This document shows positions 1 through 63,044 of a stretch of 63,044 bases of DNA, one piece after another (positions within the stretch are counted from its first letter, which is position 1; each line of letters opens with the position of its first letter). The DNA comes from Lachnospiraceae bacterium (lineage in GTDB: Bacteria; Bacillota; Clostridia; Lachnospirales; Lachnospiraceae), in NCBI GenBank assembly GCA_022510665.1, contig JAFLSZ010000004.1:1-63044 (forward strand), in the 5' to 3' direction. The notes beneath the pieces were generated by a model that saw nothing but the letters and a program-made list of their open reading frames with translations, did no database searches and was not told where the DNA came from. Both the position numbers and the translations under genes were made by a program.

Positions 1-51
1 AGCACACGGCTGTTAACCGTGGGGTTGTTGGTTCGAGCCCAACTCGGGGAG
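1..51 (+). tRNA. tRNA-Asn (GTT), 5' end cut off by the window
   Basis: This is the 3' two thirds of a tRNA. The anticodon stem CACGG/CCGTG (5-9 with 17-21) encloses the loop CTGTTAA with anticodon GTT at 12-14. The T arm is GTTGG/CCAAC (27-31 with 39-43) around TTCGAGC. The acceptor 3' strand TCGGGGA (44-50) and discriminator G51 follow. CCA is not encoded, so the CCA-adding enzyme at 12262 is needed. The matching synthetase gene, asnS, lies 3.7 kb downstream. Confidence 0.93.
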
Positions 52-55
52 TTTT

Positions 56-86
56 ATGATGTGACATAATTTTTCTGTCACATCAT
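56..86 (+). terminator. hairpin after tRNA-Asn, probable terminator
   Basis: A perfect 11-bp inverted repeat, ATGATGTGACA/TGTCACATCAT, with a 9-nt T-rich loop lies 4 nt after the tRNA. The tail is AT-rich but not a clean T run, so it could be a weak terminator or an RNA-processing hairpin between the two tRNAs. Confidence 0.5.
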
Positions 87-132
87 ATATATTATAGCAG
101 GATAGGGAAAAACGGGCGTTTTAATGGAATAA

Positions 133-204
133 GGCGACATAGCCAAGTGGTAAGGCGTGGGTCTGCAACACCCTGATTCATCGGTTCAAATCCGATTGTC
201 GCCT
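133..204 (+). tRNA. tRNA-Cys (GCA)
   Basis: A complete cloverleaf. The acceptor is GGCGACA/TGTCGCC (133-139 with 197-203) with discriminator T204. The D arm is GCC/GGC, the anticodon loop CTGCAAC carries GCA, and the T arm ATCGG/CCGAT encloses TTCAAAT. CCA is not encoded. It is followed at once by a strong terminator. Confidence 0.95.
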
Positions 205-210
205 CTTGAT

Positions 211-243
211 AAAAGGTTCGAAGCATTTGCTTCGAACCTTTTA
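211..243 (+). terminator. bidirectional rho-independent terminator
   Basis: The arms AAAAGGTTCGAAGC/GCTTCGAACCTTTT form a 14-bp stem with a 4-5 nt loop. It is A-rich on the left and T-rich on the right, so it can end the tRNA transcript on the plus strand and the esterase transcript on the minus strand. Confidence 0.88.
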
Positions 244-273
244 TTATATCATGTTTTTTGAACCGCTTCGGCA

Positions 274-305
274 GAGTCCTGAAAACCCCTTGGTTTTCAG
301 GACTC
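274..305. repeat. 14-bp perfect hairpin of unknown role
   Basis: The arms GAGTCCTGAAAACC (274-287) and GGTTTTCAGGACTC (292-305) are perfectly complementary with a 4-nt loop. The flanks GAACCGC and GCGGGTTC extend the pairing imperfectly. There is no T run on the correct side for either strand, so this is not a standard terminator. It lies between the esterase stop codon and the tRNA terminator. Confidence 0.6.
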
Positions 306-333
306 GCGGGTTCGCGGCACAGCCGGGAGAAAC

Positions 334-1182
334 TTATTTGAAGAATATCTGTAACGCGTGATAGAGATGAAGTTGCCATGCTTTCATATCATGTACGCCG
401 CCCGGAATCGTAAAGAAATCATAGTTCTTTCCGGAAACAAGCTGAGGGCAGGTCTTTACCGCGTTACTCATAATCTCCTGATGCTCCGCGTAGGCAATAT
501 CCTGATCGCCGTTGCAGCAGAACATGTAGTCCAGACATAATCCCTTTGCATCCGCGTCGTTTAACGTATTTTGAATACGGACTACCTCATCGGCACGTTT
601 GCCGTGCGGGCCGCAGCAGCCGGAAAACGGTCCGTACCAGGAGAATAAATCAAAATTATTATAAAATCCTGCGCGATAAGTAGTCATAGAGCCGAGCGAA
701 AGTCCGGCAATGGCACGATGGCGGCGCGTTTTGATTAAATTTTCCTCAGAAACATCGCCTCCCGCATAAGTAGAATATTTGCTTTCTGCCGCAGGAATCA
801 AATCGCGGCGCAGTTCGTGGCGGAAGTTTTCGGTAATGTATTCGGCATCCTGGTCCAGACCTTCCCCGCGATAGTAGGTAGGCGTGACAATCAGGCAAGG
901 CTCGCAGATGTTCTGTGCCATCATGTTGTCCAAAATGGTGACGGTATCCGGGAACATTTTAAACCACCAGTCTTCGTTTACATTGCCTCCGTGCAGCAGA
1001 TACAAAATATTATACTGCTTCTTTGGGGTGTAACCGTAAGGCAGATAGATATAAGCGCCTTTCTTTAAAGGCTTGCTTTCAGAGGCGTCATAGGTTTCCG
1101 TATCATAATAGAAGCGTTCAACGGTTCCTTTGAGGCGTGGTTCCGCCAGCATGGCAGAAGGCATTTCATGAACATAATTCAT
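334..1182 (-). CDS. alpha/beta-hydrolase esterase (feruloyl/acetyl esterase family)
   Basis: 282 residues, family Esterase D/XynZ type (PF00756). The oxyanion region LYLLHGG (60-66) is followed by the nucleophile elbow GLSLG with Ser162 and a C-terminal catalytic His264 in GGVHDMKAW. These proteins hydrolyse small acyl esters, often ferulate or acetate on plant polysaccharides. No signal peptide is seen, so it should act in the cytoplasm on imported oligosaccharides. The start ATG at 1182 has AAAGGAG 10 nt upstream. It is monocistronic and convergent with the tRNAs. The exact substrate cannot be read from sequence. Confidence 0.88.
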   Translation of the reverse strand: MNYVHEMPSAMLAEPRLKGTVERFYYDTETYDASESKPLKKGAYIYLPYGYTPKKQYNILYLLHGGNVNEDWWFKMFPDTVTILDNMMAQNICEPCLIVTPTYYRGEGLDQDAEYITENFRHELRRDLIPAAESKYSTYAGGDVSEENLIKTRRHRAIAGLSLGSMTTYRAGFYNNFDLFSWYGPFSGCCGPHGKRADEVVRIQNTLNDADAKGLCLDYMFCCNGDQDIAYAEHQEIMSNAVKTCPQLVSGKNYDFFTIPGGVHDMKAWQLHLYHALQIFFK

Positions 1183-1266
1183 AGAGATAAACTCCTTTCT
1201 TAATGAGAATAGCGAAAATATACAGCGTACTGCTATAAAATAATAAGAAAAAATTTCTATAATATT

Positions 1267-1295
1267 ATATTATGTCATGCTTATTAAAAAAGCAA
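1267..1295 (-). promoter_or_regulatory. sigma-A promoter of the esterase gene
   Basis: On the minus strand TTGCTT (1290-1295) and TAATAT (1267-1272) are 17 bp apart. This predicts a leader of about 80 nt before the esterase ATG at 1182. The surroundings are very AT-rich, so alternative -10 hexamers overlap. Confidence 0.55.
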
Positions 1296-1413
1296 GGAAA
1301 ATATGGAAATTTCTTTGGGTTGAAAAGGCGGTTAAGAATTATTTACTAAATTTGCACTTAAATTTGTTTTTGAATTTGTTCATTTAGCGCATATAAAAAT
1401 TTTAAGATTTGAA

Positions 1414-1445
1414 TTGCAAAATATGACAATTCGTGATACTATACT
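1414..1445 (+). promoter_or_regulatory. possible promoter of the aminotransferase gene
   Basis: TTGCAA (1414-1419) is followed by the overlapping -10-like boxes GATACT (1435-1440, 15-bp spacer, preceded by TG) and TATACT (1440-1445, 20-bp spacer). Neither spacing is ideal, so the assignment is tentative. The start codon is about 30 nt downstream. Confidence 0.4.
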
Positions 1446-1475
1446 AGTGGAAACATATTGAAAGGAAGCGATAGC

Positions 1476-2666
1476 ATGTTAGCAGAGGCGATGGTGGAGC
1501 TTGGGAAAAAACGTTCCACAATCAGGGAAATTTTTGAATACGGAAATCAGAGAGCGAAGATTGTAGGCAGGGAGAATATTTTTGATTTCAGCCTTGGGAA
1601 TCCGAATGTTCCGGCGCCGGAGATTGTCACGAAGAGCCTTCTTGATTTTATTACGAAGGAGAATCCTGTGGTGCTGCACGGATATACGAGCGCGCAGGGC
1701 GCGGATTTTGTTCGTGAGACAATTTCCGCATCAATTAACCGGAGATTTGGAACGGATTTTACGAAGGATAATTTATATATGACGGTCGGAGCGGCGGCGG
1801 CAATCAGCATTTGCTTTAAGGCGCTGACCGTACCGGGAGATGAGTTTATTGTATTTGCGCCGTTTTTTCCGGAGTATGCCTGCTTTATTGAAAAGGGCGC
1901 GGGCGCAAAGTGTGTGACGGTGCCGGCGGATACAAAGAATTTCCAGATTAACTTTGAAGAATTTGAAAAGAGAATTAACAAGAATACAAAGGGCGTTGTA
2001 ATCAATTCTCCGAATAATCCGTCGGGCGCGGTTTATTCCGAAGAAACGATTCTTCGTCTGGCCGGGATTTTATCGGAGAAGGAAAAAGAGTACGGTCATG
2101 CGATTTACCTGATTTCGGACGAGCCGTACCGTGAAATTGCCTATGACGGCATAGAGATTCCGTATGTGACAAAGTATTATAAGAATACATTTGTATGTTA
2201 TTCGTACAGCAAGTCTCTTTCGCTTCCGGGAGAGCGTATCGGTTATATTGTTGTGCCGTCCGAAATGGAGGACTGGCAGGATGCTTACGCGGCGGTCTGC
2301 GGTGCGGGACGTATTTTGGGGTATGTAAACGCACCGAGTCTGTTTCAGCGCGTAGCGGCAGTCTGCGCGGCGGAGACTTCCGACCTTTCGATTTATCAAA
2401 AAAACCGCGACCTGCTGTATGAAGGACTGACTTCTTTCGGTTATAATGTCGTTAAGCCGCAGGGGGCGTTTTATCTGTTTCCGCAGGCGCTGGAGGCAGA
2501 TGAAAAGGCATTTTGTGAGCGGGCGAAGAAGTACGATCTTTTGTTAGTACCGGGAACGGATTTCGGATGTCCGGGATTTTTGCGTATTTCTTATTGTGTT
2601 ACGACAGAACAGGTAGAGCGGGCACTTCCGCTGTTTAAAAAACTGGCAGAGGAATACGGAAAGTAA
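1476..2666 (+). CDS. pyridoxal-phosphate aminotransferase, class I/II
   Basis: 396 residues, the normal length for fold-type I aspartate-aminotransferase-like enzymes. The visible motifs are INSPNNPSGAVY (substrate/PLP region), ISDEPYRE (PLP-binding Asp and Tyr) and YSYSKSLSLPGERIGY, which holds the Schiff-base lysine. It transfers an amino group between an amino acid and a 2-oxo acid in the cytoplasm. The substrate is not predictable. The ATG at 1476 is chosen because AAAGGAAG lies 8-9 nt before it. An in-frame TTG at 1458 lacks a ribosome binding site. A second, different aminotransferase is encoded at 58632. Confidence 0.9.
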   Translation: MLAEAMVELGKKRSTIREIFEYGNQRAKIVGRENIFDFSLGNPNVPAPEIVTKSLLDFITKENPVVLHGYTSAQGADFVRETISASINRRFGTDFTKDNLYMTVGAAAAISICFKALTVPGDEFIVFAPFFPEYACFIEKGAGAKCVTVPADTKNFQINFEEFEKRINKNTKGVVINSPNNPSGAVYSEETILRLAGILSEKEKEYGHAIYLISDEPYREIAYDGIEIPYVTKYYKNTFVCYSYSKSLSLPGERIGYIVVPSEMEDWQDAYAAVCGAGRILGYVNAPSLFQRVAAVCAAETSDLSIYQKNRDLLYEGLTSFGYNVVKPQGAFYLFPQALEADEKAFCERAKKYDLLLVPGTDFGCPGFLRISYCVTTEQVERALPLFKKLAEEYGK

Positions 2667-2703
2667 ATCGACCGGGAAATGTGCAAAAGAGAGGAGAAAT
2701 CGT

Positions 2704-3705
2704 ATGGAATGTGGGACTGCGTTGGAACGATTGCTGCAGGTAATCAGTAAACCAAAGGTATATATCCAGACGCACAATTATCCGGACCAGGACGCAATCG
2801 CCAGTGCGTTCGGACTGCAGGAACTTCTGCATTATAAGGGGTATGAAGCGACCATCTGTTATCAAGGAGAGATTGACAAGGTAAATACCATAGCGATGGT
2901 AGAAATATTAGGGATTGAGCTTTATGACGTGGATGATCTCGTCATGAAAGAAGACGATGAAATTATTATTGTGGACGGTCAGAAAGGGAATATTAATTTA
3001 CAGGAACTGATTGCAAAAGAGATAGCCTGTATTGACCACCACCCGAAGCAGCGGACCGACAGTTACAGATTTTTTGATATTCGCGAGGTCGGTGCCTGCG
3101 CGTCCATTATTGCGGAGTATTTCATTGAGAATGAGATTCCGGTAAGTGAAAAGGCGGCAACGGCGCTTGTATACGGAATCAAGATGGATACCGCGAATTT
3201 AATGCGTCAGACAACGGTACTTGATGTGGATATGTTCTGCCATATGTATAAGCGGGCAAATTTTGAAATGCTCCGGCTGTTTGACGGAAATTCTCTTCAG
3301 TTAAAGGATTTGAACGCTTACCGGCAGGCATTGGAAAACCTGAAAATTTGCGGGAATAATATAGGGTTTGCCAATGTGGGAGCGGGCTGTACCGAGGCCA
3401 TGATGGGAACGCTTTCGGATTTTATTATGTCACTGGAAGAGGTAAGATGTTCGGTTGTATATTCCTATCGCGCGGGCGGTTTGAAAATATCGCTGCGCAG
3501 TGAAACACAGGAGTTAGATGTCAGTTCGATAATCCGGCGTGCACTTTCCGGATATCCGGGCGGCGGCGGCGGACATCCCGGAATGGCGGCAGGCTTTGTT
3601 CCGGGGCTGACGGAGCCGCAGGCGGCGGAGCTGGAACATGTTTTGACGGAACAGATTGTTGCTCTGGTTGCAGAGTGTGATGAAAAAGTGAATAACGGGA
3701 AATGA
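2704..3705 (+). CDS. DHH/DHHA1 family phosphoesterase (NrnA-like)
   Basis: 333 residues. The N-terminal DHH domain has HNYPDQDAIAS (about 24-34) and CIDHH with Asp111-His112-His113, which bind the two metal ions. The C-terminal DHHA1 domain carries the Gly-rich nucleic-acid loop GGGGGHPGMAAGF (about 286-298). Relatives degrade nanoRNA, 3'-phosphoadenosine phosphate or cyclic dinucleotide products. The usual NPDGD motif reads NYPDQD here, so the subclass is uncertain. It lies 37 bp after the aminotransferase and 24 bp before asnS, so the three are probably co-transcribed. Confidence 0.85.
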   Translation: MECGTALERLLQVISKPKVYIQTHNYPDQDAIASAFGLQELLHYKGYEATICYQGEIDKVNTIAMVEILGIELYDVDDLVMKEDDEIIIVDGQKGNINLQELIAKEIACIDHHPKQRTDSYRFFDIREVGACASIIAEYFIENEIPVSEKAATALVYGIKMDTANLMRQTTVLDVDMFCHMYKRANFEMLRLFDGNSLQLKDLNAYRQALENLKICGNNIGFANVGAGCTEAMMGTLSDFIMSLEEVRCSVVYSYRAGGLKISLRSETQELDVSSIIRRALSGYPGGGGGHPGMAAGFVPGLTEPQAAELEHVLTEQIVALVAECDEKVNNGK

Positions 3706-3729
3706 TACCGTAATGGAAGGAGAAGAACA

Positions 3730-5121
3730 ATGGAATTAGTAACAGTAAGAGAACTGTATCGCAGCCGCGATGCATATGTGGGAAAGAAAGTCAGCGTGGG
3801 CGGCTGGGTCAGAAGCGTCAGAGACTCCAAGGCATTCGGCTTTATCGTATTAAACGACGGTACTTTTTTTGAAACACTGCAGATTGTATACCACGACACG
3901 TTGGAGAATTTTGCGGAAGTTTCCAAGTTAAACGTAGGTTCCGCAATTCTTGTTACCGGTGAACTCGTTGCGACGCCGGACGCAAAGCAGCCGTTTGAGA
4001 TTCAGGCGGAAGAAGTTACGGTAGAGGGTGCTTCGACACCGGATTATCCGTTGCAGAAGAAGCGCCATACATTAGAGTTTCTGCGTACTATAACCCATTT
4101 AAGACCGCGTACCAATACGTTTCAGGCGGTATTCCGTGTGCGTTCCCTGATTGCGTATGCGATTCATAAGTATTTTCAGGAGAGAGACTTTGTCTATGTA
4201 CACACGCCGCTCATTACCGGAAGCGACTGTGAAGGAGCGGGCGAGATGTTCCGTGTTACGACTATGGACATGGAAAATGTGCCGAAAAAGGAAGACGGTA
4301 CGGTAGATTATACGAAGGATTTCTTCGGAAAGTCCACCAACCTTACCGTAAGCGGACAGCTAAACGGTGAAACCTATGCGATGGCATTCCGCAACATTTA
4401 TACGTTCGGACCGACGTTCCGCGCGGAGAACTCCAACACGACACGCCATGCGGCAGAGTTTTGGATGATTGAGCCGGAAATCGCGTTTGCGGACCTGCAG
4501 GATGATATGGCGTTAGCGGAGGGCATGATTAAGTATATTATTTCTTATGTATTGGAAAATGCGCCGGAAGAGATGAACTTTTTCAATAATTTTGTGGATA
4601 AGGGACTGCTTGAGCGCCTGAACCATGTGCTTCATTCCGAGTTCGGTCATGTAACTTATACGGAAGCAATAGAAATTTTAGAAAAAAATAATGACAAATT
4701 TGATTATAAGGTAAGCTGGGGCTGTGATTTACAGACCGAGCATGAGCGTTACCTTACGGAGCAGATTTTTAAAAAGCCGGTTTTTGTAACGGATTATCCT
4801 AAGGATATTAAGGCATTTTATATGAAGATGAATCCGGATAACAAAACGGTTGCGGCGATGGATCTTTTGGTGCCGGGCATCGGCGAAATCATTGGCGGAA
4901 GCCAGAGAGAAGATGATTATGATAAGCTCCGGGCCAGAATGGAAGAACTGAAATTGAATCCGGAAGAGTATGATTTCTATCTGGATTTGCGTAAATATGG
5001 TTCCGCAAGGCATGCGGGTTTCGGACTTGGTTTTGAGCGCTGCGTAATGTATCTGACCGGTATCGGCAACATTCGCGATGTTGTTCCTTTCCCAAGAACG
5101 GTCGGCACCTGCGATTTATAA
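3730..5121 (+). CDS. asnS: asparaginyl-tRNA synthetase
   Basis: 463 residues, full length for AsnRS. An N-terminal OB-fold anticodon-binding domain ([16 protein letters not shown]) precedes a class II catalytic core. Motif 2 is [21 protein letters not shown]-like (around 233-253) and motif 3 is [15 protein letters not shown] near the end. It charges tRNA-Asn in the cytoplasm, and the tRNA-Asn gene itself is at 1-51. The ribosome binding site GGAAGGAG precedes ATG 3730. No T-box is seen, and the gene appears to be read from the upstream operon. Confidence 0.96.
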
Positions 5122-5147
5122 ACAAATGAGTAAAAAGGAGGAAGATT

Positions 5148-5954
5148 ATGAAGTCAGAAGCGATATTTCCCAATATAGGGAAAACAAAACTTCCGTTTGT
5201 GACACCCGCAATCGGACTGAATAAAGAGCAGTGCCCGATTGTGCGGGAGTCCGGGTATTGTCTGCCTCAGTTGATTTTTGGTGTAGAAGGTGAGGGAGTT
5301 CTTGAAACGGAAGGAAAGATATTTTCTGTGCATACCGGGGATATTTTCTTTCTTCCCGCGAAGAGAGAGCATCGATATTACGGAAAAGGGAAATGGGTGA
5401 CAAGTTGGATTCACTTGGCCGGCGAAGGAATGCAGCAGGCTTTGGAGTCTCTGGAGCTGAAGGACGCGGTTGTGGTAAGCGGGACGGATACTACCCATTG
5501 TGAACGCCTTCTGCGGCAGATATTGACGGAATTAAAAGTTGACCGTCTGCAGGGCATGGAGAGAAGCTCCATACACCTCTACGAGCTGCTGCTGGAGTTT
5601 TATATGTTACAGCATGAGCAGCCGCAGAACAAGGGAATGCAGAGGCTTTTGCCGCTGTTGGACTATATTGACGACCATATTGCGGAACAGATGACTCTGG
5701 CCGAACTTGCGGGAGTGCTTGGCGTTACGCCGCAGCATTTATGCCGTGCCTTTAAAGAGGCGCTTTCCATGCGTCCGTTTGAGTATATTACCAAACGTAG
5801 AATCCAGATTTCCAAACGGTATCTGGCGGACCGCAGTATGAAGATTGCCACAATAGGGAAGATGGTAGGCATTAGGGATGTCAGCTACTACTGTTACAAT
5901 TTTAAACGGCTGGAAGGAATCACACCGAACGAGTTTCGGGCACAGAATTTTTAA
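5148..5954 (+). CDS. AraC-family transcriptional regulator with cupin sensor
   Basis: 268 residues. The N-terminal half is a cupin-like ligand domain (GVEGEGVLETEGKIFSVHTGD, then FFLPAKREHRYYGKG). The C-terminal 100 residues hold the two AraC helix-turn-helix motifs (MTLAELAGVLGVTPQHLCRAF and IATIGKMVGIRDVSYYCYNF, ending in GITPNEFR). Members usually respond to a sugar or related small molecule and activate nearby genes. AAAAAGGAGG precedes ATG 5148. The gene lies 26 bp after asnS and 30 bp before the kinase gene, so its target could be the downstream two-component system or a distant locus. Confidence 0.9.
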   Translation: MKSEAIFPNIGKTKLPFVTPAIGLNKEQCPIVRESGYCLPQLIFGVEGEGVLETEGKIFSVHTGDIFFLPAKREHRYYGKGKWVTSWIHLAGEGMQQALESLELKDAVVVSGTDTTHCERLLRQILTELKVDRLQGMERSSIHLYELLLEFYMLQHEQPQNKGMQRLLPLLDYIDDHIAEQMTLAELAGVLGVTPQHLCRAFKEALSMRPFEYITKRRIQISKRYLADRSMKIATIGKMVGIRDVSYYCYNFKRLEGITPNEFRAQNF

Positions 5955-5984
5955 GGGGCAGAGGGGGAAGACAGGAGGAAACAA

Positions 5985-7520
5985 ATGGATTTCAGAAAAC
6001 GGCTGATTGTTGCTTTTATGATAATGACGCTGTTTCCGATGCTTCTATTGACAAGCCTTGGATTTGCAATTATTAAATATCAGGCTGCAGTAATGCAGCA
6101 TACCTATGATACCGAAGTAGACACGTTACAGGCGCTGCAGAATCCGGTGCAGGTATTGAACCGGCTGACACGCGGTATTTATAATGAGTTAAAGACGGTA
6201 ACGAAAAGCAATCCTGATTCCCTGACGGAGCTTTCCTATTTACAGGAATTAAATGAAAGCCTTGGAAAACGGCAGGCTTTTTTGGTCGTACAAAAAAACG
6301 GCGAATCCGTCTATTGCGGAGATGAGGCTATTTATAAAAAAATAGAAGATACGCTTCCGGAGTATGGCTCTTACAATACCAATGTAGACGGCGGGCTTTA
6401 TATTAACGGCAGGATTCCCTATTTGCTGAAACAGCATGATTTTTTGTTTTCCGACGGCGAACCGGGCAGCGCGTATATTGTTTCCAATGTCAACACACTG
6501 ATGCCGCAGACAAAAAATTCTATCTTACAGGCAATCAGTTCTATTCTGGTTGTATTATTTATTACGGGAATGCTGGTAATTATCTGGCTTTACACGGGAG
6601 TCATAAGACCGATTAATAAGTTAAAAGCGGCGACAAAACGCGTGAAAGAGGGCGATTTGAACTTCTGTCTGGAAAAGACCGGTGAAGATGAAATCGGTGA
6701 ACTGAGTGCGGATTTTGAGGAGATGCGCGCCCACTTAAAGACAGAGATTGATACGCGGATTCAGTATGAAAAGAATTTAAGAAACCTTATCGGAAATATA
6801 TCACATGATTTAAAAACGCCGCTTACGACGATTAAAGGGTATGCGGAAGGTATGATGGACGGTGTTGCGGATACGCCGGAGAAACGGGAAAAGTATCTGC
6901 GTACCATACGGAGCAAGGCCGAGGATATGACCCGTATGGTAGAGGAACTGGCGCTGTATACGCGGCTTGACTGTAAATCATATCCGTACTATTTTGAAAA
7001 AGTAAGGCTTAGGGATTTCTTTGCCGATTGTATCGAAGAAGATGAACCGGAGCTGGAACAAAAGAATATTAAAATTGTGCTGGAGAATTCTCTTTCGGGA
7101 GAAGATGAAGTATACGCCGACAGAGAGCAGTTAAAGCGGATTACTATGAATATTATCGGAAACGCGGTAAAATACTTATCGAAAGAGAGTGGAAAAATAA
7201 CCATAACCCTTTTAGATGAAGCTGCATATATCCGGACGGAAATCAGCGATACGGGTATTGGAATTGCAAAGAATGATTTGCCGCATATTTTTGAGCGTTT
7301 TTATAGAGGAGATGCCTCCAGAAATTCGGAGACGGGAGGCTCCGGTCTGGGGCTTGCAATCGTAAAGCAGATTGTGGAGGACCATGGAGGAACTGTCACG
7401 GCAAGGAGTGAAGAGGGGAAAGGAACCACCATTTCGTTTACTTTATTAAAGGTGCGAAAGGACGGCAATGAACAAACGGCTGCGCGGATACAGCAGGACC
7501 TGCCTGGAATCAAGGAATAA
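5985..7520 (+). CDS. sensor histidine kinase
   Basis: 511 residues. TM1 (about 10-30) and TM2 (about 180-205) flank an extracytoplasmic sensor of roughly 150 residues. Next come HAMP (PINKLKAATKRVKEGDLNF), HisKA with phospho-acceptor His274 in NISHDLKTPLTTIKGYAEG, and a complete HATPase_c (N box NIIGNAVKYL, G1 DTGIGIAKND, F box IFERFYRG, G2 GGSGLGLAIV). It autophosphorylates and passes phosphate to the regulator encoded 32 bp downstream. Kinase-before-regulator is the less usual order. The sensor domain resembles no family I can name, so the stimulus is unknown. Confidence 0.93.
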   Translation: MDFRKRLIVAFMIMTLFPMLLLTSLGFAIIKYQAAVMQHTYDTEVDTLQALQNPVQVLNRLTRGIYNELKTVTKSNPDSLTELSYLQELNESLGKRQAFLVVQKNGESVYCGDEAIYKKIEDTLPEYGSYNTNVDGGLYINGRIPYLLKQHDFLFSDGEPGSAYIVSNVNTLMPQTKNSILQAISSILVVLFITGMLVIIWLYTGVIRPINKLKAATKRVKEGDLNFCLEKTGEDEIGELSADFEEMRAHLKTEIDTRIQYEKNLRNLIGNISHDLKTPLTTIKGYAEGMMDGVADTPEKREKYLRTIRSKAEDMTRMVEELALYTRLDCKSYPYYFEKVRLRDFFADCIEEDEPELEQKNIKIVLENSLSGEDEVYADREQLKRITMNIIGNAVKYLSKESGKITITLLDEAAYIRTEISDTGIGIAKNDLPHIFERFYRGDASRNSETGGSGLGLAIVKQIVEDHGGTVTARSEEGKGTTISFTLLKVRKDGNEQTAARIQQDLPGIKE

Positions 7521-7552
7521 CATTTTTTAAAAATGTGCGAAAAGGAGGAAGT

Positions 7553-8242
7553 ATGGCGCGGATTTTAATTATTGAGGATGAAACGGCGATTGCCGAACTG
7601 GAGCGGGATTACTTGGAGCTTTCCGGCTATTCGGTGACGATTGCGGAGGACGGTTTAAAAGGGAAACAGGCTGCGTTGGAGGAAGAGTATGATTTGGTTA
7701 TTTTAGATTTAATGCTTCCGGGCTGCGACGGGTTTGAAATCTGCAAAGCAATCCGCGATACGAAAGATATTCCGGTGTTAATGGTATCCGCAAAAAAGGA
7801 TGAGGTGGATAAAATCCGCGGTCTTGGTCTCGGGGCGGATGACTATATGACAAAGCCGTTCAGTCCGAGCGAGATGGTAGCCAGAGTAAAGGCGCATCTG
7901 CAGCGTTATGAGAGACTGGTAGGCAGCGGAATCCGTACAAATAAGGTTGTGGAAACAAGAGGGCTTAGGATTGACAAAACCGCGAGGCGCGTGTTTGTAA
8001 ACGGAGAAGAAAAACCGTTTACGACAAAGGAGTTTGACCTTTTGACGTATCTTGCCGAGAACCCGAACCGTGTATTTTCCAAGGAAGAACTGTTTCGTGC
8101 GATTTGGGACATGGATTCCGTCGGCGATATTGCGACGGTAACGGTACACATTAAAAAAGTCCGTGAAAAAATCGAAACGGATACGGCCAATCCGCAATAC
8201 ATTGAAACGATATGGGGCGTGGGATACCGGTTTAAGGCATAG
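7553..8242 (+). CDS. OmpR/PhoB-family response regulator
   Basis: 229 residues. The receiver domain has acidic residues E8/D9, phospho-acceptor Asp52 in VILDLMLPG, and a conserved Lys in MTKPFSP. The C-terminal winged helix is typical (FTTKEFDLLTYLAENPNRVFSKEEL ends in a YIETIWGVGYRF motif). It is the partner of the kinase just upstream. ATG 7553 is chosen because AAAGGAGG is 5 nt before it, while an in-frame GTG at 7535 has no ribosome binding site. The two genes that follow (8384, 8916) may be targets or accessory parts. Confidence 0.93.
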   Translation: MARILIIEDETAIAELERDYLELSGYSVTIAEDGLKGKQAALEEEYDLVILDLMLPGCDGFEICKAIRDTKDIPVLMVSAKKDEVDKIRGLGLGADDYMTKPFSPSEMVARVKAHLQRYERLVGSGIRTNKVVETRGLRIDKTARRVFVNGEEKPFTTKEFDLLTYLAENPNRVFSKEELFRAIWDMDSVGDIATVTVHIKKVREKIETDTANPQYIETIWGVGYRFKA

Positions 8243-8383
8243 TAAAGGTACCGCCCATATCGTTTGGAGTTTTGTATTTTGCGCAGAGAAACGTAAGCGT
8301 CCGGCAAAGAAGGAAAAGCCGGTCAGGACGATGTCAAAGAAATTAGAACGCAGATATGCGGATAAAAAGAAAGGGGTTAAAAA

Positions 8384-8890
8384 ATGAACGAGGAAGGAAT
8401 TGTAGTTGTAAAGGAAGAAAAGAAGTCTTTATTCGGGCGGCTGTTTCATCTGGTGATGTTTGCGGTGGCGGTGTACGGCGCGGTGACTGCGGTCGCGAAG
8501 GTAATGCTGCGTCTTTCGAACCGTCTGGAAGAAGACAACGAAGGAAATGAAAAAAAGCGTTATCTCAATTTTATGAACGGCAGAAATATCCGTTTTTCAA
8601 ACGAGAAAGTTTCCAATGTGGAAATCAACGCGATAGCCGGCGGCGTGGAACTGGACTTAACGGAAGCGGAACTTGCACCGGAAACAACGGTGTTTGTGCG
8701 TGCGTTTATGAGCGGAATCGTAGTAAAAGTACCGCCGATGGTACGCGTGGAAGTAGAGACGGCGGATGTGCTGAGCGGTTTTTTAAACATGGTGCCGAAC
8801 TATGAAAGCGAAAACCTTCCGGTAGTTTACCTGACGACGCAGAGCATTATGAGCGGTATCCGTGTGGAAATGGAGCCGGAGGAGGAATAA
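8384..8890 (+). CDS. single-pass membrane protein with LiaF-like C-terminal repeats
   Basis: 168 residues. A charged N-terminus, one TM helix (about 18-40, LFHLVMFAVAVYGAVTAV), then a soluble domain of beta-strand repeats: VEINAIAGGVELDLTEAEL, TVFVRAFMSGIVVKVP, MVPNYESENLP and SGIRVEME. This pattern resembles the toast-rack fold of LiaF/DUF4097 proteins that sense or modulate envelope-stress two-component systems. The position 140 bp after a kinase/regulator pair fits such a role, but that is inference. The 8243-8383 gap has no recognisable gene or terminator. Confidence 0.65.
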   Translation: MNEEGIVVVKEEKKSLFGRLFHLVMFAVAVYGAVTAVAKVMLRLSNRLEEDNEGNEKKRYLNFMNGRNIRFSNEKVSNVEINAIAGGVELDLTEAELAPETTVFVRAFMSGIVVKVPPMVRVEVETADVLSGFLNMVPNYESENLPVVYLTTQSIMSGIRVEMEPEEE

Positions 8891-8915
8891 TCGAAAAAAG
8901 TAAGGGGGAATAGGA

Positions 8916-9389
8916 ATGAAACTGCTGTTTAAACAAAGATTTTTCTCGTGGTTTGACAGTTACGATATTTATGATGAAACCGGCAATGCCTTGTATGTTG
9001 TGAGGGGGCAGATTTCATGGGGACATTGCCTGAAGATATTTGATTGTGCCGGAAATGAAGTAGGAACGGTAAAGGAGCGTGTTTTCACGTTCCTTCCCAA
9101 GTTTGAAATTTATCTGGGCAGTGACTATGTCGGCTGTATCAGCAAAGAGTTTTCGCTTTTTAAACCGAAATATAATATTGACTGTAACGGATGGCATATC
9201 GACGGGGATTTTTTTGAATGGGATTATTCGATTGTCGGCGCAGGCGGCTCTTTGATAGCCACGATTTCAAAACAAATTTTTCACTGGACGGACACTTATG
9301 TCATTGATGTGACCCGGCCACAGGACGCTTTGTGCGCCTTGATGTTTGTTCTGGCGATTGACGCGGAAAAATGTTCGAGGAATGATTAA
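8916..9389 (+). CDS. LURP-one-related (tubby C2-like) protein
   Basis: 157 residues. The architecture matches the LURP-one-related family (PF04525): KLLFKQRFFSWFDSYDIYDETG, a second repeat GNEVGTVKERVFTFLPKFEIYLG, and the late FEWDYSIVGAGGSLIATISKQIFHW segment, together forming a single closed beta barrel. Bacterial members are of unknown function and are often found beside membrane or stress genes. There is no signal peptide. It lies 25 bp after the LiaF-like gene with AGGGGGAATAGG upstream, so the pair is probably co-transcribed. Confidence 0.75.
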   Translation: MKLLFKQRFFSWFDSYDIYDETGNALYVVRGQISWGHCLKIFDCAGNEVGTVKERVFTFLPKFEIYLGSDYVGCISKEFSLFKPKYNIDCNGWHIDGDFFEWDYSIVGAGGSLIATISKQIFHWTDTYVIDVTRPQDALCALMFVLAIDAEKCSRND

Positions 9390-9394
9390 AGGGA

Positions 9395-9423
9395 TTGACA
9401 TTTTCTTAACTGTCACATATAAT
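9395..9423 (+). promoter_or_regulatory. consensus sigma-A promoter of the ABC importer
   Basis: TTGACA (9395-9400), a 17-bp spacer and TATAAT (9418-9423), both hexamers perfect. It starts 5 bp after the previous stop codon. The predicted transcript has a leader of about 115 nt before the start at 9545. Confidence 0.88.
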
Positions 9424-9429
9424 ACTGGA

Positions 9430-9451
9430 CGGAAACGGCAGGAAGTTTCCG
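9430..9451 (+). promoter_or_regulatory. hairpin at the very 5' end of the ABC importer leader
   Basis: CGGAAAC (9430-9436) pairs with GTTTCCG (9445-9451) around an 8-nt purine-rich loop, starting at the expected first transcribed base. A second short hairpin (GGGA/TCCC near 9508-9520) follows. It could protect the 5' end or be part of a control element. It does not match the TPP or other riboswitch cores I know. Confidence 0.4.
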
Positions 9452-9544
9452 CACCGATTCAAAGGATGTTCCGATGAAAAGGTGGAAATAATAATTCTGA
9501 ATACAGGGGATACGTTCCCGGTAACGAAGAAAGAGAGGCAAAAC

Positions 9545-10552
9545 ATGAAAAAGAAAACAGCATTAGTATTGGCAGCCGCATTGCTCGTTTCGCTATTCGC
9601 GGGATGTACAAAGAACGGCGGAACAGAACCGACCGGAACACCGACGAACGCACCGGAGGAAAAGATTTCGATTAACATTGCGGCATTAAAAGGCCCGACG
9701 GCGCTTGGCATGTTAAAGATTATGAACGATGCCGATGCCGGTACTGCCGCAAACAATTACAGTTTTACGGTTGCGGGTACCGCGGACGAAATCACGGCAG
9801 GTATCATTAAAGGTGATATTCCGCTTGCGGCCGTGCCTTGTAATCTGGCATCCGTCCTCTATAATAAGTCTCAGGGCGGTGTTACGATGCTTGGTATCAA
9901 TACGCTCGGCGTGCTTTACATTGTGGAAACCGGCGATACGATTCAAAGTGTTGCGGATTTAAAAGGAAAGACGATTTATTCCACCGGAAAGGGAACTACG
10001 CCGGAATATACCTTAAACCGTCTGTTACAGTCCGCGGGCATTGACCCGGAGAAGGACGTAACCATAGAATTTAAGTCCGAAGCAACCGAAGTAGCGGCTA
10101 TTCTTGCCGATGCCAAGGATGCGGTGGCAATGCTTCCGCAGCCGTATGTAACTACCGTATTAAACAACAATGAAAAGGCGCGGATTGCTCTTAATGTTAC
10201 GAAGGAATGGGAAGCGTTAAACGAAGGCTCCACCGTGGTAACCGGCGTTGTTGTGGCAAATACGAAGTTTTTAAACGAGCATCCGGAAGCGGTAGAGGCG
10301 TTTATGAACGAGTACGCGGTATCTACGGCATATACGGTAGAAAACGTGGAAGAAGCAGCGGCTCTGGCGGAGAAGTTTGATATTTTCAAAGCGGCCGTCG
10401 CAAAGCAGGCAATTCCGTACTGCAACATTGTCTTCATCGAAGGGGATGAAATGCAGAGCAAGGCAGGCGCTTACTTACAGGTACTTTACGAGCAGAACCC
10501 GACCTCCGTGGGCGGCGCGCTGCCGGAAGAAAGCTTCTACTTTAAGCGGTAA
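9545..10552 (+). CDS. ABC transporter substrate-binding lipoprotein (NMT1/SsuA-like)
   Basis: 335 residues. The lipoprotein signal has lipobox FAGC with Cys21. The mature part is a type-2 periplasmic-binding fold: GPTALGMLKIMND, AGIIKGDIPLAAVPCN, GVTMLGINTLGVLYIV, DLKGKTIYSTGKGTTPEYTLNRLL. This is the pattern of the nitrate/sulfonate/thiamine-precursor group. It should capture a small organic solute outside the membrane and hand it to the fused permease/ATPase at 10751. ATG 9545 is chosen for its lipoprotein signal and GAGAGG upstream. The ligand cannot be told from sequence. Confidence 0.88.
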   Translation: MKKKTALVLAAALLVSLFAGCTKNGGTEPTGTPTNAPEEKISINIAALKGPTALGMLKIMNDADAGTAANNYSFTVAGTADEITAGIIKGDIPLAAVPCNLASVLYNKSQGGVTMLGINTLGVLYIVETGDTIQSVADLKGKTIYSTGKGTTPEYTLNRLLQSAGIDPEKDVTIEFKSEATEVAAILADAKDAVAMLPQPYVTTVLNNNEKARIALNVTKEWEALNEGSTVVTGVVVANTKFLNEHPEAVEAFMNEYAVSTAYTVENVEEAAALAEKFDIFKAAVAKQAIPYCNIVFIEGDEMQSKAGAYLQVLYEQNPTSVGGALPEESFYFKR

Positions 10553-10572
10553 TCAATTACAGAAAAATAATA

Positions 10573-10612
10573 AGACCCCGGCGGGCAAAGCACTTTGTCC
10601 CGCACGGGGTCT
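10573..10612 (+). terminator. GC-rich hairpin after the substrate-binding gene
   Basis: The outer arms AGACCCC/GGGGTCT (10573-10579 with 10606-10612) and inner arms GCGGG-CAAAG/CTTTG-CCCGC form a long stem. The tail CCTTGTTCCTTG is only moderately T-rich, so it may terminate partially and let the binding protein be made in excess. Confidence 0.65.
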
Positions 10613-10687
10613 CCTTGTTCCTTGAGTTTCCGCATTTTGTATACTTTTTCACTAAAAACGCGCTCCCTCGGACAAATTTTGTTCTGC

Positions 10688-10716
10688 TTGTGGAATCCGC
10701 CGTTATCTGCTATACT
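10688..10716 (+). promoter_or_regulatory. promoter of the fused permease-ATPase gene
   Basis: TTGTGG (10688-10693) and TATACT (10711-10716) with a 17-bp spacer lie 34 bp before the GTG start. It would give the membrane and energy component its own transcription after the hairpin at 10573. Confidence 0.55.
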
Positions 10717-10750
10717 TAACACGGGAAAAATATCGGAAGGAGGGCAGACT

Positions 10751-12253
10751 GTGGATAAAGAGAACAAAAAAAAGAGCCATATTTGGATAAAAACGGCGGC
10801 AGCGGCGGTATTCTGGCTTGCCGTGTGGCAGATTGCGGTCATGCGTATGGATAACCGTATTCTGGCGGCCTCTCCGTTTGAAACGGTAAAAACACTGTGG
10901 AAGCTGTTACAAACGGCGGTTTTTTGGAAAACGGTCGCTTCTTCCTTTGCCAAAATTGCCTCCGGATTTTTTATAGCAGTGCTTGCGGGCGTGTTCTGTG
11001 CGGCAGCCGCGTCGGCGTTTGGACCGGTACGCGTGTTGTTAGACCCGCTGTTTCGTCTGATTAAAGTCGTACCGGTAGCTTCGTTTATTATTTTGGCGTT
11101 GTTCTGGCTTTCGACATCGAAAAATCTTTCCGTTCTGATATCGTTTTTAATGGTGCTTCCGGTGATTTATACAAATGTGTCGCAGGGCATTGCGTCCACG
11201 GAGCGGGAGCTGTTGGAGATGGCGGACGTATTCCGGATTTCTTTTGGAAAACGGCTGCGCTATATTTATCTTCCGGCGGTGCTTCCTTACTTTGTTTCCG
11301 CCTGTTCCGTCGGGCTCGGATTTTGCTTTAAGTCCGGTATCGCGGCGGAAATTATCGGCCTGCCGCAGAATTCCATCGGCAGGCAGCTATACGAAGCAAA
11401 GCTGTATCTGATGACGGAAGAACTGTTTGCATGGACGGCGGTTATTGTAATCGTCAGCGTAGTCTTTGAAAAACTGGTAATGCTTTTGGTAAGAACGCTT
11501 GCAAAGGCGCTGACCGGAACGCTGCAAAAAACCGGGGATACAAAGCAGGAAGAAAATTTTATAGAGCAGAGCGAAGCCGCAGACTTACAGGAAAGTCTTG
11601 CGGCGGCATTTCGGGAGGCACAGGAAGTCCTTACGGGGCTTGTGGAAGCGCTGCCTGTCAGCAAAGAACCGGAGGGTTACGGCCTGTTTGATGTAACAAA
11701 GCGTTTTGACGATAAAACGGTATTGGAACGGTTTACATTAAAAATCTGTCCGGGGGAAACCGTCGCGTTAATGGGAGCGTCGGGTGCCGGAAAAAGTACC
11801 GCCGGAAAACTGCTTCTCGGCATTTTGGAGGCGGAGGAAGGAACGGTAAAGCGTCCGAAACGTATGGGCGCGGTATTTCAGGAAGATCGTCTGTGCAAAG
11901 AGTTTGACGCGGTAACGAATATCGCGATGGTAACGGGAGACCGCAGACAGGCAGAAGAAGCGTTAGCTGCGGCGGGGCTTTCCGGCATAAAGGGGCGGCC
12001 GTCAGAAGCGTTATCGGGCGGCATGAAGCGCCGTGTCGCCATTTTACGGGCGCTGCTTTCCGACGCGGAAGTGCTCGTGCTTGACGAGCCTTTTACCGGA
12101 CTGGACGCGGCAGTCAAGCAGAAAGTATTGCGGTGTGTAAAAGAGAAGTTAAAAGGGCGGAATGCGCTTTTTATTACCCATAATGAAGAAGAAGCGGCAT
12201 TTCTGGCGGACAGAACGGTGTCGTTGGAACAGTGCATGGGCGGAAAGGGGTGA
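10751..12253 (+). CDS. ABC importer: permease fused to ATP-binding protein
   Basis: 500 residues from GTG 10751, which has GGAAGGAGGG 8 nt upstream. The first 240 residues are a BPD_transp_1/SsuC-type permease with about six TM segments and an EAA-like loop (ERELLEMADVFRISFGKRLRYIYLPA). A linker of about 70 residues leads to a complete ABC ATPase. Walker A is GASGAGKST (about 342-350), the signature LSGGMKRR (about 421) and Walker B VLVLDEPF (about 441), with switch His in FITHNEEEA. Related systems encode these as two proteins. One open frame joins them here with no stop or slippery site. It works with the binding protein at 9545. Confidence 0.92.
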   Translation: MDKENKKKSHIWIKTAAAAVFWLAVWQIAVMRMDNRILAASPFETVKTLWKLLQTAVFWKTVASSFAKIASGFFIAVLAGVFCAAAASAFGPVRVLLDPLFRLIKVVPVASFIILALFWLSTSKNLSVLISFLMVLPVIYTNVSQGIASTERELLEMADVFRISFGKRLRYIYLPAVLPYFVSACSVGLGFCFKSGIAAEIIGLPQNSIGRQLYEAKLYLMTEELFAWTAVIVIVSVVFEKLVMLLVRTLAKALTGTLQKTGDTKQEENFIEQSEAADLQESLAAAFREAQEVLTGLVEALPVSKEPEGYGLFDVTKRFDDKTVLERFTLKICPGETVALMGASGAGKSTAGKLLLGILEAEEGTVKRPKRMGAVFQEDRLCKEFDAVTNIAMVTGDRRQAEEALAAAGLSGIKGRPSEALSGGMKRRVAILRALLSDAEVLVLDEPFTGLDAAVKQKVLRCVKEKLKGRNALFITHNEEEAAFLADRTVSLEQCMGGKG

Positions 12254-12261
12254 CAGGCTTG

Positions 12262-13626
12262 GTGATAGAACTGCCGGGAAAGGTAAAGCAGATTATTGAT
12301 ATATTACAGGAAAACGGGTACGAGGCATATGCCGTAGGCGGCTGCGTGCGGGACGCCATACTTGGCAGGAAACCCCAGGACTGGGACATTACGACGTCCG
12401 CGCTGCCGGAGCAGGTAAAAGCCCTGTTTCACCGTACCGTCGATACGGGAATACAGCACGGGACGGTGACGGTATTACTCGGAAAAGAAGGGTTTGAAGT
12501 AACAACCTACCGTGTGGACGGCAAATACGAGGACGGCAGACACCCTACGGAAGTGTCGTTTACGGCGAGCCTTACGGAAGACCTGAAACGAAGGGATTTT
12601 ACGATAAATGCGATGGCATATAACGAAACGGAAGGGCTGGTGGATTTGTTCTGCGGCGCCGAGGATTTAAAGCATGGGCTTATCCGGTGCGTCGGCACGG
12701 CAAAAGAGCGCTTTTCGGAAGACGCGCTGAGGATTCTGCGGGCATTCCGGTTTTCCGCACAGCTTGATTTTTCCATTGAGGAAGAAACCCTGCGGGCGGC
12801 GGAAGAACTTGCCGGAAATCTGCAAAAAATCAGCGCGGAGCGGATTTACGCCGAGTTGGTAAAGCTGGTGGTTTCGGAGCATCCCGAGCGTCTTTTTTCG
12901 GCATATGAACGCGGCATTACGTCCGTGATTCTGCCGGAGTTTGACAGAATGTGCAAAACGCCGCAGCACCACGCGGCGCATTATGCCGACGTCGGCAGAC
13001 ATTCTCTGGATACGGTTTGTTTTGCGCAGAAACGCTCCGCGTATGCAGAGGACGGAGGCTTTGGTGCGGAGGAGTTTCGGCGGCTTCGTCTGGCGGCATT
13101 GTTTCATGATTTGGGGAAGCCGGACTGCCGCACGACGGATACGGCCGGCGTGGACCATTTTCACGGACATGCGGAGCGGGGCGCGGAACTCGCAAAAAAA
13201 ATACTTCGCCGCTTAAAGACGGATAATGCCACAGCCGATACGGTTTCGCGTCTGGTAAGGTGGCACGACTATCCTTTTGTGCCGGAGGAGCGCGCGCTGC
13301 GCCGTGCCATGTATAAAATCGGGACGGATATTTTTCCGATGTTATTCGAACTCCGACAGGCGGATTTATTGGCCCATGCGGAGCCTTACCACACGGACGG
13401 GCCGGAAAATCTGCGGAAAGTATGGGAAGTTTTTCTGGCTGTAAAGAGCCGTGAGGAATGTACTTCCTTAAAGGAGCTGGCGGTAAACGGGAGCGACTTG
13501 ATTGCGGAGGGTTTCCGCCCCGGAAAAGAGCTGGGAGAGATATTGGAGCGGCTTTTAATGATTGTTATCGAAACACCGGAGAAAAACACGAAAAAGGAAC
13601 TTTTGCGGCTGGCAAAGGAACTTTAA
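12262..13626 (+). CDS. cca: CCA-adding tRNA nucleotidyltransferase with HD domain
   Basis: About 454 residues. The polymerase-beta-like head has AYAVGGCVRDAILG (about 22-35) and the metal-binding DWDITTSA (about 40-47). The RNA-binding middle and a C-terminal HD phosphohydrolase motif FHDLGKP (about 281-287) follow. It adds or repairs the 3' CCA of tRNAs, which fits both tRNA genes in this window lacking encoded CCA. GTG 12262 (or TTG 12259) is preferred because GAAAGGGG lies 9-12 nt upstream. ATG 12232 would overlap the previous gene by 22 nt without a ribosome binding site. Confidence 0.9.
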   Translation: MIELPGKVKQIIDILQENGYEAYAVGGCVRDAILGRKPQDWDITTSALPEQVKALFHRTVDTGIQHGTVTVLLGKEGFEVTTYRVDGKYEDGRHPTEVSFTASLTEDLKRRDFTINAMAYNETEGLVDLFCGAEDLKHGLIRCVGTAKERFSEDALRILRAFRFSAQLDFSIEEETLRAAEELAGNLQKISAERIYAELVKLVVSEHPERLFSAYERGITSVILPEFDRMCKTPQHHAAHYADVGRHSLDTVCFAQKRSAYAEDGGFGAEEFRRLRLAALFHDLGKPDCRTTDTAGVDHFHGHAERGAELAKKILRRLKTDNATADTVSRLVRWHDYPFVPEERALRRAMYKIGTDIFPMLFELRQADLLAHAEPYHTDGPENLRKVWEVFLAVKSREECTSLKELAVNGSDLIAEGFRPGKELGEILERLLMIVIETPEKNTKKELLRLAKEL

Positions 13627-13738
13627 AAATTCTTAAAAAACCGACACATGATTTTGTACTCCGTCACATAGTATGTAAAGAACATACCTGTCTGGGCTGT
13701 GAGGATACAGTCCGGCATGATGAGTCGGAGGAGATATC

Positions 13739-14737
13739 GTGGAGGAAAAAAGTGCTGAATTTTTTGAAAAGTATGAGATTACCGTAACCGGTACTGTCCG
13801 GACGCGCGGCGCGTACAGAATAGAAACCGAGCGGGGGCCGAAACTTCTGATGCCGTACGGCGGAAGCGAAAACCGTGCGGTCTTTGAACAGAGAGTGCTT
13901 GGCAGACTGCGGGAATGTGGGTTTTCGGTAGACGGTTATGTGGAAAATAAGGAAGGAAAGTATGTAACGCAGGACGAATACGGGGAGTCTTTTTTGTTGA
14001 AAGACTGGTACTACGGGGAAGAATGTAACGTCAAAAAGACGGAGCAGGTAATCGCGGCGGTGCAGAACCTTGCGGGGATTCATAAAAACCTGTCCGGCAT
14101 AGAGGTGTCGGCGGAAGAACTGCCGGGAGCGGTGCAGAGAAGTCTTCCCGCGTTATTTGAAAAGCGTAACCGGGAACTGCGGCGGGTGCGTGCGTTTATA
14201 CGGGAAAAACGCAGGAAAGTGTATTTTGAGACCGTGTACCTGAATATATTTTCGGAGTTTTATGAGAAGGCGGAAGCGGCGCTTGCCGAGGCAAAGCAGA
14301 AGGACTGCGCGGCGACGCTGGAGGACGCAAAAAATGCGGGAAATATCTGCCACGGAATGTATACCCATCATAATCTGCTTTTGCTGTCTGACGGTTCTTT
14401 TGCGACGGTAAATTTTGATAAAGCTTGTATTGGGGTGCAGATTTCGGACTTTTATCTTTTTTTCCGGAAACTCATGGAAAAGACAGGCTGGAACCGGCAG
14501 TTGGCGGAGGAGATGATGGAAGCGTATATGGCGGTGCGTCCGGTGGAAAAAAGAGAGTGGCAGATTTTTTATTTATTACTGTCTTACCCGGAAAAATTTT
14601 GGAAAATCACAAACAGTTACCATAACGGGAAAAAAACATGGATTCCCCAAAAAACAACGGAAAAACTCCTTGCGGTAAAGGAACAGGAACGGGAGAAACA
14701 GGCATTATTGGAGCAGATAATCTGCCGGTGGTGTTAA
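13739..14737 (+). CDS. CotS-family spore coat / kinase-fold protein
   Basis: 332 residues from GTG 13739 with CGGAGGAGA upstream. It resembles the aminoglycoside-phosphotransferase-fold coat proteins CotS/YutH: YEITVTGTVRTRGAYRIET, the late CHGMYTHHNLLLL catalytic-loop region, then VNFDKACIGVQISDFYLFFRK. The usual catalytic Asp of HGD is replaced (HHNLLL), as in many CotS proteins thought to be structural. It is probably deposited on the forming spore. The weak CATAGTATG upstream (about 13665) could be a mother-cell sigma site, but this is uncertain. Confidence 0.78.
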   Translation: MEEKSAEFFEKYEITVTGTVRTRGAYRIETERGPKLLMPYGGSENRAVFEQRVLGRLRECGFSVDGYVENKEGKYVTQDEYGESFLLKDWYYGEECNVKKTEQVIAAVQNLAGIHKNLSGIEVSAEELPGAVQRSLPALFEKRNRELRRVRAFIREKRRKVYFETVYLNIFSEFYEKAEAALAEAKQKDCAATLEDAKNAGNICHGMYTHHNLLLLSDGSFATVNFDKACIGVQISDFYLFFRKLMEKTGWNRQLAEEMMEAYMAVRPVEKREWQIFYLLLSYPEKFWKITNSYHNGKKTWIPQKTTEKLLAVKEQEREKQALLEQIICRWC

Positions 14738-14764
14738 AACCGTTTATTGGCATACAAATATTAC

Positions 14765-14793
14765 TTGAATCGGAGCGCGTTTTTCGTTATAAT
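14765..14793 (+). promoter_or_regulatory. sigma-A promoter of the PEGA protein gene
   Basis: TTGAAT (14765-14770), 17 bp, TATAAT (14788-14793). The start codon is 34 bp further at 14827. It makes the PEGA gene independent of the CotS-like gene before it. Confidence 0.75.
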
Positions 14794-14826
14794 GTCCTTA
14801 TAAGCTGTATGCTGAAAGGAGTTTGC

Positions 14827-16254
14827 ATGAAAAGTGAAAAGCGCGTTCTTTTATTGTTGGCAGCATCGGCAGGGGTAATTATTCTTGTGACGGTGCTGAC
14901 GCTTTTTCCCGGAAAAGAATCGTCCGCGGGCTCGAACAAAAACAGGCCTACCGTGCGTCCTACCGTGACGCCGGTCTTAAAGCCGGCTGCGGAATATAAT
15001 ATATTGGCTATGGTAAAATCGGTAGATACGGCGGAAGGTACAATTACGCTCTACAATCTGGAAAAAGGCGGGGAAGTTACCCTGACTTACGGAGTGGCGG
15101 CGGATATCCGCGGTAAGTACGGAAGACTTTCCTATGCGGCTTCCTTTGCGTTCGGAGACATTGTCCGGGTGGAGTATGACAAAGAAGACTGTCTGGTTCG
15201 TATGCAGGAGTCTTCCGAACACTGGGAGCTTCACGGTGTGGAGGAGTTTTCCGTAACCGACTCCATGCTGACGGTCAACAATACAAATTATAAAATAACG
15301 GATAATACGGTAGTGTACTGCGAGGGCGAGGAAATTCAAAAAGGAGAAGTAAAAGCGATTGACCGCGTCAATTTGTGCGGGCTGGGTTCGGAAATAATAA
15401 GCATCTGCGTTACCAAAGGGCACGGCTCCGTAAAGTTAATCAACTGCGAAGAGTTTCAGGGAGCCGAAGTAACTTTCGGAGATGAAACCCATACGTTAGA
15501 CGGAGAGCCGTCTTATCTGATACGGGAGGGAAAGTATACTATTCTGGTAAAAACAGAGGAAAAGGCCGCGGCCGCAGAGGTTACGGTGGCGCGGAACGAG
15601 CAGGTAGTCATTGATTTATATGAATATGGCGGCGCGCCGGTACAGACGTCGGAGGTTCGTTTTCATATTTCTCCGTTTTCGGCACTTCTGCGGATTGACG
15701 GTGTTACGACCGAGTATTATGAGCAGGATTTGACACTTTCTTACGGAGAGCATCAGATTGAGGCGGAACTTGGCGGCTATGTTACATACAAAGGGATTCT
15801 CAGGGTTTCAAAGCCGTATCAGACGGTTAAGATAGACCTGTCGGAGCGGACGGCGTCCGATATCGGAGGCGGGAATACGCAAGTCGGAGACGGAAGCGGC
15901 GGAACCGGGGACGGAAGCGGTGAAATCGGGGACGGAGGCAGCGGAATCGGAGACGGAGGCAGCGGAGGCTTAGGAGAAGAACTTCCGGACACCGGCACGG
16001 CAGAACGCCGTTATGTTGCCATCGGCGAAGCGGCGGGTTACGAATATGATAAAAACCACAGTACCTTTATTTTAGTGCCGGAGGGCGCCGTGGTATTGAT
16101 TGACGGAATCAGCCTCGGCATGGCGCCGGTGGAGTTTGAGAAAATACTCGGCACCTATACCGTAACGCTCCGAAAGGGAGGAAACGAAAAAGAGTATACG
16201 GTTACGGTAGAAGATGACGGCGAAGATGTATATTGGAAGTTTCCGATGGAATAA
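14827..16254 (+). CDS. membrane-anchored extracellular protein with PEGA-like domains
   Basis: 475 residues. A short cytoplasmic tail and TM (about 7-28, VLLLLAASAGVIILVTVLTL) precede a Pro/Thr-rich stretch. Several beta domains follow, including two PEGA-like modules (FHISPFSALLRIDGV and ILVPEGAVVLIDGISLGMAPVEF). They are separated by a Gly/Asp/Ser linker with repeats of GDGGSG (about 350-380). PEGA proteins are surface anchored and of unknown function. AAAGGAG precedes ATG 14827, and earlier in-frame starts sit inside the CotS-like gene. A HAD phosphatase gene follows 26 bp later. Confidence 0.8.
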   Translation: MKSEKRVLLLLAASAGVIILVTVLTLFPGKESSAGSNKNRPTVRPTVTPVLKPAAEYNILAMVKSVDTAEGTITLYNLEKGGEVTLTYGVAADIRGKYGRLSYAASFAFGDIVRVEYDKEDCLVRMQESSEHWELHGVEEFSVTDSMLTVNNTNYKITDNTVVYCEGEEIQKGEVKAIDRVNLCGLGSEIISICVTKGHGSVKLINCEEFQGAEVTFGDETHTLDGEPSYLIREGKYTILVKTEEKAAAAEVTVARNEQVVIDLYEYGGAPVQTSEVRFHISPFSALLRIDGVTTEYYEQDLTLSYGEHQIEAELGGYVTYKGILRVSKPYQTVKIDLSERTASDIGGGNTQVGDGSGGTGDGSGEIGDGGSGIGDGGSGGLGEELPDTGTAERRYVAIGEAAGYEYDKNHSTFILVPEGAVVLIDGISLGMAPVEFEKILGTYTVTLRKGGNEKEYTVTVEDDGEDVYWKFPME

Positions 16255-16280
16255 AAAACGGGAAATAAAAGGAAAAAGAA

Positions 16281-16934
16281 ATGAGATACCGGTATATTTT
16301 ATTTGATTTAGATGGTACGGTAACAAACCCGAAAGAGGGGATTACCAAAAGTTTCGCGTATGCGCTGGAATCGTTCGGAATAAAGACGGAAAACAGAGAT
16401 GAACTGTGCAAAGTAATCGGTCCGCCTCTGACGCAGTCTTTCCGGGAGTTTTACGGCTTTACAAAAGAGCAGGCGCTTCTCGGGGCGGCAAAATACAGGG
16501 AGCGTTATGAGAAGATTGGCTGGGCGGAAAACGAGGTATATGAAGGAATGGAAGAAGCGCTCGCTGCGCTTTCCTCACAGGGGGCGGAACTGATTCTTGC
16601 CACCTCGAAACCGGAGCGTTTCGCGGTGCGGATTATGGAGCATTTCGGTCTGGCAAAGTATTTTACCGCACTTTGCGGCGCGGACGACTACGCGCAGAAC
16701 CGCAGCACAAAAGAAGAGGTAGTCCGTTACGCGTTAGAGCAGAACGGGATTACGGACGTAGGGGAAGTTATCATGGTGGGCGACCGGAAGTATGACGTTA
16801 CCGGTGCCGCCGCGCTGGGGATAAAAACGGTTGGCGTATTGTATGGATTCGGAGACGAAAAGGAGCTGACGGAGGCCGGTGCCCTGCATCTGGTAAAAAC
16901 TCCGCGGGAACTTGCGGAATATTTGGGAGTATGA
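16281..16934 (+). CDS. HAD-superfamily hydrolase, phosphoglycolate-phosphatase-like
   Basis: 217 residues. Motif I is FDLDGTVTNP (about 7-16) with nucleophile Asp. Motif II is the Thr in LATSKPERF, and motif III/IV is MVGDRKYDVTGAAALG. A four-helix cap lies between motifs I and II (subclass C1). It should dephosphorylate a small phosphomonoester in the cytoplasm. Close family members are annotated as phosphoglycolate phosphatase or 5'-nucleotidase, and the substrate is not resolvable here. Confidence 0.88.
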   Translation: MRYRYILFDLDGTVTNPKEGITKSFAYALESFGIKTENRDELCKVIGPPLTQSFREFYGFTKEQALLGAAKYRERYEKIGWAENEVYEGMEEALAALSSQGAELILATSKPERFAVRIMEHFGLAKYFTALCGADDYAQNRSTKEEVVRYALEQNGITDVGEVIMVGDRKYDVTGAAALGIKTVGVLYGFGDEKELTEAGALHLVKTPRELAEYLGV

Positions 16935-16985
16935 TAACGGGGAAAACGATATACAATATACATACAAAAAAAAGAGGAGGAAGTT

Positions 16986-17927
16986 ATGGACAAAACAACA
17001 AAAACAGTTCTTCAGGGAGTTTGCGCGGCTGCGGTGGTGATTGCGGTGCTTATCCTGATTTTTCAGTCGTTTTATACGATTAAGGAACAGGAACAGGCTG
17101 TGGTAACTACGTTCGGCGTTCCGCATGCGGTGAGCGAACCGGGACTTCATGTAAAGATTCCGTTCGTACAGCAGGTAACAAAGGTGAATACCACGATTAA
17201 AGGATTTGCTATCGGTTACGATGAGACTACTAACATATCAAGGGAAGACGAATCTCTTATGATTACTTCCGACTACAACTTTGTAAATGTGGATTTTTAT
17301 GTGGAGTATAAGGTGTCCGACCCGATTAAGGCGCTGTATGCGTCCGAACAGCCGGTAAGCATCTTAAAGAATATAGCGCAGTCCTGTATCCGTTCGGTTG
17401 TGGGACGTACTACGGTAGACAGCGTGATTACGACCGGAAAGGGTGAAATCCAGGCGGAAATCAAGGAGCGCATTATTGCGGAGCTGACAGCGCAGGATAT
17501 CGGGATTCAGCTTATCAACATTACGATTCAGGACGCCGAGCCGCCGACAACGGAGGTTATGGAGGCGTTTAAGGCGGTAGAGACCGCGAAACAGGGAAAA
17601 GAGACCGCAATCAACAATGCAAACAAGTACCGCAACGAAAAGCTTCCGGGCGCGGAAGCACAGATTGACAGGATATTAAAAGAAGCGGAGGCCAAGAAAG
17701 AGGCGCGCATTAACGAAGCGGAAGGCCAGGCGGCACGTTTCAACGCGCTGTATGAGGAGTATATTAAATATCCGCTTATTACGAAACAACGGATGTATTA
17801 TGAAACGATGGAAGAACTGCTTCCGGATTTAAAGCTGATTATTGACAGCGGCGACAGCTCTGTCGAAAAGTTTCTGCCGTTAGAGCCTCTTACGGGCAAT
17901 ACGGTTATAAATGCGGTAACGGAGTAG
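16986..17927 (+). CDS. hflK: SPFH/band-7 protein, HflK-like FtsH modulator
   Basis: 313 residues. An N-terminal TM (about 10-30) is followed by an SPFH domain beginning YTIKEQEQAVVTTFGVPHAVSEPGLH. The coiled-coil region EAEAKKEARINEAEGQAARFNALYEEY is typical of HflK. HflK and HflC form a membrane cage around the FtsH protease in studied bacteria. AGAGGAGG precedes ATG 16986. It is 18 bp before its partner gene. FtsH itself is encoded at 42851 in this window. Confidence 0.85.
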   Translation: MDKTTKTVLQGVCAAAVVIAVLILIFQSFYTIKEQEQAVVTTFGVPHAVSEPGLHVKIPFVQQVTKVNTTIKGFAIGYDETTNISREDESLMITSDYNFVNVDFYVEYKVSDPIKALYASEQPVSILKNIAQSCIRSVVGRTTVDSVITTGKGEIQAEIKERIIAELTAQDIGIQLINITIQDAEPPTTEVMEAFKAVETAKQGKETAINNANKYRNEKLPGAEAQIDRILKEAEAKKEARINEAEGQAARFNALYEEYIKYPLITKQRMYYETMEELLPDLKLIIDSGDSSVEKFLPLEPLTGNTVINAVTE

Positions 17928-17945
17928 CCGAAAGGAGGAAGAATA

Positions 17946-18848
17946 ATGGAAGAAACGTTAGAGAGATTTCCTAAAAAATCAAAGACAGGGAAATGGATTG
18001 TTCTCGGAGTCATAGTAGTTGTGCTGTTTTTCGTTTCACAGACCTGTTTTGTCGTAACGGAGCAGAATGAGTATAAGTTAATAAAGCAGTTCGGCAAGGT
18101 AGAACAGATAATTTCCGAGCCGGGAATCAGTTTTAAAATTCCTTTTATCCAAACAGTTGACACACTGCCCAAAGAGATGTTATTATATGACTTACAACCA
18201 TCTGATGTTATTACGATGGACAAAAAGACAATGGTATGTGACAGCTATGTGTTTTGGAGGATTTCGGATCCGCAGGTGTTCATTCAGACCTTAAACTCCA
18301 AAACATATGCGGAAGACCGTATTAATACAACGGTTTATAACGCAGTGAAAAATGTGATTTCCAGTATGCAGCAGACGGAGGTAATCAGCGGAAGAGACGG
18401 GGCGTTAAGCCAGAGAATCCGTGAAAACATCGGAAATTCCATGGAGCAGTACGGAATCGATTTGATTTCCGTAGAGACAAAGCATCTTGACCTGCCGAGC
18501 GACAATAAGAGCGCGGTATACGAGCGTATGATTTCGGAGCGGAATAACATTGCGGCGCAGTACACCGCGGAAGGTGAAGCGGAGGCGACCAAAATCCGCA
18601 CGCAGACAGATAATGAGATTACTGTCAGCCTTTCCGAAGCAGAGGCTCAGGCGGAGAAGATTATCGCCGAGGGCGAAGCCGAGTATATGAGAATTCTTTC
18701 CGGCGTGTATGCAGACGAGTCCCGGAGTGAATTTTATACTTTTGTACGGGCGCTGGACGCGGCAAAGCAGTCGCTTACCGGAAAAAATAAAACAGTAATT
18801 CTTTCGGAAGATTCTCCGATGGCACAGATTTTTAATTTTCTGCAATAG
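17946..18848 (+). CDS. hflC: SPFH/band-7 protein, HflC-like FtsH modulator
   Basis: 300 residues. TM at about 18-38 (IVLGVIVVVLFFVSQTCFVV), then SPFH with VTEQNEYKLIKQFGKVEQIISEPGISFKIP. The HflC-type helical tail (YERMISERNNIAAQYTAEGEAEATKIR) ends near SPMAQIFNFLQ. It is the partner of HflK encoded 18 bp upstream, with AAAGGAGG as ribosome binding site. It probably regulates membrane-protein turnover by FtsH. Pair order and spacing are as in other bacteria. Confidence 0.87.
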   Translation: MEETLERFPKKSKTGKWIVLGVIVVVLFFVSQTCFVVTEQNEYKLIKQFGKVEQIISEPGISFKIPFIQTVDTLPKEMLLYDLQPSDVITMDKKTMVCDSYVFWRISDPQVFIQTLNSKTYAEDRINTTVYNAVKNVISSMQQTEVISGRDGALSQRIRENIGNSMEQYGIDLISVETKHLDLPSDNKSAVYERMISERNNIAAQYTAEGEAEATKIRTQTDNEITVSLSEAEAQAEKIIAEGEAEYMRILSGVYADESRSEFYTFVRALDAAKQSLTGKNKTVILSEDSPMAQIFNFLQ

Positions 18849-18890
18849 GGAAATTTACGGAGAAAGAAGCTGCTACGGAGGAACGGGTGA

Positions 18891-19466
18891 ATGATTTCGG
18901 TATACCTTTCGCTGTTGAGCGGGGAAGAAGAAAAAGGTAAATTTGAACGGTTATTCCGTACCTATTACCAAAGTATGCTGAAAGAGGCACAGAGGATTAT
19001 AGGCTCTTACGCAGAGGCGGAAGAGGTTGTACAGGAAGTATTTTTTAAAGTAATAGAAGTACTGGACAAGTTTCCGGAAAAGCCTTGTAAGAAAGAGCAT
19101 TCTCTTTTGATTATTATGACAAGAAATAAGGCAATCGACATTGTCCGAAAGAAAGGGAAACGGAGCGAAACCTCTTTTGGAGAAGAGAGACTTCTGGAGG
19201 ATTTGAGTGACCCTGAAGTGGAATATATCCAAAAGGAAGGAGTAGAGAAAATTCTTTCCTTTCTGGACGAGCTGCCGGAGAATTACCGCTCCGTGCTGCT
19301 GTTACATATTGCCGACGGATGGAAAGTAAAAGATATTGCGGAGTTTTTGGGAATCAGCGTTCATATGGCGGAGGTACGCCTAAGCCGTGGGAAAAAGCTT
19401 CTGAAAAACCGTATTATAAAAGCAATGGAAGAACATCTTCCAAAGGAGTATAGGGACAGCGAATAA
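18891..19466 (+). CDS. ECF-type RNA polymerase sigma factor
   Basis: 191 residues. Region 2 is LFRTYYQSMLKEAQRIIGSYAEAEEVVQEVFFKV (about 22-55) with the -10 recognition segment. Region 4 is DELPENYRSVLLLHIADGWKVKDIAEFLGISVHMAEVRLSRGKKLL (about 128-173) with the -35-binding helix-turn-helix. There is no sigma region 1 or 3. ACGGAGG precedes ATG 18891. The next gene encodes a membrane protein with the layout of an anti-sigma factor, so the pair likely forms a signal-transducing switch. Confidence 0.9.
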   Translation: MISVYLSLLSGEEEKGKFERLFRTYYQSMLKEAQRIIGSYAEAEEVVQEVFFKVIEVLDKFPEKPCKKEHSLLIIMTRNKAIDIVRKKGKRSETSFGEERLLEDLSDPEVEYIQKEGVEKILSFLDELPENYRSVLLLHIADGWKVKDIAEFLGISVHMAEVRLSRGKKLLKNRIIKAMEEHLPKEYRDSE

Positions 19467-19480
19467 AGGGAGGGAGAAAA

Positions 19481-20287
19481 ATGAGTAAACAGACCAGACA
19501 GATTAGACAATGGCAGGCAGGATTTGAAGCAGCGTTAAAAGAGGCGCTTTTACGGTACCGCGACAATATGCTGGCGCAGGCGGAACCGGAGGAAGGAGAG
19601 CTTTTCCCGGTTTCCAAGGAGTTTTTCCGCAAAAATAGGGCGCTGGGCAGTGTCAGCGCCGCTATGGAACGGCGTCGGAAGTATTATGAGAGAAAGGCAG
19701 TCCTTTTAAAGAGCGTCGCCAAAGCGGCGGCGGTCCTGCTTATCTTCTTTATAACGGGGATAAAGGAGCTCCCGTTACAGATGCCGAAGACGGTGCCCGC
19801 TTCGTCCGGCAGCTTTATAATTGCGTGGTTCAGCGACCATGTATGCATTTCGTTTAACCCGGCGACCAAGGAAGAGCTTGCGTCAATGGAAATCCGAGAG
19901 CCGGAGGAGTTTGAGCTCGGTTATATTCCGGACGGGTTTGAGCTGTGGATGGAGGATTTGACTCCCGGCAGATGTGTCTATGAGTATAGGGATGGGGACG
20001 GCTGTGTCCTGTCGCTTTCGGTACACCGCCGTAAGGGAACGCTCTCGAACAAAATAGTACGCTCCCGCACAATCAATATGGATAATGAGCACACGGAGTT
20101 CCATATGATAATGGACGGCTCGGTCGAGCTGATTGTGGCAGGCCCCCTTGGGGAAGAAGAGCCTGAATTTCTGCTGTGGACACAGAACAACTGTGAGTTT
20201 ATGCTGTCGCTGTATACAGAGCAGGAGCATGGGCTGGATATCTTTGATATTTACCGCTCGCTCCGCGTGAAAAATGACGAAAAATAA
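19481..20287 (+). CDS. DUF4367 membrane protein, probable anti-sigma factor
   Basis: 268 residues. The cytoplasmic N-terminus (1-70) carries charged helices able to bind a sigma factor. One TM lies at about 76-96 (VLLKSVAKAAAVLLIFFITGI). The extracytoplasmic C-terminus is of DUF4367 type: ELGYIPDGFELWMED, VYEYRDGDGCVLSLSV, ELIVAGPLGEEEPEFLLW. It starts 14 bp after the sigma gene with GGGAGGG upstream. Such proteins hold ECF factors until an envelope signal releases them. No zinc-binding ZAS motif is visible, so the binding mode is unknown. Confidence 0.75.
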   Translation: MSKQTRQIRQWQAGFEAALKEALLRYRDNMLAQAEPEEGELFPVSKEFFRKNRALGSVSAAMERRRKYYERKAVLLKSVAKAAAVLLIFFITGIKELPLQMPKTVPASSGSFIIAWFSDHVCISFNPATKEELASMEIREPEEFELGYIPDGFELWMEDLTPGRCVYEYRDGDGCVLSLSVHRRKGTLSNKIVRSRTINMDNEHTEFHMIMDGSVELIVAGPLGEEEPEFLLWTQNNCEFMLSLYTEQEHGLDIFDIYRSLRVKNDEK

Positions 20288-20418
20288 AAAAAAATAAAAT
20301 TTTTTCCAAAAAAGTGAGAGGATTTGCCCTTAAATTTCGTTCTATTAATAGGACGGTATAGTTTGCTCTGTACAGGGACAGGAAAAATCCGTCACTATTT
20401 AGGAAAGATGGTGGTTTT

Positions 20419-20853
20419 TTGAAGAAGCTGTTAAAAAAGATGGCGCTGCTTTTCGCCGCAGCCGCGTTTACCGTTTGGGGAAACGGCGTTTCTGCGTATG
20501 CCGCGGCGCCGGGGGTGGAGTCGCCGCAGTATTCGCACCATGCCACTCTGTCTCCGACCATATATGTTGAGGACGGCATAGCGTATTGCAGAGCATGGGT
20601 TGAATCCCGGGAACTGTCGAGCGTTGTTTCCGTTACGGTAAACTGGAAATGCAACATGAATACTTATGCCGGAGAGCTTTACATGGTTGCGATGTTTGCG
20701 GATTGCACCGGGACGGAGGTTCCGTTTCTCGCAAAGAAAGACATAGCGGTGCCGTCGGAGGGATACATGTATGAGCTGGTTGTAACGGCTACGGTTACGT
20801 TCAACGATGGGGAGGTCGTTGTGCTGAATGGCTCGGACGTAGATTATTATTAA
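20419..20853 (+). CDS. small secreted protein, family not recognised
   Basis: 144 residues from TTG 20419. A classical signal peptide (KKLLKKMALLFAAAAFTVWG, cleavage expected at SAYA-A, about 30) is followed by a beta-rich mature domain of 115 residues with three Cys (AYCRAW, WKCNM, ADCTG). The first residues KKLLKK favour the TTG start over an internal ATG at 20440. The gene follows the sigma/anti-sigma pair by 131 bp and ends in a strong terminator, so it may be the output of that switch. I do not recognise the family. Confidence 0.7.
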   Translation: MKKLLKKMALLFAAAAFTVWGNGVSAYAAAPGVESPQYSHHATLSPTIYVEDGIAYCRAWVESRELSSVVSVTVNWKCNMNTYAGELYMVAMFADCTGTEVPFLAKKDIAVPSEGYMYELVVTATVTFNDGEVVVLNGSDVDYY

Positions 20854-20903
20854 TAGGGCAGGACAGGAAGTTGTAATTTATATATAAGCGAAAAAAGAAA
20901 ACA

Positions 20904-20957
20904 AGCGGAGGCAGAAGCCATATTCCCTGAATGGCGTTCTGCCTCTTGCGGTTTTTG
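20904..20957 (+). terminator. strong rho-independent terminator
   Basis: The arms GCGGAGGCAGAAGCCA and TGGCGTTCTGCCTCTTGC form a long stem with small internal bulges, followed by GGTTTTTGGG. It closes the sigma-factor/secreted-protein region. Confidence 0.88.
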
Positions 20958-21020
20958 GGAAAAAGAAGTAAAATGAAGAAAAACAGAAAAAAGCAGTGAC
21001 AAAGAAAGGCGGAGCGGACG

Positions 21021-21713
21021 ATGCACATTACATTAACCGGCAACTTGGGGAGCGGGAAATCCACATTGGGGAAGGTTTTGGAAGCCGATTACGGCTATGA
21101 GATTTATTCTACCGGCAAAGTGATACGCCAGATTGCACAAGAACACGGCGTCAGCGTTTTGGAAATGAATAAAATGATGGAGAAAGACCCTAAATATGAC
21201 CATATGATTGACGATACCACGGCGCGGATTTCCAAAGAGCAGAAAGAGAAGAAGCTTTTGTTCGACTCCCGCCTTGCGTGGAATTTTGTGGAAGATTCGT
21301 TTAAAGTGTTTCTCTCGGTCAGCCTTTCGGTGGCGGCGGCGCGTGTAATGGCGGACGCAAGCCGCGGCGCGGTAGAGGCGTACTCTTCGTTGGAGGAATG
21401 TAAGGAGAGCCTAAAAGAACGCGCGGCGACCGAAGACCGCCGTTATAAAGAACTTTACGGGATAGAGTATTTTAATTACGCAAATTATAACCTTGTGCTG
21501 GATTCCAGCGAATGTTCCCCGGAAGTTTTAGCGGAAATTCTTGTAAAGGAAGCGGCTGCCTGTGAGGAAAAGAAGGCAAAAGGGGAAAAGGTCGGAACGA
21601 AGCTGATTCTGGACAAAAACCGTCCGGCGGAGGATTTCGCGAAGGAGCGCGCGCAAGGGAAAGAAAGCATTCAGACGATTTGCGGCGTGGAGTTTTCGGT
21701 AATTGAATTGTAA
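21021..21713 (+). CDS. cytidylate-kinase-like P-loop protein
   Basis: 230 residues. The P-loop is GNLGSGKST (about 7-15), with a downstream DSRLAWNF and ATEDRRYKELYGI segment like the NMP-binding and lid regions of archaeal-type CMP kinases. The C-terminal 60 residues (KAKGEKVGTKLILDKNRPAEDF to SVIEL) extend beyond a basic CMP kinase. It may phosphorylate CMP/dCMP or another small substrate. The gene is monocistronic, with a terminator before it and a promoter for the next gene after it. Confidence 0.75.
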   Translation: MHITLTGNLGSGKSTLGKVLEADYGYEIYSTGKVIRQIAQEHGVSVLEMNKMMEKDPKYDHMIDDTTARISKEQKEKKLLFDSRLAWNFVEDSFKVFLSVSLSVAAARVMADASRGAVEAYSSLEECKESLKERAATEDRRYKELYGIEYFNYANYNLVLDSSECSPEVLAEILVKEAAACEEKKAKGEKVGTKLILDKNRPAEDFAKERAQGKESIQTICGVEFSVIEL

Positions 21714-21717
21714 TAAC

Positions 21718-21747
21718 TTGGAACGATTGTCAATAATGTGATATCAT
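21718..21747 (+). promoter_or_regulatory. promoter of the ytvI-like gene
   Basis: TTGGAA (21718-21723) and TATCAT (21742-21747) with an 18-bp spacer, starting 4 bp after the previous stop codon. A 9-bp inverted repeat, CATACTGTT/AACAGTATG (21767-21775 with 21787-21795), lies in the expected leader, just before the ribosome binding site, and could be an operator or leader hairpin. Confidence 0.5.
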
Positions 21748-21812
21748 ACCGGAAAACGCGGCGGGACATACTGTTATAAAGAAATCAACAGTATGGACAG
21801 GAGCGTGGCGGT

Positions 21813-22841
21813 ATGGAAAAGTCGGGATTTTTGCAGGAACGGTATGTACGGTTGTATAAAATCATCGGGGTTACGGCGGGAGTTTATCTGACGTTCCGCT
21901 ACGCCCTGCCGTTGTTCGCGCCCTTTGTTGCGGCGTATCTGCTGGCAGGCATAGTGCGCCCCGCCGCTTTGTTTTTAAAGCGGAAAGTCCGGATTCCGGT
22001 AGGAGTCGGAGGGGCGGTACTGCTGCTTTTTTTGCTTGCTGCGCTTGGCTCCGGTGTGTGGTTTCTCGGAAAACTTCTGGTGAAACAGATTGTTTTGTTT
22101 ACGGAAAACTATGCGGGGTACCGGGCGTCGTTTTTCAGTGCGGCGGAAAAGTTCTGTCGGTGCGCCGACGGCTGGTTTTCTTTAAAGCAGGGAACCATGG
22201 ACGGGCTGTTTCAGGCAGGGATTTCCCAAATCGGCAAAAATATGAATGAAAAAATGCTGCCGGAGATGTCAAAACAGTCGATTGTCGTGCTGCGCGCCTT
22301 AGTGTGCGGCGCCGCGGGCGTTGTGATTGCGTTTGTCGCGGCAGTCCTGCTTTTGACCGACAGGGAAAAATACGCCAAAGGTTATCGAAACAGCGGGTTT
22401 TACAAGGAAGCCCGGCAGGTGCTCGGACGGCTTTCCGCCGCCGGAGCCGCCTATTTAAAGACTCAGTGCATTTTGATTTCTCTTGTGGCGCTTATTTGCA
22501 GCGTCGGTTTTCTTTTTGTAAAAAGGGAGTACGCGTTTTTGCTCGGAATCGGCGTTGCGATGCTGGACGCGCTGCCGGTAATCGGTTCGGGGATTGTTTT
22601 GGTTCCGTGGACGCTTGTCTGTCTTGTAAAAGGAGACTATATACAGATGGCGGTGCTTATTCTTATGTATCTTTGCTGCGTGTTTGTGAGAGAGGGGCTG
22701 GAACCGAAGCTGTTAGGCAGCCGGATAGGGATTCCGCCGCTTTATACGCTGATGGCGGTTTATATCGGGGTGGAATTGTTTGGAATTTTGGGCGTTGTGC
22801 TGGGACCGTTCGGACTGGTAATCATCCGGTCGATATTGTAA
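21813..22841 (+). CDS. ytvI: AI-2E/UPF0118 family permease, YtvI-like
   Basis: 342 residues with about seven to eight TM segments, as usual for the AI-2E (PF01594) family. Examples are GVTAGVYLTFRYALPLFAPFVAAYLLAG, VGGAVLLLFLLAALGSGVWFLG and a C-terminal block with ALPVIGSGIVLVPW and GVVLGPFGLVIIRSIL. The subgroup resembles the sporulation integral membrane protein YtvI of Clostridia. The solute moved is not known. CAGGAGCG precedes ATG 21813. No other gene appears to share the transcript. Confidence 0.78.
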   Translation: MEKSGFLQERYVRLYKIIGVTAGVYLTFRYALPLFAPFVAAYLLAGIVRPAALFLKRKVRIPVGVGGAVLLLFLLAALGSGVWFLGKLLVKQIVLFTENYAGYRASFFSAAEKFCRCADGWFSLKQGTMDGLFQAGISQIGKNMNEKMLPEMSKQSIVVLRALVCGAAGVVIAFVAAVLLLTDREKYAKGYRNSGFYKEARQVLGRLSAAGAAYLKTQCILISLVALICSVGFLFVKREYAFLLGIGVAMLDALPVIGSGIVLVPWTLVCLVKGDYIQMAVLILMYLCCVFVREGLEPKLLGSRIGIPPLYTLMAVYIGVELFGILGVVLGPFGLVIIRSIL

Positions 22842-22918
22842 GATATTCTGTAAAGCGGTTCGGGAAGGGAGCCGAATAAGCGGAATAAAAGATTCTGCGG
22901 CAGGAAAGGAAAAACGGA

Positions 22919-24103
22919 ATGACAAAGTTTCTTATCAAACGATTTGTAAAAAACTATGAAGACGTACAGAACCCGGAAGTACGCGCCGCCTACGGAAAGC
23001 TTTCCGGACTGGTGGGGATTTTTTGCAATGTCGTATTGTTTGGCGTGAAATTTTTACTTGGTACATTAGCCGCGTCCGTGGCGGTTACCGCGGACGCGGT
23101 CAATAATCTTTCCGATGCTTCTTCGGGTGTTGTCAATCTGCTTGGGTTTAAGATGGCAAGCCGTCCCGCGGATAAAGAGCATCCGTACGGCCATGCGCGG
23201 TATGAGTATCTGGCGGGTCTTACGGTAACGGTGATGATTCTGGTAATCGGCGTAGAGCTTCTGCGGGGCAGTATTTCTAAAATTCTGCATCCGAAGCCGG
23301 TGGAGTTTGGTTTTGTTCTGGCAGTCGCTTTGGCAGCCGCGATTGTCGTAAAGATTTGGATGGCGTTTTTTTACCGGAATATCGGAAAAAGGATTTCTTC
23401 CCAGACGTTGCTGGCGACGGCGGCGGACAGCCGGAATGACGTGCTGTCAACCGGCGCGGTGCTGCTTGCGGCGATAGTGTCTTATGTGACGAAGGTGGAG
23501 CTGGACGGTTATATAGGGGTTTTGGTAGCGGTATTTATTCTCCGCAGCGGTCTGGGACTAATCAGAGAAACGCTGGACCCGCTGCTCGGAAAGGCGCCGG
23601 ATGCCGGGACGGTGGAAGAAATAAGACAGAAAATCATGGGGTATCCGGGCGTACTCGGCACGCACGATTTAATGATACATGATTACGGTCCGGGGCGGCA
23701 GTTCGCGAGCGTTCATGTGGAAGTGGCGGCGGAAGAAGATGTGATAAAAAGCCATGATGTTATCGATAATATAGAGCGTGATTTATATGCCGAGATGAAC
23801 CTTCATCTTGTGGTACATATGGATCCGATTATCACAAAGGACGAGGCGGTAAGAGATTTACGGAAGTGGCTTTCCACGGAAATAAAGAAGGTGGAACCGG
23901 AACTGACGATACATGATTTCCGTCTTGTGCAGGGAACCACGCATACCAATCTTATTTTTGATTGTCTTGTGCCGTGGGGGATTGCGCAGAGTGACGCGCA
24001 GATTAAGGAGGCCGTCGAGGAACTGGTAAAGGAAACGTATCCGAATTACTATTGTGTGATTACCGTGGACCACGGGTATGCCGGGGCGGCGGGGAAGGAA
24101 TAG
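22919..24103 (+). CDS. cation diffusion facilitator family metal exporter
   Basis: 394 residues. Six TM helices form an N-terminal domain with metal-site signatures VTADAVNNLSDASSG (about 57-71, Asp pair) and EHPYGHARYEYLAG (His/Asp face). A cytoplasmic dimerisation domain (VEEIRQKIMGYPGVLGTHDLMIHDYGPG, HLVVHMDP) follows. It should export Zn2+ or another divalent metal using the proton gradient. The C-terminal part (about 305-394) carries an extra domain ending HGYAGAAGKE. The start ATG 22919 has AGGAAAGG upstream. Confidence 0.9.
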   Translation: MTKFLIKRFVKNYEDVQNPEVRAAYGKLSGLVGIFCNVVLFGVKFLLGTLAASVAVTADAVNNLSDASSGVVNLLGFKMASRPADKEHPYGHARYEYLAGLTVTVMILVIGVELLRGSISKILHPKPVEFGFVLAVALAAAIVVKIWMAFFYRNIGKRISSQTLLATAADSRNDVLSTGAVLLAAIVSYVTKVELDGYIGVLVAVFILRSGLGLIRETLDPLLGKAPDAGTVEEIRQKIMGYPGVLGTHDLMIHDYGPGRQFASVHVEVAAEEDVIKSHDVIDNIERDLYAEMNLHLVVHMDPIITKDEAVRDLRKWLSTEIKKVEPELTIHDFRLVQGTTHTNLIFDCLVPWGIAQSDAQIKEAVEELVKETYPNYYCVITVDHGYAGAAGKE

Positions 24104-24128
24104 CGCGGAAACCCGAGTGAAATTTTGA

Positions 24129-24157
24129 TTGACAAATCGTTTTTTTTCGGTTATGAT
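24129..24157 (+). promoter_or_regulatory. sigma-A promoter of proS
   Basis: TTGACA (24129-24134), 17 bp, TATGAT (24152-24157). Transcription would begin near 24164, giving a T-box leader of about 310 nt. Confidence 0.85.
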
Positions 24158-24163
24158 ACACAT

Positions 24164-24456
24164 AGATTTCCGGCTTTGCCGGAAGAACGTGGCGAAGAAG
24201 AGGAATAGTACATCAAAGCGGTCTGTACAGAGAAGGAGGATGCGGTTCTGCCGTATGCTGAAAGCCTCCCGGATGAGCGGATGGAACCGGCCTCAGAGTC
24301 CCGCGCGAGGAGCGCGGCGTAGCCCTGCGATATCGGGGGAACGCGGTGAATGCCGTGTGAGAGAGCCGGAACAACAACGACCGGCTAAGAAGGGTGGTAC
24401 CGCCGAATGATTATTTGGTCCCTTCTACGGGGTTCCCGTAGAAGGGACCTTTCTGT
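24164..24456 (+). promoter_or_regulatory. T-box leader (tRNA-Pro sensing riboswitch)
   Basis: The leader of proS carries the T-box core AGGGTGGTACCGC (24391-24403), which pairs with the uncharged tRNA 3' end. Stem I shows the S-turn pair AGTA (24207-24210) and GGAA (24283-24286). The trinucleotide CCG (24287-24289) directly follows in the specifier position, a proline codon. A competing terminator GGTCCCTTCTACGG/CCGTAGAAGGGACC with T-rich tail ends at about 24456. Uncharged tRNA-Pro stabilises the antiterminator and turns on proS. The specifier choice is my inference from the S-turn. Confidence 0.9.
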
Positions 24457-24477
24457 ATCATAAAAAGGAGGTTTTAT

Positions 24478-25911
24478 ATGGCAAACGACAAGAAAATGGT
24501 AGAAGCGATTACTTCGATGGAAGACGATTTCGCGCAGTGGTATACGGACATCGTAAAAAAAGCGGAGCTGGTAGAGTATTCCGGTATTAAGGGGTGTATG
24601 ATTATCCGCCCGGCGGGGTATGCCATCTGGGAGCTGATTCAGAAGGAGCTGGACCGCCGCTTTAAAGAAACCGGCGTGGAGAATGTTTATATGCCGATGT
24701 TTATTCCGGAAAGTCTGCTTAATAAAGAAAAGGATCATGTTGAGGGGTTTGCGCCGGAAGTGGCATGGGTAACGCACGGCGGCGGCGAGCAGTTACAGGA
24801 GCGCATGTGTGTACGCCCGACATCCGAGACGCTGTTCTGTGATTTTTATGCAAGGATTATCGGTTCTTACCGCGACCTGCCGAAGGTATATAACCAGTGG
24901 TGTTCGGTTGTGCGTTGGGAAAAGACGACCAGACCGTTCCTTCGTTCTATGGAGTTTTTATGGCAGGAGGGGCATACCGCCCATGCGACCGCCGAAGAAG
25001 CGGAGGAGAGGACCATACAGATGCTGAATCTGTATGCGGATTTCTGTGAAGAAGTTCTTGCGATTCCGATGGTGCGCGGCAGAAAAACCGACAAAGAGAA
25101 GTTTGCGGGAGCCGAGGCGACCTACACCATCGAGGCATTGATGCACGACGGAAAGGCATTACAGTCCGGTACGAGCCATAATTTCGGCGACGGTTTTGCG
25201 AAGGCGTTCGGTATTCAGTATACGGACAAGGAAAATAAGCTGCAGTATGTCCACCAGACATCATGGGGTATGACTACCCGTCTGATCGGCGCGGTTATCA
25301 TGGTACACGGCGACAACCGCGGTCTGGTGCTTCCGCCGGAAATCGCTCCGGTACAGGCTGTTATTGTTCCGGTGCGTCAGGACAAGGAAGGCGTGCTGGA
25401 TAAGGCGTATGAGATTGCCAAGACATTTAGTAAGGTCCGCGTAAAGGTAGACGACTCCGACAGGTCTCCGGGCTGGAAGTTTGCGGAACATGAGATGCGC
25501 GGCGTACCGCTTCGCGTTGAAATCGGTCCGAAGGATATCGAGGCAAATCAGGCGGTAATTGTAAGGCGCGACACCGGAGAGAAGCTGACGCTGTCTTTGG
25601 ACGGCTTGGAGGTTAAGCTGCATGAGATTCTCTGCACGATGCAGAAGGATATGCTGGTGCGTGCGCAAGAGCATCGTGACGAACACACGTATACCGCGGT
25701 CAGCATGGAGGAGATGATGAATCTCGCCCAAAACAAATCCGGTTTTATCAAAGCGATGTGGTGCGGCGATTCCGCATGTGAGGACGCATTAAAAGAAAAG
25801 GCGGGCGTTACCTCCCGCTGTATGCCGTTTAAACAGGAAGAAGTCGCAAAGACCTGTGTCTGCTGCGGAAAGCCTGCGAAGTCCCTTGTTTATTGGGGAA
25901 AAGCATATTAG
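24478..25911 (+). CDS. proS: prolyl-tRNA synthetase (short, archaeal/eukaryotic type)
   Basis: 477 residues. It lacks the INS editing domain of the long bacterial ProRS and carries the C-terminal zinc-like extension with Cys residues ([20 protein letters not shown]). The class II core is seen in [11 protein letters not shown] (motif 1 region), [28 protein letters not shown] (motif 2) and [18 protein letters not shown] (motif 3). It charges tRNA-Pro in the cytoplasm. Expression is controlled by the T-box leader just upstream. AAAAAGGAGG precedes ATG 24478. Confidence 0.96.
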
Positions 25912-25925
25912 TCCGCAGCCCGGAC

Positions 25926-25954
25926 TTGACAAACAGGTGCTTTCGTGCTAGTAT
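25926..25954 (+). promoter_or_regulatory. sigma-A promoter of the amino acid ABC operon
   Basis: TTGACA (25926-25931), 17 bp, TAGTAT (25949-25954). It lies 15 bp after the proS stop codon and about 60 bp before the first gene of the importer. Confidence 0.82.
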
Positions 25955-26013
25955 GAGAAAATGTTGAAAGGCTTTTGATTATTAGCGCTTTACTTTAAAA
26001 AAGGAGAGAGATT

Positions 26014-26814
26014 ATGAAAAGAAAAATTGCAATTTTATTAACGGCTGTTTTCTGCCTGTCCGTGTTCGCGGGCTGCGGCAGCAAGGAGACTGACCTTGCC
26101 TATATTAAGGATAAGGGCAAAATGACTATAGGTTATACCTTGTATGAGCCGATGAACTACTACGATGAGAACGGCAATCTGACCGGTTTTGAAACCGAGT
26201 TTGCGACGGCTGTCTGCGAGAAGCTCGGCGTAGAGCCTGATTTTCAGGTTATCGACTGGAAGCAGAAGGAAGTTGAGTTAAAGTCCAAGGCAATCGACTG
26301 CATCTGGAACGGTCTTACCGTCTCGGAAGACCGCAAAGAGAATATGGCATTCTCTACCGCGTATGTCAGCAACCGTCAGGTGGCAATCATCCGCAAGACG
26401 GATGCGGAAAAGTACACCACGGCCGAGAGCATGAAGGGTGCGAAGATGATTGCGGAGAGCGGTTCCGCAGGCGAGACCGCGATTAAAGCGGATGAGTTCC
26501 TTTCCCAGAATGATTACATAGCGGCAAATGCGCAGAAGGATGCCCTTCTTGAAATTAAGGCAGGTACTTCCGATGTTGCGGTATTGGACTATATTATGGC
26601 AAAGGCCGTAATCAGAGATGATACCGATTACAGTGATTTAATGATTGTTGAGGAGATACAGCTTACGCCGGAAGAGTACGCGGTTGGTTTCCGTTTGGAG
26701 GATACCGAGTTACTGGCGGAAGTAAATAAGATTATTGCCGACCTGGTAGAAGACGGTACGCTGGCAGGGCTTGCCGAAAAGTACGATATGTCCGAAAACC
26801 TGGCGTTTAAGTAA
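26014..26814 (+). CDS. amino acid ABC transporter substrate-binding lipoprotein
   Basis: 266 residues. Lipobox VFAGC with Cys21, then a SBP_bac_3 fold: MTIGYTLYEPMNYYDENGNLTGFETEF, AIDCIWNGLTVSEDRKENMAFS, and GTSDVAVLDYIMAKAVI. These are the polar amino acid binding motifs (Arg/Asp contacts to the ligand alpha-amino and carboxyl groups). It delivers an amino acid, possibly cystine or glutamine, to the permease at 26843. It is the first gene of a compact three-gene operon. Confidence 0.92.
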   Translation: MKRKIAILLTAVFCLSVFAGCGSKETDLAYIKDKGKMTIGYTLYEPMNYYDENGNLTGFETEFATAVCEKLGVEPDFQVIDWKQKEVELKSKAIDCIWNGLTVSEDRKENMAFSTAYVSNRQVAIIRKTDAEKYTTAESMKGAKMIAESGSAGETAIKADEFLSQNDYIAANAQKDALLEIKAGTSDVAVLDYIMAKAVIRDDTDYSDLMIVEEIQLTPEEYAVGFRLEDTELLAEVNKIIADLVEDGTLAGLAEKYDMSENLAFK

Positions 26815-26842
26815 GGCACATCCGCAAAGGGGAAGGTAAGCT

Positions 26843-27490
26843 ATGTCATTTATTGACGTTACAATGCAGCTTTTGAGCGGCTTTAAAACAACGATGATGA
26901 TTTTCGCGCTGACGCTGCTTGGCGCAATCCCGCTCGGATTGATTATCACGTTTGGCTCTATGTCTAAAGTCAAGCCGCTCCGCTGGCTGACCAGAACATT
27001 TATCTGGATTATCCGCGGAACTCCGCTTATGTTACAGATTATTCTTGTATTTTACGGTCCGGGATTGATTTTCGGGGCAACGGCGCTGCCGCGGGAGATG
27101 GCGGTGCTGCTTGCCTTTATTATCAATTACGCGGCGTACTTTTCGGAGATTTACCGCGGCGGTATTGAAAGCATTCCGGCAGGCCAGTACGAGGCGGGAC
27201 AGGTTCTCGGTATGACAAAGGGTCAGATTTTCTTTAAAGTGGTGCTGTTTCAGGTAATTAAGCGGATTGTACCGCCGATGGGAAACGAAATCATCACATT
27301 GGTAAAGGATACGTCCCTTGCGCGTGTTATTTCCGTTACCGAACTTGTCATGGCGGCACAGGATATTGTTTCCGTAAAAGGAATTATCTGGCCGACGTTC
27401 TATATCGGCGCGTTTTACCTGTTGGTTTCCGGCTTATTAACCATACTGTTTGACCGGATTGAAAAGAAACTGGATTATTATAAAGGATAG
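26843..27490 (+). CDS. amino acid ABC transporter permease
   Basis: 215 residues with about five TM segments (HisM/GlnP type). The N-terminal MQLLSGFKTTMMIFALTLLGA and the EAA loop YRGGIESIPAGQYEAGQVLGM are characteristic of the polar amino acid family. It forms the membrane channel with the lipoprotein encoded 28 bp upstream and the ATPase encoded 4 bp downstream. GGGGAAGG precedes ATG 26843. Confidence 0.93.
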   Translation: MSFIDVTMQLLSGFKTTMMIFALTLLGAIPLGLIITFGSMSKVKPLRWLTRTFIWIIRGTPLMLQIILVFYGPGLIFGATALPREMAVLLAFIINYAAYFSEIYRGGIESIPAGQYEAGQVLGMTKGQIFFKVVLFQVIKRIVPPMGNEIITLVKDTSLARVISVTELVMAAQDIVSVKGIIWPTFYIGAFYLLVSGLLTILFDRIEKKLDYYKG

Positions 27491-27494
27491 CAAA

Positions 27495-28295
27495 ATGGCG
27501 GTATTGGAAGTTAAACAGATTCGAAAAAACTTTGACGGCGAAGAGGTTTTAAAAGGAATTGACTTTTCCATGGAAAAAGGCGAGGTACTGGCAATCATCG
27601 GTTCTTCGGGAAGCGGAAAGACCACGCTGCTGCGTTGCCTGAATTTTTTGCTGACGCCGGATGCGGGGCAGATTTTTGTAAACGGCGAGTGTATTTTTGA
27701 CGCGGAAGATACACGGAAGCTAAGCGAAAAGGAAATCCGTGAAAAAAGGCTGCATTTCGGGCTGGTGTTTCAGTCCTTCAACTTGTTTCCTCAGTACAAC
27801 GTATTGCGGAATATAACCCTTGCCGCAGAGCTTCAGGTAAAAGAAGAAGGAAAGGCACGCAAGGCGTCCAAACAGGAGAAAAAGGAAGCCCTTGCGGAAG
27901 TGACCGCGTATGCGGAGCAGCTTTTGTCGCAGGTAGGGCTTTTGGAAAAGAAGCAGGCGTACCCGTGCGAGCTTTCCGGCGGTCAGCAGCAGCGCGTGGC
28001 GATTGCGAGGGCGTTGGCGCTTAATCCGGATATTCTCTGCTTTGACGAGCCGACCAGTGCGTTGGACCCGGCGCTTACCGGAGAGGTACTTCGCGTAATC
28101 CGCGGATTAAAGTCTTCGGAGCGTACCATGATAGTCGTTACCCATGAGATGGAGTTTGCGAGAAGGGTAGCGGATAAAGTGATTTATATGGCGGACGGCG
28201 TTATCGAGGAATACGGTGAGCCGGAGCAGATTTTTACAAATCCGCAGAGCGAAAAGTTAAAGGCGTTTTTACAGAACGCGCAGGAAGGTCTGTAA
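27495..28295 (+). CDS. amino acid ABC transporter ATP-binding protein
   Basis: 266 residues. Walker A GSSGSGKTT (about 35-43), Q loop LVFQSFNLFPQ, signature LSGGQQQRVAIARALA, Walker B ILCFDEPTSALDP and switch His in VVTHEMEFARRVADKV. This is the GlnQ/TcyN class that powers polar amino acid uptake. An insertion of about 20 charged residues (KEEGKARKASKQEKKEALAE) follows the Q loop. ATG 27495 with AAAGGA upstream is 4 bp after the permease stop, so the in-frame codons before it are not used. Confidence 0.94.
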   Translation: MAVLEVKQIRKNFDGEEVLKGIDFSMEKGEVLAIIGSSGSGKTTLLRCLNFLLTPDAGQIFVNGECIFDAEDTRKLSEKEIREKRLHFGLVFQSFNLFPQYNVLRNITLAAELQVKEEGKARKASKQEKKEALAEVTAYAEQLLSQVGLLEKKQAYPCELSGGQQQRVAIARALALNPDILCFDEPTSALDPALTGEVLRVIRGLKSSERTMIVVTHEMEFARRVADKVIYMADGVIEEYGEPEQIFTNPQSEKLKAFLQNAQEGL

Positions 28296-28326
28296 GAAAA
28301 AAGATAATAAAGAGAACGGTGCAGAA

Positions 28327-29208
28327 ATGAAAGAAGAACGAGGCGCAAAATTAAGGCTTTCGCTGGCAATGCTGGTGTTTGGTTCCATTGGCGTGTTCCG
28401 GCGGTATATTCCCCTTTCGTCTTCGTGGATGGCATTCACAAGAGGAATTATCGGAACGATATTTTTACTTTTGGTGGTGCTTCTTTCCGGAAAGCGCGTG
28501 GATAAGGCGGCGGTGAAGAGAAATCTTCTGCCGCTTTTGATTTCGGGCGCGGCGATTGGCGTGAACTGGATTTTATTGTTTGAGGCGTACCGCTACACGA
28601 CCGTAGCGGTGGCAACCCTGTGCTATTATATGGCGCCGGTGCTTGTCATTGTGTTTTCGCCTCTGGTGTTAAAAGAGAGACTGACGGCAAAAAAAGTTGT
28701 CTGCGTGCTGACGGCACTGGTAGGAATGTTGTTTGTATCCGGCATTTTTCAGGGAGGCGCGTCCGCGGGCATTAATGCCAAAGGAATCGCGTTCGGTCTC
28801 GGCGCGGCGGCGTTTTATGCCACGGTAATGCTTACAAACAAGTTTTTCAGGGAAATTTCCTCTTATGACAGTACCATTTTACAGCTTGCAATCGCGGCGG
28901 CCGTAGTGCTTCCGTATTCGTTTGCAACCGGCGGGATAAAAGAGTTTTCGGAACTCACCCCGGTTCAGACGCTGCTGCTTTTGGTAGTGGGAATTATACA
29001 TACGGGCGCTTCGTATTGGATGTATTTCGGAAGCATGCAGAAGTTAAGCGGACAGACTATCGCGGTATACAGTTATATTGACCCGGCGTTTGCCGTAGTG
29101 CTTTCCGTTGTATTTTTACGGGAAGAAACCGGACTGTTCGGAATCCTTGGCGCGGTTCTGATTCTCGGCTCCACGCTGTTTAGTGAGTGGAAAGGAAAAA
29201 ACGGTTAA
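28327..29208 (+). CDS. EamA/DMT-superfamily transporter
   Basis: 293 residues with ten predicted TM helices in two EamA repeats, e.g. LRLSLAMLVFGSIGVFRRYIP and AAIGVNWILLFEAYRYTTVAVATLCYYMAPVLV in the first, and VGIIHTGASYWMYFGSMQKLSGQTIAVYSYIDPAFAVVLS in the second. These proteins export metabolites such as amino acids or drugs. The substrate is unknown. It follows the amino acid importer by 31 bp and may be co-transcribed, which would fit amino acid efflux balance, though this is inference. Confidence 0.85.
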   Translation: MKEERGAKLRLSLAMLVFGSIGVFRRYIPLSSSWMAFTRGIIGTIFLLLVVLLSGKRVDKAAVKRNLLPLLISGAAIGVNWILLFEAYRYTTVAVATLCYYMAPVLVIVFSPLVLKERLTAKKVVCVLTALVGMLFVSGIFQGGASAGINAKGIAFGLGAAAFYATVMLTNKFFREISSYDSTILQLAIAAAVVLPYSFATGGIKEFSELTPVQTLLLLVVGIIHTGASYWMYFGSMQKLSGQTIAVYSYIDPAFAVVLSVVFLREETGLFGILGAVLILGSTLFSEWKGKNG

Positions 29209-29247
29209 ATTATCCGCATAAGGTCTGTGCTGTCCCGGCTTTGCATA

Positions 29248-29270
29248 AGCTGTTATTAAACAGCTGTTTT
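29248..29270 (+). terminator. short terminator hairpin before tspO
   Basis: AGCTGTT (29248-29254) pairs with AACAGCT (29259-29265), then GTTTT. It is a small stem of 7 bp that may give partial termination before the tspO gene. Confidence 0.5.
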
Positions 29271-29280
29271 AGGAGAAGCC

Positions 29281-29754
29281 ATGAAACCAATCAAATGGAG
29301 TGACCTTTTGATTTCTATCGGAATCGCGGAACTGGTAGGAGTTTTGTCGGCGGTTCTGTCCGGAAACTCATGGGGATTTTACAAAGAGCTGAGCCGTCCG
29401 CCGTTTTCTCCGCCCGGAATTGTGTTCCCGATTGTCTGGGTGATTTTATACGCGCTCATGGGAATTTCCGCTTACCTGATAGAGCAGAGTAAAAGTCCGG
29501 AGGCCGAAAAGCAAAAGGCACTGCGGATATACGCCGCACAGCTCTTTCTCAACTTTCTATGGAGCATTGTGTTTTTCCGTTTTGAGCTTTTCGGGCTTTC
29601 GGTTATTATTATCTTAACATTGCTTTTTTTGGTGGCGCTCATGATTTATTCTTTCTATAAAATAGAGCCGCCTGCCGCATACCTTAACATACCCTATTTT
29701 CTTTGGCTTGTATTTGCGGCCTATCTGAATATCGGTATTGTTATTTTAAACTGA
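29281..29754 (+). CDS. TspO/MBR family membrane protein
   Basis: 157 residues, the usual family length, with five TM helices. Diagnostic segments are SWGFYKELSRPPFSPPGIVFPIVWVILYALMGISAYLI, AAQLFLNFLWSIVFF and a Trp-rich core. Bacterial TspO proteins bind porphyrins and other hydrophobic ligands and affect their turnover; the role in Clostridia is not settled. AGGAGAAGCC precedes ATG 29281. It is followed by a strong terminator and is probably monocistronic. Confidence 0.92.
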   Translation: MKPIKWSDLLISIGIAELVGVLSAVLSGNSWGFYKELSRPPFSPPGIVFPIVWVILYALMGISAYLIEQSKSPEAEKQKALRIYAAQLFLNFLWSIVFFRFELFGLSVIIILTLLFLVALMIYSFYKIEPPAAYLNIPYFLWLVFAAYLNIGIVILN

Positions 29755-29757
29755 CTT

Positions 29758-29798
29758 AAAAACCGCACCGGTGAATCATATTTGTCGGTGCGGTTTTT
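29758..29798 (+). terminator. rho-independent terminator of tspO
   Basis: AAAAACCGCACCG (29758-29770) pairs with CGGTGCGGTTTTT (29786-29798), 13 bp, 15-nt loop. The A and T ends make it work on both strands. Confidence 0.93.
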
Positions 29799-29814
29799 GG
29801 TATACGTTTTTATA

Positions 29815-29871
29815 TTCCGCAGATTGCACGATATCTTATTTTGCGTATAAGATATCGTGCAATCTACGGAA
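29815..29871. repeat. dispersed palindromic repeat, full copy
   Basis: The 25-bp arms TTCCGCAGATTGCACGATAT(CTTAT) at 29815-29839 and its complement at 29847-29871 differ at one base and enclose a 7-nt loop. Related copies are at 37777-37857 (shortened) and 62961-62999 (left arm). It sits between a terminator and the DUF1538 promoter, in a gene-free stretch, and is followed by ACTTTTTAAAG. Confidence 0.8.
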
Positions 29872-29914
29872 CTTTTTAAAGCAACTGAAAAAATGCGAAA
29901 ACTCAAGAAGCATG

Positions 29915-29944
29915 TTGTATTTTCCGTGGCAGGTATGTTAAAAT
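29915..29944 (+). promoter_or_regulatory. promoter of the DUF1538/P-II operon
   Basis: TTGTAT (29915-29920) and TAAAAT (29939-29944) with an 18-bp spacer, 32 bp before the GTG start. The spacing is fair, and no operator is evident apart from the palindromic repeat upstream. Confidence 0.5.
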
Positions 29945-29975
29945 AAATTGGGAAAAGAGAGACGGAGGTATTAGA

Positions 29976-31520
29976 GTGTTTAAAAACAACAGAACGATTC
30001 TTCATTTAAAAGTTAAGGAATCTATCGCGTCTGTGGTGCCGATTACGGTAATTGTTTTTGTTCTGTGTTTTACCGTTATTCCGGTTCCGACTGAGTTGCT
30101 TATGACTTTTGTGTTCGGAGTTGTAATGTTGATTATCGGCATGGGTATGTTCACCCTCGGAGCGGACCTTTCCATGACTCCGGCAGGAGGGCATGTCGGT
30201 TCGGCGGTGACAAAGTCCAGAAAGCTCTGGTTTATTGTTTTAATGTGTTTTTTGGTAGGTGCAATGGTTACGATTTCCGAGCCGGATTTACAGGTACTCG
30301 CGGAACAGGTTCCGAATATTCCGAATGCGGTAATTGTCCTCTCGGTTGCGGGCGGCGTCGGTTTGTTCCTGATTATTGCCATACTCCGAATTCTTTTTAA
30401 GTGGAAGCTTTCTTATTTGCTGATTTTCTTTTATGCGGCGGTGTTTGTGCTTGCACAGTTTATTCCGAAGGAGTTTCTGGCGGTGGCATTTGATTCCGGC
30501 GGTGTAACCACGGGACCGATGACCGTTCCGTTTATTATGGCGCTGGGTGTCGGCATTGCTTCCATTCGAAGCGACAGTAACGCGGAAAACGACAGTTTCG
30601 GATTGGTAGCGCTTTGTTCGGTCGGACCGATTCTTGCCGTTATGCTGCTTGGTATGCTGTTTAATGCCGGGAGCGGAACCTACACACCGATGGAAATCCC
30701 GTCGGTAGAAACATCAAAGGATTTGTGGCGGCTGTTTTTTTCCGAGATTCCGGAATATATAATAGAGGTTACGGAAGCGCTTCTTCCGATTATTGTGTTT
30801 TTTGGTTTGTTCCAGATTTTTAATCTGAAGCTGAAAAAAGAAAATATTTATCGTATCAGCGTCGGTTTTGCCTATACTTTTATCGGTCTGGTATTATTTC
30901 TCTGCGGCGCGAATGTCGGCTTTATGACTGTGGGAAACTATATCGGCAGGCAGTTAGGCTCCTTAGAGTATAACTGGATTGTCATTCCGATTGGTATGAT
31001 AATCGGCTATTTTATCGTAGAGGCGGAACCTGCGGTACACGTTTTGAATAAACAGGTATATGAGATGACTTCCGGCTCCATTCAGCCAAAGGCGTTAAGC
31101 CGCAGTCTTTCCGTCGGAGTGGCGTTTTCCATAGGCCTTTCCATGCTGCGTATTGTTACGGGTATTCCGATTATGTATTTTCTGATTCCGGGGTATCTGA
31201 TTGCGATTGTGCTTTCCTTTTTTGTGCCGCCGATTTTTACGGCAATCGCGTTTGACTCGGGCGGAGTCGCGTCGGGACCGATGACCGCGACGTTTTTACT
31301 TCCGATGTCCATCGGTGTGTGTACGGCTTCCGGCGGCGACGTTGTTTCCAACGCGTTTGGCGTAGTGGCGATGGTTGCCATGACGCCGCTTATTACAATC
31401 CAGATTCTCGGTCTGGTATATAAGTTAAAGATCCGCAGGCATCAGGCCGACGTTGTTGAGGAAAAGATTGTCATTGATAATGAAATCTTTGAAATGGAGG
31501 GAAACGATGAGCAGCTATAA
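29976..31520 (+). CDS. DUF1538 membrane protein
   Basis: 514 residues from GTG 29976 with ACGGAGGT upstream. About 12 TM segments in two DUF1538 repeats, each with a conserved stretch: FDSGGVTTGPMTVPFIMALGVG (first, around 168-189) and FDSGGVASGPMTATFLLPMSIG (second, near 426-447). The family is a membrane transporter-like group of unknown substrate. The last 14 nt overlap the start of a double P-II protein gene, an arrangement that suggests nucleotide or nitrogen-status control of the membrane protein. Confidence 0.88.
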   Translation: MFKNNRTILHLKVKESIASVVPITVIVFVLCFTVIPVPTELLMTFVFGVVMLIIGMGMFTLGADLSMTPAGGHVGSAVTKSRKLWFIVLMCFLVGAMVTISEPDLQVLAEQVPNIPNAVIVLSVAGGVGLFLIIAILRILFKWKLSYLLIFFYAAVFVLAQFIPKEFLAVAFDSGGVTTGPMTVPFIMALGVGIASIRSDSNAENDSFGLVALCSVGPILAVMLLGMLFNAGSGTYTPMEIPSVETSKDLWRLFFSEIPEYIIEVTEALLPIIVFFGLFQIFNLKLKKENIYRISVGFAYTFIGLVLFLCGANVGFMTVGNYIGRQLGSLEYNWIVIPIGMIIGYFIVEAEPAVHVLNKQVYEMTSGSIQPKALSRSLSVGVAFSIGLSMLRIVTGIPIMYFLIPGYLIAIVLSFFVPPIFTAIAFDSGGVASGPMTATFLLPMSIGVCTASGGDVVSNAFGVVAMVAMTPLITIQILGLVYKLKIRRHQADVVEEKIVIDNEIFEMEGNDEQL

Positions 31521-32199
31521 TATGGTACTGGTGATATTGAATCGCAGTTACGAAAAAGAATACGTTAAGTTTTTCCAGCAGAACAACGTCACTAATATGA
31601 CGGCCATGCTCGGTAACGGAACCGCGAGCAAAAGCATATTGGACTATCTCGGCGTCGAAAATAACGAAAAGGTAGTACTTCAGACCGTTGTCGCTGCCGG
31701 AAATGTGGAGTCCCTGTTTGCCGGGCTTGTGAGCCGCATGGGGATTAACCTTCCGGGAACCGGAATCGCGATGTCGATACCGGTAGAGAGTATTGCAGGA
31801 ACTTCAAGTATGAAATATTTAACCGAGGGACAGGAAACCACAGCATCGGAGGAAATAAAAATGAAAGAGGCAGTCTATTCTTTAATTACGGTTATCGCGG
31901 AAAAAGGTTGTTCGGATATGGTTATGGATGCCGCCAGGGAAGCCGGGGCCAGAGGCGGTACGGTAGTCCACGCGAAGGGAACCGGAAGAGAGTCGGAAGC
32001 GAAGTTTTTCGGCGTTTCGATTACCCCGGAGAAAGAAATGATTTATATTGCCACAAGAAAGTCGGATAAGGGCGATATTATGCGCGCCATTATGGAGAAA
32101 GCGGGGCCGCATACGGACGCGAAAGCCGTCGTGTTTTCTCTGCCGGTTGAAGATATTGCGGGACTGACCGCTCTGATGGATGAGGAAGCAGAAGGGTAA
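31507..32199 (+). CDS. tandem P-II-like signalling protein
   Basis: 230 residues holding two P-II-like domains (about 1-105: MVLVILNRSYEKEYVKFFQ to GTGIAMSIPVESIAG; 120-225: SLITVIAEKGCSDMVMDAAREAGARGGTVVHAKG to AVVFSLPVEDIAGL). Each has an N-terminal strand, a T-loop-like region and the VFSLPVEDI-type closing strand. P-II proteins bind ATP/ADP and 2-oxoglutarate and control a partner by docking. Its start lies inside the end of the DUF1538 gene (14-nt overlap), so the two are translationally coupled and probably form a complex. TGGAGGG precedes ATG 31507. Confidence 0.85.
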   Translation: MSSYNMVLVILNRSYEKEYVKFFQQNNVTNMTAMLGNGTASKSILDYLGVENNEKVVLQTVVAAGNVESLFAGLVSRMGINLPGTGIAMSIPVESIAGTSSMKYLTEGQETTASEEIKMKEAVYSLITVIAEKGCSDMVMDAAREAGARGGTVVHAKGTGRESEAKFFGVSITPEKEMIYIATRKSDKGDIMRAIMEKAGPHTDAKAVVFSLPVEDIAGLTALMDEEAEG

Positions 32200-32223
32200 C
32201 CGAATAAAACTTAAAATATCAGG

Positions 32224-32251
32224 AAAGAGAGGAATAGTTTTCCTTCTCTTT
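32224..32251 (+). terminator. terminator after the P-II gene
   Basis: AAAGAGAGGA pairs with TCCTTCTCTTT with one bulged base. It ends the DUF1538/P-II transcript. A T run is built into the right arm. Confidence 0.55.
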
Positions 32252-32369
32252 ACGCATACTGTATTTAACATTGTGCAATACGGAAAAAGGTGTCTCTGAC
32301 GACATACGAAAGAGTCCGTGGCAGTACGGCAGCCTTGTCCGGTGCAAATATAAAAAACGGAGGCAGAAT

Positions 32370-32978
32370 ATGGCAGTAGATTTTAAGACAAGTGAAACCA
32401 AAGACAATTTAATGCGCGCGTTTGCGGGAGAAAGTCAGGCAAGGAACCGTTATACGTTTGCTGCAGAGCAGGCAAAGAAGCAGAAGCTTCCCGTGATTGA
32501 GGCGGTTTTTACCTACACTGCGGATCAGGAGAGAGCTCATGCGAAGGTTTTCTATAAACACCTTTCGGAACTGTCAGGGGAAACCATTCACGTTGACGGC
32601 GGTTATCCGGTAGATATCAGTAACAGTGTTTCTGAACTTTTACGGATGGCGCAGCACAATGAGTACGAGGAGCATGATGACGTGTACAAGGCGTTTGCCG
32701 AAAAAGCGAGAGAGGAGGGATTTCCTGAGATAGCGGCATCTTTTCAGCTGATTGGAGAGATTGAGAAGCAGCACGGTGACCGTTTCGGAATGCTGGCACA
32801 GCTTTTGGAAGAAAACAAATTGTTTATTTCCGACGTAAAGACCGGCTGGGTCTGCCTGAACTGCGGTCATGTATACGAAGGCGAAGAAGTGCCGGAGAAG
32901 TGTCCGGTATGTAACCATGACAGAGGATATTTTGTCCGTCTTGAGTTTGCTCCGTATACCGGCAGCTGCAGCAAGTAA
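32370..32978 (+). CDS. rubrerythrin
   Basis: 202 residues. The ferritin-like domain carries diiron ligands in FAGESQARNRYTFAAEQ and YTADQERAHAKVFYK (about 53-68) and a second set in ASFQLIGEIEKQHGDRF. The C-terminal rubredoxin-like domain is WVCLNCGHVYEG plus CPVCNHDRGYF (Cys-X2-Cys pairs). It reduces hydrogen peroxide in anaerobes, using electrons from a rubredoxin or NADH oxidoreductase. ATG 32370 with ACGGAGG upstream is chosen. The 170-nt leader holds a short inverted repeat near 32261 but no convincing PerR box. Confidence 0.95.
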   Translation: MAVDFKTSETKDNLMRAFAGESQARNRYTFAAEQAKKQKLPVIEAVFTYTADQERAHAKVFYKHLSELSGETIHVDGGYPVDISNSVSELLRMAQHNEYEEHDDVYKAFAEKAREEGFPEIAASFQLIGEIEKQHGDRFGMLAQLLEENKLFISDVKTGWVCLNCGHVYEGEEVPEKCPVCNHDRGYFVRLEFAPYTGSCSK

Positions 32979-33080
32979 AAATCCGCCGGGAACTGTTAAG
33001 ACGTCCGAGTACGTTTAACGGCTTAAAGAGCGGGAATATCACACTGTAAGAAATCGAACAGGAAGTAAGTCAAAGGTATT

Positions 33081-33117
33081 AGGGGGGTTGCCAAGCCCCC
33101 CTTTGTTCTGCTATAAT
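33081..33117 (+). promoter_or_regulatory. C/G hairpin overlapping a sigma-A promoter
   Basis: AGGGGGG (33081-33087) pairs with CCCCCCT (33096-33102), then TTGTTC, a terminator-like hairpin for rubrerythrin. The loop contains TTGCCA (33088-33093), which with TATAAT (33112-33117, spacer 18 bp) reads as a promoter for the NCS2 permease gene. One DNA segment may thus end one transcript and begin the next. Confidence 0.65.
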
Positions 33118-33166
33118 GAACTGGGCTTACGGCAAACCCGATAAAATACGCTCAGGAGGAAGAAAG

Positions 33167-34576
33167 ATGAAACTTATTTATGATGTGGAAGACCGGATGG
33201 GCTTTGGAAAGCTTATCGTTTTCGCAGTTCAGCAGCTTTTGGCCATTATGGCCGCAACCCTTGTCGTTCCGATGATTGTCGGACACGGAATGAAGTCGGA
33301 GGCGGCATTGTTCGGCGCAGGTGTCGGTACTTTGGTGTATATTGCGTTTACCAAAAAAAAGAGTCCGGTATTTCTTGGTTCTTCGTTTGCGTTTCTCGGC
33401 TCTATGGCGGCAGCATTTGCCGGCGGCGTGTCGATGGAGGTGGGATATCTCGGACTGATTCTCGGCGCCGTTTTTGCGGGACTTGTTTATGTAGCGATTG
33501 CGGCGGTTGTAAAAGTAATCGGTGTAAATTGGGTTGATAAGCTGATGCCTGCGGTAGTTATCGGGCCGACGGTTGCGATTATCGGACTTTCTCTTGCGGG
33601 TAATGCAATCGGCGATTTGACTTCCGGTGAAATATTTAAAGAAGAACTGGTAGACGGTGTGATAGTGAAAACGCAGCTTGCTTCCCCGCTTACGGCGATT
33701 TTCTGCGGTCTGGTAACGCTGTTTGTTACGATTCTTTGCTCTACATACGGAAAGAAAACATTAAAACTGATTCCGTTTATTATGGGCATTCTGGCAGGTT
33801 ATGCCGTTGCGGCGGTGCTTACCGGAATCGGAAATGCGGCGGACATTGACGCATTGAAGGTAATGAGTTTTGACCCGCTTGTTGCTCTTGTGACAAAAGA
33901 AGGAGGCGGGTTTGCGGTTACGGCTGCTACCTTCTTTTCCGTACCGGAGTTTACGTTTGTGACGGCACTTGGCGGATTTTCGGAAATAACGGGTTCCTAT
34001 ATCGGAACGATTGCGGTAGCGTATATCCCGGTGGCATTTGTTGTATTTGCGGAGCATATTGCGGACCATAAAAATATTTCTTCGATTATTGAACGTGACC
34101 TGTTAAAAGAGCCGGGATTGAGCCGGACGCTTCTCGGCGACGGCGTCGGTTCCATGGCGGGCGCGATTTTCGGCGGCTGCCCGAACACGACTTACGGTGA
34201 GTCGGTGGGCTGTGTGGCAATTACAAGGAACGCTTCGGTGATTACAATTATTGCGGCGGCGGTCGGTGCAATTTTAATTTCGTTCCTCAGCCCGTTTGTG
34301 GCATTTGTAAATTCCATTCCGTCTTGTGTGATGGGCGGTGTTTGTATGGCACTGTACGGATTTATCGCGGTCAGCGGTTTAAAAATGTTACAGAAGGTAA
34401 ATCTCGGCGAGGATAAAAATTTGTTTGTCGTATCCACGATTCTCATTGCCGGAATCGGCGGACTTTCCGTGACGTTCGGCAAGGTAACCCTTACCTCGGT
34501 TGCGTGTGCTTTGATTCTCGGTATTATCGTAAACGTAATGCTTTCTAAGGCAAAGCCGGAAGAGACGGAAAAATGA
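33167..34576 (+). CDS. NCS2-family uracil/xanthine permease
   Basis: 469 residues with about 13-14 TM segments. Signature motifs are KKSPVFLGSSFAFLGSM and IFGGCPNTTYGESVGCVAITRNASV (about 341-365), typical of UraA/PbuX-type nucleobase:proton symporters. It imports uracil, xanthine or another base. ATG 33167 has CAGGAGGAAG upstream and in-frame codons before it fall in the promoter. No purine riboswitch aptamer was recognised in the short leader. Downstream lies a 208-nt gene-free stretch (34577-34784) holding a weak hairpin and the spoVT promoter. Confidence 0.9.
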   Translation: MKLIYDVEDRMGFGKLIVFAVQQLLAIMAATLVVPMIVGHGMKSEAALFGAGVGTLVYIAFTKKKSPVFLGSSFAFLGSMAAAFAGGVSMEVGYLGLILGAVFAGLVYVAIAAVVKVIGVNWVDKLMPAVVIGPTVAIIGLSLAGNAIGDLTSGEIFKEELVDGVIVKTQLASPLTAIFCGLVTLFVTILCSTYGKKTLKLIPFIMGILAGYAVAAVLTGIGNAADIDALKVMSFDPLVALVTKEGGGFAVTAATFFSVPEFTFVTALGGFSEITGSYIGTIAVAYIPVAFVVFAEHIADHKNISSIIERDLLKEPGLSRTLLGDGVGSMAGAIFGGCPNTTYGESVGCVAITRNASVITIIAAAVGAILISFLSPFVAFVNSIPSCVMGGVCMALYGFIAVSGLKMLQKVNLGEDKNLFVVSTILIAGIGGLSVTFGKVTLTSVACALILGIIVNVMLSKAKPEETEK

Positions 34577-34709
34577 CAGGCGGCGGATAAATGAATGAGA
34601 CCGAAAGAACTGTTACTTACCTACCTGTCCCGGCTTTTGCCGAAAGTATCGGAAAGGTTTGTTAGAAAAGGAATTTTAAGGTAATAAACAGTAGAATATT
34701 TTTCTTCGA

Positions 34710-34741
34710 TTGACACACAATAGTATTGTAAAAAGTAAGAT
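34710..34741 (+). promoter_or_regulatory. spoVT promoter region with a 13-bp palindrome
   Basis: TTGACA (34710-34715) is followed by a palindrome ACAATA-G-TATTGT (34717-34729) and then a TAAGAT box (34736-34741, spacer 20 bp, not ideal). The palindrome sits where a repressor would block polymerase and could be an operator, perhaps for SpoVT itself. Confidence 0.5.
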
Positions 34742-34784
34742 ACAAATTGTGAAAAAGCTGTTTAGTCAACGGAGGTATTTTTAG

Positions 34785-35330
34785 ATGAAAGCAACAGGAA
34801 TTGTAAGGCGGATAGACGACCTTGGCAGAGTGGTAGTGCCGAAGGAAATCAGAAGAACTTTAAGAATCAGAGAAGGAGACCCTTTGGAGATTTTTACCGA
34901 CCGTGAGGGTGAGATTATTTTGAAGAAGTATTCTCCTATCGGCGAGCTTGGAGTTTTTGCGAAGCAGTTCGCGGAGTCTATGGCACAAACGACAGGGCAT
35001 ATTGCGGTAATCTCGGACAGAGACCAGTTCATTGCAATGGCAGGCACTTCGAAAAAAGATTTGCTGGCAAAGTCCATCAGCCGTGAACTGGAAAACCTGA
35101 TGAGCGACCGGGAAAGCATTGTTGCGACGAAAGGCGAAAAGGGGTATATCCCGATTAGTTTAGAAGAAGATGAGTTTGAACAGCAGGTCATTGCGCCGAT
35201 TATCAGCGAGGGTGATGTCATAGGAGCCGTTATGATTCTTTCTAAGGATAAGAAAGAGCGGTTGAGTAATATGGAACTCAAAATTGCCGGAACGGCTGCG
35301 GCGTTTTTGGGAAGACAGATGGAGCAGTAA
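34785..35330 (+). CDS. spoVT: stage V sporulation protein T (AbrB-type regulator)
   Basis: 181 residues, the SpoVT length. The N-terminal swapped-hairpin AbrB domain is RRIDDLGRVVVPKEIRRTL plus IREGDPLEIFTDREG, which binds DNA. The C-terminal GAF-like sensor (about 55-178) shows AVISDRDQFIAMAG and EGDVIGAVMILSKD. In Bacillus it acts in the forespore to tune sigma-G genes. ACGGAGGT precedes ATG 34785. It is monocistronic with a strong terminator right after it. The palindrome at 34717 may be its own binding site, which is a guess. Confidence 0.95.
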   Translation: MKATGIVRRIDDLGRVVVPKEIRRTLRIREGDPLEIFTDREGEIILKKYSPIGELGVFAKQFAESMAQTTGHIAVISDRDQFIAMAGTSKKDLLAKSISRELENLMSDRESIVATKGEKGYIPISLEEDEFEQQVIAPIISEGDVIGAVMILSKDKKERLSNMELKIAGTAAAFLGRQMEQ

Positions 35331-35337
35331 AAAGGAA

Positions 35338-35386
35338 AAAGGTCCTTGTATCCGTTTTTCATAGGCGGATTACAGGGACTTTTTTT
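35338..35386 (+). terminator. rho-independent terminator of spoVT
   Basis: AAAGGTCCTTGTATCCG pairs with CGGATTACAGGGACTTT (one bulge), followed by a T run. This is a strong unidirectional terminator. Confidence 0.93.
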
Positions 35387-35606
35387 CGGGCAGGACACAG
35401 CCGCGGAAAGGAACTAAATGCTGCACATTCCGCTCGGGTGCGTACACAAAAACCGTTGCAGACGGGTTATTAACGAATTGTTAACGAGTTATTAATTTTG
35501 TGTTAGGGGCCTAAAAGATATTGAAATCGGAAGGAAGGCGGTAGTAATATAAAAGAAAGCAGCAGTAATATTTTGTATACATATAATTTAGGAAGGAGTA
35601 ATAACC
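35387..35606 (+). promoter_or_regulatory. leader/promoter stretch before the lipoprotein-like gene
   Basis: No gene is seen in this 220-nt stretch. It contains tandem TTAACGA copies within TTATTAACGA-ATTG-TTAACGA-G-TTATTAA (35467-35495), a possible binding site. AGTAATAT occurs twice (about 35532 and 35563). TATAAT (35582) lies too close to the ribosome binding site to be the promoter, so the promoter probably lies upstream. Confidence 0.4.
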
Positions 35607-36608
35607 ATGAGAAATGAACCAAAAGAAAAAACAAAAAAACTCAGCAGGAAACTTATTTTCGCGGTACTGGCGGTAATGGTGCCGGCAGCAACGGCATTGT
35701 CCTGCGCTTCCCCGGGAGGGAATGTAAATGGGCCGACGTCTAAGGCAGAGATAAGCGTTACGCCGGAACCAAGTGCCGAACCGGAAACGAGTGCAGCGGT
35801 TTCGCTGGCGGCAAGTATGCCTCCGGGATATGAATATGAGAAAGTCAAAGAGGCATTTTTAGAATATCTGAATTTTAAGGCGTGGTGCAATCCGTCCGAA
35901 ATGCCGCAGACTGCCTATGAATGTACTTATGAGGTATACCGTGAGCCTAAAAAGGAAGGCTTAAAGGATATATCAAATAAAATAGGCTTTCGTTGTCTGA
36001 CTGCGGACGGTATGAAATGGTATACATGTACCCCTGTCACAGGTTCCGCTCCGTTAGATTGGACAAAATGGACAGGTGAGTTTTATTTCAGTGAATCGCC
36101 CTTCGCGCTTTCTTCTCAGATGTCTGACATACAGTATCTTGGAAAAGATACGATTTTAGTTCCGGCGGTGACAAAACCGGAGTTTGCGCCGGAGGAGAAA
36201 GAAACGGCATTGGAGGAATTAAAGCGTCAGACAGCAAGGATTTATCAAGATTTAAAAACAGATGAAAAGTTTAAGAGATTGTATTGGGAAGATTTTAAAC
36301 TGAAAATAATTGTTTCGGATTTTTCGATGGTAAAGAAGTTGAATCCATATATTTATGTTATTATCAATGACAAGATAGTCTTTGAGATCAACCTTTACAC
36401 ACACCAGCTGAATGAGTTTGCACGCGTTTTTTTTGCGTATAATCATAATGAGGATCCGTATAGTCCGTACTGGGAATTTGAGGAATTTCTTGGGAATGAG
36501 CTGCATTCTTTAGAAGATATCGACCAAGACCGCCTCGAACGCATCAAGGAGATTGCCGTGCTGGATTATGTGTATGAGGGAGAGGGCTCCACGGAGGCGG
36601 AGGAGTAG
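35607..36608 (+). CDS. exported protein of unknown function
   Basis: 333 residues. A basic N-terminus and hydrophobic stretch (about 15-32) end in ATALSC with Cys33, a non-ideal lipobox. A Thr/Pro/Glu-rich spacer follows, then a globular domain of roughly 250 residues rich in Tyr, Glu and Lys. I find no motif of a known enzyme. Beta-strand-rich segments such as FKLKIIVSDFSMVKKLNPYIYVIINDKIVFEINLY look like a small all-beta core. AGGAAGGAG precedes ATG 35607. It is probably a surface-anchored protein transcribed alone. Confidence 0.7.
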   Translation: MRNEPKEKTKKLSRKLIFAVLAVMVPAATALSCASPGGNVNGPTSKAEISVTPEPSAEPETSAAVSLAASMPPGYEYEKVKEAFLEYLNFKAWCNPSEMPQTAYECTYEVYREPKKEGLKDISNKIGFRCLTADGMKWYTCTPVTGSAPLDWTKWTGEFYFSESPFALSSQMSDIQYLGKDTILVPAVTKPEFAPEEKETALEELKRQTARIYQDLKTDEKFKRLYWEDFKLKIIVSDFSMVKKLNPYIYVIINDKIVFEINLYTHQLNEFARVFFAYNHNEDPYSPYWEFEEFLGNELHSLEDIDQDRLERIKEIAVLDYVYEGEGSTEAEE

Positions 36609-36733
36609 AGACGTTTGTAATCTTGTGCAATAGGTCGTATTTCCTGTTTCGGAAAGCAGTACAGAGCGGTCATAATGCCCGTAAATGAGGGAAGAACGCA
36701 GGGGATTTTCCTGTTTTACCCTGTGAGAACAGG

Positions 36734-36761
36734 AAAAAAGCCCTAAAAGTGGGACTTTTTT
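36734..36761 (+). terminator. terminator after the exported-protein gene
   Basis: AAAAAAG-CCC pairs with GGG-A-CTTTTTT around a 7-nt loop. The 353-nt stretch 36609-36961 contains this terminator, another AACAGG hairpin near 36710-36733, the hup promoter and a 130-nt hup leader. No protein gene is seen in it. Confidence 0.7.
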
Positions 36762-36793
36762 CAATATATTTCATAGGAAATGGCGAAGAACCC

Positions 36794-36822
36794 TTGACAA
36801 AATCGGGAAATCAGTTTATAAA
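36794..36822 (+). promoter_or_regulatory. sigma-A promoter of hup
   Basis: TTGACA (36794-36799), 17 bp, TATAAA (36817-36822). The leader to ATG 36962 is about 130 nt and holds a GGTGC...GCACC hairpin (36832-36868). This fits a highly expressed nucleoid protein. Confidence 0.8.
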
Positions 36823-36961
36823 TAGAAGTGTAGGTGCTGACCGATGTACACGAAGTACCATAAGGCACCGTTTGTTTGTCCGGGAAAACCGATGTGTCAG
36901 AACAGAGTGGCGTTATTTGGACGGCCGGATATATCTAATACTTTTCGAGGAGGAAATTTAC

Positions 36962-37237
36962 ATGAACAAGGCAGAGTTAGTAGCAGCAATGGCGGAGAAC
37001 GCAGGATTGTCCAAGAAGGATTCCGAGAAGGCATTAGCAGCTTTCGTAAGCGTAGTAACCAACGAGTTAAAGAAGGGCGAGAAAGTTCAGTTAGTGGGCT
37101 TTGGTACCTTTGAAGTAGCTGCAAGACCGGAGAGAACCGGAAGAAACCCGCAGACCAAGAAGGCAATTAAGATTCCGGCATCTAAGGCTCCGAAGTTTAA
37201 GGCTGGTAAGGCATTAAAGGATACTGTGAACGCATAA
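36962..37237 (+). CDS. hup: DNA-binding protein HU
   Basis: 91 residues, the normal HU size. [28 protein letters not shown] is the dimerisation helix pair, and the DNA-binding arm begins [21 protein letters not shown] with the conserved Arg-Asn-Pro tip. It bends and coats the chromosome as a homodimer. GAGGAGGAAA precedes ATG 36962. It is the first gene of the conserved hup - rqcP - yabP - yabQ - divIC - spoIIE block. Confidence 0.97.
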
Positions 37238-37272
37238 TTTAGTGCATTGGAGTATTGCCAAGTGAAATTTTG

Positions 37273-37297
37273 GGACCGCCTTTGGGCGGTCCTTTTT
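37273..37297 (+). terminator. rho-independent terminator of hup
   Basis: GGACCGCC pairs with GGCGGTCC around a 3-nt loop, followed by TTTTT. It separates hup from the downstream division and sporulation genes. Confidence 0.93.
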
Positions 37298-37298
37298 C

Positions 37299-37510
37299 CG
37301 TGCAGGCAAAGTGAGCATGGATTTCGGCAGCGGAAGCTTGCTTCCGGCTGCCAAAACCATGCGAACGCGCCCACGACCGAGTGACGGAGTCACGAGGGCC
37401 GTGGGAGGCGCGGAGCGCGGGCCTGCACGGAAAGATAAGGCAAAGTGCGAACGCGCCCACGACCGAGTGACGGAGTCACGAGGGCCGTGGGAAGCGCGAG
37501 CCTGCACGGA
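37299..37510 (+). repeat. GC-rich tandem hairpin repeats between hup and rqcP
   Basis: Two copies of a GC-rich unit (37361-37431 and 37447-37510) share a 46-nt identical core. The core folds into nested stems: CCCACG/CGTGGG outside and GTGAC/GTCAC inside. An earlier unit (about 37305-37360) starts with the same GGCAAAGTG but carries a different hairpin (GGCAGCGGAAGC/GCTTCCGGCTGCC). The copies are joined by CCTGCACGGA. Base composition is clearly richer in G+C than the flanking genes. It lies in a non-coding gap of 292 nt. Confidence 0.8.
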
Positions 37511-37529
37511 GAGGAAAGGAAGAGATTTT

Positions 37530-37769
37530 ATGAGATTGGATAAGTTTTTAAAGGTTTCCCGTCTGATTAAGCGCAGAACGGTTGCAAACGAGGCGTGTGA
37601 CGCGGGACGCGTCATGATTAACGACAAACCGGCGAAAGCGTCCGCCAATGTGAAGGTCGGAGACATAATCGAAATCGGTTTCGGAGGGAAGGCAATACGC
37701 GTAGAAGTGCTGGATATTCAGGAGACAACGCGCAAGGAAGAGGCAAAGGAACTGTTCCGTTATTTATAG
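37530..37769 (+). CDS. rqcP: S4-domain RNA-binding protein RqcP
   Basis: 79 residues, essentially one S4 domain (MRLDKFLKVSRLIKRR, then CDAGRVMINDKPAKASANVKVGD). In Bacillus the homologue (yabO) helps the RqcH-dependent ribosome quality-control pathway add alanine tails on stalled 50S subunits. Its place between hup and yabP is as in Bacillus. The ribosome binding site GAGAGGAAAGGAAG precedes ATG 37530. Earlier in-frame codons lie in the GC-rich repeat and are unlikely starts. Confidence 0.92.
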   Translation: MRLDKFLKVSRLIKRRTVANEACDAGRVMINDKPAKASANVKVGDIIEIGFGGKAIRVEVLDIQETTRKEEAKELFRYL

Positions 37770-37776
37770 CGAGGGG

Positions 37777-37857
37777 TTACGCATTTTTGGGTCACTTTAG
37801 AAGTTCTGCAGATATCGCATAATCTACGGAATATAAAAAGCCATACAAAATGCGTAA
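37777..37857. repeat. dispersed palindromic repeat, shortened copy
   Basis: The centre TTCTGCAGATATCGCATAAT...CTACGGAA (37804-37832) is an internally deleted version of the 29815 palindrome. Outer inverted arms TTACGCATTTT (37778) and AAAATGCGTAA (37845) flank it. The stretch after it (AAAATGCG-AAAC-CAAG) also matches the sequence after the 29815 copy. No gene lies here. Confidence 0.65.
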
Positions 37858-37875
37858 ACGCAAGTTATAGGCATT

Positions 37876-37905
37876 GTCATAAGCGGAGTTTCACAGACAT
37901 ATGTT
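37876..37905 (+). promoter_or_regulatory. possible sigma-E promoter of yabP
   Basis: GTCATAA (37876-37882), 15 bp, CATATGTT (37898-37905). This resembles the mother-cell sigma-E consensus and lies 30 bp before yabP, a sigma-E gene in Bacillus. No sigma-A promoter was seen for yabP. Confidence 0.4.
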
Positions 37906-37934
37906 GTAAAGAGACGGTGATGTGAGGCGTTTGC

Positions 37935-38219
37935 ATGGAACAAAAACAGGAAGTGGGGGCGCATAAACTGACCCTTGCGGGGCGAAAGTCGCTTGCCCTG
38001 ACCGGAGTAAAAGAAGTAATTTCCTTTGACGCGAAAGAAGTTATGCTGGATACGGCGCAGGGAGTTTTAATGCTGCGCGGCGACGAAATGAATGTGACGA
38101 GGCTTCTGGTGGAAAAAGGAGAAATGGATTTGGAAGGACGAATCGACAGTCTGATTTATACCGAACGCGGAAAAGGGAAACGGCGTGAGGAATCCTTTGC
38201 GAAACGCCTGTTTGGTTAG
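37935..38219 (+). CDS. yabP: sporulation protein YabP
   Basis: 94 residues, one YabP domain: HKLTLAGRKSLALTGVKEVISFDAKEV, then LDTAQGVLMLRGDEMNVTRLLVEKGEMDLEGRIDSLIYTE. It is needed for spore cortex formation and works with YabQ, whose gene is 14 bp downstream. The ribosome binding site before ATG 37935 is weak (GTGAGG). A sigma-E-like promoter precedes it. Confidence 0.93.
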   Translation: MEQKQEVGAHKLTLAGRKSLALTGVKEVISFDAKEVMLDTAQGVLMLRGDEMNVTRLLVEKGEMDLEGRIDSLIYTERGKGKRREESFAKRLFG

Positions 38220-38233
38220 GAGACGGACTGCCT

Positions 38234-38668
38234 ATGAATTATGAAATTGCGGGGGAAGTGCGTTTTTTTCTGGCGGCTGTTTTGCTTGGCATAGCCGCGG
38301 CAATGGTGTATGATCTCCTCCGGGTGTGGCGGAGATTTCATCGCCAGACATTATTTACGATTTCCGTACAGGATTTTATTTTTTGGTTTGTGTTAGGAAT
38401 TTTCGGATTTCAACTGATTTATTATTACAATGCGGGGACATTGCGTTTTTTTGCTTTTGGCGGTATTTTTTTGGGAGCCTGCATTTATGTATGCACATTA
38501 GGACGGTTTTTTGTAAAATATTGCTTAAAATTGCTGTTATTTTTGACATTTCCTCTACGAAAGGGATTGAATTTTTTACAAGAAAAGAGTAAACTTATAA
38601 GAAAGAAGTTTCGAAAACGAGAAAAGCACGGAAGGAAGGATATACTTGCGTCAGAAAAGCAAAAATAA
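38234..38668 (+). CDS. yabQ: spore cortex biosynthesis protein YabQ
   Basis: 144 residues. Five or so TM segments (MNYEIAGEVRFFLAAVLLGIAAAMVYDLLRVWRRF; DFIFWFVLGIFGFQLIYYYNAG; FGGIFLGACIYVCTLGRFF) and a basic C-terminal tail rich in Lys/Arg. YabQ places cortex synthesis in the spore outer membrane. The start ATG 38234 has AGGAGACGG upstream. Its last 23 nt overlap the divIC start. Confidence 0.9.
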   Translation: MNYEIAGEVRFFLAAVLLGIAAAMVYDLLRVWRRFHRQTLFTISVQDFIFWFVLGIFGFQLIYYYNAGTLRFFAFGGIFLGACIYVCTLGRFFVKYCLKLLLFLTFPLRKGLNFLQEKSKLIRKKFRKREKHGRKDILASEKQK

Positions 38669-38978
38669 AGGACTGATAGCATTGCTTATGACGGTGCTGT
38701 TTGGCAAGACAGGTCTGCGGCTTTTGTTATTGGTCGTGCTTGTGCTGTGCGTTGTGCTTGGACGCAGTAAGAGCGAGGCGGCGGCCAAGGAAAAGGAGCT
38801 GGCGAGGCAGAAAGCGGTTTACGAGGAGCGGCTGCTGTTAGAGGAAGAACGCCAGAGGCTGTTAGAAGAAGAAAGCGCCTATCGGCAGACAAAGCAGTAC
38901 ATAGAGGAATTAGCGAGGGAAAAACTGGGCCTGGTTAAGCCGGATGAAATCATACTTCGCGAGGAAGATGCGCCGTAG
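38646..38978 (+). CDS. divIC: septum-formation initiator DivIC/FtsB
   Basis: 110 residues. One TM (about 23-41, GLRLLLLVVLVLCVVLGRS) is followed by a long coiled coil of Lys/Glu/Arg heptads (EKELARQKAVYEERLLLEEERQRLL) and a C-terminal FtsB signature (IEELAREKLGLVKPDEIIL). It joins FtsL and DivIB in the divisome. TTG 38646 is chosen: GGAAGGAAGG lies 8-12 nt before it and it gives a 23-nt overlap with yabQ. It is followed by a terminator. Confidence 0.9.
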   Translation: MRQKSKNKGLIALLMTVLFGKTGLRLLLLVVLVLCVVLGRSKSEAAAKEKELARQKAVYEERLLLEEERQRLLEEESAYRQTKQYIEELAREKLGLVKPDEIILREEDAP

Positions 38979-39021
38979 TGCGCCTTTTGGAATGAGAAAT
39001 GGGAAATAAGTCGAGATTTTT

Positions 39022-39059
39022 AGGATTCGGTTCCGTGTAAGGAATTCGGGTCCTTTTTT
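39022..39059 (+). terminator. terminator between divIC and spoIIE
   Basis: AGGATTCGGTTCC pairs with GGAATTCGGGTCCT (G-T pairs inside), followed by TTTTTT. It ends the rqcP-divIC transcript before the spoIIE promoter. Confidence 0.85.
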
Positions 39060-39087
39060 GTCGCACAGTTTTAGGGGAAGTTTCCGG

Positions 39088-39122
39088 TTTCGACAGACGT
39101 AAACAGGACTTTATGCTAGAAT
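39088..39122 (+). promoter_or_regulatory. Spo0A-type promoter of spoIIE
   Basis: TTTCGACA (39088-39095) contains a 0A box on the minus strand (TGTCGAA). TCGACA (39090-39095) and TAGAAT (39117-39122) are 21 bp apart, the unusual spacing of Spo0A-activated sigma-A promoters such as Bacillus spoIIE. A 16-bp alternative -10 (TATGCT, 39112) is also present. It lies 36 bp before ATG 39159. Confidence 0.65.
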
Positions 39123-39158
39123 CTCTAAAAAAGGAAAGACAGGAGGCTGGCGAAAGAC

Positions 39159-40796
39159 ATGATGTGGAAAAAGAGAACGGCGGGAAGATGGTTACGGTAT
39201 TTGGGATTGGTCAGCGGGGCAGCCGCGTTTTGTGTTGGATTGATTGGATGTTTGTGGAAGAATTCCACGATAAAATATATGTGGCTTGCGACTTTGACGG
39301 CAGGTTTTGTACTGCTGTTTATCTGGGCGGGGGAGCAGGCGTTATGGGTACTGCTGCGTTCGGGAAGGGAAGAACTGGTACGCGCGGATATTCGAAATCA
39401 TACAAAAAAGCGTTTGCTGGAGGCAGCCGCGTCGTTTGAGGTACTTTCGGGTGTTTTTGACAGTGTGGCATCGGAGGAAACAAAAGGGTTTCAGAGTTTT
39501 GTAGTAACTCTGCCCGAGGTTGTATGCGCGGGCTGTATCCGTTGTATGGAATGTTGGGAAGAACGCATGGAGGAGAGCTGCGCGGCGGCATATGCCATGT
39601 ATGAAAAAACAATCGGCGGACAGGTACCGAAATACGCGGAGGTGGAATACCGCTTCCGTGGCTGTCTTCGTGCGGGTAAGATTACGGAGGAGTATGCCAT
39701 GCTGCCGTTAAAGGAGCAGACCAAACAGATGATGCACCGCCGTACCGAGGAGGGGCGTGCGGCTATGGTAACGCAGCTTCGGGTCGTTTCGGATATGTTA
39801 AAAGAGTATTCGGAAGAACTGTATGAAACTACTATGGGGGACGGGCAGACGGAGGAACAATTGGCGGCGGAACTGCGCCGTATCGGAATTTTCGCGGAGC
39901 AGATTGCGGTAATGAAGCGAAAAGGCCGCGGGCTTTTAATACGGATGCAGGCGTACTGTAAAAAAGGGCAGAGTATACCGGTACGGCGTGCCGCGCAGCG
40001 CATGGGAACGATGTTCGGATGCCCGCTTGTCAGCGGAGGAGAGTCGGAACGTTTTTTTGGAGAGACAATGGGAGAGTTTGTTTTTGAGGAGGAACCGGGA
40101 TATCTGGTGCTGACCGGAGTTGCAAGAGCTGCGAAGCATGAGGAAACACTGTCCGGGGACAGTTTTTCTTTTCTTTACCCTGAGAGCGGAGAAACCGTGC
40201 TGCTTTTATCGGACGGAATGGGAAGCGGAGAACAGGCAAGCCGTGACAGCGAAGCGGTAATCGAGCTGCTGGAACAGCTTCTTTCGGCGGGTTTTGATGA
40301 AAAGACGGCGGTTCGTCTGATAAATTCGGTTCTTTTGCTCAGAACGGAGGGGAAAAGTTATTCGACGGTGGATATCAGCGTAATTAATCCGTATGCGGGA
40401 ACCTGTGAATTTATAAAGCTTGGCGCGGCGGGAACGTTTATTAAGCGGGAAAACTGGATTGAAAGCGTGGCATCGGAAACGCTTCCGGTAGGAATGTTCG
40501 GAGAGGCGGATTATGACACGAAAGAGAAGAAATTATATGACGGGGATTATGTGATTATGATGAGCGACGGCGTTTCGGAAGTGCTCGGAGAGCATATGGA
40601 AGAAGTGCTGTTTCAGACCGGGCAGAAAAAGACGGACAGAACGCCGCAGTGTGTAGCAGGAGAGGTTTTAAAGGCGGCGTTAGAGCTTTGCGAATATAAG
40701 CCGAAAGACGATATGACGGTGCTGGTAGCGGAACTTGTAAAAAAACAGCTTCCGTATTATCTGAATTCCCCGGCGAAAGTATCTGCGGACGTATAG
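39159..40796 (+). CDS. spoIIE: stage II sporulation protein E, short form
   Basis: 545 residues. The C-terminal PP2C/SpoIIE phosphatase (about 325-530) has DSFSFLYPESGETVLLLSDGMGSGEQASRDSE and a later VIMMSDGVSEVLGEHM, the metal-binding Asp residues that dephosphorylate the anti-anti-sigma factor SpoIIAA. The middle part has the CAGCIRCMECWEE Cys cluster. Only two TM helices (about 14-33 and 40-60) precede it, while Bacillus SpoIIE (about 827 residues) has ten. The start ATG 39159 is close to the promoter, so no upstream exon is missing. The phosphatase appears intact. Confidence 0.93.
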   Translation: MMWKKRTAGRWLRYLGLVSGAAAFCVGLIGCLWKNSTIKYMWLATLTAGFVLLFIWAGEQALWVLLRSGREELVRADIRNHTKKRLLEAAASFEVLSGVFDSVASEETKGFQSFVVTLPEVVCAGCIRCMECWEERMEESCAAAYAMYEKTIGGQVPKYAEVEYRFRGCLRAGKITEEYAMLPLKEQTKQMMHRRTEEGRAAMVTQLRVVSDMLKEYSEELYETTMGDGQTEEQLAAELRRIGIFAEQIAVMKRKGRGLLIRMQAYCKKGQSIPVRRAAQRMGTMFGCPLVSGGESERFFGETMGEFVFEEEPGYLVLTGVARAAKHEETLSGDSFSFLYPESGETVLLLSDGMGSGEQASRDSEAVIELLEQLLSAGFDEKTAVRLINSVLLLRTEGKSYSTVDISVINPYAGTCEFIKLGAAGTFIKRENWIESVASETLPVGMFGEADYDTKEKKLYDGDYVIMMSDGVSEVLGEHMEEVLFQTGQKKTDRTPQCVAGEVLKAALELCEYKPKDDMTVLVAELVKKQLPYYLNSPAKVSADV

Positions 40797-40808
40797 AAGA
40801 AAGGATAC

Positions 40809-40837
40809 TTGCCTTTTTTTGGCGAGTGGTGTAGAAT
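40809..40837 (+). promoter_or_regulatory. sigma-A promoter of tilS-hpt-ftsH
   Basis: TTGCCT (40809-40814), 17 bp, TAGAAT (40832-40837), preceded by GTG. It lies about 50 bp before tilS and after the spoIIE stop codon. Confidence 0.7.
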
Positions 40838-40889
40838 AGGCAAAGAGGGGAAAAAATCAAGAAAGGAAAAGAAGTACCGGAGGAATGGA

Positions 40890-42341
40890 ATGCAGGAAAA
40901 GTTGACAAAGAAAGCGGAGCGGTTTATCCGGGAGCAGAAGCTCATAGAGGCAGGCGAACGTGTGCTGGTAGGATTGTCCGGCGGCGCGGATTCGGTGTGC
41001 CTTGCCGCGGTTCTGCATGAGCTTTCCGACACGCTTTCTATCCGGCTCGGAGCGTTTCATGTCAATCACGGGATTCGGGGAAAAGAAGCAGATGCCGACG
41101 AGGCATTTTCCCAAAAATTTTGTGAGACTCTGGGAATTGATTTTTATGCGGTGCATGAAGATGTGCCGTTGTATGCGAAAGAACACCGCATCGGTTTGGA
41201 GGAAGCGGGGCGCGAGCTTCGTTACCGGGCGGCCGAAAGTCTTGCCGCCGGGAAGGGGTACGATAAAATCGCTCTGGCGCACCAGCAGAACGATGTGGCG
41301 GAAACTTTTTTATTTCATTTATTCCGGGGCAGTTCCGTTTCGGGCCTTTCTTCCATACCGGCAAGGCGGGGGAACATTATAAGGCCGCTGCTTTTTTGTG
41401 ACAGGGAAGAAATCGAAGCGTATTTAAAAGAAAAAGGATTGTCCTTTTGTGTTGACGCGACGAATAAGGAAACAGAGTATACAAGGAATAAAATCCGGCA
41501 TCATGTTCTTTCTTACGCCGGGAATTATGTAAATGAGGGCGCGGTCAGGCACACCGCGGAAGCGGCGGCGGAGCTTGGCGCGTTAAATGAGTATCTTTTT
41601 GCCGAGGCAGAAGAGATTTGCGCGCAGGCGCAGGAGCTTTCAGGAGAGGTTCGGATTCCTGTTTCCGCATTGGAAAAAAAGCATCGCGTTTTACAGGACA
41701 AGGCGGTTCATATGCTGCTTACGAAAGCGGCGGGAAGCGCCAGGGATTTTACGAGGGCGCACGTTGAAGCAGTAAGAGAGCTTTGCTTTTCGCAAAGCGG
41801 AAAGCAGGTTTCGCTGCCGTACGGTCTGACTGCGGGACGGAATTTTGAGGAGCTTTTTATACAAAGGGTACAGTCTGGGGAAGATGCCGCAGAAGAAAGG
41901 GAGTATCTTGTGCGGGTTCCGGGGGAGTACTGCATCGGAGATGCGGGCGAAAAAATTATATTTCGCTGCTTTCCTTATAAAAAAAATGCAGAAATTCCCA
42001 AAAATGAGTATACGAAATGGTTTGATTATGGTAAAATAAAAGGTACACTTCGTCTTCGAACACGCAAAGAGGGCGACCGTATCGGAATGAAGCAGGGAAG
42101 TAAATCGGTCAAAGCTTTGTTGATAGAAAAGAAAATAGCAAGAGAGGAACGTAAAAAACGGCTGCTTTTGGCAGACGACGAGCAGGTACTCTGGGTGCCG
42201 GGAGTGCGTTCCTGTGATAATTATCGGATAGATGAGGCTACAAAGACAGTTTTGGAAGTACGAATGAACGGAGGAAGCGAGAATGAAGGACGAGGTAAAG
42301 GAACTGATTCCGGAAGCAGAAATAACGAAACGGGTTCGTGA
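40890..42341 (+). CDS. tilS: tRNA(Ile) lysidine synthetase
   Basis: 483 residues. The P-loop SGGADS (about 30-35) of the N-type ATP pyrophosphatase is followed by HVNHGIRGKEAD, LALAHQQNDVAETFLFHLFRGS and a C-terminal region with TRKEGDRIGMKQGSKSVKALLIEKKI. It converts cytidine 34 of tRNA-Ile to lysidine so that the anticodon reads AUA. GGAGGAATGGA precedes ATG 40890. Its end overlaps hpt by 59 nt, a translational coupling seen in many Firmicutes. Confidence 0.93.
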   Translation: MQEKLTKKAERFIREQKLIEAGERVLVGLSGGADSVCLAAVLHELSDTLSIRLGAFHVNHGIRGKEADADEAFSQKFCETLGIDFYAVHEDVPLYAKEHRIGLEEAGRELRYRAAESLAAGKGYDKIALAHQQNDVAETFLFHLFRGSSVSGLSSIPARRGNIIRPLLFCDREEIEAYLKEKGLSFCVDATNKETEYTRNKIRHHVLSYAGNYVNEGAVRHTAEAAAELGALNEYLFAEAEEICAQAQELSGEVRIPVSALEKKHRVLQDKAVHMLLTKAAGSARDFTRAHVEAVRELCFSQSGKQVSLPYGLTAGRNFEELFIQRVQSGEDAAEEREYLVRVPGEYCIGDAGEKIIFRCFPYKKNAEIPKNEYTKWFDYGKIKGTLRLRTRKEGDRIGMKQGSKSVKALLIEKKIAREERKKRLLLADDEQVLWVPGVRSCDNYRIDEATKTVLEVRMNGGSENEGRGKGTDSGSRNNETGS

Positions 42342-42804
42342 GCTGGGAGAGCAGATCAGCAAAGACTATGCGGGAAAAGAACTTCATGTGATTTGTATAT
42401 TAAAGGGCGGCGTATTTTTTATGTGCGAACTGGTAAAACATATTACAGTGCCGGTGACGCATGATTTTATGGCGGTGTCCAGCTATGGCGACGGGACGGT
42501 AAGTTCCGGAAGAATTAAAATTGTGAAAGATCTGGATGATTCCATCGAGGGAAAAGACGTCCTGATTGTAGAGGATATTATCGACTCGGGACGGACACTC
42601 CAACATCTTTTACAGGTACTTGGAGCAAGGAATCCGAAAAGCATCCGGCTTTGTACGCTTTTAAATAAACCGGACCGCCGTGAAGTGGAAATTCCGGTGG
42701 ATTATATCGGATTTTCCATAGAGGATTTATTTGTGGTAGGATACGGGCTGGATTATGCGCAGCATTACCGCAACCTGCCGTATGTCGGCGTAGTGGAAGT
42801 GTAG
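42283..42804 (+). CDS. hpt: hypoxanthine phosphoribosyltransferase
   Basis: 173 residues. The PRPP-binding loop is VEDIIDSGRTL (about 96-106), with AVSSYGDGTVSSGRIKIVKDLDDSIEGKDVL and the C-terminal DYIGFSIEDLFVVGYGLDYAQHYRNLPYVGVVE typical of Hpt. It salvages hypoxanthine or guanine into IMP/GMP. It starts 59 nt inside tilS with GGAGGAAGCGAG as ribosome binding site. The neighbouring ftsH gene follows 46 bp later, as in Bacillus. Confidence 0.95.
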   Translation: MKDEVKELIPEAEITKRVRELGEQISKDYAGKELHVICILKGGVFFMCELVKHITVPVTHDFMAVSSYGDGTVSSGRIKIVKDLDDSIEGKDVLIVEDIIDSGRTLQHLLQVLGARNPKSIRLCTLLNKPDRREVEIPVDYIGFSIEDLFVVGYGLDYAQHYRNLPYVGVVEV

Positions 42805-42850
42805 CTGCCCGCAAAAATAAGATTAAGAGATAGAAAGAGAGGATTTCGTT

Positions 42851-44653
42851 TTGAAAAAATCCATGAGAGGCTTTGGTTTTTACATTGTCAGTATATTACT
42901 CATTCTTCTGCTGGCTACTTATGTGTCGGAGGCGCTTCGAAGCGGCGGTGAGCGGTATGGCTTAAAGGATTACTATGCAGATCTGGAAGCCGGGCAGGTT
43001 GCCGGGATTTCGATTTACCCGAACGAGGAAACTCCGACGGGCAGAGTGCGTGCCGTACTGTTAGATGGCAGCGAGAAAACGTTTTATGTGACGGATGTTG
43101 TACATGTAGAGGAAGTGACGCTGGAAAAAGGCATTGCGGTTTACGTCAACGAGGTATCGAAACCGAACTGGTTTTTGACCGGAGTATTGCCGTATATTTT
43201 AGGTTTCGGCGTTATTTTCTTAATGTTTTCGTTCTTTACGAATCAGTCGTCGGGCGGCAGCAATAAGATGATGAATTTCGGGAAAAGCCGTGCGCGTATG
43301 ACGATAAACGGGACGACTACATTTAAAGATGTGGCAGGTCTGATTGAAGAAAAGGAAGAACTGCGTGAAATTGTGGATTTCCTTTCCGATCCCGGAAAGT
43401 TTACGAAGGTGGGCGCACGTATCCCGAAAGGCGTTTTGTTAGAGGGACCTCCGGGAACCGGTAAAACGCTTCTCGCAAAGGCGGTTGCCGGAGAGGCAAA
43501 GGTACCGTTTTTCTCGATTTCCGGTTCGGATTTCGTGGAAATGTTTGTCGGTGTAGGTGCTTCCCGTGTGCGTGATTTGTTTGCGGAGGCAAAAAGGAAT
43601 GCTCCTTGTATTGTTTTTATTGATGAAATTGACGCGGTAGCCAGAAGGCGCGGTACCGGTATGGGCGGAGGCCACGACGAGCGTGAGCAGACCCTGAACC
43701 AGATGCTTGTGGAGATGGACGGTTTTGGGGTGAATGAGGGCATTATCGTAATGGCAGCGACTAACCGCGTGGATATCCTAGACCCGGCAATCCTGCGTCC
43801 GGGACGTTTCGACAGAAAAATATTGGTTGCCAGACCGGATGTGCGCGGCAGAGAAGAAATTTTGAAAGTACATGCCAAAGGAAAGCCGCTGGCGGACGAC
43901 GTGGATTTGGGACAGCTTGCACAGACCACTGCGGGACTTACCGGTGCGGATTTAGAGAATCTTTTAAATGAGGCCGCGATTTCCGCCGCGAAGGACGGAA
44001 GGGGATTTATCGCGGAAGAAGACGTAAAGAAGTCTTTCATTAAAGTGGGAATCGGCACGGAGAAAAAGAGCCGTATTATTTCCGAGAAGGAAAAAAAGAT
44101 TACGGCGTATCACGAAGCGGGGCACGCGATATTGTTCCATGTGCTGCCGGATGTAGGCCCTGTTTACGCGGTATCCGTTATTCCGACCGGCAACGGTGCG
44201 GCGGGTTATACGATGCCGCTCCCGGAACGTGATGAGATGTTTTTGACAAAAGGAAAGATGCGTCAGGATATTATCGTAAGCCTTGGCGGACGGATTGCCG
44301 AGGAACTGATTTTTGACGATATTACGACCGGCGCTTCTCAGGATATCAAACATGCGACCGCGGTTGCGAGAAGCATGGTAACCCGTTACGGATTTTCCGG
44401 CGAAATCGGTATGGTGAATTACGAAAACGACGATGATGAAGTATTTATCGGACGTGATTTGGCACATACCCGTTCTTACAGCGAGAATGTGGCAAATTCC
44501 ATTGACGCGGAAGTGCGCCGGATTATTGACGAATGTTATAAGGAGGCGAAACAACTGCTTACGGAGCATGAGAATATATTACATTCCTGTGCGGCGCTTT
44601 TAGTTGAGAAAGAACGTATCAACAGAGAGGAATTTGAGGCATTATTTGAATAA
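42851..44653 (+). CDS. ftsH: ATP-dependent zinc metalloprotease FtsH
   Basis: 600 residues from TTG 42851 (AGAGAGGA upstream). Two TM helices (about 10-25, 105-125), then AAA+ (Walker A GPPGTGKT about 199-206, Walker [10 protein letters not shown], second region of homology [20 protein letters not shown]), and zinc protease motif HEAGH (421-425) with a later Asp ligand. It degrades misfolded membrane and regulatory proteins. The likely modulators HflK/HflC are encoded at 16986-18848. Confidence 0.96.
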
Positions 44654-44796
44654 GTAAAAAACAAAAGCAGTTTGACGGGCTTTTTTGGACAGTTTTATGT
44701 GATTTATGGGAACGTGGACAAAGCTATACGGCAAATAACACAAAAAAAAATGAAAAAAGGGGAAATGTTTGTGCACACTTACGACGGTGACGGTGC

Positions 44797-44903
44797 TATA
44801 ATAACATACGTAAACCCCAATACATTATATAGTTTTTGCTACACCCCATAAGTAACAAAATACCTTCTCCGAAAAGCCCGATGACGATGTCATCGGGCTT
44901 TTC
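44797..44903 (+). ncRNA. possible short RNA ended by a strong terminator
   Basis: A TATAAT (44797-44802) is followed by about 70 nt without a reading frame and a near-perfect hairpin GAAAAGCCCGATGAC/GTCATCGGGCTTTTC (44871-44903). The hairpin ends 37 bp before the GH13 start. This can be an independent short transcript or an attenuated leader. No clear -35 is seen (TTGTGC is 22 bp upstream). Conserved sequence was not recognised. The rest of the 44654-44796 stretch has only a weak hairpin (AAAAGC/GCTTTT) after ftsH. Confidence 0.45.
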
Positions 44904-44939
44904 ACCTTATCATAATGGTAAAGCTGAAAAGAGGTAGTT

Positions 44940-46991
44940 ATGGACAAGGAAATAAGAGCATTGTTTGCGGATGGTACAGGTGAATATAGAATTCCTGCAG
45001 AGCCTGAGGCGGGTGATACCGTAAGGCTTCGTTTCCGTGCGGCAAAAGACAGTGTAACCGAGTTGTTTGTGTGTATTGAAGGTGAGCGGCTTGCATTATC
45101 TTTAGAAAAGGAAAAGGGCTGGTTTGCTTATTATGCCGTGGAATATGCGTTAGGAGAAGAACCGGTATCGTACTATTTTGAAGTTCATCTCGGAGAAGAG
45201 GTCTGGTATTATGACCGCAGAGGCGTAGTGTGGGAATGGAGTGCGGAATATATGTTCCGCATAACGCCGGGCTTTTCCGTACCGGACTGGGCGAAGGGCG
45301 CGGTAATGTATCAGATATTTACCGACCGTTTCTGTAACGGTACGGTGTCAAATGATGTAAAGGACAACGAATATTGTTATATCGGAGAAGCGGTGCATGC
45401 CGTTGAAGATTGGAACAGACCTCCGCAGGCAATGGATGTCAGGGACTTTTACGGCGGGGATTTGCAGGGCGTATGGAAGAAATTGGACTATCTGCAGGAG
45501 TTAGGTGTAGAGGTAATCTATTTTAACCCGCTGTTTGTTTCACCGTCCAATCATAAATATGACAGTCAGGACTATGATGCGATTGATCCGCATTACGCGG
45601 TTATTCTGCGCGATGAGGGGGAATGCCTTGAGGAAGGGGATAGGGACAATTCTCACGCAACAAAGTATAGCAGCCGTGTCAGTGCGCAGGAAAATCTGGA
45701 TGCCAGTAATGCGTATTTTGCCTCGTTGGTAGAGGAAATCCATAGACGGGGAATGCGTGTAATTTTGGACGGCGTATTTAACCACTGCGGTTCTTTCCAT
45801 AAATGGCTTGACAGAGAGCGGATTTACGAAAACGTGCCGGGGTACGCGAAGGGCGCCTATATTTCGGAAAACAGTCCTTACCGCAACTTTTTTGAATTTA
45901 TAGGCGATACGGACGGAGCATGGCCGTATAATCCGAACTATAACGGATGGTGGGGGCATGATACCCTTCCGAAACTGAATTATGAAGCGTCGGAGGAATT
46001 GTGCAATTATATTCTGAATGTGGCGAAAAAGTGGATTGCGCCGCCTTATAATGTGGACGGCTGGCGTTTGGACGTGGCGGCGGATTTAGGTCATTCCGAG
46101 GAGTTTAACCATTCGTTCTGGAAAAGATTCCGAAAGAGCGTAAAAGAAGAAAATCCGGAGGCGCTGATTCTGGCAGAGCATTACGGAAGCGCCAGAGCAT
46201 GGCTTGACGGAAGCGAGTGGGATTCCGTGATGAATTACGATGCTTTTATGGAACCGCTTACATGGTTCTTTACCGGCATGGAGAAACACAGCGACGCGTA
46301 CCGGGGCGATTTGGTCGGAAACGCGTGGGCTTTTGCGGACGCCATGACGCACCATATGGCGCAGTTTCAGACGAGTTCGCTGCAGGCAGCGATGAATGAG
46401 CTGTCAAACCATGACCATTCCCGCTTCTTAACAAGGACAAACGGAAAGGTCGGGCGGCTGCATACGCTCGGTTCGGAAGCGGCGTCCGAAGGCGTGCGGC
46501 GTGCCCTGCTTATGGCAGCGGTTACGGTGCAGATGACGTGGGTCGGTTCGCCGACGATTTATTACGGAGATGAGGCGGGTCTGTGCGGTTTTACGGACCC
46601 GGACAACAGGCGCACATATCCTTGGGGATACGAAGATACGGAGCTTATCCGGCTGCATCGGGAACTGATTCGGATTCATCGCTCCTATCCGGCGCTGCGA
46701 ACGGGGTCTTTAAAGCTGCTGCATCTGGAACAGGATGTGATTGTTTACGGACGGTTTGACGCGAAAGACAGCATCATTGTGGCTGTCAACTGCGGAAGGC
46801 AGGAAAAATGGGTAGAAATCCCGGTGTGGGAGACCGGCGTTTTTGATAACGCGCCGGTCGTATCACTATGTTCCACAGGATGGGGAGGGGTTTGGATTGC
46901 GGCGGAAATTGTAGAAGTCCGGGAAGGAATTCTTACGGTTACGCTGCCGCCGGAAAGCTCAATCGTCTGGAAAAGTCTGCTTCCGCTTTAA
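44940..46991 (+). CDS. glycoside hydrolase family 13 (amylase/neopullulanase-like)
   Basis: 683 residues. An N-terminal CBM34-like domain (about 1-105) precedes a GH13 barrel with regions MYQIFTDRFCNG, GWRLDVAAD (nucleophile Asp378), LILAEHYGS (acid/base Glu413) and LSNHDHSRF (Asp492), and a C-terminal beta domain. It should cleave alpha-1,4/1,6-glucans or maltodextrins. No signal peptide suggests intracellular use of imported oligosaccharides. The start ATG 44940 has AAGAGGTAG upstream. Its stop codon sits inside a terminator hairpin. Confidence 0.93.
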   Translation: MDKEIRALFADGTGEYRIPAEPEAGDTVRLRFRAAKDSVTELFVCIEGERLALSLEKEKGWFAYYAVEYALGEEPVSYYFEVHLGEEVWYYDRRGVVWEWSAEYMFRITPGFSVPDWAKGAVMYQIFTDRFCNGTVSNDVKDNEYCYIGEAVHAVEDWNRPPQAMDVRDFYGGDLQGVWKKLDYLQELGVEVIYFNPLFVSPSNHKYDSQDYDAIDPHYAVILRDEGECLEEGDRDNSHATKYSSRVSAQENLDASNAYFASLVEEIHRRGMRVILDGVFNHCGSFHKWLDRERIYENVPGYAKGAYISENSPYRNFFEFIGDTDGAWPYNPNYNGWWGHDTLPKLNYEASEELCNYILNVAKKWIAPPYNVDGWRLDVAADLGHSEEFNHSFWKRFRKSVKEENPEALILAEHYGSARAWLDGSEWDSVMNYDAFMEPLTWFFTGMEKHSDAYRGDLVGNAWAFADAMTHHMAQFQTSSLQAAMNELSNHDHSRFLTRTNGKVGRLHTLGSEAASEGVRRALLMAAVTVQMTWVGSPTIYYGDEAGLCGFTDPDNRRTYPWGYEDTELIRLHRELIRIHRSYPALRTGSLKLLHLEQDVIVYGRFDAKDSIIVAVNCGRQEKWVEIPVWETGVFDNAPVVSLCSTGWGGVWIAAEIVEVREGILTVTLPPESSIVWKSLLPL

Positions 46992-47008
46992 AAGCGGAAG
47001 CAGACTTT
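46972..47008. terminator. 18-bp convergent terminator containing a stop codon
   Basis: AAAGTCTGCTTCCGCTTT (46972-46989) and AAAGCGGAAGCAGACTTT (46991-47008) are perfectly complementary. The stop codon TAA of the GH13 gene (46989-46991) lies in the loop, and the minus-strand gene stop (47007-47009) touches the right arm. It can serve both genes. Confidence 0.9.
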
Positions 47009-47234
47009 ATTTTGCGTTATTCTTTATAAAACCGAGAATAGAAAGAATAATGCCGACAAGGCAGAGGATACCAACCAGAGCGGAAATGATACCGAGTACC
47101 CAGCCGATTACCGGAATTCCGGAAAGCAGACCGGTGATAACACCTAAAACAGCCGGAACAAGGATAAAAATTAAAAGGGAAACAACTAAATCCTTTACCG
47201 TTTTTACAGAATCGAATTTGTTTAAAATATTCAT
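47007..47234 (-). CDS. small membrane protein, unrecognised family
   Basis: 75 residues. Two TM helices (about 16-44 and 46-70, with LVVSLLIFILVPAVLGVITGLL and GIISALVGILCLVGIILSILGF) and a short basic tail KNNAK. The start ATG 47234 is chosen for AAGGAGG 7-8 nt upstream; upstream in-frame codons lack one. It is convergent with the GH13 gene. The upstream region holds TATAAT (minus, near 47274) as a possible -10. Similar small membrane proteins are common in Clostridia but without assigned function. Confidence 0.7.
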   Translation of the reverse strand: MNILNKFDSVKTVKDLVVSLLIFILVPAVLGVITGLLSGIPVIGWVLGIISALVGILCLVGIILSILGFIKNNAK

Positions 47235-47360
47235 TGTAAAAACCTCCTTATAATTCATAATTATTTATGATGTATTATAGCAGATTATGCAAAAAAATGG
47301 AAGCATATTGTAAAAATTCTTATAACGCTGCGAACGGATTTCGACGGGAAAGGAGCAGAT

Positions 47361-48053
47361 ATGGCAGAAAAACAACAAAAGAAAAACCGCGGAAAGCAAA
47401 GCAGAGAGCAGCAGCGCGCGCATGCTCAGCGTGTTTTGGCACTCTTAGACCGGGAGTATACAACACAGTACCGGTGTTACTTAAATCATGAAAATGCGTG
47501 GCAGCTCTTGTTTGCCACAATTTTAAGCGCTCAGTGTACCGATGCGCGAGTAAATCTGGTAACGGCGGAGTTGTTTCGGAAATATGACAGCATAGCGGCG
47601 TTTGCGGGTGCGGATTTAAAAGAACTGGAAGAGGATATCAGGCCGACCGGCTTTTTTCACAATAAGGCGAAAAATCTTATTGCCTGCGCCAGAATGCTGT
47701 TGGAAAAGTATGACGGAACGGTGCCGGATTCCCTGGAGGCATTGGTAGAACTGCCGGGAGTAGGGCGGAAAACCGCCAATGTAATCCGCGGAAATATTTA
47801 CCACCAGCCGAGTATTGTGGTAGATACGCATGTAAAGCGGATCTCGCAGAAACTTGGTTTTACAAAAAACGATGACCCGGAGAAAATCGAGTTTGAACTG
47901 ATGGAGATTCTGCCGGAAGATCACTGGATTTTATATAACATTCATATTATACAGCTGGGGCGCACGATTTGTACCGCGCGTTCCCCTAAATGTACGGAAT
48001 GTTTTCTGCGGGAGGAGTGTCCGTCATGTCTCGTCGGCAAGCATCCGGTCTAA
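47361..48053 (+). CDS. nth: endonuclease III
   Basis: 230 residues. The helix-hairpin-helix LEALVELPGVGRKTANVIRG carries the catalytic Lys, and VVDTHVKR the catalytic Asp. The C-terminal four-Cys cluster C-X6-C-X2-C-X5-C (CTARSPKCTECFLREEC) binds a [4Fe-4S] cluster. It removes oxidised pyrimidines and nicks at abasic sites. The ATG 47361 follows AAAGGAGCAG. The 3' end overlaps the convergent gene 48024 by 30 nt. Confidence 0.95.
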   Translation: MAEKQQKKNRGKQSREQQRAHAQRVLALLDREYTTQYRCYLNHENAWQLLFATILSAQCTDARVNLVTAELFRKYDSIAAFAGADLKELEEDIRPTGFFHNKAKNLIACARMLLEKYDGTVPDSLEALVELPGVGRKTANVIRGNIYHQPSIVVDTHVKRISQKLGFTKNDDPEKIEFELMEILPEDHWILYNIHIIQLGRTICTARSPKCTECFLREECPSCLVGKHPV

Positions 48054-48776
48054 GTCTTTCAGGATAGACGGCTTCATTAACGTAGAAAGCTGTTCCGCAT
48101 GTTCTTTTAATTCGGAAATTTTCTGCAGTTCGCCGTTTTCTTTGTAAAGTCTGGCAAGCAGAGCATAGGTGCCGGCGATATCCGAACCGATGTTTACGGC
48201 GTAAGACAGAACCGTAACCGCGTCCTGAGAGTGTCCTGCAGAAACCAGCAGCGCGCCCCACTTCTGCAGGGAGCGTATAAGGAGCGTAAAGTTTTGGTCA
48301 TAAGCGGTCAGCGGCTCCAGGTTTGCGGTGCCGTAAGTAAGGCGCAGGTCGGTGTTTGAGATACCGGAAAGATTTAAGATTCTCTTTCCGGAAAGCGCGC
48401 AGACGGCATATTCCGTTTCCGCCAGCTCTTCCGAAAGAGGAGCGGTATGCTCTGCGGAAAACGAGTAGGAATTCTCCTGTACGGATTCCGGCAGTGCGGA
48501 AAAATCGCCGGAAACATCAGAAGACGCGGCCGGACCGCGTTCTGCGGAGGAAATCCGCTCCGGTTCGCCCGCACCGGGAGCCCAGTAACAAAACGGAAGC
48601 GAGTCATAGGGAATCGTAAGGTAGTCCAAAGAAGAAATATCCTTTTTCGGGACAAATTGGGACGCGCGTTCCCGCTGCCAAAATTCCTCTGAGGTTTTTT
48701 GGGCATTTTTGGAGCGGGACTTGCCAAAACTCGCGATAATCATTATAATAAATGTTAGAGCAATAAAAACAGGCAT
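48024..48776 (-). CDS. TPR-like membrane-anchored protein, unrecognised
   Basis: 250 residues. The N-terminal signal-anchor (MPVFIALTFIIMIIASFGKS) precedes a disordered, acidic/Ser-rich linker (about 50-115). The C-terminal half shows helix pairs like TPR repeats (SLQKWGALLVSAGHSQDAVTVLSYAVNIGSDIAGTYALLARLYKENGELQKI). The start ATG 48776 has AAAGG 10 nt upstream. The gene is convergent with nth, overlapping by 30 nt, and divergent from the 32-residue microprotein. Role unknown, perhaps protein-protein interactions at the membrane. Confidence 0.6.
   Translation of the reverse strand: MPVFIALTFIIMIIASFGKSRSKNAQKTSEEFWQRERASQFVPKKDISSLDYLTIPYDSLPFCYWAPGAGEPERISSAERGPAASSDVSGDFSALPESVQENSYSFSAEHTAPLSEELAETEYAVCALSGKRILNLSGISNTDLRLTYGTANLEPLTAYDQNFTLLIRSLQKWGALLVSAGHSQDAVTVLSYAVNIGSDIAGTYALLARLYKENGELQKISELKEHAEQLSTLMKPSILKDLDRMLADET
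48721..48749 (+). promoter_or_regulatory. sigma-A promoter inside the neighbouring gene for the 32-aa gene
   Basis: TTGCCA (48721-48726), 17 bp, TATAAT (48744-48749) on the plus strand. It lies within the first codons of the minus-strand gene 48024-48776 and 63 bp before the ATG of the microprotein. Confidence 0.75.
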
Positions 48777-48811
48777 TTTATCACAACCTTTCAAAGAAAA
48801 GAGGCGTACGC

Positions 48812-48910
48812 ATGTATAATAAAAGGAAACAGAAAATCATTGCGGCAGTAATTGCCGGAATTTTAGTATTATCAATGATTATCCCGCTGTTCGCATCCGC
48901 GCTCAGATAA
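48812..48910 (+). CDS. 32-residue single-pass membrane microprotein
   Basis: Too short to be found by usual length cut-offs. The reading frame begins MYNKRKQKIIAAVIAGIL and continues VLSMIIPLFASALR: basic N-terminus, one TM of about 20 residues, short tail. Support comes from its own consensus promoter (48721), a GAGG ribosome binding site (48800) and a terminator (48939). It is divergent from the TPR-like gene. Function unknown. Confidence 0.6.
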   Translation: MYNKRKQKIIAAVIAGILVLSMIIPLFASALR

Positions 48911-48938
48911 AGTAAGGAACTACATTAACTATATCCGA

Positions 48939-48976
48939 CAAGGCGGGTGCTGTCAACCGTCTGCCTTTGTTTTTTG
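48939..48976 (+). terminator. terminator after the microprotein gene
   Basis: AAGGCGG...CCGTCTGCCTT forms an imperfect stem followed by TGTTTTTTG. It isolates the microprotein from the VanW gene. Confidence 0.7.
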
Positions 48977-49050
48977 TTTCTTTTTTGCCAGATTATTTCA
49001 TAATTTACTGTCATATATAGTAAAGAGAAAAGTTTTGCGTCGGGGGATGC

Positions 49051-50436
49051 ATGGCAAGGAAACTTCCGGTGTGTTTTTTTGGAATCGGTATCGCTCTTAT
49101 TCTTGCCGTCATGGCAGCAGGAATCGGAATAAAGGGAAAGCATAACGGGCGGATTGCGCCCGGTGTACAGCTTTTTGATGCGGAGCTTTCAGGGCTGAGT
49201 TTTACGGAGGCGGAGAGCGTGTTTGAGGAGCTCCTGCCTGATGTCACGCTGGAGTTAATCTGTCCTATTTTGCCGGAGATGAAAAAAGAGGCAGAGGAGA
49301 GAGCGCAGGAAGCCGGATACGGCATAGGAAATAATATCTCCGTAAGAATAAACGGAAACGAGTGGCGTCTGACGGCAAAAGTTCCTGTAATCAGGGTGCT
49401 TGCGGACGAAACGATAGAGCGGGTGTCTGCCTGCAGCAATGACGTAAAGGGCTGGGAATGGATTTACGCGGCAGTATTGAAACGTCCGTTTCGTATCAGA
49501 CAGGCAGAAGCGGAGCTTGTATGGGACGTGCAATGCTTTTCGGGCCTGCTTTCGGTCTGTGAGGGATTATTGGAGCGGAAGAGGCAGGACGCAAAAATAG
49601 AATGGAACAACGGAGCGATTTTTGTAAAAGAGAGTCAAACCGGCTTTCGGATTGATACCGAAAGCGTATTTGCAGAAGCGCAGGATATATTCGCGCAGGT
49701 AATTGAAAGGATTAAGACCGCGCCGGCAGACGGGGTCGTAGTCAGGATATTTCTTGGCGGAACGGCTGTTATGCCGATGTTTTCGACCGCTCAGGCAAAA
49801 AAATGCGATACAAAGATTGCGGAGTTTACGACGCGGTATCAGAGTTCCAAAAGCGGCAGGGCGCAGAATATAGCGGCGGGGGCAGCTCATCTTAACGCGT
49901 GGGTCATTCTGCCGCAGCAGGAGTTTTCCACGACGGCGGCGCTGCTTCCGTTTACGGAGGAAAACGGATATACGGCGGGCGGCGCGTACATTAACGGGGT
50001 GCTTTCGGAAAGTATCGGCGGCGGTGTATGCCAGCTTTCCACAACGCTGTACAATGCCCTGCTCCGGACAAAGCTAGAGATTACCGAGCGGCACGCGCAT
50101 TCCATGCCGGTCGCTTATATACCGCCCGGACAGGACGCCGCCATTGCGGTCAATTATAAGGATTTGAAGTTTAAAAACACGACGGACGCACCGGTGCTTT
50201 TGCTTTGTGAAGCAACGGGAGAGGAAGTGAGTGTTACGTTATACGGAACGGCAAAAGCCGCGCGTTCGAATGTAACAATGGAAAGTGTTGTCGTAGAGGA
50301 GAACGAAGAAGGTATGACTGTGGAGGTATACCGTCTGGAACAGACAGAGGACGGAGAAATTCTGCGGGAGCATATCGGGAAAAATCAATATCAATATCTT
50401 AAAAAAGAAAACAGGGCGCAGGACGGCGCCAATTAA
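49051..50436 (+). CDS. VanW-family protein with peptidoglycan-binding-type domain
   Basis: 461 residues. The N-terminal TM (about 5-27) and a long extracellular part: a PG_binding_4-like region near 150-240, then the VanW core (EFSTTAALLPFTEENGYTAGG, GVLSESIGGGVCQLSTTLYNAL, IPPGQDAAIAVNYKDLKFKN). The biochemical role of VanW is unknown; it is linked to cell wall and glycopeptide responses. A Gly-rich TCGGGGGATGC precedes ATG 49051. The next gene, 72 bp later, makes CDP-glucose. Confidence 0.87.
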   Translation: MARKLPVCFFGIGIALILAVMAAGIGIKGKHNGRIAPGVQLFDAELSGLSFTEAESVFEELLPDVTLELICPILPEMKKEAEERAQEAGYGIGNNISVRINGNEWRLTAKVPVIRVLADETIERVSACSNDVKGWEWIYAAVLKRPFRIRQAEAELVWDVQCFSGLLSVCEGLLERKRQDAKIEWNNGAIFVKESQTGFRIDTESVFAEAQDIFAQVIERIKTAPADGVVVRIFLGGTAVMPMFSTAQAKKCDTKIAEFTTRYQSSKSGRAQNIAAGAAHLNAWVILPQQEFSTTAALLPFTEENGYTAGGAYINGVLSESIGGGVCQLSTTLYNALLRTKLEITERHAHSMPVAYIPPGQDAAIAVNYKDLKFKNTTDAPVLLLCEATGEEVSVTLYGTAKAARSNVTMESVVVEENEEGMTVEVYRLEQTEDGEILREHIGKNQYQYLKKENRAQDGAN

Positions 50437-50507
50437 GATAGAGACAGAGAAAGAAAAAGAGAGTAAGGCGGCATCATGGCAGAATGTGAACAAAGGAGAA
50501 GTGTTCT

Positions 50508-51281
50508 ATGAAAGTTGTGATTTTAGCGGGAGGATTCGGAACCCGTATCAGTGAAGAAAGCCATTTAAAACCGAAGCCGATGATTGAAATCGGTGACGCG
50601 CCGATTCTGTGGCATATTATGAAAAGTTATTCGCATTACGGTTTCCATGATTTTGTAATCTGCTGCGGTTATAAAGGGCATGTCATCAAGGAGTATTTTG
50701 CGGATTACTATCTGCATCGTTCGGATATTACGTTTGACTTTGCAAACAGGAATGAAATGATTGTCCATAACAATGTCGCGGAGCCGTGGCGGGTAACATT
50801 AGTGGACACGGGATTAAACACGCAGACCGGCGGCCGGATTAAGCGTGTCCGCAATTACATCGGCGGGGAGCCGTTTCTTTGCACTTACGGCGACGGCGTT
50901 TCGGACATCGATATTACAAAACTGGTAGAGTTTCATAAGAAGCACGGAAAGATTGCTACGATTACCGCCGTACAGCCGGGTAATAAATTCGGCGTGCTGG
51001 ATATCGGGGAAGATCAGGTGGTTCGGAGGTTTTCGGAGAAGAACAAGGAAGACGGCGGCTGGATTAACGCCGGTTTTATGGTGTTAGAACCGCAGATTTT
51101 TGATATGATTAAAGAGGATTCCACCATTTTGGAAAGGGAGCCGTTTGAAACGCTTGCTTCTATGGGAGAACTGACGGCGTACAAATATGACGGCTTTTGG
51201 CAGTGTATGGACACCCAGCGGGATAAGCACTATTTGGAAATTTTGATAGAGAGGGGCGCGGCTCCATGGATCAAATGGTAA
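50508..51281 (+). CDS. rfbF: glucose-1-phosphate cytidylyltransferase
   Basis: 257 residues. The nucleotidyltransferase signature is AGGFGTRISEESHLKPKPM (about 6-24) with the sugar-phosphate motif GDGVSDIDITKL and metal site near KFGVLDIGEDQVVRRFSEK. It makes CDP-glucose from CTP and glucose-1-phosphate, the first step toward 3,6-dideoxyhexoses or related cell-surface sugars. It overlaps the next glycosyltransferase gene by 16 nt. CAAAGGAG precedes ATG 50508. Confidence 0.93.
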   Translation: MKVVILAGGFGTRISEESHLKPKPMIEIGDAPILWHIMKSYSHYGFHDFVICCGYKGHVIKEYFADYYLHRSDITFDFANRNEMIVHNNVAEPWRVTLVDTGLNTQTGGRIKRVRNYIGGEPFLCTYGDGVSDIDITKLVEFHKKHGKIATITAVQPGNKFGVLDIGEDQVVRRFSEKNKEDGGWINAGFMVLEPQIFDMIKEDSTILEREPFETLASMGELTAYKYDGFWQCMDTQRDKHYLEILIERGAAPWIKW

Positions 51282-52219
51282 AGGTAAGCGTCATTATGCT
51301 GACCTATAACCGTGAGGCATTGGTAGGACGGGCAATAGAGTCCGTTCTTGCACAGACGATGAAAGAGTTTGAATACATCATTGTAGATAACGGTTCTACG
51401 GACAACAGTGGACACATTGCGGACGCATATGCGAAACAGGACGCGCGGATTCGGGTTTTACACATCCCGAAAAGCAGTATCGGGGCAGGAAGGAACGCAG
51501 GGCTTTCCGCGGCAAAGGGAGAGTACATTACTTTCATAGACGATGACGATACGGCGGAGCCGGATATGCTGGAGTTTTTATACGGACTGGCAAAGGAAGC
51601 GGATGCCGAGATTGCCGTGTGCGGCTCCACGAAAGAAGTAGACGGTGCGTTTTTGCCAAACTGTGTATTTGAAGAAAAGCTTCTTTTGACGCCGGAGGAA
51701 GCGGTGGTAATGCTGCTGCAGCGTAAAAAATGCAACGCGGCAATGCCGTCCAAACTTCTGAAACGGGAACTTTTTTCGGAGATTCGTTTTCTTTCGGAGG
51801 GAAAGTACGACGATATCCGCGTCACATATAAATACTTTGCACAGGCGGCGCGTGTGGCGGCACACGGGATTCCGAAGTATTGTTTTTGGAGACATCCGGG
51901 AAACAATTCCGCATTCACGACCAATGACCTGCTTTTGACGCCGGAGCAGTTGGACGAGTATTTTGCGGCGTTTCGGGAGCGGACGGAATATTTATCCGAA
52001 AAACTCCCTGCAATCGCGGATTACGCGCAGTACAGCGAATGGTCGTATATGATTTCCATGTGCAATAAAATCGAGAAAAATAAGCTGGAACACTGCAGCC
52101 GGCAGCTTGCCTTTGTCAAGGACGAGCTGACAAAGCATTATGACGAGTTTTACAATTCGCCGTATATTGAGGAGTTTGAAAAAGAGTTTATGAGGAAATA
52201 TATCGAAAAGAAGTTTTGA
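51266..52219 (+). CDS. family 2 glycosyltransferase
   Basis: 317 residues. GT-A fold: MVKVSVIMLTYNREALVGRAIESVLAQ, then IIVDNGSTDNSG, GAGRNAGLSAAKGEYITFIDDDD with the metal-binding Asp pair (about 83-99). It transfers a sugar to a surface polymer. It starts 16 nt inside rfbF, so the two are coupled. The 75 bp to the next glycosyltransferase gene have no terminator, and the three form a small polysaccharide module. Confidence 0.88.
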   Translation: MDQMVKVSVIMLTYNREALVGRAIESVLAQTMKEFEYIIVDNGSTDNSGHIADAYAKQDARIRVLHIPKSSIGAGRNAGLSAAKGEYITFIDDDDTAEPDMLEFLYGLAKEADAEIAVCGSTKEVDGAFLPNCVFEEKLLLTPEEAVVMLLQRKKCNAAMPSKLLKRELFSEIRFLSEGKYDDIRVTYKYFAQAARVAAHGIPKYCFWRHPGNNSAFTTNDLLLTPEQLDEYFAAFRERTEYLSEKLPAIADYAQYSEWSYMISMCNKIEKNKLEHCSRQLAFVKDELTKHYDEFYNSPYIEEFEKEFMRKYIEKKF

Positions 52220-52294
52220 TTGTGTAATTAATACCGGAAAAGGAGACTTTAAAGCGGTGGGTTATCTTAATTTATTTTTAAAAGGGGGAATTTT

Positions 52295-53710
52295 ATGATT
52301 TATTTCCGTACCTCGGCCTATAATGCCGAAAAGACACTGGCACGCACCATAGAAAGCATTTTAAACCAGACTTATGGGGAGTTTACGTACTATTTGCTGG
52401 ATAACGGTTCGAACGACCGTACCGGTGAGATTATCAGAGATTATGCGAAGCGGGATAAAAGAATTGTTCCGTTTTACAACAAACGAAACCGTGATTATAC
52501 GGAAAATCCGGATTTCTACTTTATTTCGCATAGGTTAGAAGACGAAGATTATTTTTGTATACTGGACGCGGATGATGTCTATGAACCGACCTTTTTGGAA
52601 GAAATGCTGAAATTTCTGACGGAAAATGAATTAGATATTGCAATCTGCGGCTCAAAGTTTATTGACGCTACCACGGGGAAAGTGTGCGGAGAGCATGTGC
52701 TGCAGCACGATTACGTTTTGGACGATGCGCAAAGCTTTGAGGCGTATTTTCCGATTATCCATTGGAACCTCAGGCAGGTATGGGGAAAACTCTACACGGC
52801 CAAAGCCGCCCGCGCCGGCTATAAGGCAACGGAGCAACCGGACTGGTTTCCGAATTATGGAAGCGATACGATTCAGGTTTATAAAAGAGTCGAGGCTTCC
52901 GAACGAATCGGCGTTTACGCCAAGGCACTTCATTGCTATACGATATCACAGGGTTCAGGTTCTTATCGATGGGATGAGAGCAGGAAAACGGATGACTTTG
53001 TTGTATTTGAAAAGGCAAAAGAGTTTTTGGAACAGAAATGCGGAGGGGTTTCCGGACGGAATTTGAGTTTTCTTTATGATGTACAGTTTAACGCACTGAA
53101 AGATACGCTTCGTGTTTTATACCGGTCGGATTTGGCGCCCGAGTGTAAAATCAGCGTTACAAAGGAGATTTTCCGGCATCCGGTGACAAAAGCAGTGTTT
53201 GTGGAAGAAACAATGAGTGTCACGAAAGAAAATAAAACCGAGTTTTTGACGGGGCTGGTGTGTCAGCTGATAGAACTGGCGCAGAACGTTGACGCGTCAT
53301 CGCTTTCGGATGTTTTTGAGATTTTTTCTTCGCTCAATGTGAATTTTCCGCGCTTTATTGCCGAAGAAAGTGTAGGCTGGTATGTGAAAATGCTTCCGGT
53401 AGTTATTCGGAATATTGCCCTGGGGGAATATGAATATGCGATGAATAATCTGATTGTTTACTTGGGAGGGGACAAGGAAACAAAACCTGAGTCGGATTTT
53501 CCGTTTGTACTTGGTCAGATGCTGGCGGCAATGCGGGAGGAAGAACAGAAGTATATTTTCTTTTCCAAAAAACTCATTCACTGGTGTATAGAAAACAATC
53601 AATTAGAACGCGCCCGATATGACTTGAATGACTGGCTCAAAATTCTTCCGGAAGATGAAGAATTGAAGGAATTAAGCAAAAAGATTTCTGCCTTTTCGGG
53701 AGCAAAATAA
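52295..53710 (+). CDS. family 2 glycosyltransferase with long C-terminal region
   Basis: 471 residues. The N-terminal GT-A domain has TSAYNAEKTLARTIESILNQTYGEFTYYLLDNGS and CILDADDVYEP (metal site). The next 250 residues extend past the usual GT2 size and are helical, with an acidic C-terminus; they may bind another component. AAAGGGGG precedes ATG 52295. It ends the polysaccharide module and is followed by the structured element at 53731. Confidence 0.85.
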   Translation: MIYFRTSAYNAEKTLARTIESILNQTYGEFTYYLLDNGSNDRTGEIIRDYAKRDKRIVPFYNKRNRDYTENPDFYFISHRLEDEDYFCILDADDVYEPTFLEEMLKFLTENELDIAICGSKFIDATTGKVCGEHVLQHDYVLDDAQSFEAYFPIIHWNLRQVWGKLYTAKAARAGYKATEQPDWFPNYGSDTIQVYKRVEASERIGVYAKALHCYTISQGSGSYRWDESRKTDDFVVFEKAKEFLEQKCGGVSGRNLSFLYDVQFNALKDTLRVLYRSDLAPECKISVTKEIFRHPVTKAVFVEETMSVTKENKTEFLTGLVCQLIELAQNVDASSLSDVFEIFSSLNVNFPRFIAEESVGWYVKMLPVVIRNIALGEYEYAMNNLIVYLGGDKETKPESDFPFVLGQMLAAMREEEQKYIFFSKKLIHWCIENNQLERARYDLNDWLKILPEDEELKELSKKISAFSGAK

Positions 53711-53730
53711 AAAAGTTGATTTTTAAGACA

Positions 53731-53890
53731 GGGCTGTTACACTAAGCGGCGGTGACTCCGGGCGTGGCGGATTCTTGCAAGCGGTTAGTATACCTGACTA
53801 ACTGAAAGGCGGCGAATTTCCCCTTGCATTAAGAGAAGATACTAGCCGCTTGTAATAAGGGGCCGCGCTTAGTGCGACAGCCCCTTATTT
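53731..53890 (+). ncRNA. 155-nt highly structured element, RNA or miniature mobile repeat
   Basis: The outer stem joins GGGCTGT-TA-CACTAAGC-GGC (53731-53750) with GCC-CG-GCTTAGTG-CG-ACAGCCC (53862-53883). An inner stem joins CAAGCGG-T-TAGTAT (53778-53791) with ATACTA-G-CCGCTTG (53839-53852). Alternative pairs also exist: GTTAG/CTAAC (53784-53788 with 53798-53802) and CCCCTT/AAGGGG (53820-53825 with 53857-53862). The right outer arm ends in CCTTATTTTT, so it can stop transcription. It is the only feature in the first half of the 354-nt gap before purM. No reading frame of use is present. Identity unknown. Confidence 0.6.
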
Positions 53891-53980
53891 TTCTTACGCC
53901 GGAATCCTTACGAACACCATAAGTAAAATTAATAAGTCGCATGAATATTTTTCGTCATAACCTACTAGGAAAAGGAAAAA

Positions 53981-54008
53981 AAGTATGCTATGATAAGTAT
54001 GCTATGAT
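53981..54008 (+). promoter_or_regulatory. tandem 14-bp duplication containing -10 boxes before purM
   Basis: AAGTATGCTATGAT occurs twice without a gap (53981-53994, 53995-54008). Each copy contains TATGAT, a good -10 hexamer. This gives two possible transcription starts 14 nt apart, 55-70 nt before purM. No strong -35 was found. The surroundings are A/T-rich and hold no gene. Confidence 0.6.
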
Positions 54009-54064
54009 AAAAGTAATTTTTCGGTTGTATTATCGGGATACAAAACGGACAGGAGGAAAAGATA

Positions 54065-55090
54065 ATGGATTACAAGAAAGCCGGAGTGGATATTGAAGCC
54101 GGGTATAAGGCAGTGGAACTGATGAAAGAGCATGTGAAGGGTACGATGCGTCCGGAAGTATTGAACGGACTCGGAGGTTTTTCGGGTGCGTTTGCATTGG
54201 ACCGTTTTATGACGATGAAGCAGCCGACCCTGCTTTCCGGTACGGACGGTGTCGGAACAAAGCTAAAGCTGGCGTTTATTCTGGATAAGCATGATACCGT
54301 CGGAATTGACTGTGTGGCAATGTGTGTAAACGATGTGGCGTGCGCCGGCGGCGAGCCATTATTTTTCCTTGACTATATAGCATGCGGAAAAAATGTTCCG
54401 GAGAAAATTGCAACGATTGTAAGCGGTGTGGCGGAGGGCTGTAAGCAGGCCGGTTCCGCTTTAATCGGCGGGGAGACCGCGGAGATGCCGGGCTTTTATC
54501 CGGAAGACGAATATGACCTTGCAGGTTTTGCGGTAGGCATTGTGGACCGTGCGGAAATGATTACCGGAGAGAATATGAAAGCGGGAGACGTATTGGTCGG
54601 CATCGCATCTTCCGGTATCCACAGCAACGGATATTCGCTGGTTCGTAAGGTGTTCCCGATGGAGCGTAAGCCGTTGGAGGTTTACTATGAGTCTTTGGGT
54701 ATGACCCTGGGCGAGAAGCTTTTAACCCCGACCAAGATTTATGTGAAGGCGCTTTCCTCTTTAAAGACCGGCGGCGTTGCGGTAAAGGCATGCAGCCATG
54801 TAACCGGCGGCGGTTTTTATGAAAATATTCCGAGAATGCTTCCGGAGGGTATTCGCGTAAAGGTACGGAAAAATGCCTACGAGGTTCCGGCAATCTTTCA
54901 GATGCTTGCAAAGGACGGCAGCATTGAGGAGCAGATTATGTACAATACCTACAACATGGGTATCGGTATGGTAATCGCGGTAGATAAGGCGGATGCGGAC
55001 AAGGCAGCAGCGGCCTTAAAATCGGCCGGCGAAGAAGCCTATATTCTTGGTGAAGCGGTAAACGGTGAAAAGGGCATTGACATTCTGTAA
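54065..55090 (+). CDS. purM: phosphoribosylformylglycinamidine cyclo-ligase
   Basis: 341 residues. PurM fold: [16 protein letters not shown] (about 56-71), [51 protein letters not shown] and a C-terminal domain with [30 protein letters not shown] and [13 protein letters not shown]. It closes the imidazole ring of AIR in purine synthesis. CAGGAGGAAAAG precedes ATG 54065. It opens the purM-purN-purD run. Confidence 0.96.
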
Positions 55091-55125
55091 CGAAATTTTA
55101 CGGATATGCTAAAAAGGAGGAGCCC

Positions 55126-55752
55126 ATGACGAAAGTTGTAGTGTTGGTGTCCGGCGGCGGCACAAACTTGCAGGCGATTTTAGATAAAATGGACAGCGGG
55201 GCCGTTACAAACGTAACGGTTGAGGCAGTTATCAGCAACAGGGCGGATGCTTATGCCTTGGAACGCGCGAGAAACAGAGGAATTGCGGCGGAGTGCATTT
55301 CCCCGAAAAGTTTTGCGTCCCGTGCTGAGTTTAATGAGGCGCTGCTTGCGGGTATTTCCAAGTATGAGCCGGATTTGATTGTGCTTGCGGGATATCTTGT
55401 GATTTTGCCGGCAAGTCTGATTGAGGCATACCCGAGGAAGATTTTAAATATTCATCCGTCGCTTATTCCGTCCTTTTGCGGCGACGGGTTTTACGGACTT
55501 CATGTACACGAGGCGGTGCTTGCGCGGGGCAGTAAAGTAACCGGCGCGACGGTGCATTTTGTGGACGAAGGCACCGATACGGGGCCGATTTTACTGCAAA
55601 AGGCAGTTGCGGTAAAGATGGGGGATACGCCCGAGGTGCTGCAGCGCAGGGTTATGGAAGAAGCGGAATGGGAGCTCCTTCCCGCGGCAATTAACGCGAT
55701 TGCGAACGGGAAGGTTGTCTGGCAGGACGGACGGGCTTTTGTAACCGAATAA
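55126..55752 (+). CDS. purN: phosphoribosylglycinamide formyltransferase
   Basis: 208 residues. Hallmarks are LVSGGGTNLQAILDKM (about 6-21), LVVLAGYL-like LIVLAGYLVILPASLIEAY, and the catalytic Asn-His-Asp set in ILNIHPSLIPSFCGDGFYG and VDEGTDTGPILLQKAVAV. It transfers a formyl group from 10-formyl-THF to GAR. AAGGAGG precedes ATG 55126. Spacing of 35 bp to purM and 32 bp to purD indicates one operon. Confidence 0.96.
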   Translation: MTKVVVLVSGGGTNLQAILDKMDSGAVTNVTVEAVISNRADAYALERARNRGIAAECISPKSFASRAEFNEALLAGISKYEPDLIVLAGYLVILPASLIEAYPRKILNIHPSLIPSFCGDGFYGLHVHEAVLARGSKVTGATVHFVDEGTDTGPILLQKAVAVKMGDTPEVLQRRVMEEAEWELLPAAINAIANGKVVWQDGRAFVTE

Positions 55753-55784
55753 GAAGAAATAAAGAGAAAACGGAGGGACGTAAA

Positions 55785-57056
55785 ATGAAAGTATTAATCG
55801 TAGGCGGAGGCGGAAGGGAACATGCCATTGCATGGAAAACAGCTCAGAGCGGGAAAGTAGATAAAATGTATTGTGCGCCGGGAAACGCCGGTATTGCGGA
55901 ACTCGCGGAGTGCGTGCCGATTGGCGTAACGGAAACGGAAAAGCTGGCGGAATTTGCCGCGCAGGAAAAGATAGATTTGACGATTATCGGGCCGGACGAT
56001 TCTTTGGGCGCCGGTGTGGTGGATGCGTTTGAAGCAAGGGGACTGCGCGTGTTCGGACCGAGGAAGAACGCTGCCATTATCGAGGGCTCCAAGGCATTTT
56101 CCAAGGATTTGATGAAGAAGTATAATATTCCGACCGCAGCTTATGAAGTGTTTGATAACGCGGCGGCGGCGCTCGAATATTTAAAGACAAGCCCGTATCC
56201 GACCGTATTAAAGGCTGACGGTCTGGCGCTGGGAAAAGGAGTTTTGATCTGTGCTGATTACGAAGAAGCGGCCGCGGGCGTTAAGGCAATTATGGAAGAT
56301 AAGCAGTTCGGCAGCGCCGGCGACAAATTGGTTATTGAAGAGTTTATGACCGGGCCGGAAGTTTCCGTGCTTGCGTTTTGCGACGGAACCCACATTAAGA
56401 CCATGACAAGCGCACAGGACCATAAGCGTGCGAAGGACGGGGACAAAGGATTAAATACCGGCGGTATGGGAACTTTTTCACCGACGCCGTTTTATACCGA
56501 AGAGATAGACGCGTTCTGTCAAAAGCACATTTACCAGCCGACGATGGATGCCATGAAGGCGGAAGGAAGACCGTTTAAGGGCGTATTGTTTGTCGGTTTG
56601 ATGCTGACTCCGAACGGTCCGAGAGTGCTTGAATATAACGCGAGATTCGGCGACCCGGAGACGCAGGTAGTGCTTCCGCGTATGGAAAACGATATTGTGG
56701 ATGTATTTGAAGCTTGTATCGACGGAACTTTAGACACCGTTGATTTAAAGTTTGCGGATAACGCGGCGGTATGTGTCGTGCTTGCGTCCGAGGGTTATCC
56801 GGAACATTATGAAAAGGGTTATCCGATTGAAGGACTGGATAAGTTTGCCGGAAATGACGGCTATTATGTTTTCCATGCGGGAACCAAGTTCGCGGACGGA
56901 AAGGTAGTTACCAACGGAGGCCGTGTGCTTGGCGTAGTAGCGGTCGGAGATGATTTAAAGGGCGCACGTGCCAATGCCTATGCGGCAACGGAGTGGATTT
57001 CCTTTGCAAATAAGTACAAGAGAAACGATATCGGCAAGGCAATAGATCAGGCATAA
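55785..57056 (+). CDS. purD: phosphoribosylamine-glycine ligase
   Basis: 423 residues. ATP-grasp enzyme: MKVLIVGGGGREHAIAWK, FGPRKNAAIIEGSKAFSKDLMKKYNIPTA, and the C-terminal half with FNARFGDPETQ-like EYNARFGDPETQVVLPRM. It joins phosphoribosylamine and glycine. CGGAGGGACG precedes ATG 55785. The operon continues with the PurM-like gene 32 bp later. Confidence 0.96.
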   Translation: MKVLIVGGGGREHAIAWKTAQSGKVDKMYCAPGNAGIAELAECVPIGVTETEKLAEFAAQEKIDLTIIGPDDSLGAGVVDAFEARGLRVFGPRKNAAIIEGSKAFSKDLMKKYNIPTAAYEVFDNAAAALEYLKTSPYPTVLKADGLALGKGVLICADYEEAAAGVKAIMEDKQFGSAGDKLVIEEFMTGPEVSVLAFCDGTHIKTMTSAQDHKRAKDGDKGLNTGGMGTFSPTPFYTEEIDAFCQKHIYQPTMDAMKAEGRPFKGVLFVGLMLTPNGPRVLEYNARFGDPETQVVLPRMENDIVDVFEACIDGTLDTVDLKFADNAAVCVVLASEGYPEHYEKGYPIEGLDKFAGNDGYYVFHAGTKFADGKVVTNGGRVLGVVAVGDDLKGARANAYAATEWISFANKYKRNDIGKAIDQA

Positions 57057-57088
57057 AGAGAGGAAAACAAAAAGGCGCAGGAGGCGGT

Positions 57089-58135
57089 ATGAAAAGCGGA
57101 AAGGTTTCGGATACGGTGTTGCGCCGTTCCGTTTTACAGGAAGTGCAAAAGGTAAATCAGGGAACCGGTATTCCGCGTGTCGGCAGCGGTGCCGGCCTGC
57201 TTTTGTTGTCCGGTGCGGACGGAGGGCTCGCACGAGCCGGACAGGAAACGGAAGAGTTACGGTACGGCATTGCCGTTTCCGCCATGCAGACGGTATGTGC
57301 GGAAGGGCTTGCCACCGCGTATCTGGCGGCAGTGAGGGCGGTAAACAGTCTGGCGGCCAAAGCGGCAAGACCGGAATACGCGTTGGCGGCGGTTACGGTA
57401 CCGGAAACTATGGAAGAGAGTTTGCTCCGCAAGATGTATGAGCGGTACGGCGTTTATCTGCGGAAACAAAAAATAAAGATTGCCGGGGGCCACACCGCAG
57501 TCAGCGGGGCCGTGTCGGAACCTGTAGTTTCGGTCAGTATGACGGGAACGGTTTCAAAGACCGCAGCCCGGCATTTGAAAAAACAGGAGGACTACACCGG
57601 ACTTGACGTAGTGATGACAAAGTACTGCGGTCTGGGCGGTACGGCACTTTTGGCAGGGCGTTTTGAAGAAGAATTGGAAAAGCGTTATCCGCGGCGTTTT
57701 ATTGCACATGCCGCGGAGCTTTTAGAATATACGGAACAGAACGAGGAAGCGTACCTTGCGGCAAAGGAAGGCGCGGTATACCTTCATGCGGCCGCAGAGG
57801 GCGGCGTGTTCGGAGCGCTCTGGGAGCTGGCGGAGTACGCGGAATGCGGATTGGAAATTGACCTGCGGGCAATTCCGATTTTACAGGAGACGGTGGAAAT
57901 CTGCGAATATTTTGACGTAAATCCGTACCAGCTTAGAACCGAGGGATGCTTTTTGTTCCTGACGGAGCACGGCGGCAGACTTTGCGAACGGCTGGCGGAG
58001 CATGAGATTGCGGCGGCAGTTATCGGAAAAACCGTACCGGGGCTTGACCGTGCGGTACGAAACGGGGAAGAAGTACGTTATCTGGAACCGAACCGCGTGG
58101 AGGAATATGAGCGGGTACGGGCGCAGAGAAAATAA
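57089..58135 (+). CDS. AIR-synthase-related protein (divergent PurM/HypE fold)
   Basis: 348 residues. The PurM/HypE/SelD-type arrangement is recognisable (HTAVSGAVSEPVVSVSMTG, DYTGLDVVMTKYCGLGGTALLAGRFEEELEKRY, AAAEGGVFGALWELAEYAECGLEIDL) but the key PurM motifs are absent. It therefore probably binds a nucleotide and another substrate. Some relatives are called hydrogenase maturation factor (HypE-like). It sits 32 bp after purD. The ribosome binding site is CAGGAGGCGG. Function is uncertain. Confidence 0.7.
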   Translation: MKSGKVSDTVLRRSVLQEVQKVNQGTGIPRVGSGAGLLLLSGADGGLARAGQETEELRYGIAVSAMQTVCAEGLATAYLAAVRAVNSLAAKAARPEYALAAVTVPETMEESLLRKMYERYGVYLRKQKIKIAGGHTAVSGAVSEPVVSVSMTGTVSKTAARHLKKQEDYTGLDVVMTKYCGLGGTALLAGRFEEELEKRYPRRFIAHAAELLEYTEQNEEAYLAAKEGAVYLHAAAEGGVFGALWELAEYAECGLEIDLRAIPILQETVEICEYFDVNPYQLRTEGCFLFLTEHGGRLCERLAEHEIAAAVIGKTVPGLDRAVRNGEEVRYLEPNRVEEYERVRAQRK

Positions 58136-58149
58136 AAGGAGGATTTGAT

Positions 58150-58635
58150 ATGCGGGAAGAAATTTTAAAGACATTAGATAAAAACAGCAAAATTCCGGAA
58201 AGTGATCTGGCGAAAATGCTTGGCATGACAGAGGAAGAAGTGAAAGAAGAAATCAGGCATTTGGAAGAAGAACATGTAATCTGCGGTTATCCGACCCTGA
58301 TTAACTGGGACGCGACGACTGAGGAGCGGGTGACGGCGTTAATTGAAGTAAAAGTTACGCCGCAGCGCGGACAGGGATTTGATAAAATCGCGGAGCGTAT
58401 TTACCGTTACGATGAGGTAGAGTCGGTGTATCTGATGTCCGGCGGATTTGATTTGACCGTAATTATTGAGGGAAAGAGCATGCGCGAAGTGGCGAGTTTT
58501 GTTTCTTCCAAGCTGGCGCCGATGGAAGCGGTATTAAGCACCGCGACTCATTTTGTATTAAAAAAATATAAAGAACACGGACTTCCGCTGGTTCCGGAAG
58601 GCGGTTCTGATGAAAGGATGTTGGTGACGCCGTGA
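58150..58635 (+). CDS. Lrp/AsnC-family transcriptional regulator
   Basis: 161 residues. N-terminal winged helix (ILKTLDKNSKIPESDLAKMLGMTEEEVKEEIRHLEEEHVICGYPTLI-like) and C-terminal RAM domain (VTALIEVKVTPQRGQGFDKIAERI, VYLMSGGFDLTVIIEGKSM). It binds DNA and an amino acid. The next gene overlaps its stop codon by 4 nt, and encodes an aminotransferase, so this looks like amino-acid-responsive control of the aminotransferase. AAAAGGAGG precedes ATG 58150. Confidence 0.92.
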   Translation: MREEILKTLDKNSKIPESDLAKMLGMTEEEVKEEIRHLEEEHVICGYPTLINWDATTEERVTALIEVKVTPQRGQGFDKIAERIYRYDEVESVYLMSGGFDLTVIIEGKSMREVASFVSSKLAPMEAVLSTATHFVLKKYKEHGLPLVPEGGSDERMLVTP

Positions 58636-59792
58636 GAAATCCGTTAAATGAAAAAGTACAGGTAATGAAACCGTCCGGCATTCGAAAGTTTTTTGATATT
58701 GTAAGCGAGATGAAAGACGCCATTTCTTTGGGCGTAGGCGAGCCGGATTTTGAAACGCCGTGGCACATCCGCGAAGAGGCAATTTATTCTTTGGAAAAGG
58801 GGAAAACCGTTTACACTTCCAATCCCGGTTTAAAGGAGCTCCGGCTGGAAATCTGTGACTATTTAAAGCGCCGCTGTGCTTTGGATTATTCGGAAAAGGA
58901 GGTACTGGTTACAATCGGCGGCAGTGAGGCGATTGACGTGGCGCTGCGCAGCATGATAGATCCGGGAGATGAAGTTTTGATTCCGGAGCCTTGTTATGTT
59001 TCTTATGTGCCGTGTGTAAGCCTGGCGGACGGTGTGCCTGTAACCATTGAGTTAAAAGAGGAAAACGAATTTCGCTTAACAAAGCGGGAGCTTTTGGACG
59101 CGATTACCGATAAGACAAAAATTTTAATTATGCCGTTCCCGAATAATCCGACCGGGGCCATCATGGAAGAAAAGGATTTGCGGGAAATTGCGGAAGTTGT
59201 AGTGGAAAAGGATTTGTTTGTGATTTCCGACGAAATTTACTCGGAACTTACCTACGGAAAAAATCATGTTTCGATTGCATCCATGCCGGGGATGAAGGAG
59301 CGCACCATTGTAATTAACGGCTTTTCCAAGTCCTTTGCAATGACCGGATGGCGTCTCGGTTATGCGGCGGGACCGGAACTTATTATCCGTCAGATGATAA
59401 AGGTACATCAGTTTGCGATTATGTGCGCACCGACCACCAGCCAGCATGCGGCCGTGGAGGCGTTAAGGAACGGGGAGTCGGATGTGGAGATGATGCGTGA
59501 CGCGTACGATAAGCGGAGAAAGTTTTTGGTAACAAGGCTGCGTGAAATCGGTTTGGAGTGTTTTGAGCCGTACGGGGCGTTTTATGTATTTCCGAGTATC
59601 AAAGGTCTTGGAATGACTTCGGAAGAGTTCGCGACAAAACTCCTGGAAGAGGAAAAGCTTGCGGTTGTGCCGGGAACCGCTTTCGGTGACTGCGGTGAAG
59701 GCTTCCTTAGAATTTCCTATGCGTACTCCATTGAGCAGCTAAAAACTGCCTTAGAGCGTATGGAGCGTTTTGTAGCGCGCTATAGAAAGTAG
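58632..59792 (+). CDS. class I/II aminotransferase coupled to an Lrp regulator
   Basis: 386 residues from GTG 58632 (overlapping the previous stop codon by 4 nt). PLP fold-type I: LGVGEPDFETPWHIREEA, VTIGGSEAIDVALRSMIDPGDEVL, ILIMPFPNNPTGAIM, ISDEIYSELTYG and NGFSKSFAMTGWRLGYAAGP with the Schiff-base Lys. It transaminates an amino acid, with the partner regulator probably sensing the product. This differs from the enzyme at 1476 in motif details. The pair is found in many anaerobes. Confidence 0.92.
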   Translation: MRNPLNEKVQVMKPSGIRKFFDIVSEMKDAISLGVGEPDFETPWHIREEAIYSLEKGKTVYTSNPGLKELRLEICDYLKRRCALDYSEKEVLVTIGGSEAIDVALRSMIDPGDEVLIPEPCYVSYVPCVSLADGVPVTIELKEENEFRLTKRELLDAITDKTKILIMPFPNNPTGAIMEEKDLREIAEVVVEKDLFVISDEIYSELTYGKNHVSIASMPGMKERTIVINGFSKSFAMTGWRLGYAAGPELIIRQMIKVHQFAIMCAPTTSQHAAVEALRNGESDVEMMRDAYDKRRKFLVTRLREIGLECFEPYGAFYVFPSIKGLGMTSEEFATKLLEEEKLAVVPGTAFGDCGEGFLRISYAYSIEQLKTALERMERFVARYRK

Positions 59793-59918
59793 GAGAAAGA
59801 GTACCGTTTCATGTGATTTGGCATATCTTTATAGAAAGAAAACGGCAGGGGCTGCCGCGCGAATGAGAACTTACCCGGAGGGGAGTTACATAAGTGCGGC
59901 GGCTTTTTTAGGTGTAAT

Positions 59919-61655
59919 ATGGCAGTTTGCAGTGAAGCGGTCACATCGAATGCGTACAAAGGCTTTGGATTGCCGTACCGGGGAAGTGATGAGGAGGTAC
60001 GGACTCTTTTGGACGCGTCATGCGTCAGGCGGGTGTCTGACGGTCTGATCTTTGCCTATTTTTATTATCCGGAAGAATTGAGGGGCGGCAGAGAGTATCC
60101 CTTTGGCATTATGCAGAAATGTTACGGTCTGCTTTCGGAGCAGGAACTGGCGGCTTCGGGAGTGTTACAGCTTAGGGAAGGACCATATACGAGCCTTTAT
60201 GGGAGAGGAGTTTTGCTCGGCTTTTTGGATACCGGTATCAATTTCGCGGAGGAGTCGTTCCGGAATACGGACGGGACAACAAGGATTCTGGCACTATGGG
60301 ACCAAACGATGGAAACAGAGGCGGATACGGATACAGGAGAGGATGCCGAAAACGGAGAGGACAACGCGGAAAACGGCAGGAGCAGGGAGGCGCCGGCGTT
60401 TTACGGCAGGGAATTTAGCCGGAGACAGATAAATAACGCCCTGCGGGCAGAAAATCCGTATGAAGAAATTCCGTCGAGAGACGAGAGCGGACACGGAAAC
60501 GCACTGGTGCGTACTGCGGCGGGGAGTGAACTTAGGCAGGATAACGGGAGAACGGGAAAAGAATACGGAGGGGCCGCGCCGCTAGCGTCGCTTGCAGTGG
60601 TGAAATTAAAGCAGGCAAAGCCGTATCTTCGGAACTTTTATCAGATACCGGAAGATGCGTTCTGCTATGCGGAGGAGGACATTATTTACGGTGTGGAATG
60701 GCTTCTTTCGGTTGCAAAAAGAGAAGGTCTTCCTTTGGTATTGTGTGTCGCGCTGGGAAGCAATCAGGGAGACCACACGGGAAGAACCGTGCTTTCCCGT
60801 TATCTGGACGGAGTGGCACAGATACCGGGCGTGTGCGTTATGACGGCAGCAGGAAACGAAGGGGGACGTGGACACCATTTTTCCGGCAGGATTGCGAGCG
60901 GCAGCTATGAGGAAGTGGAAATCAGTGTAGAGGACGGCGTAAACGGCTTCACGGCGGAACTTTGGGCAATGGAGCCGGATTTATTTACGATAGAAATGAT
61001 TTCGCCTGCCGGAGAAGTAATTCCGCGGATTCCGGGGCGGGGTTCTTTTATCAGGAGGTATTCGCTTTACTTTGAGGGAGGTACTGTTGATATTCAGTCT
61101 AACCTTTATGACCAGTCGGTCGGGACGCAGGGAATCTGGATACGGTTTGCGGGAACTCCTGCGGGAATCTGGCGTATAAGGGTATATGCGGAAGGAGAAT
61201 ATTCCGGTGCTTACAATATATGGCTTCCCATTACACCGTTTTTGAGCGCGGAAGTGACATTTCTGCGGCCGGACCCTTATGTGTTAATCTGTGATCCGGG
61301 CGCGGCAAGAGAGGTACTGACGTTTACCGCGTATGACGTAATAAGAGATGCGTTATATACATCGGCCTCTTACGGGTATACGGCGGACGGCAGGATAAAA
61401 CCGGATATTGCGGCGCCCCAGGGAGGCGGACTGTATGTGGGAACCGGCATGGCGGCGGCGTTCGGGGCCGGAAGCGCCGCATTGGTTTTTGAAGCGGCAA
61501 TTCGAAGAGAAGGGTATATTATTCTTGATACGATGGTAATAAGGCGTCTTTTTATTGCGGGAGCGGAACGGGATACAATGGAATATCCGAATCGCGGCTG
61601 GGGATACGGAAAGCTGGATGTTTACGGAGCGTTTATCCGCACGCCGGGAAGATAA
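59919..61655 (+). CDS. subtilisin-family protein lacking the catalytic serine (Csp-like)
   Basis: 578 residues. S8 fold with Asp104 (GFLDTGINF) and His192 (ESGHGNALV) intact, but Ser is replaced by Gly510 in VGTGMAAAFGAGSAAL, where active subtilases have GTSMA. It should be unable to cleave peptides. An acidic insert (about 131-150) follows the catalytic Asp. CspC of Clostridioides, a germinant-receptor-linked pseudoprotease, also has Gly at that place. The start ATG 59919 is weakly supported (TAGGTG upstream). Upstream gap 59793-59918 contains a CGGCAGGGGCTGCCG hairpin and no gene. Confidence 0.85.
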   Translation: MAVCSEAVTSNAYKGFGLPYRGSDEEVRTLLDASCVRRVSDGLIFAYFYYPEELRGGREYPFGIMQKCYGLLSEQELAASGVLQLREGPYTSLYGRGVLLGFLDTGINFAEESFRNTDGTTRILALWDQTMETEADTDTGEDAENGEDNAENGRSREAPAFYGREFSRRQINNALRAENPYEEIPSRDESGHGNALVRTAAGSELRQDNGRTGKEYGGAAPLASLAVVKLKQAKPYLRNFYQIPEDAFCYAEEDIIYGVEWLLSVAKREGLPLVLCVALGSNQGDHTGRTVLSRYLDGVAQIPGVCVMTAAGNEGGRGHHFSGRIASGSYEEVEISVEDGVNGFTAELWAMEPDLFTIEMISPAGEVIPRIPGRGSFIRRYSLYFEGGTVDIQSNLYDQSVGTQGIWIRFAGTPAGIWRIRVYAEGEYSGAYNIWLPITPFLSAEVTFLRPDPYVLICDPGAAREVLTFTAYDVIRDALYTSASYGYTADGRIKPDIAAPQGGGLYVGTGMAAAFGAGSAALVFEAAIRREGYIILDTMVIRRLFIAGAERDTMEYPNRGWGYGKLDVYGAFIRTPGR

Positions 61656-61675
61656 GAAAAAAACTAATGGGAAAC

Positions 61676-61716
61676 AGCCGGACTGAAAAAGAAGACTTTT
61701 GGGTCCGGCTCATTTT
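61676..61716 (+). terminator. terminator of the subtilase-like gene
   Basis: AGCCGGAC (61676-61683) pairs with GTCCGGCT (61703-61710), then CATTTT. Between convergent genes (subtilase and the DUF6514-like gene), so it may serve both. Confidence 0.75.
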
Positions 61717-61726
61717 GCCGGGAATC

Positions 61727-61987
61727 CTAGGAAAGAAAATCCTCTACGATATCCCGGAAATGGCAGGGGTATACCTGTGTACGATTTAAAATATCAAGCA
61801 GTTCGTTTATTTTCTCATAGCGTGTAGTAATTCCATGAATACAATCAAGTTTAGTGCAGCCGGTAACATCGCGGGCATACAGTTCGATTCCGTAGGCAAG
61901 GAAAGACACAGAATCCTCTGTATTCAGAATATGAGTAAAAGAACGATATTCGTATTTCGAATCGCCAAGTACGGAAACTAAACACAT
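61727..61987 (-). CDS. small DUF6514-like protein
   Basis: 86 residues. It reads as the family of short Clostridia proteins with YGIELYARD, GITTRYEKINELLDILNRTQVYPCHFRDIVEDFLS, ending in the VEDFL signature. Function unknown. AAGGAGGAG lies 7 nt before ATG 61987. The upstream 54 bp (61988-62041, minus) hold two TATAAT-like boxes. It follows the response regulator gene on the same strand. Confidence 0.7.
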   Translation of the reverse strand: MCLVSVLGDSKYEYRSFTHILNTEDSVSFLAYGIELYARDVTGCTKLDCIHGITTRYEKINELLDILNRTQVYPCHFRDIVEDFLS

Positions 61988-62041
61988 AGTTACTCCTCCT
62001 TATTTTTTAACAGACCTATTATAGTAATATGATTATAACAA

Positions 62042-62845
62042 TTATTGGACAAATTCCTGCTTCTTTTTCATCAACATTGCGACGGTCGGTTCCGCCCAGC
62101 TGTAATCAACCATATATTCATCATTAAATTCGTGAATGGCGGAGATGTCACCGTCTAAAAAGCGGTAGTAATCACAGTCCAGTAAGGAGGGATTGATCGC
62201 GTTCTGATTGCGGCTGCATATCAGCAGAGATTCGATTCCTGCCTGTTTTAATGTCTTTTTTAAATCACGGAGAACGACATGAAAATAAGCCCGTACCGTG
62301 GAATCATAACAGCGCTCTTCCCAAAGTGCGTCAATAATCTGCTCGGCGGATACGGCGCCGCTTCTCCGGTCAATAAAAAACGCAAGGAGTTCTTTGCACT
62401 TCTGACGCGGAAAAGTAAGGAGCGTACCGTTTACGAAAATATCAAAATGACCGAAAGTGCGTACACGAATATGTATTTGTTTTGGTGTACAGAGCATTTT
62501 TGCGCGTTCCAATGCGTCGAAAATATCGGAAAAGTTATAAGGTTTCGTGATATAAGAGACCGCGCGCCGGCGGAAAGCAGACAGTGCATGCTGCTCGCTG
62601 GATGTTGTAAAGAAAATAAGTATATTGGGATTGATTTCGTAAAGACGGTCGGCAAGGGTAATGCCATCCTGTACAGGCATAATAATATCCAGAATAGCCG
62701 CATCAGGCAGCCATGTTGAGGCAAAACGAAAAGCATCTTCCGCATTAGAAAAGCTTCCTGCGACGGTAACATCCGGAATAAGGGAACAGAATCCGGTAAG
62801 TAAACGCAAAGAAGCCATATCATCATCAACTAAAATAATTCTCAT
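62042..62845 (-). CDS. response regulator with SARP-like winged-helix output
   Basis: 267 residues. The receiver (1-120) has D7/D8/D9 and phospho-acceptor Asp53 in AAILDIIMPVQDG, and a Lys in ITKPYNF. The output domain (about 130-240: IRVRTFGHFDIFVNGTLL, FPRQKCKELLAFFIDRRSGAV, WEERCYDSTVRAYFHVVLRDLKKTL) is a winged helix followed by helices like SARP/BTAD activators. No kinase gene is in this part of the window. The start ATG 62845 has GGGAGG upstream. It may regulate its own neighbourhood. Confidence 0.9.
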   Translation of the reverse strand: MRIILVDDDMASLRLLTGFCSLIPDVTVAGSFSNAEDAFRFASTWLPDAAILDIIMPVQDGITLADRLYEINPNILIFFTTSSEQHALSAFRRRAVSYITKPYNFSDIFDALERAKMLCTPKQIHIRVRTFGHFDIFVNGTLLTFPRQKCKELLAFFIDRRSGAVSAEQIIDALWEERCYDSTVRAYFHVVLRDLKKTLKQAGIESLLICSRNQNAINPSLLDCDYYRFLDGDISAIHEFNDEYMVDYSWAEPTVAMLMKKKQEFVQ

Positions 62846-62894
62846 AAAACCTCCCTATTCGGAGCCCCGAATTTCACCAAAATACTATGAATAT

Positions 62895-62923
62895 AGAATA
62901 TAAGCTGAAATGGAAAAAGTCAA
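62895..62923 (-). promoter_or_regulatory. sigma-A promoter of the response-regulator gene
   Basis: On the minus strand TTGACT (62918-62923) and TATTCT (62895-62900) with a 17-bp spacer. The transcript would have a leader of about 40 nt. Confidence 0.75.
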
Positions 62924-62960
62924 GTATTGATAGAGGAAAAAATCTTCTTTAGCAGAAACT

Positions 62961-62999
62961 ATATTCCGTAGATTGCACACTGTCTTATATTTGCATACG
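62961..62999. repeat. dispersed palindromic repeat, left arm only
   Basis: ATATTCCGTAGATTGCAC is followed by a diverged CTTATATTTGCATACG. This matches the left arm and loop of the 29815 palindrome. The right arm is not recognisable and the sequence continues to the window edge without a gene. Confidence 0.6.
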
Positions 63000-63044
63000 C
63001 AACGCTGCACCGGACTTCCTCTAAGAGCCGTTAAGCCGCTCGGG

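Follow-up and report, generated by a model that had tools for sequence, protein, structure and literature searches.

A probable core-less copy of a terminator-associated repeat family in Lachnospiraceae

The window analysed here, a 63,044-nucleotide stretch of DNA from a Lachnospiraceae draft genome, contains a family 2 glycosyltransferase gene (positions 52295-53710, forward strand; Pfam PF00535, E 5e-25) whose 3' flank holds a structured element, the stop codon lying 20 nt ahead of it. Positions 53731-53884 form a strong hairpin (-71.8 kcal/mol versus -50.8 +/- 3.9 in shuffled sequences, z -5.34, with 0 of 200 shuffles as good), and all of the parts described below are given on the forward strand. 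The outer stem, which a previous sequence-only reading of this DNA had put at 18 bp, is present and pairs the left outer arm GGGCTGTTACACTAAGCG (53731-53748; inverted repeat I1) with the right outer arm CGCTTAGTGCGACAGCCC (53866-53883) over 18 nt at 89% complementarity. Within it, the conserved left-side motif TCCGGGCGTGGCGGATTC (53757-53774), which is common to many full-length relatives, is followed by the inner stem P0, whose 5' arm TTGCAAGCGGTTAGTAT (53775-53791) and 3' arm ATACTAGCCGCTTGTAA (53839-53855) form 17 pairs in the predicted fold, slightly more than the 14 bp first described. The incompatible alternative pairings claimed in the same reading are also found, as 53854-53863 is complementary to 53880-53889 at 10 of 10 positions, which excludes the outer stem, and the right end of the element (53855-53892) folds on its own (-19.6 kcal/mol, z -3.9), again to the exclusion of the outer stem. 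This right end contains a terminator-like hairpin, GGGGCCGCGCTTAGTGCGACAGCCCC plus TTATTTTT (53859-53892), recognized from its fold energy and from standalone hairpins of the same class, and the T-rich tail TTATTTTT itself, at 53885-53892, bears out the poly-T end reported earlier. The element therefore has what defines an intrinsic terminator, a G+C-rich hairpin and then a T tract just after a gene, and the site, whose hairpin has bulges, was missed by a simple scan for consensus terminators.

Downstream of the element lies a conserved purM promoter block (about 53908-54019, forward strand) that is common to the nine genus relatives whose purM leader can be read. A tandem duplication within this block, AGTATGCTATGATAAGTATGCTATGATA at about 53989-54016, is single in the relatives read. 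The element is positioned upstream of the block and is absent upstream of purM in all nine of those relatives, which assigns it to the glycosyltransferase gene as part of the 3' flank. No empty orthologue of the window locus itself was found, the gene order in relatives being different.

The source genome contains many related sequences, although it is a draft of 136 contigs that is 86% complete, and all copy counts rest on that draft. A blastn search with the window element gives 47 matches, and the end sequence GGGCTGTCGCACTAAG, allowing up to two mismatches, occurs at 44 sites, which when read individually are L ends, R ends, and standalone hairpins. The left and right outer arms of the window copy are an L end and an R end, respectively, and by a scripted count the genome has 12 L and 17 R ends whose flanks are distinct. 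Identity between copies averages 91-94% within the ends versus about 30% in the flanks, the left and right halves of the window copy match other ends of the repeat at 85-96% identity over 50-95 bases, and a single version, with GGGGCTGTCGCACTAAG as its ends, has reached 17 sites or more. Beyond the L end the sequence continues with GGGGAGATTCGCCGCCTTATTTTTGCATTTGTCCGAAGG..., and GGGGAGATTCGCCGCCTTATTTTTGCA is likewise met when the R end is followed towards the inside of the element, which makes L and R the inverted arms of a single stem. Most copies are interrupted by the end of a contig, which is unsurprising because assemblers break at repeats. Indeed, a second copy of the family, represented by its core (62977-63044, reverse strand; model R1, 43.0 bits, E 3.5e-8), is cut by the contig end, and the contig of the window therefore itself breaks in the repeat. 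The standalone hairpins of the same sequence class lie 5-54 nt past the end of a gene pointing at them at 15 of 15 sites, a class that was scripted and is rough, since at least two of the 15 (L044 and L030) are element fragments. From this placement just after gene ends we take the hairpin class to be used here as an ordinary terminator.

In relatives, the intact unit is about 300 nt long and consists of a left motif, a variable stem, a conserved core of ~130 nt, the stem again, and the right end. The core is found in eight of the ten genus members, with 7-27 matches in each, and a covariance-model survey of 397 sampled Lachnospiraceae genomes, with scoring limited to seven candidates in each, detects it in 22 of them, which represent 20 genera. 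G127, a nearly closed assembly of five contigs, has at least seven core-model matches. When 64 cores are aligned, the consensus has 31 pairs, 14 of them with changes on both sides, and folds at -36.4 kcal/mol, while the opposite strand reaches only -17.6 kcal/mol. In the window orientation the paired cells include 152 G-U and 16 A-C, a count that is biased, this alignment being the one from which the structure was predicted. Cores also occur in pairs within a few hundred bases of each other, on the same strand in L194 and on opposite strands in L293, L303, and L304. Comparison with the L and R ends and with intact copies shows that the core and most of stem P1 are gone from the window copy. 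The two sides, ...CTGAAAGG on the left and AAGGCGGCGAAT... on the right, meet at a deletion junction, AAGG (53806-53809), and what remains of the 3' arm of P1 is CGGCGAATTTCCCC (53810-53823), for which the R-end consensus is GGCGGCGAATCTCCCC.

The genes flanking the copies are unrelated to each other. For 78 copies with genes on both sides, taken from simple ORF predictions, the right-hand gene points at the element in 62 and only six gaps are divergent. Orthologous loci are informative at three genes that we take to encode TyrRS, TrpRS, and MurG, named by eye from the sequence without a family search. The TyrRS site has a bare terminator in G004 and G002, and the terminator with arms and core in G003, G001, and G007. 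A core-less copy with terminator and both arms, like that of the window, is present in the TyrRS 3' flank of G006 (L228). The TrpRS site is empty in G005, G002, and G004 and occupied in G003, G007, G006, and G001. Thus, orthologous sites that lack the element are a bare intrinsic terminator, and those that have it are a terminator plus the element.

No family in Rfam 15 is matched at the gathering threshold by the window element, by full-length relatives, or by distant copies, in agreement with the earlier statement that the element resembles no known RNA family, although TwoAYGGAY (RF01731) is a close architectural relative. One full-length copy compared with Rfam at E values up to 5 gave weak sub-threshold matches only, none of them to TwoAYGGAY over the core. 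In a blastn search with the window element, phage and plasmid records gave no match, viral contigs had no match to the core pattern, and no account of such elements in Lachnospiraceae was found in the literature searched, which was covered in part. The matches listed for TwoAYGGAY itself over the cut-off number 148 and come from nine of the ten genus genomes, the source genome having none, and they amount to 6-33 copies per genome in eight of the ten and one in a ninth. Like the present family, it has a conserved structured core on long, copy-variable arms and many copies per genome, the paired arms extending beyond the Rfam model (L256-L285), a likeness of design, not identity, for which a script placed under half of the 30 loci. 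It also takes the same position at the MurG 3' flank, where the present core is found in G004, G002, G006, and G000 and a TwoAYGGAY core occupies the same place in two sister species, G005 and G003 (model matches G005:C392:3943-4107 and G003:C19:27778-27941). In contrast, its core sequence is different and it is absent from the source genome. The window, the full-length relatives, and the distant copies have no RF01731 match over the element, the sole matches in the latter two groups being neighbouring elements that lie outside it. The present family is therefore a relative of TwoAYGGAY in design that is uncatalogued in Rfam 15, and by the Rfam model it is not a TwoAYGGAY member.

Two other kinds of element invite comparison. 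Group IIC introns insert just after terminator hairpins, which is like the terminator-side position seen here, but no Rfam intron match was found in our sequences. REP and BIME elements are, like the present family, extragenic palindromes in the 3' flanks of genes, but REPs are 20-40 bp (PMC3733652) whereas the present units run to about 300 nt and contain a conserved core.

Long paired arms flank nearly all copies, and the core-adjacent stem of about 25 bp differs in sequence from locus to locus. Over 86 copies the arm pairs comprise 4664 Watson-Crick, 131 G-U, and 211 A-C. In a chosen set of 18 locus pairs, for most of which the neighbouring gene indicates orthology, there are 78 two-sided compensated changes versus 38 G-U and 39 A-C, where three of the pairs align poorly and one of those three (L124/L155) was included without an orthology check. 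Copies in distant genera have the same design with unrelated arm sequence, as in L296 where 31 of 31 positions are paired. Considered as guides or spacers, the arms gave no matches in 0.98 Mb of sequence other than related elements and a few short ones. Selected RNA stems normally retain G-U more often than A-C, and since G-U is not in excess over A-C on the core-folding strand, the matching of the arms appears, on that strand, to be maintained at the DNA level. The A-C excess is G-U when read on the opposite strand, where there may be weak selection, and a selected RNA stem with rapid turnover could be an alternative source of arms that are both paired and variable. Template switching in replication can create and maintain matched stems (PMC8794818). 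The stems resemble textbook compensatory evolution, yet the missing G-U excess points to a process at the DNA level, and the arms serve as a warning that covariation alone is insufficient proof of RNA function.

We propose that the window element belongs to a repeat family seated at intrinsic terminators and is a copy that has lost its core through an internal deletion, and we give this reading as a whole a probability of about 0.75. Specifically, the right-hand hairpin and T tract would now be the putative terminator of the glycosyltransferase gene, separating that gene from purM. New copies would come from insertion or from template switches between terminators that are nearly identical, and template switching in DNA replication, rather than selection on RNA pairs, would keep the arms matched. 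The present role of the window copy is likely transcription termination, at most. An ordinary intrinsic terminator and nothing more might be read from a terminator-like hairpin located 20 nt after a stop codon, but this is highly improbable and already contradicted by the two halves, which over 50-95 bases match the repeat's other ends far beyond the extent of a simple hairpin. Still less credible is the switchable RNA before purM raised by the sequence-only reading, in which a riboswitch or attenuator would control purM in cis through the alternative pairings. Its mutually exclusive stems and T-rich end do lie upstream of purM, but such a switch is expected to be conserved in the leader of the gene it regulates, and we rejected it given that the element precedes the conserved purM promoter block, is missing from all nine relatives' leaders, has other copies at the 3' ends of unrelated genes, and has no Rfam match.

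The miniature inverted-repeat element that the same reading offered is nearer than the switchable RNA, and its many genomic copies are borne out, although its classical form is not. As a classical MITE, the repeat would be a non-autonomous transposon with terminal repeats GGGGCTGTCGCACTAAG that is moved by a transposase acting in trans. It is indeed short, repeated, and non-coding, with precise, inverted ends and many near-identical copies in unrelated flanks, as in bacterial MITEs. Unlike in those elements, however, the arms vary between loci outside the amplified class. No target-site duplication was found beside the window copy, and pairs of L and R flanks match no better than chance even with shifted boundaries included, true pairs being uncertain in a draft. 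Among the 44 end-sequence sites, in the stretches read of this 86% complete genome, none was recognized as the end of a full insertion sequence that could be an autonomous partner. The same end sequence is also found as plain terminators, and overall we consider transposase-driven movement improbable. An only slightly less doubtful explanation is a functional RNA, either a 3'-UTR or a small RNA, with a core that would bind a protein or ligand and a mobile look that is secondary. In its favour, the core is strongly conserved and covaries in one strand, it is spread over 20 genera, and orthologous loci are occupied in several species. Against it are the arms, which have no G-U tolerance on the core-folding strand, the folded strand, which in relatives is mostly antisense to the abutting gene, the tight flanking of some copies by terminators that leaves no room for a promoter, and the window copy, which has no core.

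A broader and more tentative hypothesis, which we would put at somewhat less than an even chance, is that the present family and TwoAYGGAY represent one undescribed Lachnospiraceae class in two versions. In this class a conserved core that folds in a single strand would settle at intrinsic terminators and the long arms would be rewritten at each locus by DNA template switching, such that stems could stay matched and hypervariable with no need for selection on RNA pairing. The family behind the window element deserves follow-up. A structured core that is uncatalogued in Rfam 15 recurs beside ordinary housekeeping genes in 20 Lachnospiraceae genera, and insertion at terminators can be tested directly, some sister sites being empty and others occupied. 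At the MurG site, the two terminator-like hairpins read as inverted copies of each other, not as direct ones.
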